DNA of 64,000 nucleotides, from the NCBI RefSeq assembly GCF_900129315.1, contig NZ_FQUS01000010.1, positions 1 to 64,000 of the forward strand. The letters run 5' to 3'. The position numbers and the translations under genes were made by a program. A model generated the notes under the pieces. That model worked only from the letters and a program-made list of their open reading frames with translations, searched no databases and was not told the DNA's origin. Positions 1 through 64,000 of this stretch are shown here, piece after piece. The stretch is from Fodinibius roseus (lineage in GTDB: Bacteria > Bacteroidota > Rhodothermia > Balneolales > Balneolaceae). Within the stretch, counting starts at the first letter, position 1. Each line of letters opens with the position of its first letter.

Positions 1-132
1 TTATCTTGGGTAGTCATGGTGAATCTGGGTTTAGTGATTAGTTGGTTGCATCTCCTAATCTAACTAAACTGTCAGATTTCATCGTGACTACTTCAGTTGA
101 TAGCCTTTAAGGGCTGTATACCTGGATAGGTC

Positions 133-150
133 ATTCTCCCCGCACCTCCA
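133..150 (+). other. tRNA/tmRNA-like 3' end, possible attachment-site remnant
   Basis: The stretch ATTCTCCCCGCACCTCCA reads like the T-loop-to-discriminator end of a tRNA or tmRNA, and a good terminator follows 24 bases later. The bases before it do not supply the matching T-stem strand, and no GGAGGTG acceptor partner lies upstream in the window. Either the rest of a tmRNA lies before position 1, or this is the truncated copy of an RNA gene end left by an integrated element. The rest of 1-351 shows no gene that I can support. Confidence 0.25.
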
Positions 151-173
151 CTATTTAATCTTCGGATTATTTC

Positions 174-215
174 AAATCCCTTCATACGTAATGTGTGAGG
201 GGATTTTTTATTTTT
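174..215 (+). terminator. Intrinsic terminator
   Basis: AAATCCC pairs with GGGATTT. The stem is extended by a T-G pair and by TCATAC with GTGTGA around a GTAAT loop, and a T-rich tail follows (GGATTTTTTATTTTT). It would end a rightward transcript entering from before the window or from the RNA-like 3' end at 133-150. Confidence 0.75.
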
Positions 216-351
216 CTCCCTTCATATTTGTTCATCTTTCTTCACATAGCTGGTGACCATTTAGGTTACCTATTGGAATACAGACCTTTAGGTATCAAAT
301 TATAAAAATAAATCTAAATGGTTAATTTATGTTTGAGCCCCTCCCCGTAAT

Positions 352-785
352 TCACCCAGTCAGAAGTAGAGAATCGGACGTTATGTGATGTTTCTGAATG
401 TACTCATTCGGAGGCATATCTCCGAGCGAACTGTGAGGCCGGAAGGAGTTATATTCGGTCCTCCAGGCCTCAATTTTCTGGCGGGCATCTTCCAGGGATA
501 AAAACCAATGCAGGTTTAAACATTCATCGCGGAAGCTCCCATTGAAAGACTCAATATAGGGGTTGTCGGTGGGTTTTCCCGGCCTGGAGAAGTCCAGCGT
601 CACCCCGTTGTCATAGGCCCATTGGTTGAGAGCTTTGGAGATAAACTCACTGCCATTGTCGACTTGAATACGCCCCGGCGCTTGCCTTCCCGGCGAAGCA
701 GCACATAAATGCGCCAGAACCCGTAGCGTACCCGCGTCATGGCGATCTCGCGAATCCGGGCGCGAAGGGGGGCGTTATACTTCAT
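352..785 (-). pseudogene. IS3-family transposase (OrfB) remnant, internally deleted and frameshifted
   Basis: This is a decayed copy of the DDE transposase of an IS3-group insertion sequence. The start-side piece (about 675-785) reads RIREIAMTRVRYGF and LLRREG, the helix-turn-helix end of OrfB. The end-side piece (352 to about 680, another frame) carries QVDNGSEF with the second catalytic Asp, and YIESFNGSFRDECL with the catalytic Glu, then the usual RPHSSLG tail. The segment with the first catalytic Asp is missing: LLRREG is joined almost directly to GRIQVDNG, so this is an internal deletion and not only a frameshift. The 5' end is cut at about 785, where it meets the stop codon of the serine hydrolase (ATGA overlap). 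No OrfA or terminal inverted repeats are seen. It cannot encode active transposase. Confidence 0.85.
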
Positions 786-1987
786 TCCGAGCTAACTTCA
801 GAAGAATTTGATTTGAAGTAATTAAAGAAGTCCGGGATAACTGTTAAGGGATAGCTGGAACTGGTATTGATGAGAATACAGATTCCTAATCCATCTTCAG
901 GAGCAAAAGCAATTTCACTGCGGTATCCGTTTACATATCCTCCGTGGTATACAATCTTTTGTCCATGATTGTCAAGCACTCTCCACCCCATTCCATAATG
1001 CGATTCGTTCACTCCGCTCCAGTATCGGCTATATCGTCGGTTATGGATGGTAACGAACGGATCATAGATTTCTTGAAGTGTGTTCTCAGAAATAACTTCG
1101 GGATGATGACCTGTTAACAGAAGCAGCCATTTCCCCATATCTGAGGCCGAAGCATTAATTCCACCAGAAGAGACCGCATTATAATATTTTTCAGAAATTG
1201 AAACAGGTACGCGACCCCGTGAGCGGGAATGATATACATGAGGCAAAGCCGTATTTCCGGAATATCGTATGCTGTCGTAATTTGCCGAAGAGTGATCCAT
1301 TGCTAACGGCTCAAAAAGCTTTTCATTAAGAAGAGCGTTAAAGTCGGTGTCGGTTTGGACTTCCAGTACTTTTTCTATCGTTGAATATGCTGCATTCTGA
1401 TAAGCAAGTTGTTTGCCTTCTTTTGATATCAGGGGAACATGTTCCAACCGGGAGATGATGCGGTCTAACGAGAGTCCCTCTTCCACCAAATTTGTATACG
1501 CATGACGTGGCAAACCAGACGTATGAGATAACAGGTGCCTGATCCGAACCCGATCGGTTTGTTCCGGATCATGCAGCTTAAATTCTGCCAAATAATTAGA
1601 TACGGGCTTATCCCAGCTTACGGCTCCTTCTTGCACCATTACTCCCGTTAAAACCGAAGCAAAGCCTTTTGATATACTTCCCAATCTGAATACCGTATTT
1701 CCATCTACTTCTTCGGACGTTCCCTTCTCTTTTACCCCAAATCCTTTTTGTAATACAATTCGACCATTCTTTACAATAGCAACCGCTGCCCCGGGGATTT
1801 GTTCTTCGTTTAGCCCTTCTTCAAAATCCTGTTCAAATTCTTCGAGGTACTTGGCCAGGGATTCATCCATCTCCCATGCCTCGGGTTCAGGTTCGACAAT
1901 CTTCGGCTCCGATTTGATATCTGTAAAAGACAGATATGACCCGAAAATAATTATCAGCAAAAAAAGGGTTGAAAAGACTCGGCTCAT
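782..1987 (-). CDS. Serine hydrolase, beta-lactamase class C / penicillin-binding-protein-like
   Basis: Beta-lactamase superfamily (PF00144), probably an exported, membrane-anchored esterase or peptidase acting on D-amino-acid peptides or cell-wall material; the true substrate cannot be read. The catalytic motifs are present: SISK (SxxK) after RLGS, YQN (YxN) and YHGG (HxG) near the C-terminus. A hydrophobic anchor follows the start Met chosen here (MSRVFSTLFLLIIIFG). The frame is open 30 codons further, to an ATG at 2075-2077, but that extension is not typical of a signal peptide. An acidic linker (EPEPEAWEMDE) follows the anchor. The stop overlaps the IS3 remnant by a few bases, so the last residues may be changed by the insertion junction. 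Confidence 0.85.
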   Translation of the reverse strand: MSRVFSTLFLLIIIFGSYLSFTDIKSEPKIVEPEPEAWEMDESLAKYLEEFEQDFEEGLNEEQIPGAAVAIVKNGRIVLQKGFGVKEKGTSEEVDGNTVFRLGSISKGFASVLTGVMVQEGAVSWDKPVSNYLAEFKLHDPEQTDRVRIRHLLSHTSGLPRHAYTNLVEEGLSLDRIISRLEHVPLISKEGKQLAYQNAAYSTIEKVLEVQTDTDFNALLNEKLFEPLAMDHSSANYDSIRYSGNTALPHVYHSRSRGRVPVSISEKYYNAVSSGGINASASDMGKWLLLLTGHHPEVISENTLQEIYDPFVTIHNRRYSRYWSGVNESHYGMGWRVLDNHGQKIVYHGGYVNGYRSEIAFAPEDGLGICILINTSSSYPLTVIPDFFNYFKSNSSEVSSE

Positions 1988-2279
1988 ATAAATGTGTGGG
2001 CTAAAAAAGCCATTCCTGTTTCTTGCAAAAACTTTAACCAAGGATACTAAAAAATTGACTTTAATATAAAACAGCATTGAACTAAATTTTATTTCCTGAA
2101 TTTTGTTTTAACCCTGTAACCGGCTTGTTTTTCAGTAATCGGCCGTCGTTCGGGTATCGCTGCCCTCGACGGTGTTGACGAAAAATCAAATAAAAGAAAG
2201 AAGAAGACGTCAACTCGGATCCGTTTCGGGAAGAGGTTAGGCCGGAACGACCGTATTCTTGCTTCAAAAGGCAGTGGTT

Positions 2280-2301
2280 TTCCGGATAACCATATCCGGA
2301 A
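2280..2301. other. Perfect inverted repeat
   Basis: TTCCGGATA and TATCCGGAA form a perfect 9-bp inverted repeat around ACCA, between the divergent serine hydrolase and alpha/beta hydrolase genes. No T-tract follows, so an operator or RNA hairpin is more likely than a terminator. The rest of 2078-2372 shows no gene. Confidence 0.4.
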
Positions 2302-2338
2302 GTGGAGATTTGGAAAAAAGCTGAATTCCAATTAAATA

Positions 2339-2366
2339 GCTTGTGAAGCGGTAGCGTTTCACAAGC
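2339..2366 (+). promoter_or_regulatory. Hairpin directly before a start codon
   Basis: GCTTGTGAAGCG and CGTTTCACAAGC form a 12-bp stem (one G-T pair) with a GTAG loop, ending six bases before the ATG of the hydrolase at 2373. In mRNA it would occupy the ribosome-binding region and could restrict initiation. This is seen in sequence only; a role is inference. Confidence 0.45.
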
Positions 2367-2372
2367 TTTAAA

Positions 2373-3212
2373 ATGGAGAAGATGATAAAATCATTAGTAT
2401 GGACAGCGGGAATAATCGCAGCGGGCTATTTATTGATCCTGCTATTGATGTACCTGTTTCAGGCACAGATGGTTTATCATCCGGCGAAGCAAATAGGGGC
2501 AGATCCTTCCGCAGCGGGGTTGCCTTTTGAGGAGGTTACTTTCGGGACGGCAGATGGCCTGCAGCTTCACGGGTGGTTTGTGTCAGCCGGGGACAGCGCT
2601 TCGACCATCCTCTACTTTCATGGCAATGCCGGCAACATATCGGGACGTTTGGAGACGATCCGGTTGCTTCATGACCTGGGATTGAATGTGTTTATCTTTG
2701 ACTACCGGGGATACGGACGCAGTGAGGGAACGCCTTCCGAAACCGGCACTTACCGGGATGCTTCGGCCGCGTGGGATTACCTGACCCAAACCCGGGGAAT
2801 AGGAGAGGGAAGGATCATTACGATGGGACGCTCGCTGGGCGGGTCGATTGCGGCGTGGCTGGCAGCGCGCAAAGACCCTGCGGCGGCTGTCATTGAATCC
2901 ACTTTCATCTCGGCAGCCCACTTGGCCGCTGATCTCTATCCGTGGCTGCCGGTTCGCTGGCTGTTAAGATTCGACTACCATACAGTAGCGTACCTGCAGA
3001 ATATCGAAGCGCCTGTATTTATGGCCCACAGCCGGGATGACGAGGTGGTGCCCTTCCGTCACGGAAAAGCCCTGTTTGAGGCGGCCCGGAAGCCTAAAAT
3101 GTTTATAGCGCTTCGTGGATCGCATGCTTCCGGATTTTTGGATACGGAAATCAAATATCGACGACATCTGCGTGCCTTTTTGGATCAGCACACGCTCCGT
3201 AAAGTGCATTAG
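2373..3212 (+). CDS. Alpha/beta hydrolase, BEM46/YfhR-like, membrane-anchored
   Basis: A 279-residue serine hydrolase of the BEM46/ABHD13-like family. An N-terminal membrane helix (about residues 8-30) precedes the hydrolase domain. FHGNAGN supplies the oxyanion loop, GRSLGG holds the nucleophile Ser (about residue 154), SRDDEVVP the acidic residue and RGSHASGF the catalytic His. It probably acts as a carboxylesterase or acyl hydrolase facing the periplasm; no substrate can be named. A second ATG three codons in (2382) is possible. A degraded copy of its last ~50 codons lies at 5138-5207, so a paralogue once stood beyond the antiporter. Confidence 0.9.
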   Translation: MEKMIKSLVWTAGIIAAGYLLILLLMYLFQAQMVYHPAKQIGADPSAAGLPFEEVTFGTADGLQLHGWFVSAGDSASTILYFHGNAGNISGRLETIRLLHDLGLNVFIFDYRGYGRSEGTPSETGTYRDASAAWDYLTQTRGIGEGRIITMGRSLGGSIAAWLAARKDPAAAVIESTFISAAHLAADLYPWLPVRWLLRFDYHTVAYLQNIEAPVFMAHSRDDEVVPFRHGKALFEAARKPKMFIALRGSHASGFLDTEIKYRRHLRAFLDQHTLRKVH

Positions 3213-3454
3213 ATTACCAGGAAGTGTATTTGCCGATCAGAAATGTAAAAGTTACTTTCCGAGAGTGTATGCACTATTCATGAATCCCTCTTACTGCCGG
3301 CAGGTGCTCGCGCGCCCAAAGTTTGCACTTGGTTATTGTCGGCAAGGGCAGTAGGATTAACCCTGTGTGGATGGGATGTGTTCGCATATGTATGCTTGTC
3401 AGGGTTTATTTTTAACCCCTGAATTTGTTATTAGCAAATTAACAGGTACCCCTT

Positions 3455-3871
3455 ATGGATATTCACAGCAAAGAAATTACCGTTGAGGCCGAAGGCTTTT
3501 CGGATATTCAAAATATCACGGATGAAGTCCGTTCGTTTGTCCGTAAAAGCGGATATTCGGAGGGATTGATCCACATTTTTCCTATCGGTTCCACCGCTTC
3601 TGTCTCGACGATCGAATTTGAACCCGCTTTGGTCCAGGATATGAAAGACAAGCTCGAGGAGTTTGCTCCCGAAGGTCAAACAACCCGGCACGGCGAAACC
3701 TGGGGCGATGACAACGGCTTTTCCCATATGAGAGCTACGATGATGGGACCGGGCATCACGGTTCCGCTCCACGATGGCGAGCCGGTATTGGGCACCTGGC
3801 AGCAGATTGTAATCATCAACCACGACAATCGTCCCCGCCGGCGACGGATTTTTCTGCAGGTGATGGGATAG
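3455..3871 (+). CDS. YjbQ family protein (UPF0047)
   Basis: 138 residues, the usual length for YjbQ. The signature run from HGETWGDDNGFSH through MGPGITVPLHDGEP to LGTWQQIV is intact, with the conserved His residues that line the proposed active site. E. coli YjbQ has weak thiamine-phosphate synthase activity when overproduced, and its normal role is unsettled. The preceding bases CAGGTACCCCTT give no strong ribosome site. It stands alone between the hydrolase and the antiporter, on the same strand as both. Confidence 0.92.
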   Translation: MDIHSKEITVEAEGFSDIQNITDEVRSFVRKSGYSEGLIHIFPIGSTASVSTIEFEPALVQDMKDKLEEFAPEGQTTRHGETWGDDNGFSHMRATMMGPGITVPLHDGEPVLGTWQQIVIINHDNRPRRRRIFLQVMG

Positions 3872-3979
3872 GGGGAGCAGAAAGATTCAAGTCGATCATT
3901 GGAGGCTGTGGAGTGATTCCTCTGCCTCCCGGTTAAGCGCTGTATCCTAAAATGGTAATAAACCTGGTCAAAAATAATA

Positions 3980-5065
3980 ATGACAATTCTACTTTTTGTT
4001 GCTGGTTTAGTCCTTCTCATTTTCGGGGCAGAAATGTTGGTCCGCGGCGCATCAAAGGCAGCCTCGGCCCTGGGTATTTCTCCTCTTGTAGTTGGTTTAA
4101 CCGTGGTGGCATTCGGGACGAGTTCACCGGAATTGGCCGTCAGTATCGGGGGTGCTCTGTCGGGACAGGCGGATATAGCACTGGGTAATGTTATTGGAAG
4201 TAATATTATCAACGTGCTCTTTATTTTGGGTCTGTCAGCGATAATTATCCCCCTGCACGTCTCTCAACAGGTGATTCGTTTTGATGTCCCCCTGATGATC
4301 ATTGCTTCTGTTGCAGTTTTACTTCTCAGCCTGGACCAGACCATTGACCGTTTTGATGGTGTGTTACTGGCAGCCGGTTTGATCCTTTATCTCGGTGTGT
4401 TAGTAGCATTAAGTCTGAGAAATCATTCTTGCAAAAAATCTTCTGATCAAGGACTGCATGCAAATGAAAATTCCAAGAATCAAATAAATTGGTTTGCAAC
4501 TATATTTCTCATAGTTGCGGGTTTAGCGCTCCTGGTTTTGGGATCCCGGTGGTTTGTTGACAGCGCCGTGAGCTTTGCCGCTTACCTGGGGGTCAGCGAA
4601 TTGATCATCGGGCTGACGATAGTGGCTGCCGGGACTTCCATGCCTGAAGTTGTCACATCGGTTGTTGCTGCTATTCGGGGCGAGCGTGATATTACGGTCG
4701 GCAATGTTGTGGGGAGCAATATTTTCAACATATTGGGTGTTCTTGGCCTGTCTAGCGTGTTTTCTCCTTCGGGTATTCCTGTTTCGGAACCTGTCATCGG
4801 GTTTGATCTTCCACTGATGATTGCAGTGGCGATTGCCTGTCTGCCTATCTTCTTTACCAGGGGAGTAATCAGCCGATGGGAGGGTGCTCTGTTTCTGGGG
4901 TATTATTTTGCATATACCTTGTATCTCGTGTTTAATGCCACACAACATGACCTGTTGTCGGTATTCAACAATGTAATGCTGTATTTTGTAATCCCCATAA
5001 CTGCCGTTACCATTATCGTTATCGTGTTTCAGGAATTTCGTAAAAACAGCAATGATACCAGCTGA
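3980..5065 (+). CDS. Calcium/sodium antiporter, CaCA superfamily (YrbG-like)
   Basis: An inner-membrane cation exchanger with about ten membrane segments in two inverted halves. The two alpha-repeat motifs are clear: GTSSPELAVSIGGAL with GNVIGSNIINV in the first half and GTSMPEVVTSVVAAI with GNVVGSNIFNILG in the second. These hold the acidic ion-coordinating residues. A hydrophilic loop (about residues 150-172) separates the halves. At 361 residues it is longer than usual (about 320) because of an extra C-terminal hydrophobic segment. It probably exports Ca2+ against Na+ or H+. Confidence 0.92.
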   Translation: MTILLFVAGLVLLIFGAEMLVRGASKAASALGISPLVVGLTVVAFGTSSPELAVSIGGALSGQADIALGNVIGSNIINVLFILGLSAIIIPLHVSQQVIRFDVPLMIIASVAVLLLSLDQTIDRFDGVLLAAGLILYLGVLVALSLRNHSCKKSSDQGLHANENSKNQINWFATIFLIVAGLALLVLGSRWFVDSAVSFAAYLGVSELIIGLTIVAAGTSMPEVVTSVVAAIRGERDITVGNVVGSNIFNILGVLGLSSVFSPSGIPVSEPVIGFDLPLMIAVAIACLPIFFTRGVISRWEGALFLGYYFAYTLYLVFNATQHDLLSVFNNVMLYFVIPITAVTIIVIVFQEFRKNSNDTS

Positions 5066-5137
5066 TTTTATAAAAGAAAATGTGAGGCAGACAGATCTCG
5101 TCCCTCATTTGAGTTCACCGGAAAGTTTAAATGGCTG

Positions 5138-5207
5138 TAACGCTTCGGGGATCGCATGCTTGCGGATTTTGGATACGGAAATCAAATACCGGAAACCGCA
5201 ACGCTAA
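5138..5207 (+). pseudogene. C-terminal remnant of an alpha/beta hydrolase paralogue
   Basis: About 55 bases match the 3' part of the hydrolase gene at 3109-3165 almost base for base (CTTCGGGGATCGCATGCTT against CTTCGTGGATCGCATGCTT, then GGATACGGAAATCAAATA). One T is lost in the run GGATTTTTGG, which shifts the frame. With the shift restored it reads LRGSHACGF then LDTEIKYRKPQR and a stop at 5205-5207. The upstream part is gone. It is a leftover from a tandem or transposed duplicate. Confidence 0.75.
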
Positions 5208-5384
5208 CTTCTCGATAAGCATTTACAATATAAATAAAATCTTTTCACTTACGGGAAATGGGTGGCCCAAAAGGATCAAAATAGCCATCGCATGGAACGG
5301 TTTGATGAATGATATGAATATTTGTGTTTTTACCATGATGAAGGTATATTTTAACGTGAAATTTCAGGCAAGTTTATAATAAAA

Positions 5385-5498
5385 ATGACGGACAACTATA
5401 ATTCCAACATGTGTATGTGCGAGTGTTGTTGTATGGGTATAATGCACCATACCTGTTGGATGAGTAGCGATTGCTTGATTTTTTGTAAAGGAACATGA
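5385..5498 (+). CDS. Cys/Met-rich small peptide, candidate leader peptide
   Basis: A 37-codon reading frame that I do not recognise from any family. It has eight Cys and six Met. Residues 9-17 read MCMCECCCM; residues 20-25 read MHHTCW; two more Cys precede the end. An inner in-frame ATG at 5409 would give 29 codons. The stop (5496-5498) overlaps the start of a seven-codon frame, and an intrinsic terminator begins 19 bases later, before a gene with a strong ribosome site. GATGAGT at 5459-5465, just after the Cys cluster, can pair with ACTCATC at 5525-5531, the left arm of the terminator, which would give a classic antiterminator. A sulfur-amino-acid attenuator is therefore possible. A metal-binding mini-protein is the main alternative; chance composition cannot be excluded. 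Confidence 0.45.
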   Translation: MTDNYNSNMCMCECCCMGIMHHTCWMSSDCLIFCKGT

Positions 5499-5518
5499 CG
5501 ACTAAAGAAACTAGCTAA
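5495..5518 (+). CDS. Seven-codon mini-ORF coupled to the Cys-rich frame
   Basis: It encodes MTTKETS. Its ATG overlaps the stop of the Cys-rich frame (ATGA), and AAAGGAAC directly before it is a fair ribosome site. It ends at the base of the terminator stem, so ribosomes finishing it would sit on the left arm. Only its position is informative. Confidence 0.25.
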   Translation: MTTKETS

Positions 5519-5557
5519 AAGCCCACTCATCATTCAGGTGAGTGGGCTTTTTTATTT
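5517..5557 (+). terminator. Intrinsic terminator / attenuator candidate
   Basis: GCCCACTCA (5521-5529) pairs perfectly with TGAGTGGGC (5539-5547) around a nine-base loop, extended by A-T pairs and followed by TTTTTTATTTT. It lies between the Cys-rich frame and the isochorismatase-like gene, both rightward, so it must end or control transcription into the latter. Confidence 0.85.
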
Positions 5558-5610
5558 TCGAAGGATTCCGTAAAAATTAAATATTAATAACAATAAAGGA
5601 GATAAATACA

Positions 5611-6342
5611 ATGGAGAACATTGGATTGAAGGACACCACCGACATTGCCGGGAATAAACATAAAGGAGGCATTCATGCCATCCCCGAACTTGCTCCCCAA
5701 TGGAAAAAGCTGAACTTGGCGAAAATTCTTAAACGAAAAGCTGCTTTTGCTTCTGTCAGCCAGAATAAATGTCTCTATGAAGAAGAGGGAGCCCTGGGAC
5801 ATGAAAACCACCGGGCGCGGGGAAGTCTTCCCGCCACGATGAAAGTGGTGAAAGCAGCCAGAAAAGCGGATAATTTTGTTTCATTTAACTGGATCGGCTA
5901 CAATATATACCGGGAGGATTATCCAAAAACTATCTTTGATGAGGTCCAGTACAACACATGGACGGAAGGCCTGGATGTGACAGAGGAAAAAATACGATGG
6001 GATAATGAACTTCCCGATGAACTGCAGGAGTTAGTTGCTGCCGAAGACTCTCATTTCCGGGAATGTGTGTTGCAGACAGCCTTTGTCGGTACCCCACTAC
6101 CTGTGGAATTAGCCAGGAAGGACGTAGAAGTTATTGTGTTTACGGGTCTTCACCTGGATTGGTGCATAGAAGGAAATACCCGTTTGGCCCGTGACCACGG
6201 ATATTTACCCATTGTTATTGGTGATGCCACTGGTTGTGAGAAACCCGAAGATGAGGCTGCGGCAATGGAACGTATCAATAATATTTTTGCCCCTGTTATT
6301 AGTGCCGATAAATTTGTTGAACTCCTTGAACAGCCCGTTTGA
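5611..6342 (+). CDS. Isochorismatase-like cysteine hydrolase family protein, divergent
   Basis: 243 residues. The C-terminal half fits the isochorismatase-like hydrolase fold: VIVFTGLHLDWCIEGNTR carries the expected nucleophile Cys (about residue 188), followed by ARDHGYLPIVIGDATGC. The N-terminal half is atypical. The usual DMQN-type strand with the first catalytic Asp reads AAFASVSQNKCL, so the Asp seems replaced by Ser. Catalysis may differ from the family or be lost. The start is supported by AAGGAGAT eight bases upstream, one of the best ribosome sites in the window. The gene follows the Cys-rich frame and terminator and may be controlled by them. Function is not known. Confidence 0.65.
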   Translation: MENIGLKDTTDIAGNKHKGGIHAIPELAPQWKKLNLAKILKRKAAFASVSQNKCLYEEEGALGHENHRARGSLPATMKVVKAARKADNFVSFNWIGYNIYREDYPKTIFDEVQYNTWTEGLDVTEEKIRWDNELPDELQELVAAEDSHFRECVLQTAFVGTPLPVELARKDVEVIVFTGLHLDWCIEGNTRLARDHGYLPIVIGDATGCEKPEDEAAAMERINNIFAPVISADKFVELLEQPV

Positions 6343-6352
6343 AAACGTAAAA

Positions 6353-6490
6353 GGATCCTTTGCAAAACCGTTGCTTTGCCCAATCTATCTGTTTTCTCGA
6401 TTTCAGAATCCTCATTTATAGTCTATATACAGCGGTTTCGAAATCGCTCTGATTTTGGTATTGAGCAAACTCCTGGTTTTCAAAGATTTC
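6353..6490 (+). repeat. Interspersed repeat, copy A
   Basis: A ~138-bp copy of a repeat family found between genes here. The ends are imperfect inverted repeats (CTTTGCAAAACCG at the left, CTGGTTTTCAAAG at the right). The interior holds ATACAGCGGTTT, AATCGCTCTGA and TTTGGTATTGAGCAAACTCC, shared with copies at 7600, 23939, 30440 and 34408. The rest of the gap 6343-6747 shows no gene. Confidence 0.65.
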
Positions 6491-6747
6491 AAAATATTTC
6501 TATAAGGGACGTGATGTTCATTTGTAACTATTTTAATATCGGCACACTACTTTACCATCTTTAACTACAGTTGAAGGTTATAGTTTATTCATGCTGCTTT
6601 TAAAAAATCGCTATTGGAAGCCCGGGAGAATCCGACCACAATATTGTTGTCTTCATCTTCTGATAATTAGTCAAAAAGTGTCACCCGATATACCGTTAAA
6701 CAGAAGGCCGTTAGGTACTTTGATTTTCTATTGCTAAATTTTGCCTG

Positions 6748-7467
6748 ATGAAAAAGCTCACAATAGGGTTCCTCATTATAATTGCTGCTCTTTATGGACT
6801 CTGGCAGTTAAGTAATGCCCGGACGTTCCAGGTGGCCGGGAAACTCATATCTCACGTCCAGCTGGCCGCCACCGATTCTCTGGTTGCATTGACGTTTGAT
6901 GACGGACCTACCCCTGGATACACAGACGAGGTATTACATATTTTAGATCAGTATGAGGTGCCGGCAACGTTTTTTGTGACGGGAAAAGAAACGGAGACCA
7001 ATATCCGGGAAGCCCGAAAAATTGTTCGGGCCGGACATCAACTGGGGAATCACTCGTATTCCCATCAGCCGATGATACTGAAAAGCTACGATTTTCTTGT
7101 GAATGAAGTCGAACGTACGGATCAGGCCATCAGGAGCGCAGGATTTAAAGGGGAGATCTATTTTCGTCCCCCTTACTGCAAAAAACTGTTTCTCCTGCCC
7201 TGGGTGCTCTCCCGAAGAAATCAGGTGAGTGTTACCTGGGATATTGAACCGGAATCGGTTGCCGGGGTCAATGACAGTGCGCAAAAAATGGCATCGCATA
7301 CCGTGCAGAAAGTCAAACCCGGGTCGATCATTCTGCTGCATGTCATGTACGAGGCACGCGAAAAAAGTCGAAAATCACTGCCGCTGATTATTGAGAAGCT
7401 AAAGCAGAAAGGGTACCAGTTTGTCACGGTCAAAAAGTTGATTGGAGAAGGAACAGGCGGGGTATAG
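6748..7467 (+). CDS. Polysaccharide deacetylase family protein (NodB domain)
   Basis: 239 residues with an N-terminal hydrophobic signal or anchor (residues 4-20), so exported. The NodB motifs are in order: TFDDGPTPGYTD (catalytic base and metal Asp), NHSYSHQ (H-x3-H metal ligands) and YFRPPYCKK (motif 3), with a late LLH before the C-terminus. Such enzymes remove acetyl groups from chitin-type oligosaccharides, peptidoglycan GlcNAc/MurNAc or xylan. The substrate cannot be told. It follows repeat copy A and precedes copy D, as a single transcription unit. Confidence 0.9.
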   Translation: MKKLTIGFLIIIAALYGLWQLSNARTFQVAGKLISHVQLAATDSLVALTFDDGPTPGYTDEVLHILDQYEVPATFFVTGKETETNIREARKIVRAGHQLGNHSYSHQPMILKSYDFLVNEVERTDQAIRSAGFKGEIYFRPPYCKKLFLLPWVLSRRNQVSVTWDIEPESVAGVNDSAQKMASHTVQKVKPGSIILLHVMYEAREKSRKSLPLIIEKLKQKGYQFVTVKKLIGEGTGGV

Positions 7468-7599
7468 CCATGTATAAGCTCTCCGAAGCCAACAGCCGGC
7501 AGCCGGCTCATCATTGAATTCATAAAATCGAGAAGTTTGGGCTTTACTCTCACACCGTTTGTTTGTACCCTTTACAGGGTGTTACGAGTGGATGTCACT

Positions 7600-7740
7600 T
7601 TCAAAGTTTTTGAAGAAAGGAACTATGACCAATATCAAAGCCTGAGCGAACTCAAAACCACAGCATTCAGGGGCTATGTGAAGATGTTGAATATGCAAAA
7701 GGACAGAGATTGTCCAGGAAAACGGTTTTCCAAAGCTTAC
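7600..7740 (-). repeat. Interspersed repeat, copy D (reverse orientation)
   Basis: Read on the minus strand, this gives GGAAAACCGTTTTCC, then AACATCTTCACATAG, TGCTGTGGTTTTGAG, TCGCTCAGGCTTTGATATTGG, aligning with copy E (CTTTGATATTGGTCAAA) and copy C. It fills most of the gap between the deacetylase and the DUF389 gene and reaches into the open frame before the ATG at 7764. Confidence 0.6.
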
Positions 7741-7763
7741 TTTACTTTAAAGTATTGTTATTT

Positions 7764-8789
7764 ATGGATTTGAGAATGATAGAGATGATGGCCCCGCCTG
7801 AAACCACCCGGGAGGCCCGTCAGCTACTGGAGGAGAAAAAGATTATGGGGATGTGGACCGACCATCTCGATGACGGGGGCGCCATCCTGCGGATCTTATC
7901 GAATGCGGACCAGACGGAAGTCATCTCCGATCTGCTGAGTGATCAATTCAGTAGTATCGAGGGCTTTCGCATCCTGCTTTTTTCGGTAGAGGCAACGCTA
8001 CCCCAACCCGATATTGAGGAAGAGGAGGAAGAAGCGGCAGCAAAAGAGGAAATCGAGGGGCCCGGGCGCGTAAGCCGCGAGGAGCTGTATGCCGATGTTA
8101 CGGCGGATGCTGAACTGACGCCCATTTACCTGGCTATGGTGGTACTTTCTACGCTGGTGGCCGGGGTGGGACTGATCCTGGATGATGTGGCAACGATTAT
8201 CGGGGCGATGGTGATCGCTCCGCTTCTGGCCCCGAATGTATCGCTTTCACTGGCTTTAACACTGGGAGACCTGGAATTAGGCTGGCGTTCTTTAAAAGCC
8301 AACGGGGCGGGACTGGCGGTATCGCTGGTGATCTCTGTAATCATGGGGATCATTTTTACCGTGGATCCGGGGGCGGAAGAAATGATAACCCGAACAATGG
8401 TGAATCTGAAGCATATTATTATTGCTCTGGCGGCCGGGAGCGCGGGCGTTCTGGCTTTTACGAGAGGCGTCGCGGCGGCTATTGTCGGGGTTATGGTTGC
8501 GGTGGCCCTGTTGCCCCCGCTGGTGGCCGTGGGTCTGCTCCTTGGGGCGGGTTACCTGCAGCTGGCGGTCGGCGCGGGGATATTGACGATTACGAATCTC
8601 ATCTGTATTAACCTGGCGGGCATCCTTACATTCTTAGTCCAGGGGGTTCGTCCCCGGAGCTGGTGGGAGGAGAAAAAGGCGAAAAAAGCTTCCCGTACGG
8701 CGCTCGCTATATGGACGCTGCTGCTGCTTATCTTTGCGGGCATCATCTGGTACTGGGGACAATTTGACGTGGAGGCGCTGATCCCCTAG
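7764..8789 (+). CDS. DUF389 / TIGR00341 family membrane protein
   Basis: About 341 residues. A soluble N-terminal region (to about residue 130) carries the ACT-like fold of the family (ILSNADQTEVISDLLSDQF, then FRILLFSVEATLP) and an acidic linker. Then come about six membrane segments with the family core, SREELYADVTADAELTPIYLAMVVLSTLVA split over the first helix and GAMVIAPLLAPN in the second. Function is unknown in the family. The frame is open upstream to a TTG at 7710, but those 18 codons fall in repeat copy D and lack family similarity, so ATG 7764 is preferred. The gap after the gene (8790-8985) shows nothing clear. Confidence 0.88.
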   Translation: MDLRMIEMMAPPETTREARQLLEEKKIMGMWTDHLDDGGAILRILSNADQTEVISDLLSDQFSSIEGFRILLFSVEATLPQPDIEEEEEEAAAKEEIEGPGRVSREELYADVTADAELTPIYLAMVVLSTLVAGVGLILDDVATIIGAMVIAPLLAPNVSLSLALTLGDLELGWRSLKANGAGLAVSLVISVIMGIIFTVDPGAEEMITRTMVNLKHIIIALAAGSAGVLAFTRGVAAAIVGVMVAVALLPPLVAVGLLLGAGYLQLAVGAGILTITNLICINLAGILTFLVQGVRPRSWWEEKKAKKASRTALAIWTLLLLIFAGIIWYWGQFDVEALIP

Positions 8790-8985
8790 TTTTTTATCTC
8801 CGATATTATTGCTTTTAATATTATGCCAAAGGCAGTAGTGGTGAGTCAGCGCTGTTTCAGAGGAAACTACACTTTGTCGTAATTACGAAGTTTACCCGCT
8901 CAAATTAAATTACAAAACTGCAAAAAGGAGAAGGAAAATATAGCGAGGGAAGGAACCTTGAGCTAAAAGACAGGAAGGAGAAGGA

Positions 8986-9837
8986 TCAGGTAACCATGAG
9001 TACCGGGCAGTTAAGGTATCCCAGGGTGGTTTCCAACGAGCGCTGTTTAAAAAAAGATTGGTTTTTGGGAGTTACCAGCAATCCCGATTGCTGGCGGTTG
9101 ACGGCATTTAGAAAATCCGGCAGGTCGGGATGCTCAAGCACGGTCACCGAAACGGGAATGGAGGCGCTCTCCACCATCTTTTCAAGCTTCTGATTGCGTT
9201 GCCCTTCGGTATCCTGTCCCTCTTCCAGGATCAGGATACTCAACGTGCTTTCATTTTTTTGGGCCAACGAAAGAGCAAGCCTGAGTGCCGTTTGACTTTC
9301 ATCGGAGGCATCGAAGACGGTCGTAATCGTTCTTCCCAGGTCTACACCTTTCTTCAATACAAGGATCGGCTTGTCGGCCTTCCGGATGATGGCCCTGGCC
9401 GTGGACCCCAGTCTTTCGCCCGGATAAAATGACCGTCCCCGGGTTCCGATGGTTATCAGGTCGGCTTTCCGGGCCGCCTGCAGGATCTCCTCGTCCACTC
9501 GTCCCCGGGCCGTTTCCCAGGAATGGGGGATCCGGTTCTCTTTACTGATTTGCTGCAGCTGCCGCTGCAGGCGTTGTTTCAGCAAGTCGATCTCCTGTTC
9601 CAGGGCTTTTCCCTTCAGGACATGAGCCTTGCCGGTGAGTTCATTTATGGATGTTACGGAGGGTAAATTGCTGATTTGACTCCAGTGTTCTTCATGCACA
9701 AAAAGTCCCCGGATATTGGCCTCCATTAGTTTGGCAAGGGTGGCCGCCGCCCTGAGCGCGGCCCGGCTGTGGGACGAGGAATCAACGGCAACCAGGATTT
9801 CGCGAACCAGTATGGGTTGGTTTGCATCTTCGGCCAT
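8986..9837 (-). CDS. Universal stress protein, tandem UspA domains
   Basis: 283 residues with two Usp domains (about 9-150 and 157-283). The first ends in GTRGRSFYPGERLGSTARAI, the G-2x-G-9x-GS nucleotide-binding signature, followed by KPILVLK. The second has the fold (TVFDASDESQTALRLALSLA ... CPVLMVT) but lacks a clear ATP signature. It is a cytosolic stress-response protein, probably nucleotide-binding. The start lies two bases after the stop of the Lon-like gene, so the two are one leftward operon and probably share a role in protein-quality or stress control. Confidence 0.92.
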   Translation of the reverse strand: MAEDANQPILVREILVAVDSSSHSRAALRAAATLAKLMEANIRGLFVHEEHWSQISNLPSVTSINELTGKAHVLKGKALEQEIDLLKQRLQRQLQQISKENRIPHSWETARGRVDEEILQAARKADLITIGTRGRSFYPGERLGSTARAIIRKADKPILVLKKGVDLGRTITTVFDASDESQTALRLALSLAQKNESTLSILILEEGQDTEGQRNQKLEKMVESASIPVSVTVLEHPDLPDFLNAVNRQQSGLLVTPKNQSFFKQRSLETTLGYLNCPVLMVT

Positions 9838-9839
9838 GA

Positions 9840-12278
9840 TTACTCTTGACTGTTTTCAGATTTGGCAAATGCTTTTCGTTTTTCAGCGAGTTGGTCCAGT
9901 TTTTCAGTAATCATATAATTGATGGTGTCCCCGGGATAGGTGCCGTCCTCTTTCGGGGTACCCATTTCCATGCCGGTCAGCACTTCCATGCCTTCGTCAA
10001 CGGTTTCGATGGAGTGGATATGAAAGTCTCCTTCTTTGACCGCCTCCACGACATCCCCGCGAAGCATCAGGTTTTTTTCATTGGCCCTGGGGATGAGCAC
10101 GCCCTGCCGGCCGGTGAGTCCGCGCTGGTCGCAGATATCAAAGAAGCCCTCGATCTTTTCATTTACTCCGCCGATAGGCTGTATTTTGCCATGCTGATTG
10201 ACCGAGCCGGTAACGCTGAAAGACTGCTTCAGCGGGATATCACCGATTGCCGAAAGCAGCGCATACAGTTCCGCCGAGGAAGCGCTGTCGCCGTCAATAT
10301 GGGAATACGACTGTTCAAATACGAGACTGGCGGAGAGCGAAAGCGGACGTTCCCCGGCGTATCGTTCTCCTAAAAATCCTTTCAGAATCAGTACGCCTTT
10401 GGAGTGGATGGACCCGCTCATATCCACTTCACGTTCAATATCGATAATTTCCCCCTTGCCCAGCTGCACGCGGGCGGTAATACGGTTGGGTCGCCCGAAC
10501 ATGAGGTTGCCCACTCGGGCCACTGATAATCCGTTAATTTGTCCGATGGCTTCCCCGGAAGTATCGATAAAAATGGATTCCCGGGTGATGCTTTCCTGAA
10601 CTTTATCGCGGAGGCGGGAGGAACGATAAATTTTTTGCTCAATCGCTTTTTCTACATCTTCCTTCGTGACCACGTCCCGCTCCTTCCGGCCGGCCCAGTG
10701 GTTGGACTCTTTTAGCAAATCAGTGATATCGTTGGTTTGGGCGGACAATTTTTCATTGTCGCCGACCATGCGCGATCCCTGCTCGATAACCCGGGCAACG
10801 GCTTTGTTGTCAAAAGCACGAAGTTCATGCTTGGCAATGAGTCCCGCTATGAGCTGCGCGTACCGGTTGTTGTTTTCATCCGTGCGGTCAATTTCATCCT
10901 CAAAGTCGGCTTCGACCTTAAACAGCTTGCTGAATTCAGGATCATGCTCACAGAGCAGGTAGTACAACAGGCGCTCACCGGTCAGTATCACCTTCACGTC
11001 TAACTGGATGGGCTCGGGCTCCAGGGAGACCGTACTGACCATGCTGTAGGATTCTCCCAGCGATTCAATCTTAAGTTCTCCTGATTTCAGGGCACGCTTT
11101 AGTCCTTCCCAGGCAAAAGGTTCGAGCAGGATCTGCCGGGCATCGAGGATCAGGTAGCCGCCGTTTGCCCGATGGAGGGCGCCGGGCTTTATCAGGTTAA
11201 AGTTGGTCGACAGGGTCCCCATTTTAGACTGGTATTCGACCCGGCCAATCAGGTTTTTATAATTGGGATTATCTTCATAGATAACCGGAGCCCCTTCCAT
11301 TTCACTGTTGTCCACCATCACGTTCACCCGGTAGCGGTCCAGAACGGGATTTCTACCCCCTTTCTGCTGCTGAGGCTGCTGTCCACCCATCATCTGAATC
11401 AGCTGGTTGCCCCCCTGGCCGGACTGGTTCTGGTTGCCCATGATGGACTGAACGTTTTCAACAATATCAATCTCTACGTCATCCAGGAAGTCCTGAACAT
11501 CCTCCAGCTCCGAGAAATTATCGCGGATTTCATTAAATAAATCCTTTATGGCATAGGTGGCGATTTCTTCATCGAGCTCTTTCAGTCGTTCCCGGGCCTT
11601 GCGCCTGTTGGAGGGCATTTTCTGTATAACTTTTTGCAACTCCTCCTGCAGCTCCCGGGTCTTTTCTTCGAGCTCCTCCCGCTTCTCCTCGGACAGATTC
11701 TGGATTTCCTCCTTGCCCATGATCTCTCCCTCCTCGTTTAAAGGGGCAAAGGAAAACCCCGCGGGCGTGCGAACCAGGGCGAGTCCCTTTTCTTTCGCCT
11801 TGTTTTTAAGATCTTCGAACGTTTGTCCCTGCTCCTGCTGCACCTGGTCCTGCAGCGATTGCCGCCGGTTTTGATATTCTTCCGTTTCAAAGGCGGAGGT
11901 AAGGGTGGGCACCAGGTCATCGACAAGCTGCTCCATCTGTTTGTGTAACTCGCTGCCGCGTCCGGCCGGCAGTTCCAGGACGTCCGGTTTGTAGTGGTCG
12001 TCGAAATTATTCACATAGCAGATATCCGGGGGGGCGGGCTGCTCCGCTGCCTTCTCCTCAAAGAATTCTTTCAGATGGTCTTCCTTGTTTATTTTATTCG
12101 GTCCGAGCGCAAAGATGTTGAAGCCATCTTTCCCCATACCGTACCCGAACTCCAGGGATGCGGAGAGTCTTTCCTGACCTATTACGGTGGTGGACTCGTC
12201 TATTTCTCCGGTGGTCCCGAAAGACAGGGAGTCCGGATCACATTGCCTGTAAAGAGAACCTGCTTCAAGTTTTGTCAC
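9840..12278 (-). CDS. Lon-like ATP-dependent protease (AAA_32 / LonB-LonH type)
   Basis: 812 residues. The C-terminal Lon protease domain is intact: DGDSASSAELYALLSAI gives the catalytic Ser and GGVNEKIEGFF the catalytic Lys. The N-terminal AAA_32-type region starts with IGQERLSASLEFG and FNIFALGP. In relatives GP is followed by a GTGK/RT Walker A loop, but here it is NKINKED, so nucleotide binding by the standard P-loop looks lost. A long coiled coil lies at about residues 125-260. GGYLILDARQILLEP matches the Walker B region. Start is GTG with AAGGT upstream. Leads an operon with the Usp gene. Confidence 0.88.
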   Translation of the reverse strand: MTKLEAGSLYRQCDPDSLSFGTTGEIDESTTVIGQERLSASLEFGYGMGKDGFNIFALGPNKINKEDHLKEFFEEKAAEQPAPPDICYVNNFDDHYKPDVLELPAGRGSELHKQMEQLVDDLVPTLTSAFETEEYQNRRQSLQDQVQQEQGQTFEDLKNKAKEKGLALVRTPAGFSFAPLNEEGEIMGKEEIQNLSEEKREELEEKTRELQEELQKVIQKMPSNRRKARERLKELDEEIATYAIKDLFNEIRDNFSELEDVQDFLDDVEIDIVENVQSIMGNQNQSGQGGNQLIQMMGGQQPQQQKGGRNPVLDRYRVNVMVDNSEMEGAPVIYEDNPNYKNLIGRVEYQSKMGTLSTNFNLIKPGALHRANGGYLILDARQILLEPFAWEGLKRALKSGELKIESLGESYSMVSTVSLEPEPIQLDVKVILTGERLLYYLLCEHDPEFSKLFKVEADFEDEIDRTDENNNRYAQLIAGLIAKHELRAFDNKAVARVIEQGSRMVGDNEKLSAQTNDITDLLKESNHWAGRKERDVVTKEDVEKAIEQKIYRSSRLRDKVQESITRESIFIDTSGEAIGQINGLSVARVGNLMFGRPNRITARVQLGKGEIIDIEREVDMSGSIHSKGVLILKGFLGERYAGERPLSLSASLVFEQSYSHIDGDSASSAELYALLSAIGDIPLKQSFSVTGSVNQHGKIQPIGGVNEKIEGFFDICDQRGLTGRQGVLIPRANEKNLMLRGDVVEAVKEGDFHIHSIETVDEGMEVLTGMEMGTPKEDGTYPGDTINYMITEKLDQLAEKRKAFAKSENSQE

Positions 12279-12411
12279 CTTATGATGGATTTGGTTGCAA
12301 CTTAGTAAACCTTAAATGAATATGGCGGAGCAGAAGTTCCCGGATGCAAGAAAAGGAAGTACTTTATTTCAGAAGTTGTTTGTTATGGGTTCTCGGTTAT
12401 CTGGCTGAAAA

Positions 12412-13179
12412 TTATCCGGCTGCAGACGCCCCGCCGTCTATAGCAATGACGGAGCCCGTAATCCAGGAGGAGTCCTCGCTGGCCAGAAAAAGGACCGTCC
12501 GGGCGATATCGTCCGGAGATCCGGTTCGTTTCATAGGCAGGGTTTCGGGCACCTCATCCAGAATGGTATCCGGGTCGGGGAAGGCGGCGGCAGAGTCTTT
12601 ATACAGTTTGGTTTCCACCGGACCGGGTTGTATCAGGTTAATGCGGATGCCGGGAGCGTAGTCAACGGCTGCCTGGCGGACCAGCGATTCCACGGCTCCT
12701 TTCGAGGCACAATAGGCGGCGTGGTTGGGAAAGCCTTTGTGGGCTGCGATGGAGCCGGTGACCACAACCGTACCGGTCATATCCGTTTTTTGCATCTCGG
12801 GGATGGCCGCACGGAGCAGGTAAAAGACCGCGTTGAGGTTCGTATCCAGCGTGTGCTGCCAGGTCTCTTCGTCGACGCCGGTGACGGACCCGAGTCCGAG
12901 CACCCCGGCATTGGGAATCAGGATATCGAGCGAGCCATAGGCGGTGGCGGCTTTTTCCACCAGCTGCCGGTTGACTTCCGGAGAGCGTACGTCGCCCTGC
13001 ACAAAAAGCGCTTCCCCGCCGCGTCGGGAGATACTTTCAACGACTTCTTCTCCCCGCTGCTGATTCCGCCCATTGACGACAACGCTGGCCCCTTCTTCGG
13101 CAAACAGTTCGGCTACGGCCCGGCCCATACCCCGGGTGCCCCCGGTAATGAGAGCGACTTTATTTTTCAGTTTTTTCAT
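12412..13179 (-). CDS. SDR family NAD(P)-dependent oxidoreductase
   Basis: 255 residues, classical short-chain dehydrogenase length. TGGTRGMGRAVAE is the cofactor-binding TGx3GxG motif; NAGVLGLG the NAG motif; TGSIAAHKG carries the catalytic Ser and AYCASKGAVE the Tyr and Lys pair. The sequence after beta-2 (VNGRNQQ) with an Arg suggests NADP(H) preference. It resembles 3-oxoacyl-ACP reductase-type enzymes, but the substrate is unknown. It appears as a single gene upstream of the Lon-like gene on the same strand, separated by 133 bases. Confidence 0.9.
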   Translation of the reverse strand: MKKLKNKVALITGGTRGMGRAVAELFAEEGASVVVNGRNQQRGEEVVESISRRGGEALFVQGDVRSPEVNRQLVEKAATAYGSLDILIPNAGVLGLGSVTGVDEETWQHTLDTNLNAVFYLLRAAIPEMQKTDMTGTVVVTGSIAAHKGFPNHAAYCASKGAVESLVRQAAVDYAPGIRINLIQPGPVETKLYKDSAAAFPDPDTILDEVPETLPMKRTGSPDDIARTVLFLASEDSSWITGSVIAIDGGASAAG

Positions 13180-13365
13180 GCTGGTTGTTCTATAGGTTAA
13201 GATTGAGACGATAAATTTTTACTTTCCCCTTTACCAATCCCATGCGGTCCTGTTGGGGGAGGGAAACGGGTCCATCGGCTGCAAAGTTAACCAATAATCT
13301 GTAAAATTATTTTGGGACAAGGACCAAGATCCCGGGACTTCCTGCTTTCTGCCTGCTACTTTCGG

Positions 13366-15345
13366 CTAATCACTACTGAATTCCTCCTCGATTTCGCTCA
13401 TTTTCACGGCCAGCTTTTCCCATTCGGCGTAAACTTCCACCAGCTCGGCTTTCAGCTTTTCATATTCCAGAGAGACCTCTTTAACCCGCTCTTCATCCTC
13501 ATAAAAGTCAGGTGCCGCCATCAGCTGTTCGATTTCGTTTTTGCGCGCTTCCTTTTGCTCGATGGTTGCTTCGAGGGGATCAATTTTCTTCTTGAAGGGC
13601 TTGAGACGCGCATATTTTTTCTGTCGCTTCTGTGCTTCCAGACGCCGCTCTTCTTTTCGGGAGAGCCCGTGTTGGCCGTTTGAACCTGAGGATGTGGATG
13701 GAGGCCCGGACCCCGTCACGTCCCTGCCGCTGTTCTCTCGCTCTTCCACCTTTTGCAGGTAGTACGAAACATTGCCCAGGAAGGTATTGGTGGTATTGGG
13801 ACGCACTTCGAGCACTTTGTTTACAATAGGATCGAGGAAGTCCCGATCGTGGGAGACGATCATAAACGTGCCCTCATACTGCTCCAGCGCCTGCTGAAGA
13901 ATCTGCTTGGACTGCATGTCCAGGTGGTTCGTCGGCTCATCAAAGATCAGGAGGTTGGCGGGCATCAGCAGCATCCGCGCCAGGGCCAGGCGGCTTTTTT
14001 CGCCGCCAGAGAGGACAGAGACCTTCTTAAAGACGTCATCGCCCTGGAAAAGAAAGCATCCCAGAATCGTCCGCAGCCGGGTTTCTTTGGCCTTGGGAGC
14101 GGCCTCGCGCATAATCTCAAAGACGGTTTTGTCGAGCTCGAGCTCGTCGGCCTGGTGCTGGGCAAAATAGGATGTCGTCACATTATGGCCCGGCTCGCGG
14201 TTGCCGCTGTCGAAGTCTTCGAGACCGGCAATGATGCGAATCATCGTGGATTTGCCGGCGCCGTTGGGTCCAACGACCGCAATTTTATCTCCCCGGTCGA
14301 CGGCATAGCTGAGATCGTCAAAAACGACATTCGAGTCGTATTGCTTGCGGATCTCCTCGAGCTTCATCACAACGGCCCCGCTTCGCTCCGGCGGGGGAAA
14401 TCGGAAGGAGATCTCCTCCTCATGCTCATCGAGCTCAATTTTATCCATCTTTTCCAGCTTCTTGATGCGGCTTTGCACCTGCTTGGCCTTGCTCGCCTTG
14501 TACCGGAAACGATCGATGAACTCCTGTGTTTCCTTAATCTCTTTCTGCTGGTTTTGATAGGCCTTCCGAAGATGTTCCTGCCGTTCTTTGTCCTTCTCCC
14601 GGTAGTAGGAATAGTTGCCGGCATAATCGTGCAGGTCCCCGCGATCCAGGGCCAGCGTCCGGTTGGTTATTTCGTTGAGAAACGCCTTGTCGTGGGATAC
14701 GATAATGACTGTTCCCTCGTAGTTTTTGAGGAACTGCTCCATCCACCGAAGCGATTCGATGTCCAGGTGGTTGGTCGGCTCGTCCAGTAACAGGTACGTG
14801 GGACGCTGGAGCAGGAGCTTGGCCAGGGCAATACGCATCAGCCATCCGCCGCTGAATTCAGTCGTCGACCGGTTGAAATCTCCTGGCGTAAAACCGAGTC
14901 CCATCAACACCTTTTCGATATCCGACTGCAGCGTATAGGCGCCCGACTGTTCGAGCTTGCTCTGCATGGTTCCCAGCTGGTCCATTGCCTGCTGATAGTG
15001 CGGGGACTCCTTGTCCAGCTGACTCACTTGCTGCTGCTTTTGCCGGACCTGCTGTTCGAGGTTTCGGATTTCCCCGAAGGCGCGTTCGACTTCCTCATAG
15101 ACCGTGCACGTCGGATCGGGATCGACGCCGTCCTGGGGCAGGTAGCCTATGGTGGCTTCTTTGGAGGTGTTAATCGCCCCCTCATCCGGGGTGATTTCCC
15201 CGGCAATGATTTTCAGCAGCGTCGATTTTCCTGCTCCGTTGGGCCCCACCAGGCCGATACGCTCGCCCGGGTTGATGAGCGTACTGATCCCGTTTAATAA
15301 ATTTTGATCGCCGAACGTAAGTGATATATTATTGAGTGAAAGCAA
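13366..15345 (-). CDS. ABC-F family ATP-binding protein
   Basis: 659 residues with two ABC domains and no membrane segments. Each domain has Walker A GPNGAGKST (about residues 34 and 360), a signature (FSGGW; LSGGEKSRLALARM) and Walker B with LLLDEPTNHLD or LIFDEPTNHLD. The charged linker between them (about 235-325) is the P-site tRNA-interaction motif of ABC-F proteins, and a C-terminal coiled coil follows (about 565-659), as in Uup/YdiF-like members. These factors act on stalled ribosomes in the cytosol; an antibiotic-resistance role is not indicated. Start ATG is divergent from the CNNM/CorC gene. Confidence 0.92.
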   Translation of the reverse strand: MLSLNNISLTFGDQNLLNGISTLINPGERIGLVGPNGAGKSTLLKIIAGEITPDEGAINTSKEATIGYLPQDGVDPDPTCTVYEEVERAFGEIRNLEQQVRQKQQQVSQLDKESPHYQQAMDQLGTMQSKLEQSGAYTLQSDIEKVLMGLGFTPGDFNRSTTEFSGGWLMRIALAKLLLQRPTYLLLDEPTNHLDIESLRWMEQFLKNYEGTVIIVSHDKAFLNEITNRTLALDRGDLHDYAGNYSYYREKDKERQEHLRKAYQNQQKEIKETQEFIDRFRYKASKAKQVQSRIKKLEKMDKIELDEHEEEISFRFPPPERSGAVVMKLEEIRKQYDSNVVFDDLSYAVDRGDKIAVVGPNGAGKSTMIRIIAGLEDFDSGNREPGHNVTTSYFAQHQADELELDKTVFEIMREAAPKAKETRLRTILGCFLFQGDDVFKKVSVLSGGEKSRLALARMLLMPANLLIFDEPTNHLDMQSKQILQQALEQYEGTFMIVSHDRDFLDPIVNKVLEVRPNTTNTFLGNVSYYLQKVEERENSGRDVTGSGPPSTSSGSNGQHGLSRKEERRLEAQKRQKKYARLKPFKKKIDPLEATIEQKEARKNEIEQLMAAPDFYEDEERVKEVSLEYEKLKAELVEVYAEWEKLAVKMSEIEEEFSSD

Positions 15346-15589
15346 GATGGTGGTTTTTTGAGTTGGTTCGTAATATAACCATCAATGGGGTAGAGCTAAA
15401 CCGGATTTTTTGTTTTGGGGTAATCGGACTCATTCAGCGCAGTATTGAGATTAAGTTTGCAGCTCTCTGCCCGGGAGTCTGACGGATTTAGCGAGTCCTA
15501 CGCATTCGGGAAAAGCAGGGAGAAATGGTTTTTTGGGATTTAATCAACCACTTCTTTTTAAAAAGATACATTTATTCTATTTTTGGCCT

Positions 15590-16660
15590 ATGGGTTTACT
15601 TATTTTCTATCTATTACTCGCTATCGGGGTGTCTTTCCTTTGCTCATTGCTGGAGGCGGTACTGCTTTCGGTGAGCCGCTCCTATATCGCTATCATGGAG
15701 CGCAAGGGGAGCAGGAGCGGTAAACTGTTGCGCGATTACAAGGAGGATATTGATCGCCCGCTTTCGGCTATCCTCAGCCTTAATACCATTGCACACACCG
15801 TGGGTGCGGCCGGCGTGGGAGCTCAGGCACAGGTCTTGTTCGGACAGGGTTATGTTGCAATCACCTCTGCAGTGCTTACCCTGCTTATTTTGGTGTTGTC
15901 CGAGATTATCCCGAAAACCATCGGGGCAACGTACTGGCGGAATTTAGCACCTTTTGCGGCTCGGACGCTGCGGTTTTTGCTGATTCTTCTGTACCCGTTT
16001 GTGGTGATCTCCCAGGTTATCACACGCTGGCTGTCGGATGATGAGACTCCCAGCTTCAGCAGGGAGGAGTTCGGGGCGCTGGCAGATCTGGGTGTTGAAG
16101 AGGGGATCTTTGAGGAGGAGGAATCACGAATTTTTAAAAACCTAATCCGTTTCAGTTCGCTGCGGGTGAAAGATATCATGACGCCGCGGACCGTCGTAGT
16201 GGGATTTAAAGAAAATCAGACGGTGGGGGAAGTCAGCGACAATGTGGAGCAGCTGCACTTTTCGAGGCTTCCGGTCTACGGGGAGGCTCGGGATGAGGTA
16301 ACCGGCTATGTGTTAAAAAACGATCTTCTGCTTATGATGGCCCGCAATGAGATGGCTACGCTACTTAAGGAGTTTAAACGCGATATTTTGATTGTGCCCG
16401 AGATGACCCCGCTCCAGGATTTCTTTGAGCGGCTGATGAGAAAGCAGGAACATATTGCCATGGCTGTGGATGAGTATGGCGGCTTCGCGGGGGTTGTCAC
16501 TATGGAAGACCTGGTGGAAACCCTGCTGGGGATGGAGATTATCGACGAGGTGGATACCATTGAGGATATGCAGAAGATGGCCCGCAAAAAATGGGTGGAG
16601 CGGGCCCGGCGGCTGGGGATTGTGGATCCCGCCGAAGAGTCCCCGGGTGGGACGGAATAG
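15590..16660 (+). CDS. CNNM/CorC-like membrane protein (DUF21 and CBS domains)
   Basis: About 356 residues. The DUF21 transmembrane domain (about 1-170, with SEIIPKTIGATYWRN) is followed by a pair of CBS domains: VKDIMTPRTVVVGF starts the first, VPEMTPLQDFFERL the second, ending in VDEYGGFAGVVTMEDLVE. Relatives move Mg2+ or are linked to Co/Mg efflux. The C-terminal CorC_HlyC domain of longer members is absent, since the protein stops soon after the CBS pair. The frame is open to a TTG at 15533, but MGLLIFYLLLAIGVSF at 15590 is the natural start. Confidence 0.9.
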   Translation: MGLLIFYLLLAIGVSFLCSLLEAVLLSVSRSYIAIMERKGSRSGKLLRDYKEDIDRPLSAILSLNTIAHTVGAAGVGAQAQVLFGQGYVAITSAVLTLLILVLSEIIPKTIGATYWRNLAPFAARTLRFLLILLYPFVVISQVITRWLSDDETPSFSREEFGALADLGVEEGIFEEEESRIFKNLIRFSSLRVKDIMTPRTVVVGFKENQTVGEVSDNVEQLHFSRLPVYGEARDEVTGYVLKNDLLLMMARNEMATLLKEFKRDILIVPEMTPLQDFFERLMRKQEHIAMAVDEYGGFAGVVTMEDLVETLLGMEIIDEVDTIEDMQKMARKKWVERARRLGIVDPAEESPGGTE

Positions 16661-16909
16661 CGTCTAACATAAAGGCATTTTGCGGTTGATCTTTTTTATG
16701 AGGAACTTTGAATTCCTGTAATAAAGGGGCCATCCTTCTTCTCTTTTTCAGGAGGGAACTAATGATTTGACACCTTTGCTGCGTACAATATGCCACGTAA
16801 AAAATCATGGGCTGTCCGATTGAATTGGTATGAGGTGGGATTCATGGAAATTGAATTGAAGATTCTTGTAGGATATAACACGTAATATAAATTGCTAAAC
16901 AGATAATCT

Positions 16910-18313
16910 ATGGGCCATTCGGATGAGTTTGCGCGGCGATCGTTTTTAAAAAAGCTTGGGCTTGCCACGGCTGGAATATTGGGCACACCATTTCTATCCC
17001 ACGGATCCGGTACAGGTGGAAACGAGCAAACCCTTGACCCCGGGCCCGGCGATACCAGGCAGTATGCAAAGAACGACCACATTCAGCTGGCCCTGATCGG
17101 TGCCGGAAAAATGGGCCAGGGGAACGGGCGGACGGCCCTCGAGCATAACGGGGTTGAGCTTGTAGCAGCATGTGACCTGTATGAGAGCCGGTTGAATCGA
17201 TGCAGAGAGCTTTTTGGGAGTGATCTTGCCGTCACCACCGACTACCGGGAAATTCTGGACCGAGAGGATGTGGATGCGGTTGTCGTGGCAACGCCCGATC
17301 ACTGGCACGATACCATTGCTGTCGACGCCTTACGCAGCAATAAAGCGGTCTACCTTGAGAAACCGATGGTTCAGCATATCGAAGAAGGGTACGGAGTCAT
17401 CGACGCGGCGAAAAAGGGGGGTAGCCCCATCATGGTGGGAAGCACATCCACCAGTGATATCGTATATCGAAAAGCTCGCGAACTGTATCGAAACGGGGAA
17501 ATCGGAAGGCTGAATTTAGTGGAATCCTACTACGATCGTTATTCTGCCATGGGGGCCTGGCAATATTCTATACCCCCCAGCGCTTCGACCGGGAATGTCG
17601 ACTGGGATACCTTTTTAAAGGATCTGCCCAAAATCCCGTTCGATCCCAAACGGTTTTTCAGGTGGAGAAACTACCGGGACTACGGTACAGGAGTGGCGGG
17701 CGATCTCTTTGTGCACCTGTTTTCCGGGATTCATTTGGTTACCGGCTCGAAGGGGCCGCATCGCATTATGGCGAGGGGAGGGCTAAGGTTTTGGGATGAC
17801 GGAAGGGATGTTCCGGATCTTATGACGGGCATGTATGAATATCCTCAGACGGAGGCTCACCCGGCCTTTACATTGACGCTCCGGGTGAATTTGGCGGACG
17901 GCTCGGGGGGCGGGCGGTTGATGCGTTTTGTAGGTTCCGAGGGAGAAATCGTCATAAGTGGAGACCGGGTAACGCTGAGCAAAGCCAAACTACCGGAAGA
18001 ACCCGGCATGACGATCTACGAGTTTGGGGAAGAGGTCCGCAACGAATACCGGGAATATTACCATGAGAAATATGGGGATGAGCAGCGACCTTCCTCCGTT
18101 GAGCCCGAGGTATTTACATATAAAGCTCCGGAGGGGTATAGTTCGCGCTATGACCACTTTGGCAATTTCTTCGGGGCTGTGCGGAACGGTTCGGCACTGC
18201 TGCAGGATGCCAGCTTTGGCTTGCGGGCCGCCGCCCCGGCGCTGGCCAGTAATTTGAGCTATTTTCAGAATGAAATTATTGAATGGGATCCCGAGAACAT
18301 GGAGCTTCTATAA
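16910..18313 (+). CDS. Gfo/Idh/MocA family oxidoreductase with Tat signal
   Basis: 467 residues. The N-terminus has a twin-arginine signal (RRSFLKKLGLATAGILG), so the protein is exported folded with cofactor. The Rossmann motif is LALIGAGKMGQGN, and EKPMV and DHWHD are the family's cofactor and active-site motifs. Such periplasmic enzymes in this phylum often oxidise or reduce sugar carbons, for example making or using 3-keto-sugars. It leads a rightward group with a deacetylase, TIM-barrel isomerase, MFS importer and ROK kinase, which suggests one sugar pathway. The gap before it (16661-16909) holds no gene that I can see. Confidence 0.9.
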   Translation: MGHSDEFARRSFLKKLGLATAGILGTPFLSHGSGTGGNEQTLDPGPGDTRQYAKNDHIQLALIGAGKMGQGNGRTALEHNGVELVAACDLYESRLNRCRELFGSDLAVTTDYREILDREDVDAVVVATPDHWHDTIAVDALRSNKAVYLEKPMVQHIEEGYGVIDAAKKGGSPIMVGSTSTSDIVYRKARELYRNGEIGRLNLVESYYDRYSAMGAWQYSIPPSASTGNVDWDTFLKDLPKIPFDPKRFFRWRNYRDYGTGVAGDLFVHLFSGIHLVTGSKGPHRIMARGGLRFWDDGRDVPDLMTGMYEYPQTEAHPAFTLTLRVNLADGSGGGRLMRFVGSEGEIVISGDRVTLSKAKLPEEPGMTIYEFGEEVRNEYREYYHEKYGDEQRPSSVEPEVFTYKAPEGYSSRYDHFGNFFGAVRNGSALLQDASFGLRAAAPALASNLSYFQNEIIEWDPENMELL

Positions 18314-18523
18314 TGGGATTTTTAATGGATTATACGACTTCCCTGGGCAGTTTTGGGGTGCAGCCGGGCTGGGGACAGCATATGAGTTGAAACAGGACCG
18401 GACATCATGTCTGAAATTATTTTACATCGAGCGCTGCATACCCGGTGTAAAAAACCCGGGCTAATTAACAACGCTTGTTTACATATGATTAATCAACAGC
18501 AATATAAATTAACGAATACTACG

Positions 18524-19402
18524 ATGGAAAATGTGAATAAAATAGTTACGCTGACTTTATTAATGGTGGTATTTGCAGCTTCTGCTGCTTTGGCTCAGCC
18601 GGAAACACCGGTAAGTGAATGGAGCGGGAAAACGATTCTGTTGGTTGGGGCGCATCCGGATGATGATTCTCGATCCTACGGCACCCTGTCCATGCTCCGG
18701 GAAAATGGCAACGAGGTGTATGTCCTGCTGATGACCACGGGTAATGTAGGGACGAAGGATCCGGACATGACCCGCGACCGGCTGGCCAAGATCAGGAGGG
18801 GAGAGGAGCTTCGGGCGCTCAATGAGATCGGAATTCCGGAGGAAAATTATATTAACCTCGGTTATACGGATGGGATGCTTGAGTTTGCGGACAAGGAAGA
18901 GGTGGCTCGCCGGCTGGTCAAGTGGTATCGGAAGATAAAGCCGGATGTGCTGTTTGCTTTTGATCCCGGATATGGATATCAAAAATGGCTCAAAACCGAT
19001 CATCGGCGCGCCTCGTACCTGGCGGTCGACGCAGCCCGGGCGTCGGAATGGCGCCTGATATTTCCGGCTCAGATTACCCAGGATGGACTTGAAGCCCACC
19101 TGATTGAGGAGTACATGTTTTTCAGCGGAGTAGAAGAGGATCAGAATACATGGGTGGATATCTCCGGAAAACACGCTGACCGGAAGTTTGAAGCCGTATC
19201 TATGCATGTCAGCCAGTTTAGTTCGGCCTGGAATGACTACAACGGGACCGATTTGGAAGCGGAAGATCTGGAGCCGGAGGACCGAAAGGCGTTTCTGAAA
19301 AAAATGCGCAGCCGGGTCTATGACAACCAAAAAGATGGGACCGCGGTTGAAGGGTTTCGCTACTACAAGGGAATCCCCGACGGAATCGGCCACCGCGACT
19401 AA
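18524..19402 (+). CDS. PIG-L family deacetylase, exported
   Basis: About 292 residues with a clear signal peptide (LTLLMVVFAASAALAQ). The PIG-L metal-binding motif AHPDDD is at about residue 47, and the later family His lies in KTDHRRASYLAVDAA. The family removes N-acetyl groups from GlcNAc-containing glycolipids or glycoconjugates using Zn2+. The frame runs further upstream to 18407, but those 39 codons precede a proper signal peptide, so ATG 18524 is chosen. In the cluster it may deacetylate an amino sugar before or after the oxidoreductase step. Confidence 0.9.
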   Translation: MENVNKIVTLTLLMVVFAASAALAQPETPVSEWSGKTILLVGAHPDDDSRSYGTLSMLRENGNEVYVLLMTTGNVGTKDPDMTRDRLAKIRRGEELRALNEIGIPEENYINLGYTDGMLEFADKEEVARRLVKWYRKIKPDVLFAFDPGYGYQKWLKTDHRRASYLAVDAARASEWRLIFPAQITQDGLEAHLIEEYMFFSGVEEDQNTWVDISGKHADRKFEAVSMHVSQFSSAWNDYNGTDLEAEDLEPEDRKAFLKKMRSRVYDNQKDGTAVEGFRYYKGIPDGIGHRD

Positions 19403-19486
19403 CGGGTGTTCTGCTGTGAGCAGCTCTGTATGTTTGTATACTTATGCTTGAATTCAAAAAAAACTTATAACTAAAAGACAACAGCT

Positions 19487-20413
19487 ATGGATAGGAAAGA
19501 ATTTGTTCAATTGGGAATGACTGCTGCGGTGTTTACCAGCGTACCGGGTTTGATATCAGCCTGTAACAGTCGGGCGGCCTCCCCGGATCTTTTTTTTGAT
19601 ATTTCACTGGCCGAGTGGAGCCTGCACAACCATCTTTTTGATGGAAAGATCGATCATCTTGATTTTCCCAAAATTACAAAGGAGGAGTTCGGCATCCATG
19701 CGGTGGAGTACGTGAACCAGTTCTTTATGGATAAGGCCGAGGATACCTCGTACCTGGACGAAATGAACAGCCGGTGTGCCGACCTGGGTGTCGAGCAGCT
19801 TATCATTATGGTCGACGGAGAGGGAGATTTGGCCACCGCGGACCAGTCGGAGCGGACCGAGGCTGTTGAAAATCATTATAAATGGGTGCATGCTGCAGAA
19901 CACCTGGGCTGTCATTCCATCCGGGTGAATACCCGCGGCGAAGGCACAAGATCTGAACAAAAAAAGGCGGCAGTGGACGGTCTCAGTCGCCTGTCGACCT
20001 ATGCGGAAGATTTCGGAATTAATGTGATTGTGGAGAATCACGGGGGCTATTCTTCAGACGGACAGTGGCTTTCCGGGGTCATTGAAGAGGTGGGAATGGA
20101 TAACTGCGGAACCCTGCCCGATTTCGGGAATTTTAGGGTATCGGATGACAATGAATACGATCGTTACAAGGGCGTACAAGAGTTGATGCCCTATGCCATG
20201 GGCGTCAGTGCCAAGGGCATGGCGTTTGACGAGCAGGGGAATGAGAAGAATATCGACTATGAACGAATGCTCACGATTGTAAAAGAGGCGGGATATACCG
20301 GCTACATAGGTATCGAATATTCGGGTGAACTGGGGGAGTATGAGGGAATACGGGCAACCAAAAAGCTGCTGGAAAAAGCGGGAGCCGCGGTTTCGGAGGG
20401 CACGGATAACTGA
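19487..20413 (+). CDS. Sugar phosphate isomerase/epimerase-like TIM-barrel protein, exported
   Basis: 308 residues, AP endonuclease 2 / xylose-isomerase-like TIM barrel. The N-terminus is a lipoprotein-type signal ending LISAC (about residue 26), so it is probably periplasmic and lipid-anchored. Likely metal ligands are Glu in [11 protein letters not shown], Asp in LPDFGNF and Glu in [10 protein letters not shown]; a His normally found as a ligand near residue 240 is not evident. With the exported Gfo/Idh enzyme it resembles pairs that act on oxidised (3-keto) sugars in the periplasm. The exact reaction is inference. Confidence 0.85.
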
Positions 20414-20453
20414 TAACGGATAATGGAGCATACAACTGTTCAATCTTACTGTA

Positions 20454-20487
20454 GAACATTTCGCCCGGAATGTTCCCGAAAAACGGG
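20454..20487 (+). promoter_or_regulatory. Two adjacent inverted repeats before the MFS gene
   Basis: GAACATT and AATGTTC form a perfect 7-bp inverted repeat around eight bases (20454-20475). CCCG and CGGG around AAAAA follow directly (20475-20487). They lie about 90 bases before the transporter start and are plausible operator or RNA hairpins. Only the symmetry is seen. Confidence 0.3.
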
Positions 20488-20578
20488 ATCGCGGGCAAAA
20501 GCAAACCATAGACAAGTGCGAGAGAAATGCGGCTTCGCCTTGGCCGGAATAGTATTGTCAAAATAAATCATACAACAT

Positions 20579-21868
20579 ATGAAACGGAACTATTACCTCG
20601 TAGGACTCATCCTGTTAATATTTTTTGTCATCTCTTTTCTAACCAATATTATCGGTCCTCTCGTTCCGGAGATCATTGAGGATTTCGACCTGAGTCTCAC
20701 CCTGGTGGCGGTGCTCCCCTTTGCTTTCTTTATTGCCTATGGGGCGATGTCCATTCCTTCGGGATTACTGATTGAGTTTTACAGTGAAAAGAAAATTATG
20801 GTGAGTGCATTCCTCGTGGCCTTTAGCGGGGCGCTGCTGTTCGGCCTCTTCCCGAACTACCTGATAGCTATTGTCTCGCTGTTTCTGATTGGGACGGGCA
20901 TGGCGATGCTGCAGGTGGCTATTAACCCCTTGTTGCGGGAAGCCGGTGGAGAGGAACATTTTGCGTTTAACTCTCAGCTGGGACAGCTGTTTTTCGGGCT
21001 CGCCTCTTTTTTGAGTCCCCTGGTCTATTCCTACCTGGTTGTTAATCTGGACAGCGGCGCCACCGAGGGGTTTCTTCTTGCCACGCTTGCTGCGGTCGTC
21101 CCCGAGGAGCTGCCCTGGATATCACTCTACTGGATTTTTGCCCTCGTCTCGCTGGTCATGGTGGTTGTCATACTGCTATCCCATTTTCCGGAGGTAGAAC
21201 GAAAGGAGGATGAGAAAGTGGGGATGCTCGAAACGCTCGAGCTGCTAAAGCAGCCGATGGTGTGGATGTTTTTTCTGGGCATCTTCTGCTATGTGGGATC
21301 TGAACAGGGCGTCGCGAACTGGATCTCCGAATTTCTTTCGACCTATCACGGCTATGATCCCCAAACCACGGGTGCCAGTACGGTCTCCTGGTTCTGGGGA
21401 ATGATGACGGCCGGCACGGTATTGGGGCTCCTGTTGCTGAAGGTGATGGACAGCCGGAAGGTACTGATTTCTTTTACAACCGGGGCCCTGCTTTGCCTGA
21501 CGCTTGCCCTTTTCGGGAGCGGGGAGATCGCTTTATATGCTTTTCCCGCCATCGGTTTCTTAATAGCGGTGATGTGGCCGGTCATATTTTCACTTGCATT
21601 AAACTCTGTTCGGGAGAACCATGGTTCGTTCTCGGGGATTCTGGTGACCGGCATCGTCGGGGGCGCGGTGGTACCGCTGGTTGTCGGTTCGCTCGGGGAT
21701 GTGCTGGGATTGAGATCCGGCATGTTCTTCCTGTATCTAACGTTCGGATATATCCTGAGCATCGGATTCTGGGCGGATCCCCTGGTTACCAATAAGACGA
21801 TCGAATTTTCCGGGAAAGAGAAGGGGAAAGGGCGAGGGGAGCAACAGGAAGAAGCATACGTCAGCTAA
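20579..21868 (+). CDS. MFS sugar transporter (FucP/GlcP-like)
   Basis: 429 residues with about 12 membrane segments. The helix-4/5 region LLREAGGEEHFAFNSQLGQLFFGLAS matches the FucP/glucose-galactose MFS branch (family motif N-P in AINPLLRE, then N-x-xQ). It carries a sugar, probably with H+ or Na+, into the cytosol. Between an exported isomerase and a ROK kinase it is the natural inner-membrane step of the cluster. The hydrophilic tail is rich in Lys, Gly and Glu. The start ATG follows ACAACAT, with no strong ribosome site. Confidence 0.88.
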   Translation: MKRNYYLVGLILLIFFVISFLTNIIGPLVPEIIEDFDLSLTLVAVLPFAFFIAYGAMSIPSGLLIEFYSEKKIMVSAFLVAFSGALLFGLFPNYLIAIVSLFLIGTGMAMLQVAINPLLREAGGEEHFAFNSQLGQLFFGLASFLSPLVYSYLVVNLDSGATEGFLLATLAAVVPEELPWISLYWIFALVSLVMVVVILLSHFPEVERKEDEKVGMLETLELLKQPMVWMFFLGIFCYVGSEQGVANWISEFLSTYHGYDPQTTGASTVSWFWGMMTAGTVLGLLLLKVMDSRKVLISFTTGALLCLTLALFGSGEIALYAFPAIGFLIAVMWPVIFSLALNSVRENHGSFSGILVTGIVGGAVVPLVVGSLGDVLGLRSGMFFLYLTFGYILSIGFWADPLVTNKTIEFSGKEKGKGRGEQQEEAYVS

Positions 21869-21895
21869 CACTATCTTAAATTACCAGCGGAAACA

Positions 21896-22765
21896 GTGAA
21901 TATGAATACAGAGGAAATGAAGCAGCAATCTTTTGTCGGTGTCGACCTCGGAGCTACGAATGTACGGGTGGGGCGTGTCCGTGGAAATAGTATCGAACAG
22001 CTGGAGGGAGAGGAGATTGTTGACAGCAACGATCCCTCGGACCTGCTCACACAGATAGAAGTCCTGATCCGAAAAGTTATAACTTCCGATGTTATAGGTG
22101 TTGGGATCGGAGTGCCCAGTGTGGTGGATGTGGAGGAAGGCATTGTGTATGATGTCCAGAATATCCCGTCGTGGGAAAAAGTCCCGGTGAAGCGGATCCT
22201 TGAAGAAAAATTAAATAAACCGGTATATGTAAACAATGATTCCAACTGTTTTGTGCTGGGAGAGAAGTTTTTCGGCAAAGGCCTCGGGTGCGAATCGGTG
22301 GTGGGATTGACGCTCGGGTCCGGTTTCGGTTCGGGACTGATCCTGAATGATCAATTGTATTTCGGTGATCATTGTGGGGCCGGGGAAGTCGGGATGCTTC
22401 CCTATAAAGATTCGATATTCGAGCACTATTGCTCCGGGATGTTCTTTGAACGGGCGTATGACGTGTCGGGGAAGCAGGTATATGAGAATGCCCGAAAGGG
22501 AAGGGAGAGCGCAAAAAAGATGTATAAAGCCTTTGGCACCCACCTGGGAAATGGGATAAAAGCGGTGATGTATGCGTATGATCCCCAGCTGATTATCCTG
22601 GGAGGTACGATTCGCAAGGCCTACCCCTATTTTAAGGAAAGCATGTTCAGGGCGATGCAGGACTTTGCCTATTCGAATTCTCTCGCGTCAATCAGGATAG
22701 AGGTATCCGAGCTGGACGAGGTTTCGGTACTGGGAGCCGCAGCCTTGTCGTTTGAGGGGAAGTGA
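21896..22765 (+). CDS. ROK family sugar kinase
   Basis: 289 residues. GVDLGATNVRVG is the phosphate-binding motif, VNNDSNCFVLGE contains the catalytic Asp region, and LTLGSGFGSGLI is the second glycine-rich motif. The ROK zinc site (usually GHx9-11CxCGx2GCxE) is reduced to DHCGAGEVG and HYCSG, so the metal site is atypical. It probably phosphorylates the sugar taken up by the MFS transporter, in the cytosol. No HTH domain is present, so it is a kinase and not a repressor. Start is GTG 21896 or ATG 21902. It is the last gene of the cluster; its stop lies at the edge of an inverted-repeat element. Confidence 0.88.
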   Translation: MNMNTEEMKQQSFVGVDLGATNVRVGRVRGNSIEQLEGEEIVDSNDPSDLLTQIEVLIRKVITSDVIGVGIGVPSVVDVEEGIVYDVQNIPSWEKVPVKRILEEKLNKPVYVNNDSNCFVLGEKFFGKGLGCESVVGLTLGSGFGSGLILNDQLYFGDHCGAGEVGMLPYKDSIFEHYCSGMFFERAYDVSGKQVYENARKGRESAKKMYKAFGTHLGNGIKAVMYAYDPQLIILGGTIRKAYPYFKESMFRAMQDFAYSNSLASIRIEVSELDEVSVLGAAALSFEGK

Positions 22766-23083
22766 TGTTCCATTTTTTTCATCGACGAAAAAAACGGAAC
22801 CCAAAAAAAGTCGCCGGCTGCGAAAATTAAGCGCCCGGCGGTTGCGGCGGCTCCGGAGAAAAATATAAACTCGCCCGAGAGAATCGGGCTCAAACAAATA
22901 TTTTTCTTATTCCTCCGCCTTGCATCCGCCACTCCGGGCATTGAATTTTCAAGGCCGGACAATGAGCTCGAAGAGTCTAAACGATTCGCCCTATTCCTTG
23001 GCAATGACCTTTTCGCTTCCAGCTCTGCCGCTACTGACCGCTGCTGTTGGTTTTTGTCGCTGAAAAAAAATGGAATGCTCCAC
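22762..23083. mobile_element. MITE-like element with terminal inverted repeats
   Basis: GTGATGTTCCATTTTTTTCA at the left is mirrored at the right by TGAAAAAAAATGGAATGCTC followed by CAC (one small insertion). The ends bound about 320 bp with no plausible gene. The interior is GC-rich (GCGCCCGGCGGTTGCGGCGG) with an inner hairpin CTCGCCCGA / TCGGGCTC. It starts within the stop codon region of the ROK gene. No target-site duplication could be fixed. After it, 23084-23331 is AT-rich and holds no gene that I can see. Confidence 0.45.
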
Positions 23084-23331
23084 ATCGATTAAAAAAGAGA
23101 AGGAAGAAAGAGGTCTGCCAACAAGAAATTTTGATGATCTTGATAGGAATAGAATTTTACTTTGAAATAGTCAGCTAATAAACCCATGTTATAAAAAAGC
23201 TTTAAATGATTTAAATATAACCGCTAAACGCCTTAAATTATTAGCGATAGCAGACTATTGAATACAAACCCGTTTTATTGATTCGGAAATCCGGGCGAAC
23301 AGGAATATTTTGCCGTGGTTAAAAACAGTTG

Positions 23332-23910
23332 ATGGAAGGAGGGAACGATATTACATATGATTCTGACCAGCATCTTGTGGAGCGTATCCGAGAGGGTGAT
23401 GAGCAGGCTTTCAAGCGTCTCTTTTTCAACTATTACTACGACCTTTGCGGCTTTGCCTCTCAGATGACCGCCTCCAGGGAACAGGCTAAGGATATCGTTC
23501 AAGAGGTCTTTTACAAGGTATGGAAAGGACGGGAGCAGTGGACGATATACAGCTCTTTAAAAGCGTATCTTTTCCAGTCCGTTCGTAACGAGACCCTGAA
23601 TCAGATGGACCGCGAGCAGCATCGACAGCAGCTGAGAGAGCAGATAGCGACCCGGGAGAAAGGTTACGGTCGGGAGCTGAGAAGCAGGCGTGAGGATGAC
23701 ACTGAAAATGAGGAGTTGCTCAACCGGATATGGAGCCTTGTCGGAGAAATGCCCCGCCGCCGGCGCGCGGTCTTTGTACTGCATCGCAAACATGGTTTGA
23801 GTTACAACGAGATTGCGGAGGTGATGGGTATTAGCCGAAAGACCGTAGAAAATCACATGGGACTTGCGCTCAGCCATATTCGGGAACAGATAGAAATCAA
23901 TCATGACTGA
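23332..23910 (+). CDS. ECF RNA polymerase sigma-70 factor (FecI-like)
   Basis: About 192 residues. Region 2 is LFFNYYYDLCGFASQMT to DIVQEVFYKVW; region 4 is LHRKHGLSYNEIAEVMGISRKTVENHMGLAL, a clear HTH. It belongs to the Bacteroidota FecI-like expansion (VFVLHRKHGLSYNEIAE). ATG 23332 is preferred; the codon just before is TTG, also open. It is followed by FecR and an STN-containing SusC, so signal binding outside should pass through SusC and FecR to free this sigma factor for transcription of the locus. Confidence 0.93.
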   Translation: MEGGNDITYDSDQHLVERIREGDEQAFKRLFFNYYYDLCGFASQMTASREQAKDIVQEVFYKVWKGREQWTIYSSLKAYLFQSVRNETLNQMDREQHRQQLREQIATREKGYGRELRSRREDDTENEELLNRIWSLVGEMPRRRRAVFVLHRKHGLSYNEIAEVMGISRKTVENHMGLALSHIREQIEINHD

Positions 23911-23938
23911 AAGAGCATCCCATCTCTAACAGAGGGGG

Positions 23939-24064
23939 TGAAAAACCAGGAGTTTTGGTCAGTACCAACACCTGAGCGATTTAAAACCGCTGTATACAGG
24001 CTGTTTATAAAGATGTTAAAAACGCCAAAATGCAGAAATTTGGCAAAACAACGGTTTTGCATAG
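23939..24064 (-). repeat. Interspersed repeat, copy C (reverse orientation)
   Basis: Read on the minus strand, it gives TGCAAAACCGTTGTTTTGCC, then CTGTATACAGCGGTTTTAAA, TCGCTCAGGTGTTGGTACTG and AAACTCCTGGTTTTTCAC, the best match to copy A. It lies between the sigma factor and FecR genes, so it would be inside or next to their transcripts. Confidence 0.65.
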
Positions 24065-24135
24065 TATCATTTTTTAAAAGAGGATGCCCCGGGAATGCAG
24101 AATTCTGAATTTTCTTTTTCATGACTCATGTCCCA

Positions 24136-24178
24136 GGATTATTGAGATAATCCCAAATCACTTTCACGCGGTGAAAGT
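24136..24178 (+). promoter_or_regulatory. Two perfect palindromes upstream of FecR
   Basis: GGATTAT-TGAG-ATAATCC (24136-24153) and ACTTTCAC-GCG-GTGAAAGT (24160-24178, 8-bp arms) lie in tandem about 105 bases before the FecR start. The second is followed by AATTCAAAAAAAA, not by T's, so a rightward terminator is unlikely. They may be operators or RNA hairpins. The rest of the gap 23911-24282 holds repeat copy C and AT-rich sequence. Confidence 0.4.
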
Positions 24179-24282
24179 CAATTCAAAAAAAATATAATTT
24201 TCTTCATATTTCGTTAGGGGGAGCCCGGTTTGCACTTGTCTTATCCATAAAGATCAGTTACTTAATACGGAAGAAGGCTAAC

Positions 24283-25353
24283 ATGGAATCTGACCAGCTG
24301 AATTATTCATTGCTTGCCCGTTATATGTCCGGTGAATGCAGCAGTCGGGAGGGTGAAATTATAGAACAATGGATGGGGGAAGACCCTCGAAATAAAAAAA
24401 CAATGGAGGAGTTCCGGCAAATTTGGGAAACATCTGCCCGGAAGCGGGAGACTTCCGAAACGGAATTGGGTATCGGTGGAGAATGGGACAAGCTGAAAAA
24501 TCGCCTCAGGAAGGAGGGGGAGCTTCGCGGCGATATCGAGAAACGTTCCGGCCCTATCAGAAAGCTTCAGAAGACCTCTTCCGTACATTCCCCGACCCGC
24601 CAATTGATGCGTGTAGCCGCGGTACTGCTGATAGCCGGCTTACTGGGCCTGGGTTCATACTGGTACGGCTCACAATCCCAACCGGAAACCGGGGAACAGG
24701 CGCTCCGGGAGATCAGTACCGAGAAGGCTCAACGGGCAAACACGACGCTGGGTGACGGCACGCGGGTGCTGTTAAACGCGGATAGTAAAATGACCCTGCC
24801 CTCCGAGTTCGCCTCCGATGTACGCGAAGTGTTTCTGGAAGGGGAAGCCTATTTCGATGTGGCCGGCAATCCGGATAAGCCTTTTGTCATTCATGCCGGG
24901 GAATCCGTCACCCGCGTCTTGGGGACCTCCTTTTCAGTGCGATCCTATCCGGAGGATGAAGGGGTGCGGGTAGTTGTGCAGGAAGGCCGGGTTTCTTTTG
25001 GGGCTGCGGACGCTCAAGATGAGCAGAAGTCAGTTCTCTCCGCTAATGAACTGGGTCGTTATTCCTTGAGAAGCAATCGGATTGAGACCCGGCAGGTCGA
25101 CGACATGGAGCTTTACTTGAGCTGGAGAGATGGATATTTAAAATTCAGGGAAACACCGATGTACAAAGTGGCAACTGCGCTGGAGCGAAGGTATGGTATT
25201 GAGGTTGCTTTTGATCGCCAGGAGCTCCGGGAGAAATCACTTACCGCCCTTCTGAAGAGTCGTTCCATCCGGAATGTACTGGATGTAATAGCGATGTCTC
25301 TGAATATCGAGTATGAGCTGAAGGATAATAAGGTCACCTTTTATCAGCAGTGA
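24283..25353 (+). CDS. FecR family anti-sigma factor
   Basis: 356 residues. The cytosolic N-terminal region (about 1-95) holds the sigma-binding part (LARYMSGECSSREGEIIEQWM). One membrane helix follows (LMRVAAVLLIAGLLGLGSYW, about 107-126). The periplasmic FecR domain includes LGDGTRVLLNADSKM and VFLEGEAYFDVAGNPDKPFVIHAG, and the DUF4974 domain at the C-terminus (FRETPMYKVATALERRYGIEV) contacts the STN domain of the transporter. It should hold the ECF sigma factor inactive until signalled. The SusC gene begins 44 bases after. Confidence 0.94.
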   Translation: MESDQLNYSLLARYMSGECSSREGEIIEQWMGEDPRNKKTMEEFRQIWETSARKRETSETELGIGGEWDKLKNRLRKEGELRGDIEKRSGPIRKLQKTSSVHSPTRQLMRVAAVLLIAGLLGLGSYWYGSQSQPETGEQALREISTEKAQRANTTLGDGTRVLLNADSKMTLPSEFASDVREVFLEGEAYFDVAGNPDKPFVIHAGESVTRVLGTSFSVRSYPEDEGVRVVVQEGRVSFGAADAQDEQKSVLSANELGRYSLRSNRIETRQVDDMELYLSWRDGYLKFRETPMYKVATALERRYGIEVAFDRQELREKSLTALLKSRSIRNVLDVIAMSLNIEYELKDNKVTFYQQ

Positions 25354-25396
25354 TCGGGTTTTACATCATCAAAGTCATATAATTATAAACCAGAGA

Positions 25397-28300
25397 ATGA
25401 TGGAAATAATGACACAGGACAAAGAGAAGAGATCAGTTTTATGGAGAATAATGATACTGGCATTTGGCTTCCTCATCAGTCATGGGTTTTATGCCGAAGC
25501 CAATGGACAATACCTTACCTCGGCTTCCGTTGAATCCGTTGACCAGTCATTTTACTCCGTCAGTGATTATTCCGACCGCTTGCCGGAACTGCAGCGCCTC
25601 GTGTCGGTGGATGCGGAAGAGATCCCGATTCGACAAATACTGGAGGATATTGTAGCCAAAGCGGATCTGGGCCTCGCTTACAATGCCGGACTTCTTTCGC
25701 TGAAGCGTCCTGTCACAATACAGCTTCGGTATGTCCCCGTGGGGGAGGCGCTGCAGCAGGTGCTTGCGTTTACAGGGTATGAGGCAACGATATCGAAGAT
25801 GCGTGAGATCGTATTGCGTAAACGTCTTTACCGGCTTCCCTCACTTATTCGTCTGCAGCAGGAACTATCGGGCAGAGTGACGGACGCTGAAACAGGGGAT
25901 CCGCTGCCCGGGGTGAATGTGGTCGTTACCGGTGACCCCTCGGTGGGAACTTCGACCGATGAGGATGGGGAATACCGTTTGACTGCCCCCGATGATGCCC
26001 AATCGTTAACCTTCTCATTTATTGGTTACCAGGAATTGGAGACCCCGATTGACGGGCGAAGTACGATAAATGCTGAGCTACAACCTCAGGTGCAGACTTT
26101 TGAGGATGTGGTTGTGACTGCACTGGGCATTTCGCGGGAGGAACGTTCGATCGGTTACTCTACCCAGCAGGTCGATGGTGAAAACCTGACGTTCTCGAAA
26201 GAACAGAATGTGATCGGTTCGCTGGCCGGTAAAATTGCGGGCGTACAGATTACCGGTTCTTCGGGGGCAAGCCTGGGAGGCACCCAGACCATTAAAATCC
26301 GGGGGATAAACTCCCTGAGCGGTGAAGGTCAGCCGCTGATTGTGGTTGATGGAACGCCCATCTCGAATGCCAATTTTGCCGGCAGCGCCGGGGCCGATTT
26401 CGGAAATCTGGCTCAGGATATCAACCCGAATGATATTGAATCCGTAAACGTGCTGAAGGGACCGGCTGCTTCTGCACTGTACGGGATCCGCGGGCAGTAT
26501 GGCGTGGTTATGATTACAACCGAGAAAGGGGCCGGCCGTGAAGATTTCCAGGTAGAGTTGAATTCCGGTTTTTCTGTGCAGAAGGCCGCGAATTTTATGG
26601 AATTTCAAAACAAGTACGGGGGCGGTTCTTCCCAGGAATGGAATACCCTTGAGAACGGACAGAAGTACGTGCAGACCTGGGTGGACGAGAGCTGGGGCCC
26701 GCCGATGGATGGTTCCCCGGTGCGCGAGTATTTCAGTTTTTACCCCCAGGATCCGCAGTACGGGGAAGTGACTCCCTTTGATGCGCATCCGGACAATATC
26801 CGGAATTTTTATGAAACCGGATATAAGTTGAACCAGTCGATTACGATTTCAGGAGGAGGTGAGAGCAGCAATTACCGGTTGAGTTTCGATGATTCACGGA
26901 TTTCAGGGGTCTACCCCAATTCGAATCTGAACCGGAACAACCTGGGGGTCAGCGCCGGTATTGATGTAAGTGACCAATGGAATTTTTCCACCAATCTCAA
27001 CTATGCCATCAATGATGCCCGGCGTCCCCCGCAGGGGTCTGAGCACGGCTCCCGTTATTTCCGGCAGTGGTTTCAGCGCAACCTGGATATGAGCCGCCTG
27101 AAAGATTACCGCTATAGCGACGGGACCGTCAAGCACTGGAATATTTCGGGCTGGGGAGACGGCGAGTCCGGAGCCATGCCGTATCCGGTGTACTGGTCCA
27201 ATCCTTATTTTGAAGCTCATGAGGATCTTAGTGAAGACAGCCGGAATCGTATTTTCGGAGATGTGGGTGCCACTTTTAATGCCCTGCCGGAACTGTCCGT
27301 AAGCGCCTTTATCCGGGGGGATATGTATGTGCAGAATATCGAGTATAAAACCGCTTCCGGCGGCACCGACACTCCTGATTACACGGTCGGCAAATATGAG
27401 AACCGGGAGATGAATTACGAGCTCAAGGCGCAGTATTCTCAGAACTGGGACGATTTTTCCCTGGATGCCACGCTCGGAACCAATGTCTACGACCGGAATT
27501 ACTCCTATTTGTATCAGAGTACGGAAGGGGGACTCACGGCCGATGGCTATTATAATATCGAAGCCTCGGTGGATCGCCCGGAAAATGAATCGTATCTCCT
27601 TGAGAAACGGATTTTGAGTGCCTACGCACTGACTTCTCTGGGCTATAACGATACGTATTTTGTCGATGTGAGTATCCGCAATGACAAATCTTCTGCGCTG
27701 CCCGAAGACAGCAACTCGTACTGGTATCCTTCCGTATCGGGAAGTTTGGTGTTCAGTGAGCTGGTGGACTGGGATCCTCTTTCTTTCGGTAAATTGAGGC
27801 TCAGTTACTCCCGGGCCGGCTCCGATCTGTCTCCCTACCAGACGCAGCCGGTATATGGTGTGGGCACGGTTTATGACGGCCGGAATACTCTGCTTGTACC
27901 CGATGAGATTAATAACCCCGATATTGAACCATCATTTTCGACCTCGTATGAGGCGGGTATTGACCTGAACTTCTTTAGCCGGATAGAATTCAATTTTACC
28001 TACTATCAGCAAAAGAATGAGAACCAGATTATCCCCCTGAGCATATCGGGCGCCAGTGGATATGAAGAGGCCATCATTAATGCCGGGCTGATAGAAAACG
28101 AGGGGATTGAACTCAGCGTATCGGGAACGCCTGTCCGGCAGGAATATTTGTCGTGGGACGCTACCTTTAACCTGGGCAGAAATCAGAATGAGGTGGTCCG
28201 GCTCCATCCCGATATCGACCGGTACCAGCATGGTTCAACGGAATATTCAAGTACATGGAGTTACATGAATTCCTACGAGGGAAGAACGTACGGCAGCCTG

Positions 28301-28966
28301 GTCGGACGAGCGTACCAGCGTGATGAGGCGACGGGGCAAATTCTTCTGGATGATAACAACCTGCCGTTGTGGACCGATGCGACGCATAATTTCGGCTCGG
28401 TGCTGCCCGATTTCACGGGGGGAGTTCAAAACGTGCTGCGCTACAGGAACTTCAGCCTGGGCGCCATGATTGATTTCCAGGTGGGGGGACAGTTTTTCAG
28501 CCGGTCAAAAATGCTTGCGGTCAGAACCGGCCTGGCCAAAGAAACCGCTGCCCTCAACGACAAGGGAAACAACGTGCGGGATCCGGTTGACGAAGGCGGG
28601 GGTGTTAAAGTGGAAGGGATATCGGCATCCACCGGCGAGCCGGTTACGGCTTATGTAGATGCCAGTACCTATTTTGATACCATCGGCGACGAGGTGTATG
28701 AAGACTGGGTAATTGATGCTTCCTACGTTAAGCTGAATGAAGTGAGATTCGGTTACACCGTCGACCAGCGAATACTCGAGCGATGGCCGGTGAGGTCGGT
28801 GGAGCTGGCCATTTTTGCCAACAATCCGTGGATGATATGGCAGGAAGCGCCACAGGGACTCGATCCGTCTGAGCTCTCTACCGGGGGACAGGATATCACC
28901 TGGTACGAATCGGGGCAGTTGAATACGGTGCGTACTTTCGGATTGAACATAAGCTTAACTTTTTAG
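25397..28966 (+). CDS. SusC/RagA-like TonB-dependent outer-membrane transporter with STN domain
   Basis: 1189 residues. After a signal peptide (LAFGFLISHGFYAEANGQ) comes an STN domain (about 70-155, PIRQILEDIVAKADLGLAYN ... VPVGEALQQVLAFTGYEA), a carboxypeptidase-like regulatory domain (about 158-245, LSGRVTDAETGDPLPGVNV), a plug (VVVTALGISREERSIGYS; IRGINSLSGEGQPLIVVDG) and a ~22-strand barrel ending in Phe (LNISLTF). STN means that it is a signal-transducing receptor paired with the FecR protein. With the SusD lipoprotein it forms the outer-membrane uptake complex for oligomers. The following murein hydrolases suggest peptidoglycan fragments as cargo, which is inference. Confidence 0.95.
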   Translation: MMEIMTQDKEKRSVLWRIMILAFGFLISHGFYAEANGQYLTSASVESVDQSFYSVSDYSDRLPELQRLVSVDAEEIPIRQILEDIVAKADLGLAYNAGLLSLKRPVTIQLRYVPVGEALQQVLAFTGYEATISKMREIVLRKRLYRLPSLIRLQQELSGRVTDAETGDPLPGVNVVVTGDPSVGTSTDEDGEYRLTAPDDAQSLTFSFIGYQELETPIDGRSTINAELQPQVQTFEDVVVTALGISREERSIGYSTQQVDGENLTFSKEQNVIGSLAGKIAGVQITGSSGASLGGTQTIKIRGINSLSGEGQPLIVVDGTPISNANFAGSAGADFGNLAQDINPNDIESVNVLKGPAASALYGIRGQYGVVMITTEKGAGREDFQVELNSGFSVQKAANFMEFQNKYGGGSSQEWNTLENGQKYVQTWVDESWGPPMDGSPVREYFSFYPQDPQYGEVTPFDAHPDNIRNFYETGYKLNQSITISGGGESSNYRLSFDDSRISGVYPNSNLNRNNLGVSAGIDVSDQWNFSTNLNYAINDARRPPQGSEHGSRYFRQWFQRNLDMSRLKDYRYSDGTVKHWNISGWGDGESGAMPYPVYWSNPYFEAHEDLSEDSRNRIFGDVGATFNALPELSVSAFIRGDMYVQNIEYKTASGGTDTPDYTVGKYENREMNYELKAQYSQNWDDFSLDATLGTNVYDRNYSYLYQSTEGGLTADGYYNIEASVDRPENESYLLEKRILSAYALTSLGYNDTYFVDVSIRNDKSSALPEDSNSYWYPSVSGSLVFSELVDWDPLSFGKLRLSYSRAGSDLSPYQTQPVYGVGTVYDGRNTLLVPDEINNPDIEPSFSTSYEAGIDLNFFSRIEFNFTYYQQKNENQIIPLSISGASGYEEAIINAGLIENEGIELSVSGTPVRQEYLSWDATFNLGRNQNEVVRLHPDIDRYQHGSTEYSSTWSYMNSYEGRTYGSLVGRAYQRDEATGQILLDDNNLPLWTDATHNFGSVLPDFTGGVQNVLRYRNFSLGAMIDFQVGGQFFSRSKMLAVRTGLAKETAALNDKGNNVRDPVDEGGGVKVEGISASTGEPVTAYVDASTYFDTIGDEVYEDWVIDASYVKLNEVRFGYTVDQRILERWPVRSVELAIFANNPWMIWQEAPQGLDPSELSTGGQDITWYESGQLNTVRTFGLNISLTF

Positions 28967-28984
28967 GGAGAAAATTTATTTATT

Positions 28985-30373
28985 ATGAAGAATGTACTCA
29001 TACCTTTTACGATCGTAGCTTTTTTGACTTTTAGCTGTGATATCGCAAGCTTTGACGACGATATCAATAAAAATCCCAACGCTCCCAGTGAAGCTTCGGC
29101 GCCACAACTTATCGCTAACGCGATGCTTTCTCTGCCGTCGCTGAGTTCCTCCCCGCAGGGACAATATAATGCGCAGTTTTTAGCTAAAACCGATTATGTA
29201 AATGATTCGCAGTACCCGGAAGGGGGCACCAGTTTTTACTGGCTGTACCAGGGACCGCTTATTAACCTGCAGGCGGCTATCGATCATTCCAATGTCGATA
29301 ACCGGATTGCTGTTGCGAGAATATTGAAAGCGTACTATTACTGGCATCTCACCGACCGGTGGGGAGATATACCCTATTCCGAAGCGCTGCGTGGAACCAA
29401 AAATTTTACGCCCGCCTATGACACCCAGGAAGCCATCTATACGAGTCTGTTTGACTCGCTGAAAGCAGCCTCCGCCCAAATTAATCCGTCGGGTGGTCTC
29501 AGCAACGACATTATGTACGACGGCGATATGAATAAATGGATCAGGTTCAGCAATACGGTTCGCCTGCTGATGGCACTGCGTCTTTCCGAGGTGGATCCGC
29601 AACGGGCGGAATCGGAGTTCAATGATGCGCTGAATGACGGAATAATGGAGTCCAATGACGACAATTTCGTCTTCCGGCATCTGCCAGAGGCCAACAATCA
29701 AAACTACTGGTACGGGCAGATTGTGGAACCTCCCGTCAGGGAGTGGTGGGCATTGAGTGAAAATCTGGTCGGCATGATGAAGCCGGTGGATGATCCGCGG
29801 CTTCCGGTGTATGGCGATGCCACCGCCTCCGGTGATTATGTAGGCTTGCCGTTCGGTACGGATGAGGACGAGGTTCCTTCCCTGGATGAACTCTCCCTGC
29901 TGGGAGACGCCATTCATGCTCAGGACGCACCGGTCTATCTGGTAACGTACGCCCAGGTGTTGTTTGCCCGGGCCGAGGCGGCCGAGCGGGACTGGATTGC
30001 AGAAAATGCCGGGGAAAATTACAGGCGGGCTATCGAACAATCGCTGTTGCAGTGGACCGGCAGCACGGATGGGTTCGACGAATTTTATGCTCATCCGGAA
30101 ATATCCTATGATGCCGGCAACGCCATGGAACAGATCGCCTCACAGCGATACATCCATCTGTTTATGCACGGTTATGAAGGCTGGGCGGAATACCGGCGAA
30201 CGGGTTATCCCGATCATATGGTCAGTCCCAACGGCAGGGAAGTACCCCTGCGCCAAAGTTACGCTTCCGAAGAGGCGCTCAACAACACCGAAAATTATAA
30301 TGAAGCCGTCCAGCGCCAGTTTGGTGAGGGGAATAATACTCTGTATGGCCGCCTCTGGTGGGATGTGGAATAA
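28985..30373 (+). CDS. SusD-like substrate-binding lipoprotein (SusD_2 type)
   Basis: 462 residues. Signal peptide with lipobox ending LTFSC (Cys about 19), so anchored in the outer membrane. NPNAPSEASAPQLIANAML and WLYQGPLINLQAAI near the N-terminus, and RYIHLFMHGYEGWAEYRRTGYPD near the C-terminus, identify the SusD-like type 2 family. It should cap the SusC barrel and bind the cargo at the cell surface. It begins 18 bases after SusC and is clearly in the same operon. Confidence 0.94.
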   Translation: MKNVLIPFTIVAFLTFSCDIASFDDDINKNPNAPSEASAPQLIANAMLSLPSLSSSPQGQYNAQFLAKTDYVNDSQYPEGGTSFYWLYQGPLINLQAAIDHSNVDNRIAVARILKAYYYWHLTDRWGDIPYSEALRGTKNFTPAYDTQEAIYTSLFDSLKAASAQINPSGGLSNDIMYDGDMNKWIRFSNTVRLLMALRLSEVDPQRAESEFNDALNDGIMESNDDNFVFRHLPEANNQNYWYGQIVEPPVREWWALSENLVGMMKPVDDPRLPVYGDATASGDYVGLPFGTDEDEVPSLDELSLLGDAIHAQDAPVYLVTYAQVLFARAEAAERDWIAENAGENYRRAIEQSLLQWTGSTDGFDEFYAHPEISYDAGNAMEQIASQRYIHLFMHGYEGWAEYRRTGYPDHMVSPNGREVPLRQSYASEEALNNTENYNEAVQRQFGEGNNTLYGRLWWDVE

Positions 30374-30439
30374 ACTCTTTTCCTCCTGTAACGGCTAACG
30401 AATTCGATGTCGGAAAAAAAGTAAAGATCGAGATCGCTG

Positions 30440-30552
30440 CGTTTTGTATGTTTAGTATTTTGCGATTTCAAAATCTTTATATACTGCCTGTACACAGCAG
30501 TTTCAATCGCTCAGGGGGAAGTGTTGCCTCCCCTGGTTTCCAAAAATCACTA
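30440..30552 (+). repeat. Interspersed repeat, copy B
   Basis: Contains ATTTTGCGATTTCAAAATC, GCCTGTACACAGCAGTTTCA, ATCGCTCAGGGGGAAGTG and CCCTGGTTTCCAAAAAT, matching copies A and C, although the left end is hard to place. It lies in the 200-base leader between SusD and the NlpC/P60 gene, and keeps a reading frame open upstream of the true start. Confidence 0.55.
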
Positions 30553-30576
30553 GTAACCAATAACCAAAACCCGACA

Positions 30577-31761
30577 ATGAGATCGCTACCGAAATTATTA
30601 TCTGCAGCCCTATTGCTCTTAGCGACAGGATCAGGATGTGATCCAGAGCCGAAACCGGAAGTTGAGCAGGTTATCGAAAATACAAAAGTGCATTTCGCCC
30701 CTGACAGTCGGGTTGCTTTGTTTGAGGTACAGGCAGAGGAGATAAATGGAGAGTGGTTATTAAAAGGAGAGACCACTATATCCGGAGCGAAGGCGGCCCT
30801 GCTGGACTCCCTCTCGGCTCTGGAGCTAACGCTTCGGGATAGCATCCGGGTACTTCCCGCGGCCGACCTGGAGGGACAAACGTATGCTATTGTCAATAAT
30901 TCGGTTGCCAATATCCGGTCGCGTCCCGCACACCCGGCCCAGCTGGCTACCCAGGCCCTGCTGGGCATGCCGCTGCTGGTGCTCAAAAAAGAGGGCGGCT
31001 GGTACCTGGTAAAAACGCCGGACGACTACCTTTCCTGGGTGGATGGCGGGGGTATTGAGCAGATGAACCGGTCGCACTACAAGGCATGGAAAGACGCTCC
31101 TAAACTTATTTACCTCAAAACCTATGGCTTTTCTTATCGGGAGCCCGATGAATCGTCGGGAAAAGTGAGTGATCTGGTAGCCGGCAGCCTCCTCAGACTG
31201 GAGGGACAAACGGCGTCGTTCTACGAGGTATCCTACCCGGACGGCCGCCGTGGATATGTCCCCGCCAGAGAAGCAAAACCTTTTGAGGAGTGGAATGAGG
31301 AGCTGGACACCAGCCAGGCCTCGTTGATTGAAACGTCAAAGACCATGATGGGAGCCCCCTACCTGTGGGGAGGGACCTCTACCAAGGGGATGGATTGCAG
31401 CGGGTTTACCAAAACGATCTATTTTATGAACGGGATGATCCTTCCCCGGGATGCTTCTCAACAGATAAAGGCAGGGGCACTGGTTGATAATCAGAAAAAC
31501 TTCGATCAGTTGCAGGCGGGAGATTTGTTGTTTTTTGGTCGACCGGCAACCAAAACCGAACCGCGCAGGGTCGTTCACGTGGGTATGTGGATAGGCGAGA
31601 TGCAGTTTATTCATTCCTCGGGACGCGTGCATGTGAGTAGCGTAGACTCATCCGCAGAAAATTTTGATCCCTACAACCTCGACCGCTACCTGGAGTCCCG
31701 ACGCTACTTGGATCATCGGCAGGGGAATATCATTCTAACGGCGGATATGTACAATTGGTAA
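30577..31761 (+). CDS. NlpC/P60 family endopeptidase, lipoprotein with SH3-like domains
   Basis: 394 residues. Lipobox LATGSGC (Cys about 22). A mixed N-terminal domain and two SH3b-like domains (about 95-250, with IVNNSVANIRSRPAHPAQLATQ) precede the NlpC/P60 domain. Catalytic Cys lies in YLWGGTSTKGMDCSGF, and the His in VHVGMWIGEMQFIHSSG. Such enzymes cut gamma-D-Glu to diaminopimelate bonds in murein peptides, in the envelope. Related SH3-NlpC proteins take part in muropeptide recycling. The start at 30577 is fixed by the signal peptide; the longer frame from 30358 runs through SusD and repeat B. Confidence 0.93.
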   Translation: MRSLPKLLSAALLLLATGSGCDPEPKPEVEQVIENTKVHFAPDSRVALFEVQAEEINGEWLLKGETTISGAKAALLDSLSALELTLRDSIRVLPAADLEGQTYAIVNNSVANIRSRPAHPAQLATQALLGMPLLVLKKEGGWYLVKTPDDYLSWVDGGGIEQMNRSHYKAWKDAPKLIYLKTYGFSYREPDESSGKVSDLVAGSLLRLEGQTASFYEVSYPDGRRGYVPAREAKPFEEWNEELDTSQASLIETSKTMMGAPYLWGGTSTKGMDCSGFTKTIYFMNGMILPRDASQQIKAGALVDNQKNFDQLQAGDLLFFGRPATKTEPRRVVHVGMWIGEMQFIHSSGRVHVSSVDSSAENFDPYNLDRYLESRRYLDHRQGNIILTADMYNW

Positions 31762-32052
31762 AGAGGGAGAAAAACAGGAGTTGAAAAATCTTGGATTAAA
31801 AAAGAATGCTCGATACAGGATAATCACGTTTTGTAGTATTTATTTCTGTGAATCATGGTTTATGAGCCTCATGCATACGGGATATTATAATCCTCAGCAA
31901 GAACCACAAGGACAGAGTAATGTTTTATCCGTTATGTGAAAAATCAGTGAAACAGCCTGGGAGGAGTGCAGATAGTGCCTGAATAAAGCTATATTATATC
32001 GCATGCCGGAAGCTATCGGTATTGGCAACCCAATAATAAATTTCATACTATT

Positions 32053-33105
32053 ATGACATTATCTGTTCGTCTGTTTTATTTGGTATTCGCTATATGGGGA
32101 AGCTTCACTTTTTCCGGCCTTGCCCAGGAAACGCAAAGCCCGCTGCAGGGGAAGATCATATGCCTGGATCCGGGTCACGGGGGTACAGCTGATACTGATC
32201 AATATCGGGTAGGCCCGAAGGGTGAGCGCGAGGAGTGGATCAACCTGCGGGTGGGACTGGCACTAAGGGAACTCCTTGAAAGAGATGGGGCAACAGTGGT
32301 GATGACCCGCACGGAAGACACCGAAGTGACCTTGTCAGAACGATCACAGAAAGCTGTCGAGCAGCAGGCCGACGTTTTTGTTTCTATCCATCATAACGCC
32401 ACTGCAGATACTTCTGTTAATTTTCCCATCATTTATTTTCACGGCAATGCTTCGGAGAACCAGGCGGGCGTTATGCTGGGTGAATTGCTGATCGAAAGTC
32501 TGTCTGAGTACTTATACGATCATCAGAATCCGGCAAGCCTTGTATCCGACCACGTCATCTTTCCGGGGAGCGGGGCCTCGGTTTTGCGTGGGACCTACGG
32601 TATACCGGCCGTTTTGGCAGAGGCGTCATTCTTTACGAATCCGGAAGAGGAACAGAGATTGAAAAACCGGGATTATAATCTCCGGGAAGCCCAGGCCTAC
32701 CGGGAGGCCCTTGAATTGTTTTTTTCAAGGGAAATCCCTCCGGTTTATGATACCGGTTCCCGGGCCAACGTTAAGCCGTTTGAGGTGTTACAGGAGGCTG
32801 ACCGGATGAAACCGGTCGCCCGTAAATGGAGGTCAAATGTTCGCAAAGGATTACAACAGTACCGGGAGGGCGATACCTCTTCGCTAAAAAAAGCCCTGGA
32901 GCTGTTTACCGTTTCGGCGCGCAGTTTTCCTGATTCCTGGATGGCGCGACAGGCGCATCGCTACCGGGCCAAAATATTTGAGGCGCTGGGAGCGTTTGAC
33001 AAGCAGCGGGAAACGGAAACCCGGGTGGACGAGTACTATATCCGGCTGCAGCAAAACGAGGTATTTTTGAACGCCCTTGAGAAAGAAACAATCGGGAAAC
33101 GGTGA
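32053..33105 (+). CDS. N-acetylmuramoyl-L-alanine amidase (Amidase_3)
   Basis: 350 residues. A signal peptide (residues 1-25, ending GLAQ) is followed by the Amidase_3 domain: IICLDPGHGG (first zinc His), a Glu in ERE, VFVSIHHNA (second His) and VLAEASFFTNPEEEQRL (catalytic Glu). The C-terminal part (about 235-350) is helical and charged, of unknown role. It frees peptides from MurNAc in murein. It follows the NlpC/P60 gene after a 291-base gap that shows no gene. Together they could make small muropeptides and sugars for the upstream uptake system. Confidence 0.93.
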   Translation: MTLSVRLFYLVFAIWGSFTFSGLAQETQSPLQGKIICLDPGHGGTADTDQYRVGPKGEREEWINLRVGLALRELLERDGATVVMTRTEDTEVTLSERSQKAVEQQADVFVSIHHNATADTSVNFPIIYFHGNASENQAGVMLGELLIESLSEYLYDHQNPASLVSDHVIFPGSGASVLRGTYGIPAVLAEASFFTNPEEEQRLKNRDYNLREAQAYREALELFFSREIPPVYDTGSRANVKPFEVLQEADRMKPVARKWRSNVRKGLQQYREGDTSSLKKALELFTVSARSFPDSWMARQAHRYRAKIFEALGAFDKQRETETRVDEYYIRLQQNEVFLNALEKETIGKR

Positions 33106-33340
33106 ATCCATATTTTCTACCAACCCGGGTGGAATAATAGACGGATTATCAGACCTGTGCTTTGTGTTTACTTGTGTTTGAAAATAATATATAGCGGGTG
33201 CGCCTACCACAGCGACCCCATTTGTTAGCTGTGATCTTTAATTACGCGAGTTATTTCAAATTCTCGTATAGATACCAAATAAATAAATCGGGATAATCAT
33301 GTGAAGTTCATTTTAGCCAGGCTTTTGATAGAGGATAGCC

Positions 33341-34384
33341 TTAATAATCGAAGCCGTGCCGGCTGATGACGCCGCTGTTTTCATCAAGGAAAGTACGAAT
33401 TTCACTGATTGGGATGGCCTGTGTGATACCGTACGATATCCGGTTTTTTTGGCCGAGGAAAACGGTGTCGTTATAGGGACGGACGATGCGTTGCTGACCG
33501 CTGCCTCCTCCGTCATCATCGGGTCGGGGAATAAGGACTGTTTCCTGTGAGGACGTGGCAGATCGGGCCATGCCGATCCACTCAAAATTCCTGAAATTGT
33601 CTCTGCTGCTGATAACAAGTCCCCCGCTTATGCCCGGGTTAAAGAGCGCATCCATGATAAAGAAACGGTGGGGACGAAGGGCCCGCGTGCTGGCTATCCC
33701 GCGGGTAATCATGGGAAATCCTTTGGGAAATCCCAACACATACAGAAAGGAACCCAGCTGGAGATGATCCATGCTGCCCATTTCGAACGGAAGGGAGCGG
33801 TGTTCGGACTGAGATTTGGAATTGAGGGTGGCAGAGAGCAGCGCAACATCAGTGAGCCTGTCTTCTGCAATAATTTCAAAGCTGCTCAGCTCACTGGGAG
33901 TAAAAAGCAGATTGGTCTGTCGTCTCTTGATACTGATCGTCTCTACAAAAGTGTTGGGAGGATAGGATTCGCCCGAATAATAGCTGATCAGCGTATCGGG
34001 GGAATTGACGGCATGAGCACAGGTTACAAGCAAAGCCTTGCCATCACTGTTCAAACTTAAAATGATGGAGGTTCCCGCCGTACTTTCATCGTTGGTATAC
34101 TGCTGAGATGCTATATTATCCAGCCTGTTTGTTCGTATATCCGTTATTCTGACTTCTGGGTTTTCGAAAACATAACTGTTGTAGTGGGCCGTTGAGATAA
34201 TTCTGATAATTGCTTGCCGGGCATCCCGGAGATGGTCGGATACATCCCGGTCGGGAAAGGCTGTGGTGTAGGAATCCGATGCTTCGGTATCCCTGGTCTT
34301 ACTAACAGTGTCTTGTGAACTGCTGCACGCTCCTATCCATGTCAGGAAAAATAAACTGAATATAAGCTGTTGAAATAACTTCAT
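33341..34384 (-). CDS. Trypsin-like serine protease, lipoprotein
   Basis: 347 residues. Lipobox IGACSSS (Cys about 20) makes it a lipoprotein of the envelope. The chymotrypsin-fold triad is recognisable: His in LVTCAHAVNSPD, Asp in RLTDVALLSA and Ser in FNPGISGGLVISS (GxSGG). No PDZ domain follows, so it is not a typical DegP/HtrA. A flexible loop DDDGGGSGQQ lies near residue 290. The target is unknown. The region 33106-33340 before it has a short CACAGC/GCTGTG hairpin and no gene. Confidence 0.8.
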   Translation of the reverse strand: MKLFQQLIFSLFFLTWIGACSSSQDTVSKTRDTEASDSYTTAFPDRDVSDHLRDARQAIIRIISTAHYNSYVFENPEVRITDIRTNRLDNIASQQYTNDESTAGTSIILSLNSDGKALLVTCAHAVNSPDTLISYYSGESYPPNTFVETISIKRRQTNLLFTPSELSSFEIIAEDRLTDVALLSATLNSKSQSEHRSLPFEMGSMDHLQLGSFLYVLGFPKGFPMITRGIASTRALRPHRFFIMDALFNPGISGGLVISSRDNFRNFEWIGMARSATSSQETVLIPRPDDDGGGSGQQRIVRPYNDTVFLGQKNRISYGITQAIPISEIRTFLDENSGVISRHGFDY

Positions 34385-34407
34385 CGTTCAGAGTCCGTTA
34401 GTAAGAG

Positions 34408-34524
34408 AGCTTTGCCAAACCGTTTTTTTCGCGGATTCAGCATTCCCACATATGCTTTATATGCTGCGGCTTTGAATGTGCTCGGTCTTTGATATTGGTC
34501 AAAATTTCTGGTTTTTCAAAGCCT
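34408..34524 (+). repeat. Interspersed repeat, copy E
   Basis: Begins AGCTTTGCCAAACCG and ends CTGGTTTTTCAAAGCC, an imperfect inverted pair. The interior ATGCTGCGGCTTTGAATG, TGCTCGGTCTTTGATATTGG and TCAAAATTTCTGG align with copies A, C and D. It sits between the divergent protease and antiporter genes. Confidence 0.6.
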
Positions 34525-34561
34525 TCTACAACTATTACCGTATTTTTTTCAGTTTTCTAAC

Positions 34562-34615
34562 ACCTTAAAAGGTAATGTAACAGATTTTTGGATTCCTTTT
34601 AATACCGTTTAACGG
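34562..34615 (+). promoter_or_regulatory. Palindromes upstream of the CPA2 antiporter
   Basis: ACCTTAAAAGGT (34562-34573) is a perfect 12-base palindrome and CCGTTTAACGG (34605-34615) an 11-base one, both in AT-rich DNA before the GTG start at 34702. They are candidate regulator sites. Apart from these and repeat E, 34385-34701 holds no gene. Confidence 0.25.
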
Positions 34616-34701
34616 AAAAAATACTGAAAATGGAATCTTAAAATTAAAAATGGTATTCTTTTATTCCTTAAAAGCTTCTCTAACTTAAACTTCGCTTCAT
34701 T

Positions 34702-36861
34702 GTGGATATTTTTTCTGCCGCCCCGCATCATGATATACTGATGCTCGTTATACAGGTGGGTATTTTGTTATTGGCTGCCCGGACATTGGGAGAGGTTGCC
34801 CGACGGTTGGGACAACCTTCCGTAGTTGGGGAAATTTTAGCGGGTATTATATTAGGGCCTTCCCTGTTAAGCAGTCTCTTCCCTGAATTCGGGCATTATA
34901 TGATTCCGCAAAATGAGGTGCAGGGTTACCTGTTGGAGACTGTCAGCCTGCTTGGAGCGATGTTTTTAATGCTCATAACGGGACTGGAGACCGATATTAA
35001 ACTCATTAAGCGTCACGCCCGCACGGCAATCGGGGTCTCGTTTGGAGGAATTACCATTACCTTTGCCACGGGGTTCTTGCTGGGACAATATCTCCCCGAT
35101 TTCCTGGTGGCGGATCCCGGTAACCGCCTTATTTTTGAACTGTTTGTAGCGGTATCGCTGTCCATATCCGCTATTCCGGTGATTGCCAAGGTACTGATGG
35201 ATCTCGATTTGATGCGTCGTGATATTGGCCAGACAATTATTGCTGCAGGGATGAGCGATGATACGACGGGCTGGATTTTGTTATCTATCGTAGCGGGATT
35301 GGCAAGCGGGGAGGCAGTGACTGCAGGAACCGTGTTGCAGATTGTAGGCAGCGTAGTGGCATTTATGATTCTGAGTTTTACAGTGGGACGCTGGCTTGTG
35401 CGTAAGCTATTAATTTTTGTGCAGGATGAAGTGGAAAGCAGCGACCGCCTCTTGACGCTGGTCGTTGTTATGATGTTCGTGTGGGGTGCTATTACCCAGG
35501 CTCTTAATCTGGAAGCGGTATTGGGGGCGTTTGTTGTGGGGATTCTGTTCGGAATGATGCCGCGTCTGCCGGAAAGTGTGATTCATAACCTCGAAAGCGT
35601 AGCTCTTGCTGTTTTTGCTCCCATCTTTTTTGCGGTAGCGGGACTAAAAGTCAACATGCTGAACCTCCTGGAGCCTACGCTTATTATGATTACACTGGTG
35701 GTGATTGCCGTGGCAACGCTGGGTAAAATTACCGGCACCTATTTCGGGGCGCGTGTAATAGGGGGTAAAGATCACTGGTCGGCCCTCAGCTTTGGTGCGG
35801 GCCTCAATGCCCGTGGGGCCATGGAAATTATTATTGCCACTATTGGCTTGAATTTGGGAATTCTTGCTCAGGATATGTTTTCTATCATCGTCGTAATGGC
35901 TATGGCTACCTCTCTGATGGCGCCTTCTGCTCTCAGATGGGTGCTAAAACGGGTGGAAATAGGGGCAGAAGAAGAGGAGCGCTTAAAAAAAGAAGAGATG
36001 GAAGCGGAAAGCCTTATCGCGGGTGTCCATCGTATACTGTTGCCGGTGCGGTTACGTTCTGGGGATTTGGATAAACTTGCCATCCAGTCCGTTGAAGCGA
36101 AAGTGTTGGAATTGTTGGGTCGGGAATCGGAATTGTCGGTTACATTATTTACCGTGGCAAGGGATAACAACGAAGATGAGTGTAAGGATTATTTGGATGA
36201 GCTGTCGGAGTATTTTGCGCAGGATGAAATAGTAAAAAAAGTTGTCGCAGAACAGAATATCGGGGATGCGATATTGGATGAAGCCAGGAAAGACTATGAA
36301 CTTCTGGTACTTGGTGCTACCGAACGACAGACGAATTCTTCTCATCTCTTTAGTCCCCTTATTGACTATTTGGCAAGAGTAGCTCCCTGTCCGACGCTTA
36401 TTGTACAGGGGCGTAAAATTGATGAACAGTGGAGTCCTGAACGCATCCTGGTCCCGACCAATGGCTCTAAAGCGGCCCGAAATGCCGTTGATTTGGGACT
36501 TTTTATTGCTAAATCGGACTCCCTTCATGAAGTTTCCATGTTAAATGTCGTGATAGATAATTATGGAGATACACCTTACCATGTACGGCAGTTTAAAAAG
36601 GATAACGAAATTAAAATTGCCAATAACATCATGAGTGACTTGCAGGAAATGGGAGAAGCAATGGGGGTGAAAACACAAACTGTGGTTGAGCGTGGTGAAA
36701 GCCCTGAACAGGCGATTTATAATTTTACCGTTGATAACGAGATTGATCTTGTTATTCTGGGTACCAATGTTCGTCCGGGTTCTCACCGGCTCTATCTGGG
36801 CCACAGGGTTGAAACGATTCTCGACCAAAGTCCCTGTCCGGTACTTATTTTAAATACCTGA
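34702..36861 (+). CDS. CPA2-type cation:proton antiporter with tandem Usp domains
   Basis: 719 residues. Residues 1-415 form a Kef-type Na+/H+ exchanger with about 12-13 helices (RRLGQPSVVGEILAGIILGP in the first part; AGMSDDTTGWILL with the paired ion-binding Asp residues). The C-terminal 290 residues hold two Usp-like domains (about 435-572 ending CPTLIVQG, and 578-719 with LGHRVETILDQSPCPVLIL). These may bind nucleotide and gate transport. Start is GTG, with MDIFSAAPHH as the N-terminus. It exchanges K+ or Na+ for H+ at the inner membrane. Confidence 0.92.
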   Translation: MDIFSAAPHHDILMLVIQVGILLLAARTLGEVARRLGQPSVVGEILAGIILGPSLLSSLFPEFGHYMIPQNEVQGYLLETVSLLGAMFLMLITGLETDIKLIKRHARTAIGVSFGGITITFATGFLLGQYLPDFLVADPGNRLIFELFVAVSLSISAIPVIAKVLMDLDLMRRDIGQTIIAAGMSDDTTGWILLSIVAGLASGEAVTAGTVLQIVGSVVAFMILSFTVGRWLVRKLLIFVQDEVESSDRLLTLVVVMMFVWGAITQALNLEAVLGAFVVGILFGMMPRLPESVIHNLESVALAVFAPIFFAVAGLKVNMLNLLEPTLIMITLVVIAVATLGKITGTYFGARVIGGKDHWSALSFGAGLNARGAMEIIIATIGLNLGILAQDMFSIIVVMAMATSLMAPSALRWVLKRVEIGAEEEERLKKEEMEAESLIAGVHRILLPVRLRSGDLDKLAIQSVEAKVLELLGRESELSVTLFTVARDNNEDECKDYLDELSEYFAQDEIVKKVVAEQNIGDAILDEARKDYELLVLGATERQTNSSHLFSPLIDYLARVAPCPTLIVQGRKIDEQWSPERILVPTNGSKAARNAVDLGLFIAKSDSLHEVSMLNVVIDNYGDTPYHVRQFKKDNEIKIANNIMSDLQEMGEAMGVKTQTVVERGESPEQAIYNFTVDNEIDLVILGTNVRPGSHRLYLGHRVETILDQSPCPVLILNT

Positions 36862-37083
36862 GAAAGCTTTTCGTATTACCAAAATCTGAGCACAATGATG
36901 TTCGTTGCAGGTATGGATATAAAAAATATAGTTTTTATGAGAGACAATATGGGGGTACGCCGTATTTTTTGTCCACAACACATGATATATCGATAGATCT
37001 GTGTAATAGCAGGCTGTTTTATTTATTATAGCATTTTGATAAATATTCCGCCTTGCCACAGCTGTGCAATGGTTCCATGGACT

Positions 37084-37112
37084 GCGTTGAATCACAGATG
37101 TTTATTCAACGC
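37084..37112. other. Inverted repeat between convergent antiporter genes
   Basis: GCGTTGAAT and ATTCAACGC form a perfect 9-bp stem with an 11-base loop, about 220 bases after the CPA2 stop and 85 before the CPA1 stop. It has no T-tract on either side, so it may be only a transcript-end hairpin. The rest of 36862-37196 shows no gene. Confidence 0.35.
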
Positions 37113-37196
37113 CGGAAGGTATGCACCATCGCGTATTGGTATTAATGCCCGTTTTTTCGGCCTGATTATAGTCATATATCTTGCCGGGAATAAAGG

Positions 37197-39059
37197 TCAG
37201 GAAGTATCCGAAGCCTGTATAGCCTGAGAGGTGGAAGAGCTGTTTTCTGTACTGTCTTGGATTTCTTCGTTAGTTATTGAAATATAAAAAACTTTGTCCC
37301 CTTTGGTTGGCGCCGGGGGATTATTTACCGTGTAGGGATGGATCTCGTTTGTGGAAGTTATTACAAAAAGTGGAATGTATTGTTCTCCTATGGCCTCTTT
37401 GAATGAAGCGAAGGTGGAATTATCGGTAATTTTTTGAACGGAGAGCGGTTCATCCCCCTTGATAATAGTTGACATTTTCTCAAAATTGAGTTGTTCATTG
37501 AAGAGTGTCCTTCCACTTAGGTGGCTGCTGACATCTTTGTTGCCTTTTTCTCCCCGGGTATTGGGTGGAAGCTGGAAAACATATGACCGGCCGAAGATCT
37601 CACTGAAACGGAGCGCTGCCAGCGAATTGACTTCATCGTTCGGGGTAAGGGCCAGTAACCTGCCCACACCGTCCAGATCAATTTTTTCCAGTGCAAATTC
37701 GGAAAGTATATTACCGTGATAAGTTCCTATATTTTTGTCTTCTGCTTTGGCTATATTCCTCCAGTTTGAATCTGCCACTAACACCTTGAATCCTTCGCGT
37801 TTAATGGCTTCGGCAATTTTCAGAGACCATTCATGAGCCCCTAAAATGAGAATGCCATTGGGAACCGGTTTCGCGACTCCCAATTTACGAGCCACCCAGG
37901 AAGCCGGCAGCCCGTAAATCGTTACGGTACTGATAATAACAAGGAATACAATGGGAACAAGCTGATCAGCATGCTCAAAGCCATTCTGAGCCAGGCTGAT
38001 AGCAAAAATCGAAGAAATGGATGCCGCTACTACACCGCGGGGAGCCATCCAGCAAAGAAAAAGCTTTTCACGCCAATTGATATCTGAAAAAAATGTCGAG
38101 ATATATACCGCCAGGGGACGTGCTACAAAGATGAGAATGACAAGAAATCCGAAGAGATTCCAGCTTAAATTGGCAAGAAGGCCTTCGAGCTCAACTCGTG
38201 CTGCCAATAAAATAAAGAGGGCCGATAACAACAATACCCGCAAATTTTCCTTAAACTCAGTGATATGATTAATGCGGGCTGATGTCTGATTGGCAAGCGC
38301 AATGCCCATAAGTGTGGTAGCCCACAGGCCGGACTCGTGCTGAAGCATATTGGATGCTGTAAATACCGTTACGACCACCATTAAACTAATAGGGTTCTGC
38401 AGGTAATCGGGCAGGAGATGTCTTTTTAACAGAAAGTAAATCAGTGCAGCTCCGGCCAATCCTACGAGGGTACCGAAGAATATCGTCTTAACAATACTCA
38501 TTACTGCCAGACTGGTAGCCGCAGAGACACTGGTACTTAAAATGACTTCAAAGACGAGTACGGCCAGCATAGCTCCGATAGGATCGATGACAATCCCTTC
38601 CCATTTTAAAATAGATCCCACTTGTCCGGAGGGACGTACTTGCCGGAGCAATGGAATAATTACTGTAGGACCGGTAACAACCAGTATCGCTCCCAGAAGA
38701 ATGGATAGTTCCCACCCGAAAGGGAATAAATAATGGGCCGACAAGGAAATAATGCCCCATGTAAGTAATACTCCTATACTTACCAGGTTTCCAATAATTC
38801 CGCCAATATTTTTTAACTCGGAAAAGCTCAGGCTCAGCCCGCCTTCAAAGAGAATGATCGCAACGGAAACGGAAATAAAAGGAGCTAAAAGATCTCCCAT
38901 CAAAACATCCGGTTGGAGCAACCCAAAGACCGGACCCGCCATTATACCCGAAATAAGCAGCAACAGGATAGCCGGTAATTTAAACTTCCATGCAATCCAT
39001 TGAGCACCAATCCCGAAAAGGAGAATGCTGGTAATGCCTATTAGTAAATGTTCTTCCAT
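37197..39059 (-). CDS. CPA1 (NhaP-type) sodium:proton antiporter with TrkA-N-like domain
   Basis: 620 residues. The first ~390 form the antiporter (about 12 helices; ISGIMAGPVFGLLQPD, EGGLSLSFSELKNIGG, KWEGIVIDPIGAMLAV with the conserved Asp, MAPRGVVAASISSIFA). Then ILILGAHEWSLKIAEAIKREGFKVLVADSN starts a TrkA-N/RCK-like Rossmann domain with a GAHEWS version of the GxGxxG loop. Its C-terminal domain (PPAPTKGDKVFYI) resembles TrkA-C loosely. It probably exports Na+ and may sense nucleotides. It is transcribed leftward, divergent from the small membrane protein at 39380. Confidence 0.92.
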   Translation of the reverse strand: MEEHLLIGITSILLFGIGAQWIAWKFKLPAILLLLISGIMAGPVFGLLQPDVLMGDLLAPFISVSVAIILFEGGLSLSFSELKNIGGIIGNLVSIGVLLTWGIISLSAHYLFPFGWELSILLGAILVVTGPTVIIPLLRQVRPSGQVGSILKWEGIVIDPIGAMLAVLVFEVILSTSVSAATSLAVMSIVKTIFFGTLVGLAGAALIYFLLKRHLLPDYLQNPISLMVVVTVFTASNMLQHESGLWATTLMGIALANQTSARINHITEFKENLRVLLLSALFILLAARVELEGLLANLSWNLFGFLVILIFVARPLAVYISTFFSDINWREKLFLCWMAPRGVVAASISSIFAISLAQNGFEHADQLVPIVFLVIISTVTIYGLPASWVARKLGVAKPVPNGILILGAHEWSLKIAEAIKREGFKVLVADSNWRNIAKAEDKNIGTYHGNILSEFALEKIDLDGVGRLLALTPNDEVNSLAALRFSEIFGRSYVFQLPPNTRGEKGNKDVSSHLSGRTLFNEQLNFEKMSTIIKGDEPLSVQKITDNSTFASFKEAIGEQYIPLFVITSTNEIHPYTVNNPPAPTKGDKVFYISITNEEIQDSTENSSSTSQAIQASDTS

Positions 39060-39227
39060 AAAATAAGATAAATCAAACCACCCGGTGCTACATAATAGAA
39101 AGGTGAAAAGTTAATTCATTGTATCGAAGATATAAAAATCAGCAAATGAAATATTATAACCAAAGTTTTTTATGTAATTTTCTGGCAATGGTATAATGCT
39201 TAAAAACCAGTAAAGAGGGACTCTTTC

Positions 39228-39250
39228 TTTATTGGTAAAAAACCAATAAA
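39228..39250 (+). other. AT-rich hairpin in a divergent promoter region
   Basis: TTTATTGGT and ACCAATAAA form a perfect 9-bp inverted repeat around AAAAA, followed by ATAAAAAT. It lies about 130 bases before the small membrane protein. It could be an operator or a small terminator; no gene is seen in 39060-39379. Confidence 0.3.
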
Positions 39251-39379
39251 ATAAAAATTGAGAGCACAAGCCAAGGAGGTTTGTGAACATAGAAACGCTG
39301 TATCATTAAAATTAGTTGTACAGTTTCATAATGGGCCGGCTATAAATCTATTTATATTTAAATATAAATCTTATGCTAT

Positions 39380-39607
39380 ATGAGCAGACCGTTTAAAAAA
39401 TTTTTTCTATCTGAGTTTCTGTGGCTGATGGGGCTTATTTTGATTGCAGCGGTAGTGGAATACGTCATAATTGTACTGTTTGATCTTCATCCTGTACTAA
39501 GTGTGAAAATACAAGGCCTGATAGGCTTAACCGTTATTGCCTATGGGATAAGAATGGTTGCCCGGCTTATGGCCGGCATGCAGGAATCCCCTGAAGAAGA
39601 GAAATAA
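39380..39607 (+). CDS. Small two-helix membrane protein, unknown function
   Basis: 75 residues that I do not recognise. Two hydrophobic stretches (about 10-32 and 44-64) flank a short loop DLHPVLSVKIQ, with a positive N-terminus (MSRPFKKFF) and an acidic tail (ESPEEEK), as in a small inner-membrane hairpin protein. It lies 115 bases before the first APC permease on the same strand and may be co-transcribed with it, perhaps as an accessory subunit. Confidence 0.6.
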   Translation: MSRPFKKFFLSEFLWLMGLILIAAVVEYVIIVLFDLHPVLSVKIQGLIGLTVIAYGIRMVARLMAGMQESPEEEK

Positions 39608-39722
39608 ACAAATAGATGGTTTTGAGGCAGGAATGAGGATAACGCTTTAAAGCTCAATTCTTCTGAAAGCTGTTGATTAAATCATTTCCCGATACGGCTG
39701 ATTAATCAGAAAATTATTTTAT

Positions 39723-41849
39723 ATGATCGAGGAGGCTAAAAAACTTAAAAAAAAATTAGGTGCTTTTGACGTCTTTGCCATTGCGACAGGCGCTATGTTT
39801 AGCTCTGGCCTTTTTTTACTGCCCGGACTTGCAGCAGGAGAAACGGGTCCTTCTGTTTTCCTGGCATATTTAGTGTCAGGACTATTCGTATTGCCCACCA
39901 TGCTGAGCAAGGCAGAATTGGCAACCGCTTTTCCACGCGCAGGGGGGACATACTATATTATTGACCGAACACTTGGTCCCCTCATGGGAAGTATCGGGGG
40001 AATTGGTTCCTGGCTGTCTCTTGTATTTAAAAGTGCCTTTGCATTGATCGGGATGGGAGCATACATATCCATATTTTTTGAGGTGCCTATTACCCCTGTG
40101 GCCATCATTTTAACCGTAGCATTCGGAGCGCTGAATATTTTCGGGGCCAAAGAGACAAGCAAGCTCCAAAATATATTGGTTGTGACATTAATCTCTATCA
40201 TGGCCTTCTATCTTGTCCAGGGGTTTTCATACCTGTTTTCTCTTGATTTCCTGGATATCCACCGAAAACAGTTCACCCCGTTTTTTACGAATGGCATTCA
40301 GGGATTTTTTGCTACGGTTGGTATGGTTTTTGTTTCTTACGCGGGACTTACGAAAGTGGTTAGTGTTGCCGAAGAGGTGGAGAATCCGGATCGCAATATC
40401 CCCCGGGGGATGTTTCTTTCTATATTTACAGCTATTACGGTTTATGTGGCAGGGGTATATATTATGACCGCCGTTCTTGAGCCCGCTGCCTTTAGAGAAG
40501 ATCTAACCCCCGTTGCTACGGCCGGCGAGATTTTCCTGAGTTGGTTGCCTGGTGATATTGGGCTTATCTTGGTTGTTATTGCGGCCATCGCCGCTTTTGC
40601 TTCAACAGGAAACGCAGGTATCATGTCTGCGTCCAGATTTCCGTTGGCTATGGCACGGGATAACTTAGTCCATCCTAAACTTGCCCAAATAGGCAAATTT
40701 GATACTCCTGCCATATCGATAATAGCTACTACCGGCATGATGGTATTTTTATTACTGGTCTTTAATGTCAAGGAAGTAGCTAAACTGGCCAGTGCATTTA
40801 AACTACTTTTGTTTGGGCTGTTGAACCTGGCGGTCATCGTAATGCGTGAAAGTAAAATCAAAGAATATGATCCCGGGTATATAGCCCCATTCTATCCCTG
40901 GATTCAGATGATGGGAATATTGATATCGGGCCTGTTAATCCTTGAAATGGGGATATTGTCCATTATGTTTACCGTTGCAATCATGCTTTTATCGGTGGTG
41001 TGGTATTATTATTACGCCTATAACCAGATTGACAGGCAGGGTGCCATCTATCATGTCCATGAACGGTTGGGCCAGTTCAAAGACCGGGGTCTGGAACGTG
41101 AAATGCGCCGTATTATGCAGGAAAAGGGATTGCGAGAGGAAGATCCTTATGAGTTGGTTGTCAGCAAAGCAGCAGTATTGGATGTGGAAGAGCCTGATGT
41201 TACTTATGAATATATTGTGAGGAAGGCCAGTCATAATTTGGCGGCAAGGGTAAACGTGGAGGCGGATCAGTTGTTCCAGGAATTTGAGGAAATGAGTGGT
41301 TTTGGGGTTATACCTATTGGAGAAGGGGCTGCATTGAATCATTCAAGACTGAACGTAAAAACAGAACCGGAATTGTTTATCATTCGCGTGAAAGATGGGT
41401 TATCAGTGCCGGCCAAACATTTTAAGTCATCAGCCGACGATGAAAAAGCAGGCGAAAATAAATTGTATGCTATTTTCTTTTTAGTCAGCTCTGAGGATAA
41501 TGCTACCCAACACCTGCGTTTTCTTGCACACTTAGCTGATATGATTGATCAGGACGATTTTTTACAACGCTGGTTAAAAGCAGATAATGAAGGTGAAATA
41601 AGAGAAATCCTGTTACGAAATGAACGATTTATTAATCTGAAAATTCGGTCTGACGACGAAACGGGCAGGATGATTGGAAAGAAAATACATGAAATTGAAT
41701 TGCCCGGCGAGAGCCTTATAGCAATACTTAAACATGAGGATCAGATCAGTATTCCCCATGGCAATACTATTATCCGGGATGGTGATGAGCTCTCAATTAT
41801 TGGTGAAGCTGATGACATTAAAAGAATTAAAGAGCTTAAAAAAAATTAA
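39723..41849 (+). CDS. APC permease fused to PTS EIIA-like and RCK_C domains, copy 1
   Basis: 708 residues. Residues 10-430 are an amino acid-polyamine-organocation permease of about 12 helices (FAIATGAMFSSGLFLLPGLA at helix 1). Residues 500-615 fit the fructose/nitrogen-type PTS EIIA fold: GVIPIGEGAALNHSRL corresponds to the phospho-site, with His at residue 540 (codon 41340-41342), and FFLVSSEDNATQHLRFLAHLADM to the core. Residues 620-708 fit the TrkA-C/RCK_C domain (IGKKIHEIELPGESLIAIL, PHGNTIIRDGDELSIIG). The transported solute is unknown. The domains suggest control by phosphorylation and by a small ligand. A close paralogue follows 98 bases later. Confidence 0.88.
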   Translation: MIEEAKKLKKKLGAFDVFAIATGAMFSSGLFLLPGLAAGETGPSVFLAYLVSGLFVLPTMLSKAELATAFPRAGGTYYIIDRTLGPLMGSIGGIGSWLSLVFKSAFALIGMGAYISIFFEVPITPVAIILTVAFGALNIFGAKETSKLQNILVVTLISIMAFYLVQGFSYLFSLDFLDIHRKQFTPFFTNGIQGFFATVGMVFVSYAGLTKVVSVAEEVENPDRNIPRGMFLSIFTAITVYVAGVYIMTAVLEPAAFREDLTPVATAGEIFLSWLPGDIGLILVVIAAIAAFASTGNAGIMSASRFPLAMARDNLVHPKLAQIGKFDTPAISIIATTGMMVFLLLVFNVKEVAKLASAFKLLLFGLLNLAVIVMRESKIKEYDPGYIAPFYPWIQMMGILISGLLILEMGILSIMFTVAIMLLSVVWYYYYAYNQIDRQGAIYHVHERLGQFKDRGLEREMRRIMQEKGLREEDPYELVVSKAAVLDVEEPDVTYEYIVRKASHNLAARVNVEADQLFQEFEEMSGFGVIPIGEGAALNHSRLNVKTEPELFIIRVKDGLSVPAKHFKSSADDEKAGENKLYAIFFLVSSEDNATQHLRFLAHLADMIDQDDFLQRWLKADNEGEIREILLRNERFINLKIRSDDETGRMIGKKIHEIELPGESLIAILKHEDQISIPHGNTIIRDGDELSIIGEADDIKRIKELKKN

Positions 41850-41947
41850 TCATATATTGTGCTGTTTCCGGCGGGACTTCATGGTATTTTCTCGCAGGTA
41901 TCTATTCAGAAATAATTTTAAAAGAATATTTATAGTTTTTTGAAGAT

Positions 41948-44077
41948 ATGGAGCATGAAACGCTACAAAAACAATTGGGACTTTGGGATGTTTTTGCTAT
42001 CAGCACCGGAGCTATGTTCAGTTCAGGCTTTTTTCTGCTGCCGGGTCTGGCTGCCGCAGAAACAGGACCGTCGGTGTTTTTAGCTTATTTTTTTGCCGGT
42101 GTATTAGTTCTGCCAACGATGTTTAGCGTATCTGAACTATGCACCGCCATGCCTCGCGCAGGGGGGACTTATTATTTCATAGATCGGAGCCTCGGGCCGT
42201 TAATGGGAACGATAGGTGGCTTTGGATCGTGGTTGGCACTGGTTTTAAAAAGCGCTTTTGCTCTTATTGGTATGGGGGCCTACATAGGTATATTTATTGA
42301 GGTTCCGATAACGTTGGTTGCTGTTGTGCTTACTGTTTTTTTTGGAATAATCAATATTGTAGGGGCCAAGGAATCGAGTTTTCTTCAGAAAATTCTTGTG
42401 GCGGCTCTGTTGGGTATTATGTTTTTCTATATACTTCAGGGAGTCTTTCACTTCTTTTCTGTAAATTTCTTTGAACTTGCCCGACAACAGTTTACCCCTT
42501 TCTTTACCCATGGTATCAATGGTGTTTTATCAACAATAGGGATGGTTTTTGTTTCCTATGCAGGCCTCACAAAGGTAGCAAGTATTGCTGAGGAGGTAGA
42601 AAACCCCGACAAAAATATTCCCCTCGGTATGATACTATCCTTGATAGTGGCGGTTTTTGTCTATGTTGTTGGGGTTTACCTGATGGTGGGCCTTCTTGAT
42701 CCAGCTGCGCTCCGGGAAGATTTGACACCGGTAGCGACGGCCGGTGAGGTGTTCCTGGATTGGTTGCCTGAGCCCACGGGACTCATACTTGTTGTTATAG
42801 CTGCAATAGCCGCGTTTGCTTCTACGGGAAATGCAGGTATTATGTCAGCTTCCCGTTATCCCATGGCGATGGCCCGTGATCGATTGTTGAATAGTCGTTT
42901 TTCGGAGGTAAGTTCACGATTTGGCACTCCAAAGATATCTATTTTTGTCACTATCCTGTTAATGATATTTATCCTTCTCGTCTTCAATGTGGAAGCCGTC
43001 GCTAAATTGGCCAGTGCCTTTCAGCTACTGCTCTTCGGGCTACTCAATCTTGCCGTTATCGTAATGCGGGAAAGTAAGATTGAAGAGTATGACCCGGGAT
43101 TCAAGTCGCCCTTGTATCCCTGGATGCATATTGCGGGCATGATTATTTCCGTCTTACTTATTTTAGAAATGGGTTTCCTTTCTATCCTGTTTACAGCTCT
43201 TATTGCTGTGTTCAGTGTAGGATGGTACTACTATTATGGTTACGGCAATATTGAACGGGAAGGAGCTATTTTTCACGTGCATGCCAGGCTCGGTAAACGC
43301 CGGTACCGGGGACTGGAGTACGAAATGAGAGGTATTCTGCGGGAAAAAGGTCTTCGGGATGATGATCCATATGAAAAAGTGATTGCCCGATCCATCGTTG
43401 TCGACGAGACGAATCCTGAGATCAGTTATAAAACGTTGGTAAGAAAAGCATCCGAACATCTTGCTCCCCGTTTTCATATGGAATCCGATGATTTGTTCGA
43501 GCTGTTTTGTGAGGCCCAGAATTCGGGGACGATCCCCATTGGCCGGGGAGTCGCCCTTAATCATGTGCGCGTAGACCGGGATCGTCCATCAGAGATTGTT
43601 CTGGTAAGAATTCCTGAAACCATATCGATTGAATCGGAGGGCTATGAGCCTCTGAATGAGAATAAGCAAAATTCAGTTGAGGAGCTGCGGGCCATTATCT
43701 TTTTAGTGAGTTCGATTGAGCGATCGGGACAACATCTCCGGATTTTAGCACATATTGCAGAGATGGTTGATAATCCCCACTTCATGTCTCGTTGGAAGGG
43801 CGCTGGAAATGAGGGAGAACTTCGTGAAATTATGCTTCGTGACGAGCGATTTATAAATATCACGATTAACCCTCATAACGAAACCAAAAAATTAATAGGG
43901 AAGAAAATTAAAGACATTTCACTTCCGGGAGAAAGTCTCGTCGCTATTTTAAAACGCGATGGAGAGCTTAAAATTCCTCACGGCTATACTGTTGTAAAAG
44001 AGAACGACGAATTGTCTATCATAGGGGAGGTTGATGATATAAGCCTGATTAAGCAATGGAGGGAGGAAGACGAGTGA
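41948..44077 (+). CDS. APC permease fused to PTS EIIA-like and RCK_C domains, copy 2
   Basis: 709 residues, same domain order as copy 1 and similar along its whole length, so a tandem duplication that has diverged. The permease part begins FAISTGAMFSSGFFLLPGLA. The EIIA-like site is GTIPIGRGVALNHVRV, with His at residue 539 (codon 43562-43564). The RCK_C domain ends PHGYTVVKENDELSIIG. Differences cluster in the loop after the site His and in the acidic C-terminus, which may set different ligands or partners. It ends 16 bases from the stop of the convergent AsmA-like gene. Confidence 0.88.
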   Translation: MEHETLQKQLGLWDVFAISTGAMFSSGFFLLPGLAAAETGPSVFLAYFFAGVLVLPTMFSVSELCTAMPRAGGTYYFIDRSLGPLMGTIGGFGSWLALVLKSAFALIGMGAYIGIFIEVPITLVAVVLTVFFGIINIVGAKESSFLQKILVAALLGIMFFYILQGVFHFFSVNFFELARQQFTPFFTHGINGVLSTIGMVFVSYAGLTKVASIAEEVENPDKNIPLGMILSLIVAVFVYVVGVYLMVGLLDPAALREDLTPVATAGEVFLDWLPEPTGLILVVIAAIAAFASTGNAGIMSASRYPMAMARDRLLNSRFSEVSSRFGTPKISIFVTILLMIFILLVFNVEAVAKLASAFQLLLFGLLNLAVIVMRESKIEEYDPGFKSPLYPWMHIAGMIISVLLILEMGFLSILFTALIAVFSVGWYYYYGYGNIEREGAIFHVHARLGKRRYRGLEYEMRGILREKGLRDDDPYEKVIARSIVVDETNPEISYKTLVRKASEHLAPRFHMESDDLFELFCEAQNSGTIPIGRGVALNHVRVDRDRPSEIVLVRIPETISIESEGYEPLNENKQNSVEELRAIIFLVSSIERSGQHLRILAHIAEMVDNPHFMSRWKGAGNEGELREIMLRDERFINITINPHNETKKLIGKKIKDISLPGESLVAILKRDGELKIPHGYTVVKENDELSIIGEVDDISLIKQWREEDE

Positions 44078-44093
44078 GTAAATCGACTGCTCC

Positions 44094-45101
44094 TTACCGG
44101 TTGTTGATCACGGGTTCCGAAAGGCTCCCTTCTATCCGTATCGTAATGCCGTCTTCACTCCGGGGAAGCGAAATAGAGAGTAGCTGCTCCACATTTTCCA
44201 AAACCCTACTGAATGAATCTGAAAAATCTGTTATGGAAAGCGTTGCATTTTCCAGCGGGGATCTGCCCAGCGGTTGTTGCAGGTCAACCAAGCCGTCGAC
44301 GGATACCAGGGCAAGCTCGGATTTTAGCTGCGTTTGCACCTGCAGCATTCCGGACTGAGAATGCGGGGTGGACTGAAAGCGCATCGACTGGAAAGGTATG
44401 GAATCCGTGGGATAGCCGAATCCCTTGATAAAAAAACCATATTTATTTTGGAAAGCTTCAAAAGGCTTCCAGCTGAGTGAGTCCATGGTAATCTCATGCC
44501 GGCCCTCTCTCCAAAAAAATCTATCCCCCGCTGCCACTGTTCCGCTGTATTGGAAGTCTTTGACCTGCAGCCCGGAGATAAGCGTATTGGGAGACTGTAA
44601 CCGGAGCCGGGATCCCTCGGCATGTATCGTTTGCCGCCGGCTGAAAACGGTATCTGTAACCGCTGCGCGAATACCATCGAGGGCTTCCCCCTCGAAGTGG
44701 ATATGGAGACTGTCCGAGGAGACTTGCTGAAGGGTGGACTTATTGACATAGGATGGATTCAGCAGCAGCGCTTCGGCCCGGTTCAGGTGCCTCAGGGCAT
44801 ATTCGGTTCCTCCCAAATAAAATTTCAGCACATCAAGATAGCCCAGGTCTACCGTAAGGCGGCCGGCACGCTCTATGTGATTACCCAGTATGATGGTTAG
44901 GTCCCGGATAATGATTTTACCTGTAAACGGGGTCACTTCAACGGACGAGTGTGTTACTGAAATTGACTGATCACCCGTTGTCTGCGCTTCGATGAGTTGT
45001 ATGATTTGCTCTTCGGCCTGACCCGCAGCATAAAAATGATAGCCGATGAAGATGGCAGCTACAACCAACAGCCCTGCTAAATAATAGTTTGTCTTTTTCA
45101 T
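44094..45101 (-). CDS. AsmA/DUF748-like envelope protein, unknown function
   Basis: 335 residues. One N-terminal membrane helix (YYLAGLLVVAAIFIGYHFY) anchors a periplasmic region rich in beta strands with repeated patterns such as SSVEVTPFTGKIIIRDLTI and GLQVKDFQYSGTV, as in AsmA-like or DUF748 proteins that bridge the envelope. I do not recognise a specific family. It lies downstream of hisS on the same strand with 182 bases between. Confidence 0.55.
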   Translation of the reverse strand: MKKTNYYLAGLLVVAAIFIGYHFYAAGQAEEQIIQLIEAQTTGDQSISVTHSSVEVTPFTGKIIIRDLTIILGNHIERAGRLTVDLGYLDVLKFYLGGTEYALRHLNRAEALLLNPSYVNKSTLQQVSSDSLHIHFEGEALDGIRAAVTDTVFSRRQTIHAEGSRLRLQSPNTLISGLQVKDFQYSGTVAAGDRFFWREGRHEITMDSLSWKPFEAFQNKYGFFIKGFGYPTDSIPFQSMRFQSTPHSQSGMLQVQTQLKSELALVSVDGLVDLQQPLGRSPLENATLSITDFSDSFSRVLENVEQLLSISLPRSEDGITIRIEGSLSEPVINNR

Positions 45102-45180
45102 AAATGATTGGCCACAGATTTAAACAGATAACACTTAATTTATATGATTATTATTGTATTCTGCCGATCGTAAGCTCAGG

Positions 45181-45231
45181 AAGCTACGTTCTATGCTGAA
45201 AACCAATGGTTCAACTCATTGTTGGTAGCTT
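45181..45231. other. Nested inverted repeats between hisS and the AsmA-like gene
   Basis: AAGCTAC (45181-45187) pairs with GTAGCTT (45225-45231), and inside it CCAATG pairs with CATTG/TGG around GTTCAACT. A structured RNA in the leftward transcript is possible. No T-tract follows on the minus strand, so it is not a standard terminator. Confidence 0.3.
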
Positions 45232-45283
45232 TGTACCCACAAAATGGATCTGTATAATGAGACGGCCGAAACACTTGTGAGTA

Positions 45284-46570
45284 TTATTGTAAGCTTTGTC
45301 GGGTATCAGGAATATCAGTCAGTTTCCCCAAAATCTCTTCAAATGTATAGGCGTTTTCCTCGCTTTTCTTCATATTGCGAAGGGTGAATTTACCCTCGTT
45401 AAGTTCATTTTCACCTACAATAATGGTATGGCGGGCATTCTCTCGGTCCGCATCTTTCATCTGGGCTTTGATAGAACGACCGATATAGTCCATGGAGGCG
45501 GAGAGCCCGGCGCTGCGCAATGCCGGCAGATGCCTGAGGGCCCATCTCCGGGCTTTTTCGCCGAGCGTGACAATATACACGTCCAGCGTTTCTTCTTCCG
45601 CCAGTTCGATATCCAGCTCTTCGCAGGCAATAAGCAGCCGCTCAATACCCGCTGCAAAACCGACGGCGGGGGTATGTTGTCCCCCGATCTCTTCGATCAG
45701 CAAGTCGTATCGTCCACCGCCTCCAAGGGCATCCTGGGCTCCTAAATCGGGACTGATGAGCTCAAAGGCCGTGCGGGTATAATAATCAAGTCCCCGCACC
45801 AGGTGAGGGTCTTCCTCAAAAGGAATATTCAGGTCAGCCAGCAGTTCTTTGACTTGTCCGTAGTGGGCGGACGTTTCTTCGGTCAGGTAGTCGGTAATGA
45901 CCGGCGCATCTTCAATGAAAGATTGATCTTCCTCTTCCTTCGAATCCAGGATACGCAGCGGGTTGTTTTTGAAGCGTTTTTGTGAAATATCGCTCAGCTG
46001 TGGAAGGTGGGGACGAAAGTGGTCTTTAAGAGCTTTGGTATAGTTTCTTCGGCTTTCGGGATCTCCGACAGAATTTATTTTCAGCGTGGTATTTGTGATC
46101 CCCAGCCGGTCGTAGATGGCCATCATCAGGGCAATAATATCGACATCCGCAGCGGGGGCGTCGGCCCCGATAATTTCGGCACCGAACTGGTGGAACTGTC
46201 GCTGGCGGCCTTTTTGAGGCTTTTCGGCACGAAACATGGGGCCGATATAATATAAATTCTGGGTTCCGCCGCGCTGATCCAGGTGATGCTCGACAAAGGC
46301 GCGGGCAACGGGGGCTGTGCACTCGGGTCGCAGTACATAGCGGTCATCGCCGCGCTGGAAGGCAAACATCTCCTTGGAGACAATATCGGTAAGCTGACCC
46401 ACGCCCCGGGCAATGAGCTCGGTCTGCTCCATGATGGGAGTGCGAATTTCCTCAAAATTAAATTTTTTGGCCTCCTCATGGATGATGCGTTCGATAGTTT
46501 GCCATTTCCCTACCTCACCGGGCAGGATGTCAACCATTCCCAGGTGCGTACTAAACGTCGGTTGCGCCAT
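45284..46570 (-). CDS. hisS: Histidyl-tRNA synthetase
   Basis: 428 residues, the usual length. Class II motifs are present: motif 2 YIGPMFRAEKPQKGRQRQFHQFGAE, here best seen in the pieces FRAEKP and RQFHQFGAE, the HisRS signature GLDYYTRTAFE, and motif 3 GVGFAAGIERL-like AAGIERLLIA. The N-terminal FSTHLGMVDILPGE and the C-terminal anticodon-binding domain (about 330-428) complete it. It charges tRNA-His in the cytosol. No T-box or other leader is evident upstream. Confidence 0.96.
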   Translation of the reverse strand: MAQPTFSTHLGMVDILPGEVGKWQTIERIIHEEAKKFNFEEIRTPIMEQTELIARGVGQLTDIVSKEMFAFQRGDDRYVLRPECTAPVARAFVEHHLDQRGGTQNLYYIGPMFRAEKPQKGRQRQFHQFGAEIIGADAPAADVDIIALMMAIYDRLGITNTTLKINSVGDPESRRNYTKALKDHFRPHLPQLSDISQKRFKNNPLRILDSKEEEDQSFIEDAPVITDYLTEETSAHYGQVKELLADLNIPFEEDPHLVRGLDYYTRTAFELISPDLGAQDALGGGGRYDLLIEEIGGQHTPAVGFAAGIERLLIACEELDIELAEEETLDVYIVTLGEKARRWALRHLPALRSAGLSASMDYIGRSIKAQMKDADRENARHTIIVGENELNEGKFTLRNMKKSEENAYTFEEILGKLTDIPDTRQSLQ

Positions 46571-46920
46571 GAATTTCCACTGTTTCGATTAAAAATATTT
46601 GCTCCTAAGATAAGAGTATGAGCAGAGAATTCCTTAGTCAATTTTGAAAGGAATAGGATGGATTCCACTCTTACTTGTAAGCCCGCAGATTAACATATAT
46701 AAAACCGATTATTTATGGATACCTGTAAGCATAAAACGCAATTAATTAATTATCCAAAAGTTTCTGGTATTGAGGTGGGCCTCATAATGAATGTTGGAAA
46801 CGAACCAGAATTCAGGAGAGTTATTGTTGATAAATGAGATAAATAAACCTGCTGATTAATACTGGAAAGACAAGTAATATCAAAAAGATCAGTTTGAAAT
46901 ATGTGGGGATCTGTGACCCG
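46571..46920. other. Gap without a recognised gene
   Basis: About 350 AT-rich bases between hisS and the quinone oxidoreductase stop. I see no convincing ORF, repeat copy or terminator. The part next to hisS must carry its promoter (AAATATTTTTAATC on the minus strand), but no clear -33 box was found. Confidence 0.4.
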
Positions 46921-47907
46921 TTACATACCGGTAAGGACCATTTTACCGGTGTTTTTGTTGTTCTGCATGCGCTGGTGGGCTTCTTCGGTTTTCGTCCAGT
47001 CAAATGTTGAATCGATCACCGGTTGCAGGGTATTTTCTGCAAAAAGGGAATGGGTTCGGGCGGCAAAATCTTTCGTGAGTTCAATCTTGTATTCCAGCGA
47101 ACGCGAGCGCAGGGTCGAACCCATAATATGGAGTCGTTTTTTAAGAATGGGAATCAGGCTGAGATCATCCATTTTATGTCCCCCTAAAAAAGAAAGATAT
47201 ACCATGCGCCCATCCATGGCCAGCACCTCCATATTTTTGTGCCAGTACGGTTTGCCGATAAAGTCGATGATGAGATCCACTGCACCGGGCCCCAGCCGGC
47301 CGGTGATTTCTTCTGCATAGTTTTGGGTTTGATAGTTGTAGGCGAAATCTGCGCCGAGCTTCCGGGCCGTATCCAGCTTGTGCTGCTTTCCCGCTGTCGT
47401 AATGATTTGGGCCCCGAACAGCTGACGGCTCAGCTGGATGGCCGAGGTTCCAACCCCGCTGCCGCCTGCATGGATAAGCACGGTTTCATTTTTTTTCAGC
47501 TTTCCCAGCCAGTCGAGAACCTGGAAAGCCGTCAAAAAGGTTTCGGGAATAGCCGCTGCTTCCGGGAACGTGAGGTTCCGCGGAATGGGCATGGCCAGGT
47601 CTTCATGGATCGCGCAGTATTCCGCGTATCCTCCGCCGGAGAGCAATCCGAAAACGGGATCACCGGATTGCCATCTGCCGGCCTCATCTCCAACCTCTTC
47701 AACGACGCCCGCCATCTCCAGGCCGAGGATCGGGCTGGCGCCTTCGGGGGGCGGGTAGTGGCCGGTGCGCTGAAGCAGGTCGGCACGGTTGACCGCGGTC
47801 GCTTTGATGTTGACCAGGACTTCGCGGGGACCGGGTTGGGGGATCGGGGCCTCACGGATTTCAAGCGTTGAATTCTTACCGGGGTTGGACACATGAATGG
47901 CTTTCAT
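46921..47907 (-). CDS. NAD(P)H:quinone oxidoreductase, zinc-free MDR family (PIG3-like)
   Basis: 328 residues. Medium-chain reductase fold: RADLLQRTGHYPPPEGASPILGLEMAG is the family N-terminal motif, read here as GHYPPP and ILGLEMAG, and HAGGSGVGTSAIQL is the cofactor loop. The structural and catalytic zinc Cys residues are absent, as in quinone oxidoreductases. It probably reduces quinones or alpha,beta-unsaturated carbonyls with NADPH in the cytosol. It is followed on the same strand by its own terminus; the flippase gene lies 41 bases upstream. Confidence 0.92.
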   Translation of the reverse strand: MKAIHVSNPGKNSTLEIREAPIPQPGPREVLVNIKATAVNRADLLQRTGHYPPPEGASPILGLEMAGVVEEVGDEAGRWQSGDPVFGLLSGGGYAEYCAIHEDLAMPIPRNLTFPEAAAIPETFLTAFQVLDWLGKLKKNETVLIHAGGSGVGTSAIQLSRQLFGAQIITTAGKQHKLDTARKLGADFAYNYQTQNYAEEITGRLGPGAVDLIIDFIGKPYWHKNMEVLAMDGRMVYLSFLGGHKMDDLSLIPILKKRLHIMGSTLRSRSLEYKIELTKDFAARTHSLFAENTLQPVIDSTFDWTKTEEAHQRMQNNKNTGKMVLTGM

Positions 47908-47948
47908 AGCACAGGTTTTTAAGGAGATATTGAACCGGAAAACGCCCG

Positions 47949-49436
47949 TTATACCGTTAATTTGGACAAGCGATCATAGCCTTCCGCCAACAGGTTTTTG
48001 ACGTCATCCGAAAGATTAAACAGCAGGATTAACCCTGTAAACAGGATGGTAATGAGGGCGGATCGAACAATCAAGTCTACAAAGAAGTTGTATAGATACG
48101 GGATCTGAAACGAAAGTCCCAGGCAGCCGGCGGCAATCAGCAGTACGAACAGGGCACTCCAGCGAAAAGGCTGCATGGAAAAAGTGATCCAGACGAAAAT
48201 AAATTTTACAGAATTGTAGATAAATATAGACAGGGCCGTGGCGATGGCGGCACCGAGCATACCGTAAAGCTGAATAAAAAAGTAATTGGTGCCAATCGTA
48301 AGGACGATAAGCATAATATTCGTATAGAGGTCAAACCGGTAATGCCTGGAGTTCATGATGATGCTGCCGTTGATACCGGTGGCCATGTTGAAAAGCTTGG
48401 CCGCACCCACCACGATAATGATCCATTCGGCTCCCTGGTATTCGGGGGGCAGCAGGTACATAAGGTTATGCATATTTGCCCAGATGCCCACATAGAGCAG
48501 CGTGCCCGCAATTATCTGGTTAAGGGAGGTACGCTTGTACAGGCTGTCGATTTCCTCGTACTTTTTTTCTTTCAGCAGTCCGGCCAGCACGGGACTGGCT
48601 ATCTTGATGATCGAACGCTGGGGGACGGCTATGACCGATCCCACATAGAAGGCGATGGCATAGACGGCGGTGCTGTTGAGATCGATCATCGCCCCGAGCA
48701 TGATAATATCAATGTTGCCTACCAGCAGGGTCGCGAGTCCCCCGAGCAGGGAGTAGGCCCCGTACACTCCCATTCCTTTTATGAACTTGGAACGTTTTTT
48801 TAGTCTGGGAAAAGTCAGCGTCAGTTCTCCCCGCCGGTACAAATAAACCAACAGGTAAACCGGTTGAAGACTATAGATGAGCACAAAGCTAACCATAAAC
48901 CCGGTAAATGAAATCAAATTATAATGATAGACTACCAGCAGTAGAATGATAAGGGCACGCACAAGCACCTCGTTGACAAAAGAGCCGGTAACGGAATCCT
49001 GCAGGGCACGAACGTAGTTGTTAAGCACTTCAAAAAAAAGCGTGGCAAAAACCAGGGGAATAAGATAAAGGTAATAGGCGCCGAAGAGAGCGGATTTATC
49101 ATCATAATAGGTTAAAAACAGCTCTTGCAGCAACAGGTAGGCCGTGGAAAACAGCAGGAAGCCCCCCAGTGGAACCAGCAGGATAAGTGCAAGCAATTTG
49201 CCTTTGGAGCGCCGGGAGTGCTGGAAATAGGGGAAATAGCGTATGACGATATTTTTGACTCCGAGGTGGGCAAACTGTGCAAAAACGAGCGACAGAGAGA
49301 TCAGCAGCCGGGTCAGCCCGTATTGTTCAGCAAGTAAAAAATTGGGATAGAGCAAAATGGTTGACACAAAGCCCAGGGCAATCCCCAGGTAGGAGATAAC
49401 CGTGTTTTGAATGCTCTGTCGGATGATTACGCCCAA
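47949..49436 (-). CDS. Polysaccharide flippase (oligosaccharide flippase family, Wzx-like)
   Basis: 495 residues with about 14 hydrophobic segments and charged loops, typical of PST/MATE-type flippases that turn lipid-linked glycan units over the inner membrane. The middle KRRSKFIKGMGVYGAYSLLGGLATLLVGN and the loop before it match the family pattern. It lies between the quinone oxidoreductase and the TupA-like gene on the same strand, leading into glycan genes, so it probably serves surface polysaccharide export. Substrate unknown. Confidence 0.88.
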   Translation of the reverse strand: MGVIIRQSIQNTVISYLGIALGFVSTILLYPNFLLAEQYGLTRLLISLSLVFAQFAHLGVKNIVIRYFPYFQHSRRSKGKLLALILLVPLGGFLLFSTAYLLLQELFLTYYDDKSALFGAYYLYLIPLVFATLFFEVLNNYVRALQDSVTGSFVNEVLVRALIILLLVVYHYNLISFTGFMVSFVLIYSLQPVYLLVYLYRRGELTLTFPRLKKRSKFIKGMGVYGAYSLLGGLATLLVGNIDIIMLGAMIDLNSTAVYAIAFYVGSVIAVPQRSIIKIASPVLAGLLKEKKYEEIDSLYKRTSLNQIIAGTLLYVGIWANMHNLMYLLPPEYQGAEWIIIVVGAAKLFNMATGINGSIIMNSRHYRFDLYTNIMLIVLTIGTNYFFIQLYGMLGAAIATALSIFIYNSVKFIFVWITFSMQPFRWSALFVLLIAAGCLGLSFQIPYLYNFFVDLIVRSALITILFTGLILLFNLSDDVKNLLAEGYDRLSKLTV

Positions 49437-49492
49437 CCGGATCGAAAGTTTAAGTGTTGAGGATAATGTTTTTGTTCCTGTAGTTACGCTTA

Positions 49493-50368
49493 TTATCTGT
49501 TTAGATCAAGCCAGGATCCTATCTGGTACTCCAGGGCCTCCGGTTCAAACGGCACGAAGCCGTTACCGGGGTAGTTGGTCATCTCCCCGAAATAGACCGT
49601 ATTGCGCGGCAGGTAAAGATCGACGCGAATAAAGTTGAAATCCGCCGATAGTTTTTCCGCCACTTCAATAGCTTCGCTGAGACATCCCGGCTCTGGGGTG
49701 GTCCCGGTGTAGGGAGGGTAGAGCAGGCGCCCGTCAATTTGGTTAAAGTCCCGGTCGAAGAGATTCCTTTTTTGGGTCCCGAAGCGATCGTAGTCAACCT
49801 GGATGAGCTTGACCCGGCCGTCAAAGCAGAAAAATTTGTAGTCTTTGGGAATATTGTTATCGGCATCCAGCAACAGCGTTTCGGCCAGAAGGGTTCTCGG
49901 CAGATTATTATAGACCCACTCCCTGCCGATGGTAAAATAATTGGTCTGTTGCCAGCTTTCAGTCTGCTGTCGAATCTCGTCAAACGATTCCTGTTCTTTA
50001 TCAGACACAATGCGAATCATGCCGCAGCCGTGATTCGCTTTGAGTACGAATCGGGAGGGGAGGGACTTCCAGACAGCTTCGGTCAGCGTGTCAAAGGTGT
50101 CCATGAGGGGGATCAGATGTTCCTTTCCCACTTTTTCGGCTACGAAACTTCTCACTTTAGTGCGGTCCGCCACTCTTTTTCGAAGGCCGGTGCGTTCATA
50201 CAGTTTTATAAACTGGATTTTTTCCGTAAATTTCCGGGGCTGCTCAATATCCGGCCATTCGTCCAGTTCCAGCCAGTACCGGACTTTCGCATATCCCTTG
50301 TCCGAGAGAAAATGGCGGGCCACGCCCCAAAAAAATTTTGTTAAAAGCGGATGTAAGAGCTTCTTCAT
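49493..50368 (-). CDS. ATP-grasp fold, TupA-like (teichuronopeptide-type) protein
   Basis: 291 residues. DEWPDIEQPRKFTEKIQF, LKANHGCGMIRIV and EMTNYPGNGFVPFEP match the ATPgrasp_TupA family (PF14305). FVLKANHG and FNFIRVDLYL hold the ATP- and metal-binding segments. Members are linked to peptide or amino-acid addition to surface polysaccharides. Position among flippase and GT2 genes supports this. It lies 57 bases upstream of the flippase gene. Confidence 0.85.
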   Translation of the reverse strand: MKKLLHPLLTKFFWGVARHFLSDKGYAKVRYWLELDEWPDIEQPRKFTEKIQFIKLYERTGLRKRVADRTKVRSFVAEKVGKEHLIPLMDTFDTLTEAVWKSLPSRFVLKANHGCGMIRIVSDKEQESFDEIRQQTESWQQTNYFTIGREWVYNNLPRTLLAETLLLDADNNIPKDYKFFCFDGRVKLIQVDYDRFGTQKRNLFDRDFNQIDGRLLYPPYTGTTPEPGCLSEAIEVAEKLSADFNFIRVDLYLPRNTVYFGEMTNYPGNGFVPFEPEALEYQIGSWLDLNR

Positions 50369-50407
50369 GATAATAAAAAATGCAGCAGTAAAGGACTGTG
50401 AATTTTG

Positions 50408-51334
50408 CTATTCCGGTTGTTTTGCGAAATAACCGTCAATAATCCATTTTCGAAACTTCAAGAGCATCACGCCCTTGGCGGGTTGCAGTGATATCACGTA
50501 CGGGAGGAAGAGTGCAAGGGAGGCCAACCATTTTCCCAGTTCCAGGATCCACTTTTTTATCTTGATCACGGGCTTGTGTTCCACCTGCAGCGCTATACTC
50601 TCTCCCAGGCCCACCGCCTGCCGCCGGATGTACGCTTCGGTCAGCCGCCCTTTGTCCACGCGGTGATAAAGCATCGCTTCGGGCAGGTAATGTATCGCAA
50701 TGTCCTCCGCTTTGAGTCGCTCGAAAAACTCTTTCTCCTCACTGGCCTTGAGCTGGCTTCCCCTGCGGCCGAGGTTGATATCGAAGGTACCCAGTCGGTC
50801 AAATATATTCTTGCGAAACCCCATATTTCCCCCGAACGGATACTTGTTCCGGGGATATGTTTTGGGAGCGCTGCCCAGGTCATGATGTCCCAGCAGAGGC
50901 AGCAGGAAATACGACATCCAGGGGGGACGCGGGTCATCGAACTGCACATGGATCTTCCCGCCGCCGGCGACGGCTTCCGGACGGGTTTCGAAGAAGTTCA
51001 GCCAGGCGGGGATCAACGTTTCGGTAGCACGAATGTCGTCATCGAGAAATACGACACATGGAGCTTTGGCTTCTGCGATGCCCCGGTTTCGGGCATGGGA
51101 GAGGCCCTGATTCGACTCTTTGATATAACGGATGGGATTATGATCTTTGGGATACGCTTGCCGATGCCGCTCGATGATCTGAGGGGTCGCATCGGCAGAG
51201 TTATTGTCGACAACGAGCACTTCGGCCGGGAGTTCAGGAAGATGCTGCTGCTTTAATGAACGAAGGGTATCATCGAGATAAGCCCCGCGGTTGTATGTGC
51301 ATATAATAAATGTGACCTTCGGTTGGTTGTGCAT
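50408..51334 (-). CDS. Glycosyltransferase family 2
   Basis: 308 residues. GT-A fold: FIICTYNRGAYLDDTLRSL at the N-terminus, VVDNNSADAT for nucleotide binding, VVFLDDDIRA as the DxD metal site and GGNMGFRKNIF for the acceptor side. A C-terminal hydrophobic stretch (about 270-290, LASLALFLPYVISL) may attach it to the inner membrane. It probably adds one sugar to a lipid-linked glycan. It is divergent from the next GT2 gene, with start codons under 100 bases apart. Confidence 0.92.
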   Translation of the reverse strand: MHNQPKVTFIICTYNRGAYLDDTLRSLKQQHLPELPAEVLVVDNNSADATPQIIERHRQAYPKDHNPIRYIKESNQGLSHARNRGIAEAKAPCVVFLDDDIRATETLIPAWLNFFETRPEAVAGGGKIHVQFDDPRPPWMSYFLLPLLGHHDLGSAPKTYPRNKYPFGGNMGFRKNIFDRLGTFDINLGRRGSQLKASEEKEFFERLKAEDIAIHYLPEAMLYHRVDKGRLTEAYIRRQAVGLGESIALQVEHKPVIKIKKWILELGKWLASLALFLPYVISLQPAKGVMLLKFRKWIIDGYFAKQPE

Positions 51335-51427
51335 TACGCTGGGATAATCTGCGTTATTGTAAAGCTTGAAAATACATTTTTTAATGCGAATTATGCTAAT
51401 TTTGATATTTTTGCGAATAATCCCCTT

Positions 51428-52258
51428 ATGAATGAGAAACCGCTTGTATCAGCTATTGTCACTACTCACAACCGGCCGGCACTGTTGCCGCGTGCGCTCG
51501 ATTCGGTGGCGGTGCAGAGTTATCCCCGTATTGAACTGGTGGTAGTGGACGACGGTTCCGAAGAAGATGTATCACCGGTGGTGGAAGCCTACAGGGAAGC
51601 GGTGCCGGTGCGGCTGCTGCGGAACAGGAAGCCAGAGGGGGCCTGCCGGGCACGCAACCGGGGCATTGAAGCGGCTTCCGGGGGCTTTGTAGCGGGACTC
51701 GATGACGATGATGCGTGGACCGAGCAGCGGGTTGAGAAGCTTATGGAAGCCTATTCCGACAACTACGCTTTTGTGACCTCTGATGTGCGCATGGTGTATG
51801 AAAAGAAGGCACCTGTTTGGCGAAAGCCCGCCGAAATTTCGCTTGATGACCTGCTGTACTCTAACTATGTGGGAAACCAGGGGCTGATCAGGAAGGATCG
51901 CCTGCTGGCGGTGGGAGGTTTTGATGAAACATTAGAGGCGGCCCAGGATTATGACCTGTGGATCCGCCTGGCAGAACAGTTTGGCCCGGTAAAAAATGTG
52001 CGGGAACCGCTCCAGGATATACATATGGAACACAGCGGGGAGCGCATCTCTAATCCGCGGGACCAGCTCCGGGGCTATCTGAAGTTTTACCAGAAACACA
52101 AACCGAAGATGAACCGGAATCAGCGCAAATACCAGCTCTACAATATCCGAAAGGCTACGGGCAAGGTTGCGGGACTTGCTGATTTGATCGGGTGGGTGCC
52201 TCCTCACCGCTGGTGGAAGGAGGTGAAAAGTCTGGTAGCAGGGGAAATGCTTGAATAG
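51428..52258 (+). CDS. Glycosyltransferase family 2
   Basis: About 276 residues. AIVTTHNRPALLPRALDSV, VVDDGSEED, CRARNRGIEAASG and VAGLDDDDAWTEQR are the GT-A motifs with the DxD site. The frame is open to a TTG at 51323, but MNEKPLVSAIVTTHN is the family start, so ATG 51428 is chosen. It shares the glycan locus with the sulfotransferase that follows. It lacks a membrane segment. Confidence 0.92.
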   Translation: MNEKPLVSAIVTTHNRPALLPRALDSVAVQSYPRIELVVVDDGSEEDVSPVVEAYREAVPVRLLRNRKPEGACRARNRGIEAASGGFVAGLDDDDAWTEQRVEKLMEAYSDNYAFVTSDVRMVYEKKAPVWRKPAEISLDDLLYSNYVGNQGLIRKDRLLAVGGFDETLEAAQDYDLWIRLAEQFGPVKNVREPLQDIHMEHSGERISNPRDQLRGYLKFYQKHKPKMNRNQRKYQLYNIRKATGKVAGLADLIGWVPPHRWWKEVKSLVAGEMLE

Positions 52259-52338
52259 GAACCCGAACCCTACTATGCGTTATCCGGCTTGTATCTGCAT
52301 CGATATCAAGCTAAATGTGAATATTGAAACATGATGGG

Positions 52339-52464
52339 AGGCTTTGCAAAAACCGACGGTCATCCTTAACGTAGCTGAAGAATCTCCCTTTCAAAGTCAC
52401 AGCTGGTATTTTGGAGATTTCCCGACAGGCTCAGAATGGCAAATTCAACGGTTTTTCAAAGCCT
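52339..52464 (+). repeat. Interspersed repeat-related element, copy F (shares only the ends)
   Basis: AGGCTTTGCAAAAACCG at the left and CGGTTTTTCAAAGCCT at the right form a near-perfect inverted pair like the ends of copies A and E. The interior differs and contains GAAGAATCTCCC ... GGAGATTTCCCGACAGGCT, itself partly self-complementary. It precedes the sulfotransferase and extends its reading frame falsely by about 47 codons. Confidence 0.5.
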
Positions 52465-52484
52465 ACCAAGGCTGGAATGAAAAT

Positions 52485-53264
52485 ATGGGATTTTTAAAAC
52501 GTGTAATTGATGACATCAGGCTTTATTATCGCTTCAGCTGCCGGAGGCTGGGGGTGCCCGGATACCAGGTGCATCAAATATATTTACCCGAACAGGAGCT
52601 CATATATATTCCCATCCCCAAAAACGCCTGCACTTCGATCAAGCATGCCCTGCACGAGATTGAATTCGACCGGCGGTTTGATGCCGGTCTGCCGGCCTTT
52701 TCCGACTATCGCGAACACCACGACTATTACAAAAAACGTCCCGCTGCTTTTACGAGTGTATCCGCACTCAAAGAGCAAAAGGATAGCACCCGCTTTGCCC
52801 TGGTTCGTGATCCGGTGAGGCGGCTGATCTCCTGCTACCGCAACAGGGTGGTGGATTTAGGAGATTTATGGTCGAGTCGCAAAGTGCTGGAGCGGTCGGA
52901 TTTGCCTACAGAGCCGGGGATCAATACTTTTATTATGAATTTGGAGGAATACCGGAGGGTTAACAAAAGCATAGAACATCATTCCCGCTTGCAGAGTGAA
53001 TTTTTAGGCGGCACCCTCGCGTATCTGGACCGGGTATTCACAATGAGGGATATTCCGGAACTGCTGGAAATGCTGCGTACCTACAAACCGGGGTTAAAAC
53101 TGCGGCAGCGTAAAACCGGCGGTACAAAAATCACGCTGGCTGACCTGTCCGGGAAGGCACTGCGGCATGCCATTGATTTTTACAGCGCAGATTACGAGCT
53201 GTTGAATCGCTACTTTAGTCCGCAGGAAATTGTCGGGGAGCACAGAAAGACAAAAAGAAGATAG
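52485..53264 (+). CDS. Sulfotransferase family 2-like protein
   Basis: About 260 residues. PIPKNACTSIKHAL is the 5'-phosphosulfate loop that binds PAPS, and FALVRDPVRRLISCYRNRV the 3'-phosphate site, as in Sulfotransfer_2 carbohydrate sulfotransferases. It probably sulfates a surface glycan. The start MGFLKRVIDD at 52485 is chosen because the codons before it come from repeat copy F. Sulfated surface sugars would fit a marine or saline habitat. It has no signal peptide, so it acts in the cytosol on precursors. Confidence 0.85.
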   Translation: MGFLKRVIDDIRLYYRFSCRRLGVPGYQVHQIYLPEQELIYIPIPKNACTSIKHALHEIEFDRRFDAGLPAFSDYREHHDYYKKRPAAFTSVSALKEQKDSTRFALVRDPVRRLISCYRNRVVDLGDLWSSRKVLERSDLPTEPGINTFIMNLEEYRRVNKSIEHHSRLQSEFLGGTLAYLDRVFTMRDIPELLEMLRTYKPGLKLRQRKTGGTKITLADLSGKALRHAIDFYSADYELLNRYFSPQEIVGEHRKTKRR

Positions 53265-53265
53265 T

Positions 53266-53397
53266 ATCGGACTGAGTTGTGTAACAACTGCTATTGATCC
53301 GGAAGAACCCCGTGATTTAGCTGAATCGAATGAATTGAAGGGGAAGGTAAGGGAATTTCAGGAGAATTCACGAAATGGCTGTATGATTTGGAGTTGA
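53266..53397 (+). pseudogene. Possible gene remnant, sulfatase-like tail
   Basis: A frame without its start reads TAIDPEEPRDLAESNELKGK, then VREFQENSRNG, and stops at 53395-53397. DPxEPxDLAES with a following helix resembles the C-terminal tail of sulfatases (LYNLxxDPxExxNLA), but no catalytic part is present. The likeness is short and may be chance. The rest of 53398-53551 shows nothing that I can name. Confidence 0.2.
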
Positions 53398-53551
53398 TTA
53401 GACACACCATCAAAACCAATTATGATCCAATAACTGTATGATGGTATATACTTTTAGCATTCCAAAAATATAGCGTATCCGATTCAAAAGGCTGAAGAAT
53501 GAAAGGATCGGAGGGGTAGGAACAAGTGCTTCTACAGAGGGGAAAACAACA

Positions 53552-53581
53552 AAAGCCCTGCAGCTGAAGGGCTTTCTTTCA
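53552..53581. terminator. Intrinsic terminator
   Basis: AAAGCCCT and AGGGCTTT pair over eight bases around GCAGCTGA, followed by CTTTC. With A's on the left side it can serve both directions, which fits its place between the rightward sulfotransferase and the leftward YfhO gene. Nothing else is seen in 53582-53856. Confidence 0.65.
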
Positions 53582-53856
53582 AGTAACTGTTAACAATATA
53601 CGAGGATTACCCTATACAGAACAAGTTTTTTTGCTTTAAGGTAGGTAATATGCAAGTAATCTGTAATTAATAGAAACTAATATACTGTTAAAGATGCATT
53701 AATAGCTATCGATCTTACTTAATGAGTTAACATAAAAGATCGTATTTCAGCGGTTTCTGTGCCATTTTCTTTGAGAAGGAGAAGGTGGAAAAGTGTGAAG
53801 TAAGAATTGCAAATGCAGAAAACAGTTGGTGAATGTGAATCTCCTGCTGTCGGTCA

Positions 53857-56358
53857 TTATGAGGCTATATCGCTTCTTCTGTACCACAGGCCCACAGCTC
53901 CGATGCCGGCAACCCACAGGAGAATATGTCCCGTCCAGGCGAGGCGCAGGCCCCAGATATTGGAGGCGGGTTCGAAGGTCATGTGAATGGTATGCTCGCC
54001 CGCCGGTACCTGGAGTCCGCGCAGCACAAAATTCGTTTTGAAGATCGTCGCCGGTTCGCTGTCGATCGTAGCCTCCCATCCCGCAGGGTAATAGATTTCA
54101 CTCAACACCAGGAATCCATCGTCTGCGGAAGAAGTTTCAAGCTCAATGGTTTTGGCGTCGTAGGATGTAACCGAGACCCGGGCCGTTGTGTCTGTCGAGG
54201 CCGTTATGGTCTCATCAGTCTCAACAATGGCTCTGTCTGCCGGGTTAAAGTCAGCCGCCGGCTCCATCAGGTCCACGGCTTGTTGGGGAGCCGAAACGGT
54301 GGTTACGGAGTTCACAAAGAACGCCTTGGGCAGCACATCATCGTTTCGGTAAACCCGCTGTTCTCCCTGGCTGAAAACCTCGGTGTATCCGTTCCCGTCG
54401 CCCAGGGGCAGGGCCTGCCGGGCCGTCACATATTTGACATTGAGCATATCCAGGATCGGTTCATTGATATTGGCTGGACCATCCATGAGGAGGTGGTCGA
54501 CCATATCCTGGTAGTGAGCGAGTTTGGCCCCGGTATAGCCTCCGATGGTGGGATAAAAATACGCCGGAATAGCGTTATTGAACGGATTTCTCATCAACGG
54601 GAAGACCCGGTAGGGATATCCCTTGTTGCTGTTGATATGCTGCATGACAAATTTATCGACCGGCTGTTGCTGCTGCCGGATCAGTTGTTCGGCCTCCAGC
54701 CGGTCGGCGGTCATCTGGTCCTCGTTAACATACCGGCTGTCTACGCTCAGCATATCGTAGGTGGCCAGCAACAGGAGGCCCGCCAGGAAATACCCCGGGC
54801 TCACCTTTTTCTTCATAAACCCGAAAATAAGTCCCCCTGCCAGAAGCACCAGAACGAGGTAGCGTATGGAATCGCTGCGGGCCATCTCTTTACGTTCCGG
54901 CTTGAGGCGGGTATTGATGAAATTACTGACCTGCCGGCGCACCTGTGGATTGTCGGGCGAGACATTGTTTTGTTGCGCCACCTGACGGGTATATTGGTTC
55001 ACTTCACCGGGCTTTTCAAAGGAAAGCAGCGCATTGCTTCCGAAGGCAAATATAATACCCAATCCCGCTGCGACCCCCAGAGGCAATAACAGATCACTGA
55101 TAGAGCTTGTTTTGTCCCGGGCCATGTCAAAAAGTGATTCGACCCCGTAAACCGCAAGCACAGAAAAGCAGAAAACCGAAACAACGAGCCACATTTCCGG
55201 GGTGCGGAATTTATTGAAGTAGGGCATATGGTTGAACAGGAACTCGTTGAGCAGCGGAAAGTGATAGCCCAGCGAGAACAGGGTAGTCAGCGACCCCACG
55301 CCAAAGAAGAGATACTTAATTTTTTTTCGGTATCGAAAGAGTCCGATAAGAGCCAGAAGAAAGGCAATGCCGCCCAGGTAATGCGGACCGCTGGTAAATG
55401 ATTTGGGTCCCCAGTACGCTTCGCCGGAAGAGCCGCCGTAGAGTCCGGGTATCACCAGCGTCAACAGTTCCCCGATACCCTGCGACCAGCTGAATGCATA
55501 CTCGAGTGAAAGTCCCCCGGCCTGCGAAGAAGTATCGAGCGTAGAGCCGCCGCGGGTACTGTACCGGGCATATTCGTAGAGCCGCCAGTAGAGATCTATA
55601 CTGCAAATAATAGCCAGGATGCCGGCTCCGAAGGCAATGCCCGTACGCTGCAGCCAATCGTTGATTTCTTCTCTTTTATAAGCTATCCAGCTGTCATAGA
55701 TCCACCAGAAGCCGAGCAGGTACAAAAAGTAATAGGTTATCTGTGGATGGTTGGCTCTCAATTGCAGCATGATGGCAAGTGCAAAAATGAAGAACGCCGC
55801 CATCTTTTTGCTCGATCTTGATACCAGGTAGTACCCCGCAAACATCCATGGGATAAAGGAGAAAGCCATAAATTTGCTGTAATGGCCCGCTTCTATGATA
55901 ATGGGCAGATAGGTCGTAAATCCGATCAAGACAGCCCCGAGCGCCGCAGAAAACGGGCGGACCCCCTGAATGATAAAAAAGCAGTAGGCGCCGCTGAGCA
56001 GAATCCAGAAGAAGGCCAGGGGATGGGCGTTACCGCCGATCCATTTGAAAAACGTATCGATACTCGGCGGGGAGGGCGGGTTGTGGAGCACATAGGAAGG
56101 CATTCCTGAAAACATGTTGGTAGCCCAGTTGGGATGTTCCCCCTCGTGTGTTTCAATATAGTTGATGATCGATTCCGCACCAGCCCGGTACTGCAGTACA
56201 TCATTTCCCAGGAATTGTTTGCCGCCGAAAAAAATAGCCGAATAGAGCACCAGCGGAAGCAAAAACAGGAGAATTAATGCGATCCCATGCTTCTTGTTTT
56301 CTGACAACCGGGAGATGAAATCTTCTTTGAGAGCGTGAGGCTGGGGTTTCGAATTCAA
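53857..56358 (-). CDS. YfhO family membrane protein
   Basis: 833 residues with about 12-13 membrane segments in the first ~500, the pattern WSQGIGELLTLVIPGLYGGSSGEAYWG typical of bacterial YfhO (PF09586), read here in the pieces LTLVIPGLYGGSSG and PHYLGG. A large periplasmic beta-rich domain follows (about 560-800, VLSEIYYPAGWEATID), with a last membrane helix. In B. subtilis YfhO glycosylates teichoic acid with an undecaprenyl-linked sugar, so a glycosyltransfer role in the envelope is likely. It is in the glycan region but may be a single unit. Confidence 0.9.
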   Translation of the reverse strand: MNSKPQPHALKEDFISRLSENKKHGIALILLFLLPLVLYSAIFFGGKQFLGNDVLQYRAGAESIINYIETHEGEHPNWATNMFSGMPSYVLHNPPSPPSIDTFFKWIGGNAHPLAFFWILLSGAYCFFIIQGVRPFSAALGAVLIGFTTYLPIIIEAGHYSKFMAFSFIPWMFAGYYLVSRSSKKMAAFFIFALAIMLQLRANHPQITYYFLYLLGFWWIYDSWIAYKREEINDWLQRTGIAFGAGILAIICSIDLYWRLYEYARYSTRGGSTLDTSSQAGGLSLEYAFSWSQGIGELLTLVIPGLYGGSSGEAYWGPKSFTSGPHYLGGIAFLLALIGLFRYRKKIKYLFFGVGSLTTLFSLGYHFPLLNEFLFNHMPYFNKFRTPEMWLVVSVFCFSVLAVYGVESLFDMARDKTSSISDLLLPLGVAAGLGIIFAFGSNALLSFEKPGEVNQYTRQVAQQNNVSPDNPQVRRQVSNFINTRLKPERKEMARSDSIRYLVLVLLAGGLIFGFMKKKVSPGYFLAGLLLLATYDMLSVDSRYVNEDQMTADRLEAEQLIRQQQQPVDKFVMQHINSNKGYPYRVFPLMRNPFNNAIPAYFYPTIGGYTGAKLAHYQDMVDHLLMDGPANINEPILDMLNVKYVTARQALPLGDGNGYTEVFSQGEQRVYRNDDVLPKAFFVNSVTTVSAPQQAVDLMEPAADFNPADRAIVETDETITASTDTTARVSVTSYDAKTIELETSSADDGFLVLSEIYYPAGWEATIDSEPATIFKTNFVLRGLQVPAGEHTIHMTFEPASNIWGLRLAWTGHILLWVAGIGAVGLWYRRSDIAS

Positions 56359-56505
56359 AGCGATTGTTTTGTTGGTTTACTTACTAATGGAAACGCAGGG
56401 ACGGGAAAGTAAAGGTATCTGCTTGTGCTCCCGTATCTGTCTCTACCGGAATTTATCTGTATATCTATTCATGCCATATCTACAGATAAAAAATATTATT
56501 ACCTG

Positions 56506-56793
56506 TCATTCAATCACACGGGGAACGCGAAAGTAGTCGCTGTCGGCGTCGGGAGCATTTTTGAGGGCATCCTCGTGCGGCAGCGGTTCTTCGGCCTTGT
56601 CATCACGAAGTCGATATTCCAGATCTATGACATGTTCCAGCGGCTCAACGTCGGAGGTATCTACCTCTTCGAGCGTGGTCATAAAGTCCAGAATTTGATT
56701 CATATCGTGCACTAACGACTCGGATTCATCTTCCGTTAGCTGCAGGTGAGCCAGGTCGGCTACATATTTGACATCTTTTTTGGTTACAGACAT
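56506..56793 (-). CDS. gatC: Asp-tRNA(Asn)/Glu-tRNA(Gln) amidotransferase subunit C
   Basis: 95 residues, full length for GatC. KKDVKYVADLAHLQLTEDES at the start, QILDFMTTLEEVDTSDVEPL in the middle and DYFRVPRVIE at the end are the family's conserved parts. It stabilises the GatA-GatB complex, which converts mischarged Glu-tRNA-Gln or Asp-tRNA-Asn. gatA and gatB are not in the window. A palindrome lies just before its start, in the region shared with the divergent HPr gene. Confidence 0.95.
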   Translation of the reverse strand: MSVTKKDVKYVADLAHLQLTEDESESLVHDMNQILDFMTTLEEVDTSDVEPLEHVIDLEYRLRDDKAEEPLPHEDALKNAPDADSDYFRVPRVIE

Positions 56794-56809
56794 GAAATTT
56801 CGATATTTA

Positions 56810-56826
56810 GTTCATTTCAAATGAAC
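56810..56826. promoter_or_regulatory. Palindrome in the gatC-HPr divergent region
   Basis: GTTCATTT-C-AAATGAAC is a perfect 8-bp inverted repeat, 17 bases upstream of the gatC start. It has the size and AT content of a dimeric regulator site and sits where a gatC promoter would be. No regulator is known. Confidence 0.4.
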
Positions 56827-56955
56827 CATAAATTAACAAAACATATGAGGAATCGGCAATATTAATAATGATGCTTTCAGCCTTGAAATTTTGCTATTTC
56901 CTTCATGGATAGTTAGAACAATAATTAGCATCTTAAGCTATAAAGATGAAACAAT

Positions 56956-57237
56956 ATGATCAGAGAAAAAGTTAAGATTGTGAATGATGCCGGCCTGCAT
57001 GCTCGTCCCGCAGCAGCATTGGTGAAGTTAGCCAGCAAATTCAAGTCCGATTTCTTTATTCATATGTATGGATACAGGGTGAACGGAAAAAGTATTTTGG
57101 GAGTGATGACATTGGCGGCCGAACAGGGCGCTGAACTGGAACTGGAAATTGATGGCGAGGATGAAGCAGCAGCAGCTGAAGCCATTATAGAACTAATTAA
57201 TGATGGATTTGGAGAAGTTTACGATGATGAAGGATAG
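56956..57237 (+). CDS. ptsH: Phosphocarrier protein HPr
   Basis: 93 residues. VNDAGLHARPAAALVKLA holds the phosphorylated His15, and VNGKSILGVMTLAAEQG holds Ser46, the site used by HPr kinase in organisms that have it. It passes phosphate from EI to EIIA domains. The EI gene overlaps its 3' end. No EIIB or EIIC is encoded in the window, but two permeases at 39723-44077 carry EIIA-like domains. Confidence 0.95.
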   Translation: MIREKVKIVNDAGLHARPAAALVKLASKFKSDFFIHMYGYRVNGKSILGVMTLAAEQGAELELEIDGEDEAAAAEAIIELINDGFGEVYDDEG

Positions 57238-58957
57238 TATTTCAAAAGAAGAGATAGTGCTTTCCGGGGCTCCTGCTGCGCCGGGCATTGCGATGGGAAA
57301 AACCAGCCTCTATCAGCGTAGTCGCCCTACCGTTTCTAGTCAGAATATTACCGATGATGAGATTGATCATCAGCTCAGCCAGTTCGAGAAAGCGCTGGGT
57401 GAAGCTAAAGAAGAGATCCGGAAGCTTCAGGATACCCAGGAAAACGGCGAGATAAAGGAGCTGCTTCAGGCACATATTGAGATGATAAACGATCCCGATC
57501 TGCGAAAACGGGTAGAAATTGAGATCAAAAAATATAACCAGCCTGCTGATGCGGCTATCGAGAAAGTATTTGGTACCTACCTGGATTTGATGGATAACCA
57601 GCAGGGGCTGTTACAGGAGCGTTCCATAGATATTGAAGATGTCCGTGACCGCTTGATTCATATTATCAATAATAATGATATTCAGGATGAGATTGAGCAG
57701 GGGAGTATCCTGATCGCTCGGGAATTGAGTCCCCGCGAAGTCATTGAGTTTTCAGAACAGAATATCGGTGGTATTGTCATGGATCGCGGGGGGACGACCT
57801 CGCACGCTGCTATTTTAGCCCGATCCATGCAGATTCCGACGGTAGTGGGGGTGGAAAATGCGTCAACTTCCATCGCAGGCCGGGAGCTGGTTATTTTGAA
57901 TGGGGATCGTGGGGAAGTATTGGTAAATCCCACTCCCGCCACACAAGCGAAGTATGAAGAACTGATGGCTCGGGCTGCTGACGAGCAATCCGAGATGGAA
58001 AAGATATGCAAGAGTCCGAATACAACCAGCGACGGCGCCTCTTTTTCCCTGCAGGCGAACATTGAGTTTAAGGAAGAACTGGCGGCTGTCCGATCTGTTC
58101 GGGCTGAGGGTATCGGGTTATTACGAACGGAATCACTGTACCTGCGGCACGATCAATTCGGTGAGGAAAAGCAGCAAAAGGCATTTTACCACGCTATCCT
58201 GGAAGGCACTAACCCGCACCCTGTAACTATCCGCCTGTTTGATGCGGGCGGGGATAAATTTTTTGACCAGGGACAACAGGAGCATAACCCCTTTCTGGGA
58301 TGGCGGGGTATCCGCATGCTCCTTGATGAACGGGCGCTGTTCCAGGAGCAGTTGCGTGCCATTTTGGAAACGGCAGTTCAATACCCGGGACGCGTACGTC
58401 TTTTAGTGCCGATGGTTTCTTCCCTGCAGGAGATTGCGGTGATTAAAGAGGTAATAAAGGAGACAGAAGAAGAGTTGGCAGCGAAAACCAATACTACCCA
58501 TATTGATATTCAACTGGGTATTATGGTGGAAGTACCTTCCGTAGCCATGCAGGCCGAACATTATGCAGAGCAGGTCGACTTTTTAAGTATCGGTACCAAT
58601 GACCTTACACAGTACCTGTTGGCGGTAGATCGCGGCAATGAACGCATTTCCGGCTTGTATAGTCAGCGCCATCCCGCGGTATGGAAAATGATTCGGCATG
58701 TGTCCGAAGCCGGAAAGGCGACGTCCAGGCCGGTAAGTGTCTGCGGGGAATTGGCTTCCGATCCCGTTGCAGCCTGTTGCCTGTTGGGATTGGGAATAAA
58801 TGAGCTCAGCATGACGCCCGGGGCGTTACCCATGGTTAAAAAAGCGTTGTGCCGCCATTCTCTCGATGAGATGAGAAAACTGGCCGCCCAGGTTTCCGAA
58901 AGTATTACGGTATCCGATGTTGAAGATGCCTTTGTGAAATTTTTAGCAAACGAATAG
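57224..58957 (+). CDS. ptsI: PTS enzyme I (phosphoenolpyruvate-protein phosphotransferase)
   Basis: About 578 residues. RGGTTSHAAILARSMQIP has the active His (about 194); the PEP-binding barrel shows GIGLLRTESLYL, GGDKFFDQ and SIGTNDLTQYLLAVDRGNE, and the catalytic Cys lies in SVCGELASD. It moves phosphate from PEP to HPr in the cytosol. GGAGAAG six bases before ATG 57224 decides the start, so it overlaps HPr by 14 bases and the two are co-translated. No N-terminal GAF domain, so it is classical EI and not EI-Ntr. Confidence 0.95.
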   Translation: MMKDSISKEEIVLSGAPAAPGIAMGKTSLYQRSRPTVSSQNITDDEIDHQLSQFEKALGEAKEEIRKLQDTQENGEIKELLQAHIEMINDPDLRKRVEIEIKKYNQPADAAIEKVFGTYLDLMDNQQGLLQERSIDIEDVRDRLIHIINNNDIQDEIEQGSILIARELSPREVIEFSEQNIGGIVMDRGGTTSHAAILARSMQIPTVVGVENASTSIAGRELVILNGDRGEVLVNPTPATQAKYEELMARAADEQSEMEKICKSPNTTSDGASFSLQANIEFKEELAAVRSVRAEGIGLLRTESLYLRHDQFGEEKQQKAFYHAILEGTNPHPVTIRLFDAGGDKFFDQGQQEHNPFLGWRGIRMLLDERALFQEQLRAILETAVQYPGRVRLLVPMVSSLQEIAVIKEVIKETEEELAAKTNTTHIDIQLGIMVEVPSVAMQAEHYAEQVDFLSIGTNDLTQYLLAVDRGNERISGLYSQRHPAVWKMIRHVSEAGKATSRPVSVCGELASDPVAACCLLGLGINELSMTPGALPMVKKALCRHSLDEMRKLAAQVSESITVSDVEDAFVKFLANE

Positions 58958-58968
58958 CTGTTGGAACG

Positions 58969-60015
58969 ATGGATCTATCATTAATACAATCGATTGATAC
59001 ACAAAACATGTGGAGCTTTCTGGAGGCATTCCCGAAGCAGTGGGAAGAAGCCAGAGCACAGACCGAAGAGATCGAATTCACGATTGATGCGGATCGTGTC
59101 CGTACGATCTGTTTTGTTGGGATGGGCGGTTCCGCAATAGGGGCTGACTTGATCCGTGCTTACTGTTACGACAGCTGTCCCTATCCCATCCAGATGCTGC
59201 GCCATTATGAACTTCCGCGTTGGGTGGATGAGCATACCCTGATTATTGGTTGCAGCTACTCCGGAAACACTGAGGAGACGCTTACTGCTGTGGACAGGGC
59301 CCGGGCAAGAGGGGCACAGGCTATGGCCGTCACCTCCGGGGGTGCCCTGATGTTAAAGGCTGCTAAAGAGGGATTTGACTATATTAAAATTCCGGGTGGG
59401 CTGACACCCCGTGCTGCCCTCGGATATAATTTTGTACCGCTTTTTCGCATTTGTCAATACCTTGATATTATAAATGAAGATGAAGCGGAGGCGCTGGAGG
59501 AAACAAACCAGCTGCTGGCTGAACAAAACGGACTTCTTGCAAACTCTGAAGATAACGAAGCGCTTAGCCTGGCAGAAAAGCTGGATGATACACTGCCGAT
59601 TGTCTATTCGGATTCCACGATGCTGGAACCGGTCAATCTTCGATGGCGAGAACAGTTTGAAGAAAATGCCAAAACGTTAGCCTACGGCAACACGCTTCCT
59701 GAGATGACGCACAACGAAATCGTAGGCTGGGAGCGGATAGTACATTTGACGGGACGTCTTTCAGTTATTATGCTGGTTGACAGGGAGGATAATGAACGAG
59801 TGAAACAGCGGATGAAGATTGTGGAAGAGCTGATCAAAGATCAGACAGCATCGTTGCATCTGTTTGAAACGCGCGGAAAGAGTAGGCTTGCCCGTATGTT
59901 TTCCCTGATTCAGCTTGCAGATTGGACCAGCTTTTATCTTGCTATACTGAATAGCACCGATCCCACCCCCGTGGCCAAAATTGACCTTTTGAAAAGAAAG
60001 CTGGCAGAAGCTTAG
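58969..60015 (+). CDS. Bifunctional phosphoglucose/phosphomannose isomerase
   Basis: 348 residues, the length of archaeal-type PGI/PMI. The SIS domain shows FVGMGGSAIGADLIRA and GCSYSGNTEETL, and GGLTPRAALGYNFVPL leads to the C-terminal bact-PGI_C domain with THNEIVGWE (conserved Glu and His). It interconverts glucose-6-P, mannose-6-P and fructose-6-P in the cytosol. It starts 11 bases after ptsI and links the PTS proteins with sugar-phosphate metabolism. Confidence 0.93.
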   Translation: MDLSLIQSIDTQNMWSFLEAFPKQWEEARAQTEEIEFTIDADRVRTICFVGMGGSAIGADLIRAYCYDSCPYPIQMLRHYELPRWVDEHTLIIGCSYSGNTEETLTAVDRARARGAQAMAVTSGGALMLKAAKEGFDYIKIPGGLTPRAALGYNFVPLFRICQYLDIINEDEAEALEETNQLLAEQNGLLANSEDNEALSLAEKLDDTLPIVYSDSTMLEPVNLRWREQFEENAKTLAYGNTLPEMTHNEIVGWERIVHLTGRLSVIMLVDREDNERVKQRMKIVEELIKDQTASLHLFETRGKSRLARMFSLIQLADWTSFYLAILNSTDPTPVAKIDLLKRKLAEA

Positions 60016-60042
60016 GATGAAAATGATAATGAATGAGATGAA

Positions 60043-60840
60043 GTGTTGAGTGATTCTTTTGATGTGCCTGTTTTTAATAAGAATCTGTCCACCCAGTGGC
60101 TGGGCCAGGATTTTCACTATCATGCAGCCTTACCGTCAACGAACACCTATGTTAAAAAGCTTGATGCCGAAGAGATTGAGCACGGTACGGTGGTTCTTAC
60201 CGATAACCAGCGTAGCGGCCGCGGACAATATGACCGGAAGTGGAAGTCTGAGCCCGGACAAAATCTGACCTTCTCAATGGTGTTTAAGCCGGGGTTAACC
60301 GAGGGATTTCATGTATTGACGATGGCCTGTGCGCTGGCGCTGGTCGAGCAATTACAGGAGATTGAGCGGGAAGCCTGTGCCTACATCAAATGGCCCAATG
60401 ATGTGCTGTATAATAACAAAAAAGTAGCCGGACTGCTGACCGAGGCGGTCTTTCTGGGCAACAAGCTGGACCGCCTTGTTATCGGTATAGGCTTGAATGC
60501 CAATCAGCAAACCTATCATGCGGATTTGGCCGGTAAAGCAACCTCCATACGACTGGAAACGGGAAAAAAGGTATTCCGCGAAAATTTTTTAAGCTGCTTG
60601 CTACCCCGTATTGAATATAAATATGATTTGTGGCTGCGCAAGAACTCCGGTCTGCTCAGGAAGGTCAACAGGAAAATTGAGGGCTATGGTAAGTGGATTG
60701 GCCTGAGCGTTAATGGTGAAAAGAAAGCCAACTCATATAAGTTGTTAGGCGTTAATGAGTCCGGCCGACTGGTGGTGTTAAATAAGGAAGGCGGATTAGA
60801 ATCTTTTTCTTATGAGCAAATCCGAGTTATCACGGATTGA
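60043..60840 (+). CDS. birA: Biotin-[acetyl-CoA-carboxylase] ligase
   Basis: 265 residues, without the N-terminal HTH of bifunctional BirA, so only a ligase. ALPSTNTYVKKL starts the domain; NQRSGRGQYDRKW is the biotinyl-AMP loop; IKWPNDVLYNNKKVAGLLTE has the catalytic Lys region. The C-terminal SH3-like domain ends at 60840. It attaches biotin to carrier proteins. GTG 60043 is the likely start, and its 3' end overlaps tilS by 29 bases. Confidence 0.94.
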   Translation: MLSDSFDVPVFNKNLSTQWLGQDFHYHAALPSTNTYVKKLDAEEIEHGTVVLTDNQRSGRGQYDRKWKSEPGQNLTFSMVFKPGLTEGFHVLTMACALALVEQLQEIEREACAYIKWPNDVLYNNKKVAGLLTEAVFLGNKLDRLVIGIGLNANQQTYHADLAGKATSIRLETGKKVFRENFLSCLLPRIEYKYDLWLRKNSGLLRKVNRKIEGYGKWIGLSVNGEKKANSYKLLGVNESGRLVVLNKEGGLESFSYEQIRVITD

Positions 60841-62176
60841 AAAGAATATTCAAAACCATATAACGGATTTTTTTGAAAGCCGGGATGAACCCCGTTTCGT
60901 GGCCGGAGTGAGTGGGGGGATAGACTCTATGAGTATGCTCTACGCCTTTTACCGGCTGGGCATTTCGGTTCATGTCGTACACGTGAACTACCGCAAGCGG
61001 GGCGACGCTTCCCGCAAAGATGCCCGCCTGGTTGCCCGCATGGCCCGGGAGTGGGGTTTTGAGTATTCCATTGTCCAGGTAGAACCGGAGGAGGCCGAGG
61101 GACAAAATTTTCAGCGGTGGGCCCGTGATCGCCGATATCAGCTGTTTGAAGCAGCGGTCCGCGAACGACAGGCCGAAGGTATTGCCGTTGCTCACAACCG
61201 GGATGATCAAATAGAAACGATTTTACAGAAAATGTTTCGCGGGGCGGGACTGGCCAGCTGGTCGGCCATGCAGGTTTGGGACGGGCGGTTATTCCGTCCC
61301 CTTCTGAATGTCTCACGGGAGGACATTGCTGCCTTTGCAGATGAAAATGCCATTCCTTACCGGACCGATATGTCAAATCTTGAATCTGATTTTGCGCGTA
61401 ATTTCCTGCGGAATGAATGGCTGGCGGAGCTCTCTGATTTTTTTCCGGGATGGAAGCAAAATGTATTGCGTATTAGCAAGCAGGCCCGGCATTATGAACA
61501 GGCGATTCGCTGGATTGTAAAAGAAATTACGGGCGGGCGGGGTATTGAACGCGAAGCTTTTCATTCGCTTGATTCCGGGATACAAAAAGCTGTGCTCCTG
61601 TTTCTGCTGAAACAGCGTAACCCGGATATCCAAATCTCCCGCCACAGCCTCAGCCGGGTCGAAACGATTGATCAGCTGCAAACCGGTAAAGAAGTGCAGC
61701 TGACGGGGCAATTTTCGTTGATGCGTGATCGAAATTATTATTGTATCATCGAAAAGGGCCAGCCGGATTCCTTTTCCGGGACGGTATTACATAAAGAAAA
61801 CCTTGAGCAAACCAGCTGCAGCAAAGCCGGCCTTACATTTGAAATTTTTTCCTGTGCGTCCTACCGCGAGAACGAAACCCTCTGTATGGATTCGGATAAA
61901 ATTTCCTGGCCGGTAACCCTCCGGTACTGGCGGGAGGGAGACCGCATCCAGCCCCTGGGGATGGATGGCCGCCAGTTGGTATCGGATCACCTGACCAACA
62001 GGAAAGTACCCGCCGCCCGAAAACCGGAAGCCCTGGTGGTAGAATCTTTTGAGGAAACCATCTGTGCTGTTATTTTTCCGCCCATAAAAAATAGCGTTTC
62101 CGTCGGCACTATTTCGGAACAGGTAAAATACGATGCCGATACCCGGCGATGCTTAAAAATAAGGTATAGCAAATAG
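60812..62176 (+). CDS. tilS: tRNA(Ile)-lysidine synthase
   Basis: 454 residues. VAGVSGGIDSMSML is the PP-loop for ATP; AHNRDDQIETILQKMFRGAGLASWSAM is the second family motif, seen in the pieces AHNRDDQIET and MFRGAGL; YRTDMSNLESDFARNFLRNEW follows. The C-terminal TilS domains (about 345-454) include LRYWREGDRIQPLGM. It makes lysidine at the wobble base of tRNA-Ile(CAU), so it is essential. It is followed by hpt, a common pair. Confidence 0.95.
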   Translation: MSKSELSRIEKNIQNHITDFFESRDEPRFVAGVSGGIDSMSMLYAFYRLGISVHVVHVNYRKRGDASRKDARLVARMAREWGFEYSIVQVEPEEAEGQNFQRWARDRRYQLFEAAVRERQAEGIAVAHNRDDQIETILQKMFRGAGLASWSAMQVWDGRLFRPLLNVSREDIAAFADENAIPYRTDMSNLESDFARNFLRNEWLAELSDFFPGWKQNVLRISKQARHYEQAIRWIVKEITGGRGIEREAFHSLDSGIQKAVLLFLLKQRNPDIQISRHSLSRVETIDQLQTGKEVQLTGQFSLMRDRNYYCIIEKGQPDSFSGTVLHKENLEQTSCSKAGLTFEIFSCASYRENETLCMDSDKISWPVTLRYWREGDRIQPLGMDGRQLVSDHLTNRKVPAARKPEALVVESFEETICAVIFPPIKNSVSVGTISEQVKYDADTRRCLKIRYSK

Positions 62177-62193
62177 CATAGATATTAATACAG

Positions 62194-62751
62194 ATGGCTA
62201 TATATAAACCTGAAACAGTAGAGTGCAACGGCGAGACCTTTCACGTCTATATAACACAGGAAGAACTGCAGGAACGCGTTTCGGAATTGGGCGAAGAACT
62301 TTCCAGGCACTATGAAGGCAGGAATCCCATCTTTATAGGCGTGCTCAACGGGGCATATATTTTTCTTTCTGATTTGATGAGGCACGTGGAGATTTCCTGT
62401 GAAGTCGATTTTCTAAAGCTCAGCAGCTACGGTGACGAGAAGGTGTCCTCCGGCGAAGTGACCGACCTCAAGGATATCGATGCCGACATTGAGGATCGAA
62501 ATGTTATTCTGGTCGAGGATATTGTGGATACGGGACTTTCCATGAAATATATAGTGGAGAAGCTACAGAAGAAAAAGCCCGCCTCCATTGAAACGATAAC
62601 GCTGCTGCACAAAACGGAAGCTACCCGCCATGATGTGCAGCTGGATTATGTCGGCTTCAGGATTCCTGCGCTCTTTGTACTGGGCTATGGGCTTGATTAT
62701 GCACAGGAAGGGCGGAATTTAGCCCAGATTTATATTCTTGACGGCGAATAG
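62194..62751 (+). CDS. hpt: Hypoxanthine phosphoribosyltransferase
   Basis: 185 residues. NVILVEDIVDTGLSMKYIV is the PRPP loop; FLKLSSYGDEKVSSGEV carries the flexible catalytic loop; PALFVLGYGLDYAQEGRNL ends with the purine-side residues. It salvages hypoxanthine and guanine to IMP and GMP in the cytosol. It starts 17 bases after tilS and ends the operon; GCACA-TCC-TGTGC after the stop is a short hairpin without T's. Confidence 0.95.
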   Translation: MAIYKPETVECNGETFHVYITQEELQERVSELGEELSRHYEGRNPIFIGVLNGAYIFLSDLMRHVEISCEVDFLKLSSYGDEKVSSGEVTDLKDIDADIEDRNVILVEDIVDTGLSMKYIVEKLQKKKPASIETITLLHKTEATRHDVQLDYVGFRIPALFVLGYGLDYAQEGRNLAQIYILDGE

Positions 62752-62812
62752 CACATCCTGTGCAGCATATATCGGCTTATCTTCATCCGCTGACATTTTT
62801 AGCATAAATACG

Positions 62813-62843
62813 TTGATTAAAAAAAGAAACCGGCGTATATTTG
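62813..62843 (+). promoter_or_regulatory. Bacteroidota-type promoter for tRNA-Ser
   Basis: TTGA (62813-62816), 19 bases, then TATATTTG (62836-62843) fits the -33 TTG / -7 TAnnTTTG consensus of this group. The tRNA begins nine bases later, a normal distance. Confidence 0.65.
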
Positions 62844-62852
62844 CATTCGCCT

Positions 62853-62942
62853 GGAGAGGTGGCTGAGCGGTCGAAAGCGCTCCCCTGCTAAGGGAGTATA
62901 CCCCCCAACGGGGTATCGAGGGTTCGAATCCCTCCCTCTCCG
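62853..62942 (+). tRNA. tRNA-Ser (GCT)
   Basis: A 90-base tRNA. Acceptor arms GGAGAGG and CCTCTCC pair fully; the D arm is TGGCTGAGCGGTCGAAAGCG-like; the anticodon loop CTGCTAA gives GCT, reading AGC and AGU; a long variable arm TACCCCCCAACGGGGTA marks a class II serine tRNA; the T-loop is GGTTCGAATCC. The 3' CCA is not encoded (GCA follows). Nothing clear is seen in 62943-63181. Confidence 0.95.
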
Positions 62943-63181
62943 CATCCCTTCACACAAGGCCTTTTCCGCTGTATGATCGAGACCTTCGGGTGGCCGATAT
63001 CCGTTTTCTCTTAGAACAACGCCTTAACCGCGGCGGCAAGCAAAACAGGGCGGTTTGAAGAAGTTTATGTTCAGATTGAAGGTGAATAGGAAAAGCGGGA
63101 CTGTTGATTTTAAATAGAAATGTTATCTTCCATTCGGTTTTGTCATTGCTGGATGGGGTACAGATCAATTTTGATAGGACA

Positions 63182-64000
63182 TCAATTCGTTGTTTGCACT
63201 TCTGTACGAGCCAGCTCCGGATGATCGGTAAGCTCAAGATGTAAATAAAGCTGTTCTGCTTTCTTAAGGTGACGGGATGCCTCTTTTTCCCGATCTAACT
63301 TTATCAGAATTTTTGCGAGTAATTGTTTTCGTTCGGCTCGCTCCATAGCACGGCCGGGATAAGTCATAGTGCTAAGCGATTTTTTTATCTTCTGATGAGC
63401 CTTCTTTAGACTCCCGGATTCGACGAGACATCGTGCACGGGATTCATAAATTTGAGCCTGGTACACCGGGTTCTCATCATTAGTCTGGCCGTTATCGACG
63501 TTCATCTCGTTTAATATGAAGATCCCTTCTTTTGTGTTGCCTGAGCGGCACAGTGCCTCGGCTAAAACTCCGTCCGGGGTATTGTGATACATTGTATAGT
63601 GTCCCTGGTCAAAGAAGTCACGAGTTTGTAATAATTTCGGTTTAGCTTCCCGCCATCGGTTCATCTGTCCCAGCATTAATCCTCTGTAAATGTTAGGTAC
63701 CGGCCAGTTGTCGAGGTCCTTGTTGAGACTGTGCGCCCATTTTTCGTTAGCAATTTCCAAAGCAGAGAGCGCTTCGTCAAATTGACCGGAATATAATTTG
63801 GTCGCAGCCAATGCTCCATATGCAACGCTTTCTACACCGGTCGGTTCATCATAGATATGATTAAAAATAGAAATGGCTTCCCGGGCTCTTTTCTCAGCAA
63901 TATCGAATTGTCCCAATTTATATTTTAAACTGACACTGTTCATAAGGTTTATGCCATAATTAAGACTTTCGCTTCCCTCCAGTTTTTCTATGATTTTTAT
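63182..64000 (-). CDS. TPR-repeat protein, 5' end beyond the window
   Basis: At least 272 residues, open to the window edge (codons for IIEKLEGSESLNYGINL precede the first Met in view, at 63943), so the N-terminus is missing. Tetratricopeptide-like helices repeat every 34-40 residues (LGQFDIAEKRAREAISIF, YSGQFDEALSALEIANEKW, LCRSGNTKEGIFILNEM, GSLKKAHQKIKKSL, REKEASRHLKKAEQLY). Such C-terminal TPR arrays often follow kinase, cyclase or regulator domains in this group; what precedes it here cannot be seen. Confidence 0.75.
   Translation of the reverse strand: MKIIEKLEGSESLNYGINLMNSVSLKYKLGQFDIAEKRAREAISIFNHIYDEPTGVESVAYGALAATKLYSGQFDEALSALEIANEKWAHSLNKDLDNWPVPNIYRGLMLGQMNRWREAKPKLLQTRDFFDQGHYTMYHNTPDGVLAEALCRSGNTKEGIFILNEMNVDNGQTNDENPVYQAQIYESRARCLVESGSLKKAHQKIKKSLSTMTYPGRAMERAERKQLLAKILIKLDREKEASRHLKKAEQLYLHLELTDHPELARTEVQTTN

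Follow-up and report, generated by a model that had tools for sequence, protein, structure and literature searches.

The trp, his and ilv attenuators each combine a short leader ORF, enriched in codons of the amino acid that is sensed, with an intrinsic terminator, an antiterminator and an operon of the same metabolism. Mycobacterial polycysteine attenuators reportedly consist of leaderless ORFs and are reported to act by translation attenuation (Canestrari 2020). Ribosome-mediated attenuation is described for Mtb ilvB1 (PMC13236596). The uORFC-8-2 element of the Rhodobacterales has Cys codons in a uORF followed by a hairpin with a U-run, and sensing of Cys-tRNA is proposed for it; the accessible text describes it only before cysS and with two conserved tandem Cys codons (PMC8632094). 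Upstream of actinobacterial cys operons, short leader ORFs carry runs of Cys codons, and for those of Mycobacterium the available text reports that no conserved terminator hairpin was found (Seliverstov 2005, PMC1262725). CruR of Bordetella is a copper-responsive, Cys-containing uORF that controls a TonB-transporter operon, and its accessible description gives metal sensing by the nascent protein, a RAPP motif and Rho-dependent termination (PMC9426467). Within the phylum considered here, Flavobacterium psychrophilum has been noted for leader-peptide attenuation (PMC9723704), and sORFs of Bacteroides have been put forward as candidate leaders (PMC7366714); the main text of these papers, so far as it is accessible, names no Cys/Met leader or sulfur operon. 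A literature search in which subscription papers and supplements fell largely outside the scope found no report of a Cys/Met leader family.

The window, the whole stretch of 64,000 nucleotides of Fodinibius roseus DNA that we analysed, contains a short Cys/Met-rich ORF and a terminator that appear from sequence comparison to belong to such a family. Its members are defined by a short Cys/Met-rich ORF and then an intrinsic terminator, ahead of sulfur-acquisition genes or of TonB/SusD-like/M14 genes. The window leader is likely a ribosome-mediated transcription attenuator that senses the supply of Cys and Met as charged tRNA-Cys and tRNA-Met. Like the classical attenuators, the Cys/Met leaders have an ORF rich in the sensed codons, a terminator, an alternative antiterminator that is mutually exclusive with it, and operons of the metabolism of the sensed amino acids (sulfite reductase, CysH, SfnG). 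Unlike them, they make do with three segments, the tail of the ORF itself containing the antiterminator strand, and they occur as unlinked copies and tandem pairs. In contrast to uORFC-8-2, they have 2–9 Cys plus Met codons and head sulfate, sulfone and TonB operons in other phyla; sulfur operons, TonB operons or a hydrolase gene stand behind them, and not cysS. A terminator hairpin, of which no conserved example was found for the Mycobacterium Cys leaders, is present in the window and conserved in class B (below), and the terminator-less translational mechanism of the polycysteine attenuators is not matched by leaders with an intrinsic terminator and an antiterminator. Metal sensing by the nascent protein, a RAPP motif and Rho-dependent termination, as in CruR, were not seen. 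What sets the family apart from the known Cys attenuators is the codons sensed, the genes targeted, the lineages and the design in three segments.

The leader ORF lies at 5385–5498 on the forward strand and encodes the 37-codon peptide MTDNYNSNMCMCECCCMGIMHHTCWMSSDCLIFCKGT, which has eight Cys and six Met including the start Met. Codons 9–17 (5409–5435), as read from the sequence, form the putative sensor cluster M C M C E C C C M. The length, the composition and all coordinates given in the original prediction hold on re-reading. The leader TGA (5496–5498) overlaps, as had been claimed, the ATG (5495–5497) of a seven-codon frame that ends at 5518; a role for this frame is not supported, as it is absent from the nearest relative (G001).

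The leader peptide has the highest Cys plus Met count among the 646 window ORFs of 20–60 aa, and its eight Cys and five internal Met are reached by none of 31,419 ORFs of this length in 30 simulated windows. The longer ORFs of the window (17,923 aa) contain 0.49% Cys and 2.19% Met. At default thresholds a finder of ORF-plus-terminator sites returns this locus alone in the 64-kb window and two such loci in simulated sequence totalling 2 Mb. Searched with Rfam at the gathering score, the window matches one tRNA only and no leader family. A candidate promoter, TTGTGT-N17-TATATT, may be read at 5322–5350 on the forward strand, where the aligned site in the nearest relative is TTGTGT-N17-TACCAT; 5322–5350 is not among the sites listed by a consensus promoter scan of the window. 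Elsewhere in the window, the regions at about 3060–3180 and 5120–5220 are partly alike, with minus-strand frames that share ISVSK and CDPRS-like words, and are possibly a short interspersed repeat.

The ORF is followed on the same strand by an intrinsic terminator hairpin (5517–5551) in which 15 pairs enclose a loop of 5 nt, with a T-run. The GC-rich core measures 9 bp, as first described, and the U-tract extends to about 5557. The segment ACTCATC (5525–5531) in the 5' arm is the exact complement of GATGAGT (5459–5465), which lies among the codons for WMS in the ORF tail and is the putative antiterminator strand. The original prediction proposed this pairing. The complementarity is exact, but taken alone it is not beyond chance, since shuffling does as well in 106/300 cases when codons are permuted and in 78/300 when bases are; the strand is supported mainly by the swap test across the family.

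The 57 curated leaders comprise 34 from the order of the window, the window included, and 23 from one genus of another class; a terminator is present in all 57 by construction of the search, and the leaders, though not the window peptide, were partly chosen for Cys/Met richness. The 34 are readable ORFs, from which one decayed place in genome G008 was dropped and to which an identical copy in a named genome was not added. Function-blind DNA searches (58 relatives with 5340–5610, and a terminator pattern in 12 genomes of the genus) gave 13 further leaders, two of them in the window's own genome on contigs 16 and 34. A genome has up to three leaders at unlinked places. Among the 81 loci matching the terminator pattern (L001–L081), 24 show a leader, duplicates included, and many are bare terminators. 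A peptide similarity search (matches in 16 of 58 genomes at E ≤ 10) was abandoned, G001 alone being convincing and the leaders diverging too fast; another of its matches, L023, was checked and rejected. The peptides are 22–41 aa long and, by class, have 13.6–16.0% Cys and 11.5–19.5% Met. By inspection, their sequence and Cys spacing vary widely.

Five of the 13 leaders precede a sulfate-assimilation operon, four SfnG and four a TonB/SusD-like/M14 operon; these are our classes B, C and A, labels coined here together with F. Pfam searches covered the window proteins and those encoded at L082, at L083 and in part of L085, and NCBIfam searches covered L082, L083 and the hydrolase; the same operon genes at other loci were recognised by the start of their sequence. 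The class B operon encodes a rhodanese, an assimilatory sulfite reductase and a uroporphyrinogen-III methyltransferase in 5/5 cases. In the four loci for which the fetched sequence extends far enough, CysH and a siroheme-synthase dehydrogenase are encoded as well, and three have a ferredoxin. Its order is rhodanese-SiR-CobA-CysH-CysG; elsewhere the target is CysH. In the window's own genome, the sulfite reductase of this operon scores 779 bits (cut-off 457) and its CysH 243.5 (cut-off 154). Class C leaders precede SfnG, an FMN reductase and a flavin reductase; SfnG is above the cut-off behind all of them, with 569.7 bits (cut-off 382.95) in the window's own genome. Class A leaders precede a TonB receptor, a SusD-like protein, so called from its gene position and without a Pfam match, and an M14 peptidase; one of them, in G008, has two Cys and nine internal Met.

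The association was also approached through orthologues of the downstream genes, in tests that overlap the 13 leaders wherever the gene fits and in which several screens used relaxed finder thresholds; the CysH test in the other class is independent. Rhodaneses occur at 36 places in 35 of the 128 order genomes searched. At least 76% identity is found at 21 places, and 20 of these have an intact leader (18 of the 20 fetched loci by script, two by eye). The remaining place (L184, G008 contig 43, about 151,464–151,593) precedes a second rhodanese copy, and its decayed ORF has lost the Cys/Met run and keeps the RNA strands GATAGTGG and CCACTATC. The more distant rhodaneses (15 places) have a leader at one of ten examined, L115, which belongs to another family of bacteria. 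The relatives of the SusD-like protein have a leader in 6/6 cases at 58% identity or more and in 0/10 at 51% or less. SfnG genes above the cut-off have a leader in 5/11 cases; in L132 (G125), from another family of the order, two leader-terminators stand in tandem before SfnG.

A tandem pair also precedes CysH in L205, a weak covariance-model match in a genome of another class. Among 199 genomes of its genus (f29/g75), which is probably Flavobacterium, a close CysH (E ≤ 1e-90) is encoded in 15, and 14 of the 15 have a leader, nine of them as a tandem pair. These are the class F leaders, whose CysH matches that of the own-genome class B operon at 6.6e-43. Across the phylum (CysH in 112 of 296 genomes) one of the best 30 CysH loci has a leader. 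At four of the 15 listed CysH loci (L306, L308, L310 and L317) a protein encoded upstream looks like an Rrf2 regulator. Rfam, run on ten leader loci, finds only SAM-II, on the opposite strand in two; in L329 and L330 this riboswitch lies at about 1046–1116 on the minus strand, whereas the cysH leader is on the plus strand, and genes under sulfur control may therefore diverge here. A phylum-wide search with a class B covariance model (149 of 395 genomes at E ≤ 0.01) was set aside, as it mostly scores bare terminators. The 16 loci screened from it at low thresholds (L199–L214) include five with a qualifying frame: L205 is a clear leader, L199 a possible one, and the frames of L202, L210 and L213 were judged to be chance. 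The low-threshold frames of L116, L118, L119, L121 and L180 were also discarded, as were those of L301 and L306, which lie downstream of the gene.

Among the 80 named rhodanese loci listed, one is from Gracilimonas mengyeensis (L215) and has a leader, whose peptide equals that of G066 (family f1). Of the other 79, three that share the architecture are from Acidobacteria: L220 (1025–1213), L221 (2769–2916) and L233 (2742–2928). The Acidobacteria loci have an ORF with a Cys run, with no Met in the cluster, and a terminator upstream of the rhodanese, and the tail strand CTCTGGCG has its complement, CGCCAGAG, within the hairpin; the respective shuffle counts are 21, 13 and 33 of 500. At L228, from the Chloroflexi, an ORF and a hairpin are present, but pairing between them is not beyond chance (335/500). 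The other listed loci comprise four with a Cys-containing short ORF only and 71 unflagged within 450 nt of the gene. The Anaerolinea record L224 has a Cys-rich ORF and hairpin at default thresholds, farther upstream of the rhodanese (about 508).

The 3' end of the leader ORF usually carries a copy of the 3' arm of the terminator, and the tail can therefore pair with the 5' arm. In class B the tail strand is GGTAGTGG or a variant. Among the 21 class B leaders, 95.8% of cells in the antiterminator are paired, as against 26.6–59.7% when the strand is slid. Three of its nine pairs change on both sides, once from GC to AU and twice from UA to CG. Shuffles reach the observed values in 5/500 for cells paired, 3/500 for the covariation score and 2/500 for cells changed on both sides; they do so in 64/500 for the number of two-sided pairs and 234/500 for further pair types. 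The class B terminator also covaries (93.7% paired, 0/500). The compensatory stem changes that the original prediction had asked for are seen in relatives, and a lack of conservation of the Cys cluster and stems, named then as grounds for rejection, did not occur, since both recur in the curated leaders. The class B strand is in frame 0 in 17/21 leaders and in another frame in 4/21 (GSG-like as against VVE/VVD), which argues that the RNA rather than the peptide is conserved.

The other subfamilies show the same arrangement with unrelated sequences, for example TGAGGGGTT/AACTCCTCA and CAAGAGGC/GCCTCTTG. When all assignments of the eight tail subfamilies to the eight terminator subfamilies were compared, the observed value was reached by 3 of 40,320 with 60-nt tails, and with the last 36 nt only one did, the true pairing; the test uses means of eight subfamilies of our own definition, of which F5 has one member and F4 three. 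Subfamily F4 fails the test. In single leaders, a duplex test against codon shuffles gives at most 5/300 for 20/21 class B and 12/23 class F leaders and for 0/13 in classes A and C (16–106 of 300 in A, 20–119 in C); with base shuffles instead, 11/21 class B leaders stay at this level. These counts are not probabilities, because several relatives are close. The count of predicted antiterminator pairs (at least six in 55/57 leaders) was dropped as weak after a shuffle control, in which the observed means of 8.0–9.5 compare with shuffled means of 4.6–6.2, 17/57 leaders lie at or below 5/100, and the window has 0 pairs.

The nearest relative, G001, encodes the leader peptide VKNYNSNICMCDCCCMDMQMHVMCMCHTRWMSNCLKEFAKT, whose cluster ICMCDCCCM matches that of the window. 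TTGGATGAGTA is identical in the two, despite an 18-nt in-frame gap just upstream, and the ORF stays open across in-frame length differences of 18 nt and 3 nt. The terminator is kept, and the seven-codon frame is lost.

The putative regulated gene in the window (5611–6342, forward strand) encodes a cysteine hydrolase of the isochorismatase fold (Pfam PF00857, 75.5 bits), which agrees with the isochorismatase-like gene of the original prediction. No NCBIfam equivalog scores above its cut-off, and a search of solved structures gives five weak matches (best E 0.00015). The gene has its own purine-rich site, AAAGGAG, at about 5595–5601. Its homologues were found in its own genome only, both among the order genomes (1/128, E ≤ 1e-15) and among those of the phylum (1/395, E ≤ 1e-12). 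The peptide could accordingly not be traced upstream of this gene in relatives, as had been proposed, the other 127 and 394 genomes having no homologue. Among 72,556 plasmid records four match, all alphaproteobacterial and 60–64% identical; an Agrobacterium plasmid 'cysteine hydrolase' has 63.9% identity. In two of them (L339 and L340) the homologue adjoins the gene of an XRE regulator, genes for a GNAT acetyltransferase and a DMT transporter lie nearby, and together they may form a functional cluster. The hydrolase looks alphaproteobacterial and horizontally acquired. With this look, no homologue in the other 394 phylum genomes searched and no known role in sulfur metabolism, it is only a putative target of the leader. 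The window leader most resembles the leaders of class A, and no SusD-like gene was found in the window's genome (E ≤ 1e-40); our inference is that a gene of foreign origin ended up behind a class A leader here.

The order of segments suggests how the leader would work. Transcription would start just upstream and a ribosome would translate the ORF. With Cys-tRNA and Met-tRNA plentiful, the ribosome would reach the end of the ORF, the tail strand would fail to capture the 5' arm in time, and the uncaptured arm would form the terminator hairpin and stop RNA polymerase. With Cys or Met short, the ribosome would stall in the CMCECCCM cluster and GATGAGT would pair with ACTCATC, so that no terminator forms and the downstream gene is transcribed. 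Because the antiterminator strand is in essence the 3' arm of the terminator repeated, three segments suffice, pairing 1:2 for readthrough or 2:3 for stop. With the usual footprints, a ribosome halted within the Cys/Met codons would leave the strand of a class B leader free, and one at the stop could overlap it in most of these leaders. The Cys codon that most closely precedes the strand in class B starts 12–21 nt ahead of it, and the strand ends 7–22 nt before the stop; in the five other class A leaders it ends 10–16 nt before the stop. In the window this distance is 30 nt, so a ribosome waiting at the stop would not cover GATGAGT, and two further Cys codons lie 3' of the strand. In simulated stalls of the window leader, nine antiterminator pairs form at Cys10–16 and none at Cys24, 30 or 34; stalling at the first hungry codons would therefore work, though pair counts of this kind separate leaders poorly from shuffles overall. 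The long distance from strand to stop, common to the window and G001 (27 nt), is a weak point of the proposal.

The anatomy, the conservation and covariation, and the sulfur genes downstream in relatives are seen in the sequences themselves, and on these the attenuator reading is built; promoter, translation, stalling, readthrough and signal would follow from it. The original attenuator reading is supported by leaders before sulfur genes, by the compensatory changes and by the swap test. A sensor acting by nascent-peptide arrest, in which a Cys/Met/His-rich chain binds metal or senses redox in the ribosome, would control the same terminator, and would account for the Cys, Met and His-His of the window peptide and for the TonB receptors behind class A leaders, as CruR also heads a TonB-transporter operon in the part of its description available (PMC9426467). 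We consider it improbable, because sequence, length and Cys spacing vary across the 57 leaders, the class B tail is kept as RNA in different frames, the operons of classes B, C and F are sulfur and not metal operons, and the window peptide has no proline and hence no RAPP motif. Still harder to sustain is a free, small metallothionein-like protein with its own terminator and an unrelated gene behind it. The ORF and terminator would make a complete small unit, and the hydrolase has a purine-rich site of its own, but the Cys spacing is not conserved, the placement before sulfur or TonB operons is kept (20/21, 6/6 and 14/15), and the antiterminator covariation and the swap result would have no role.

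The window copy could also be a decaying class A relic whose operon was lost and behind which a foreign hydrolase stands by chance, which is compatible with attenuation in the rest of the family. The missing SusD-like gene, the hydrolase with its single occurrence in 395 genomes and its homologues on alphaproteobacterial plasmids, the antiterminator strand far from the stop and the duplicate-leader decay seen in G008 all fit such a history. It has against it the comparison with G001, in which TTGGATGAGTA is identical, the ORF stays open despite the length differences and the terminator is intact, as well as the nearly equal spacing of G001, where the operon is intact. On balance we think a relic rather unlikely, if well within reason.

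In the papers found, so far as their text is accessible, Cys attenuation is known for the cys operons of actinobacteria, where it goes without a conserved terminator, and for cysS of the Rhodobacterales. We suggest tentatively, and with rather less than even confidence, that leaders counting Cys and Met codons form a sulfur-starvation attenuator regulon across two classes of Bacteroidota (Balneolia and the Flavobacterium-like genus), that the same design arose or persisted in Acidobacteriota, that leaders in tandem work as a gate with two locks, and that a portable module put an alphaproteobacterial gene under sulfur-amino-acid control in the window. The leaders point to sulfur roles for the window hydrolase and for the TonB/SusD-like/M14 operon, possibly in the use of Cys/Met peptides. 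If the attenuator reading is true, they would switch assimilatory sulfate reduction, the use of sulfones and an uptake operon linked to TonB in the Balneolaceae, and cysH in another class, and would give a testable account of sulfur control.
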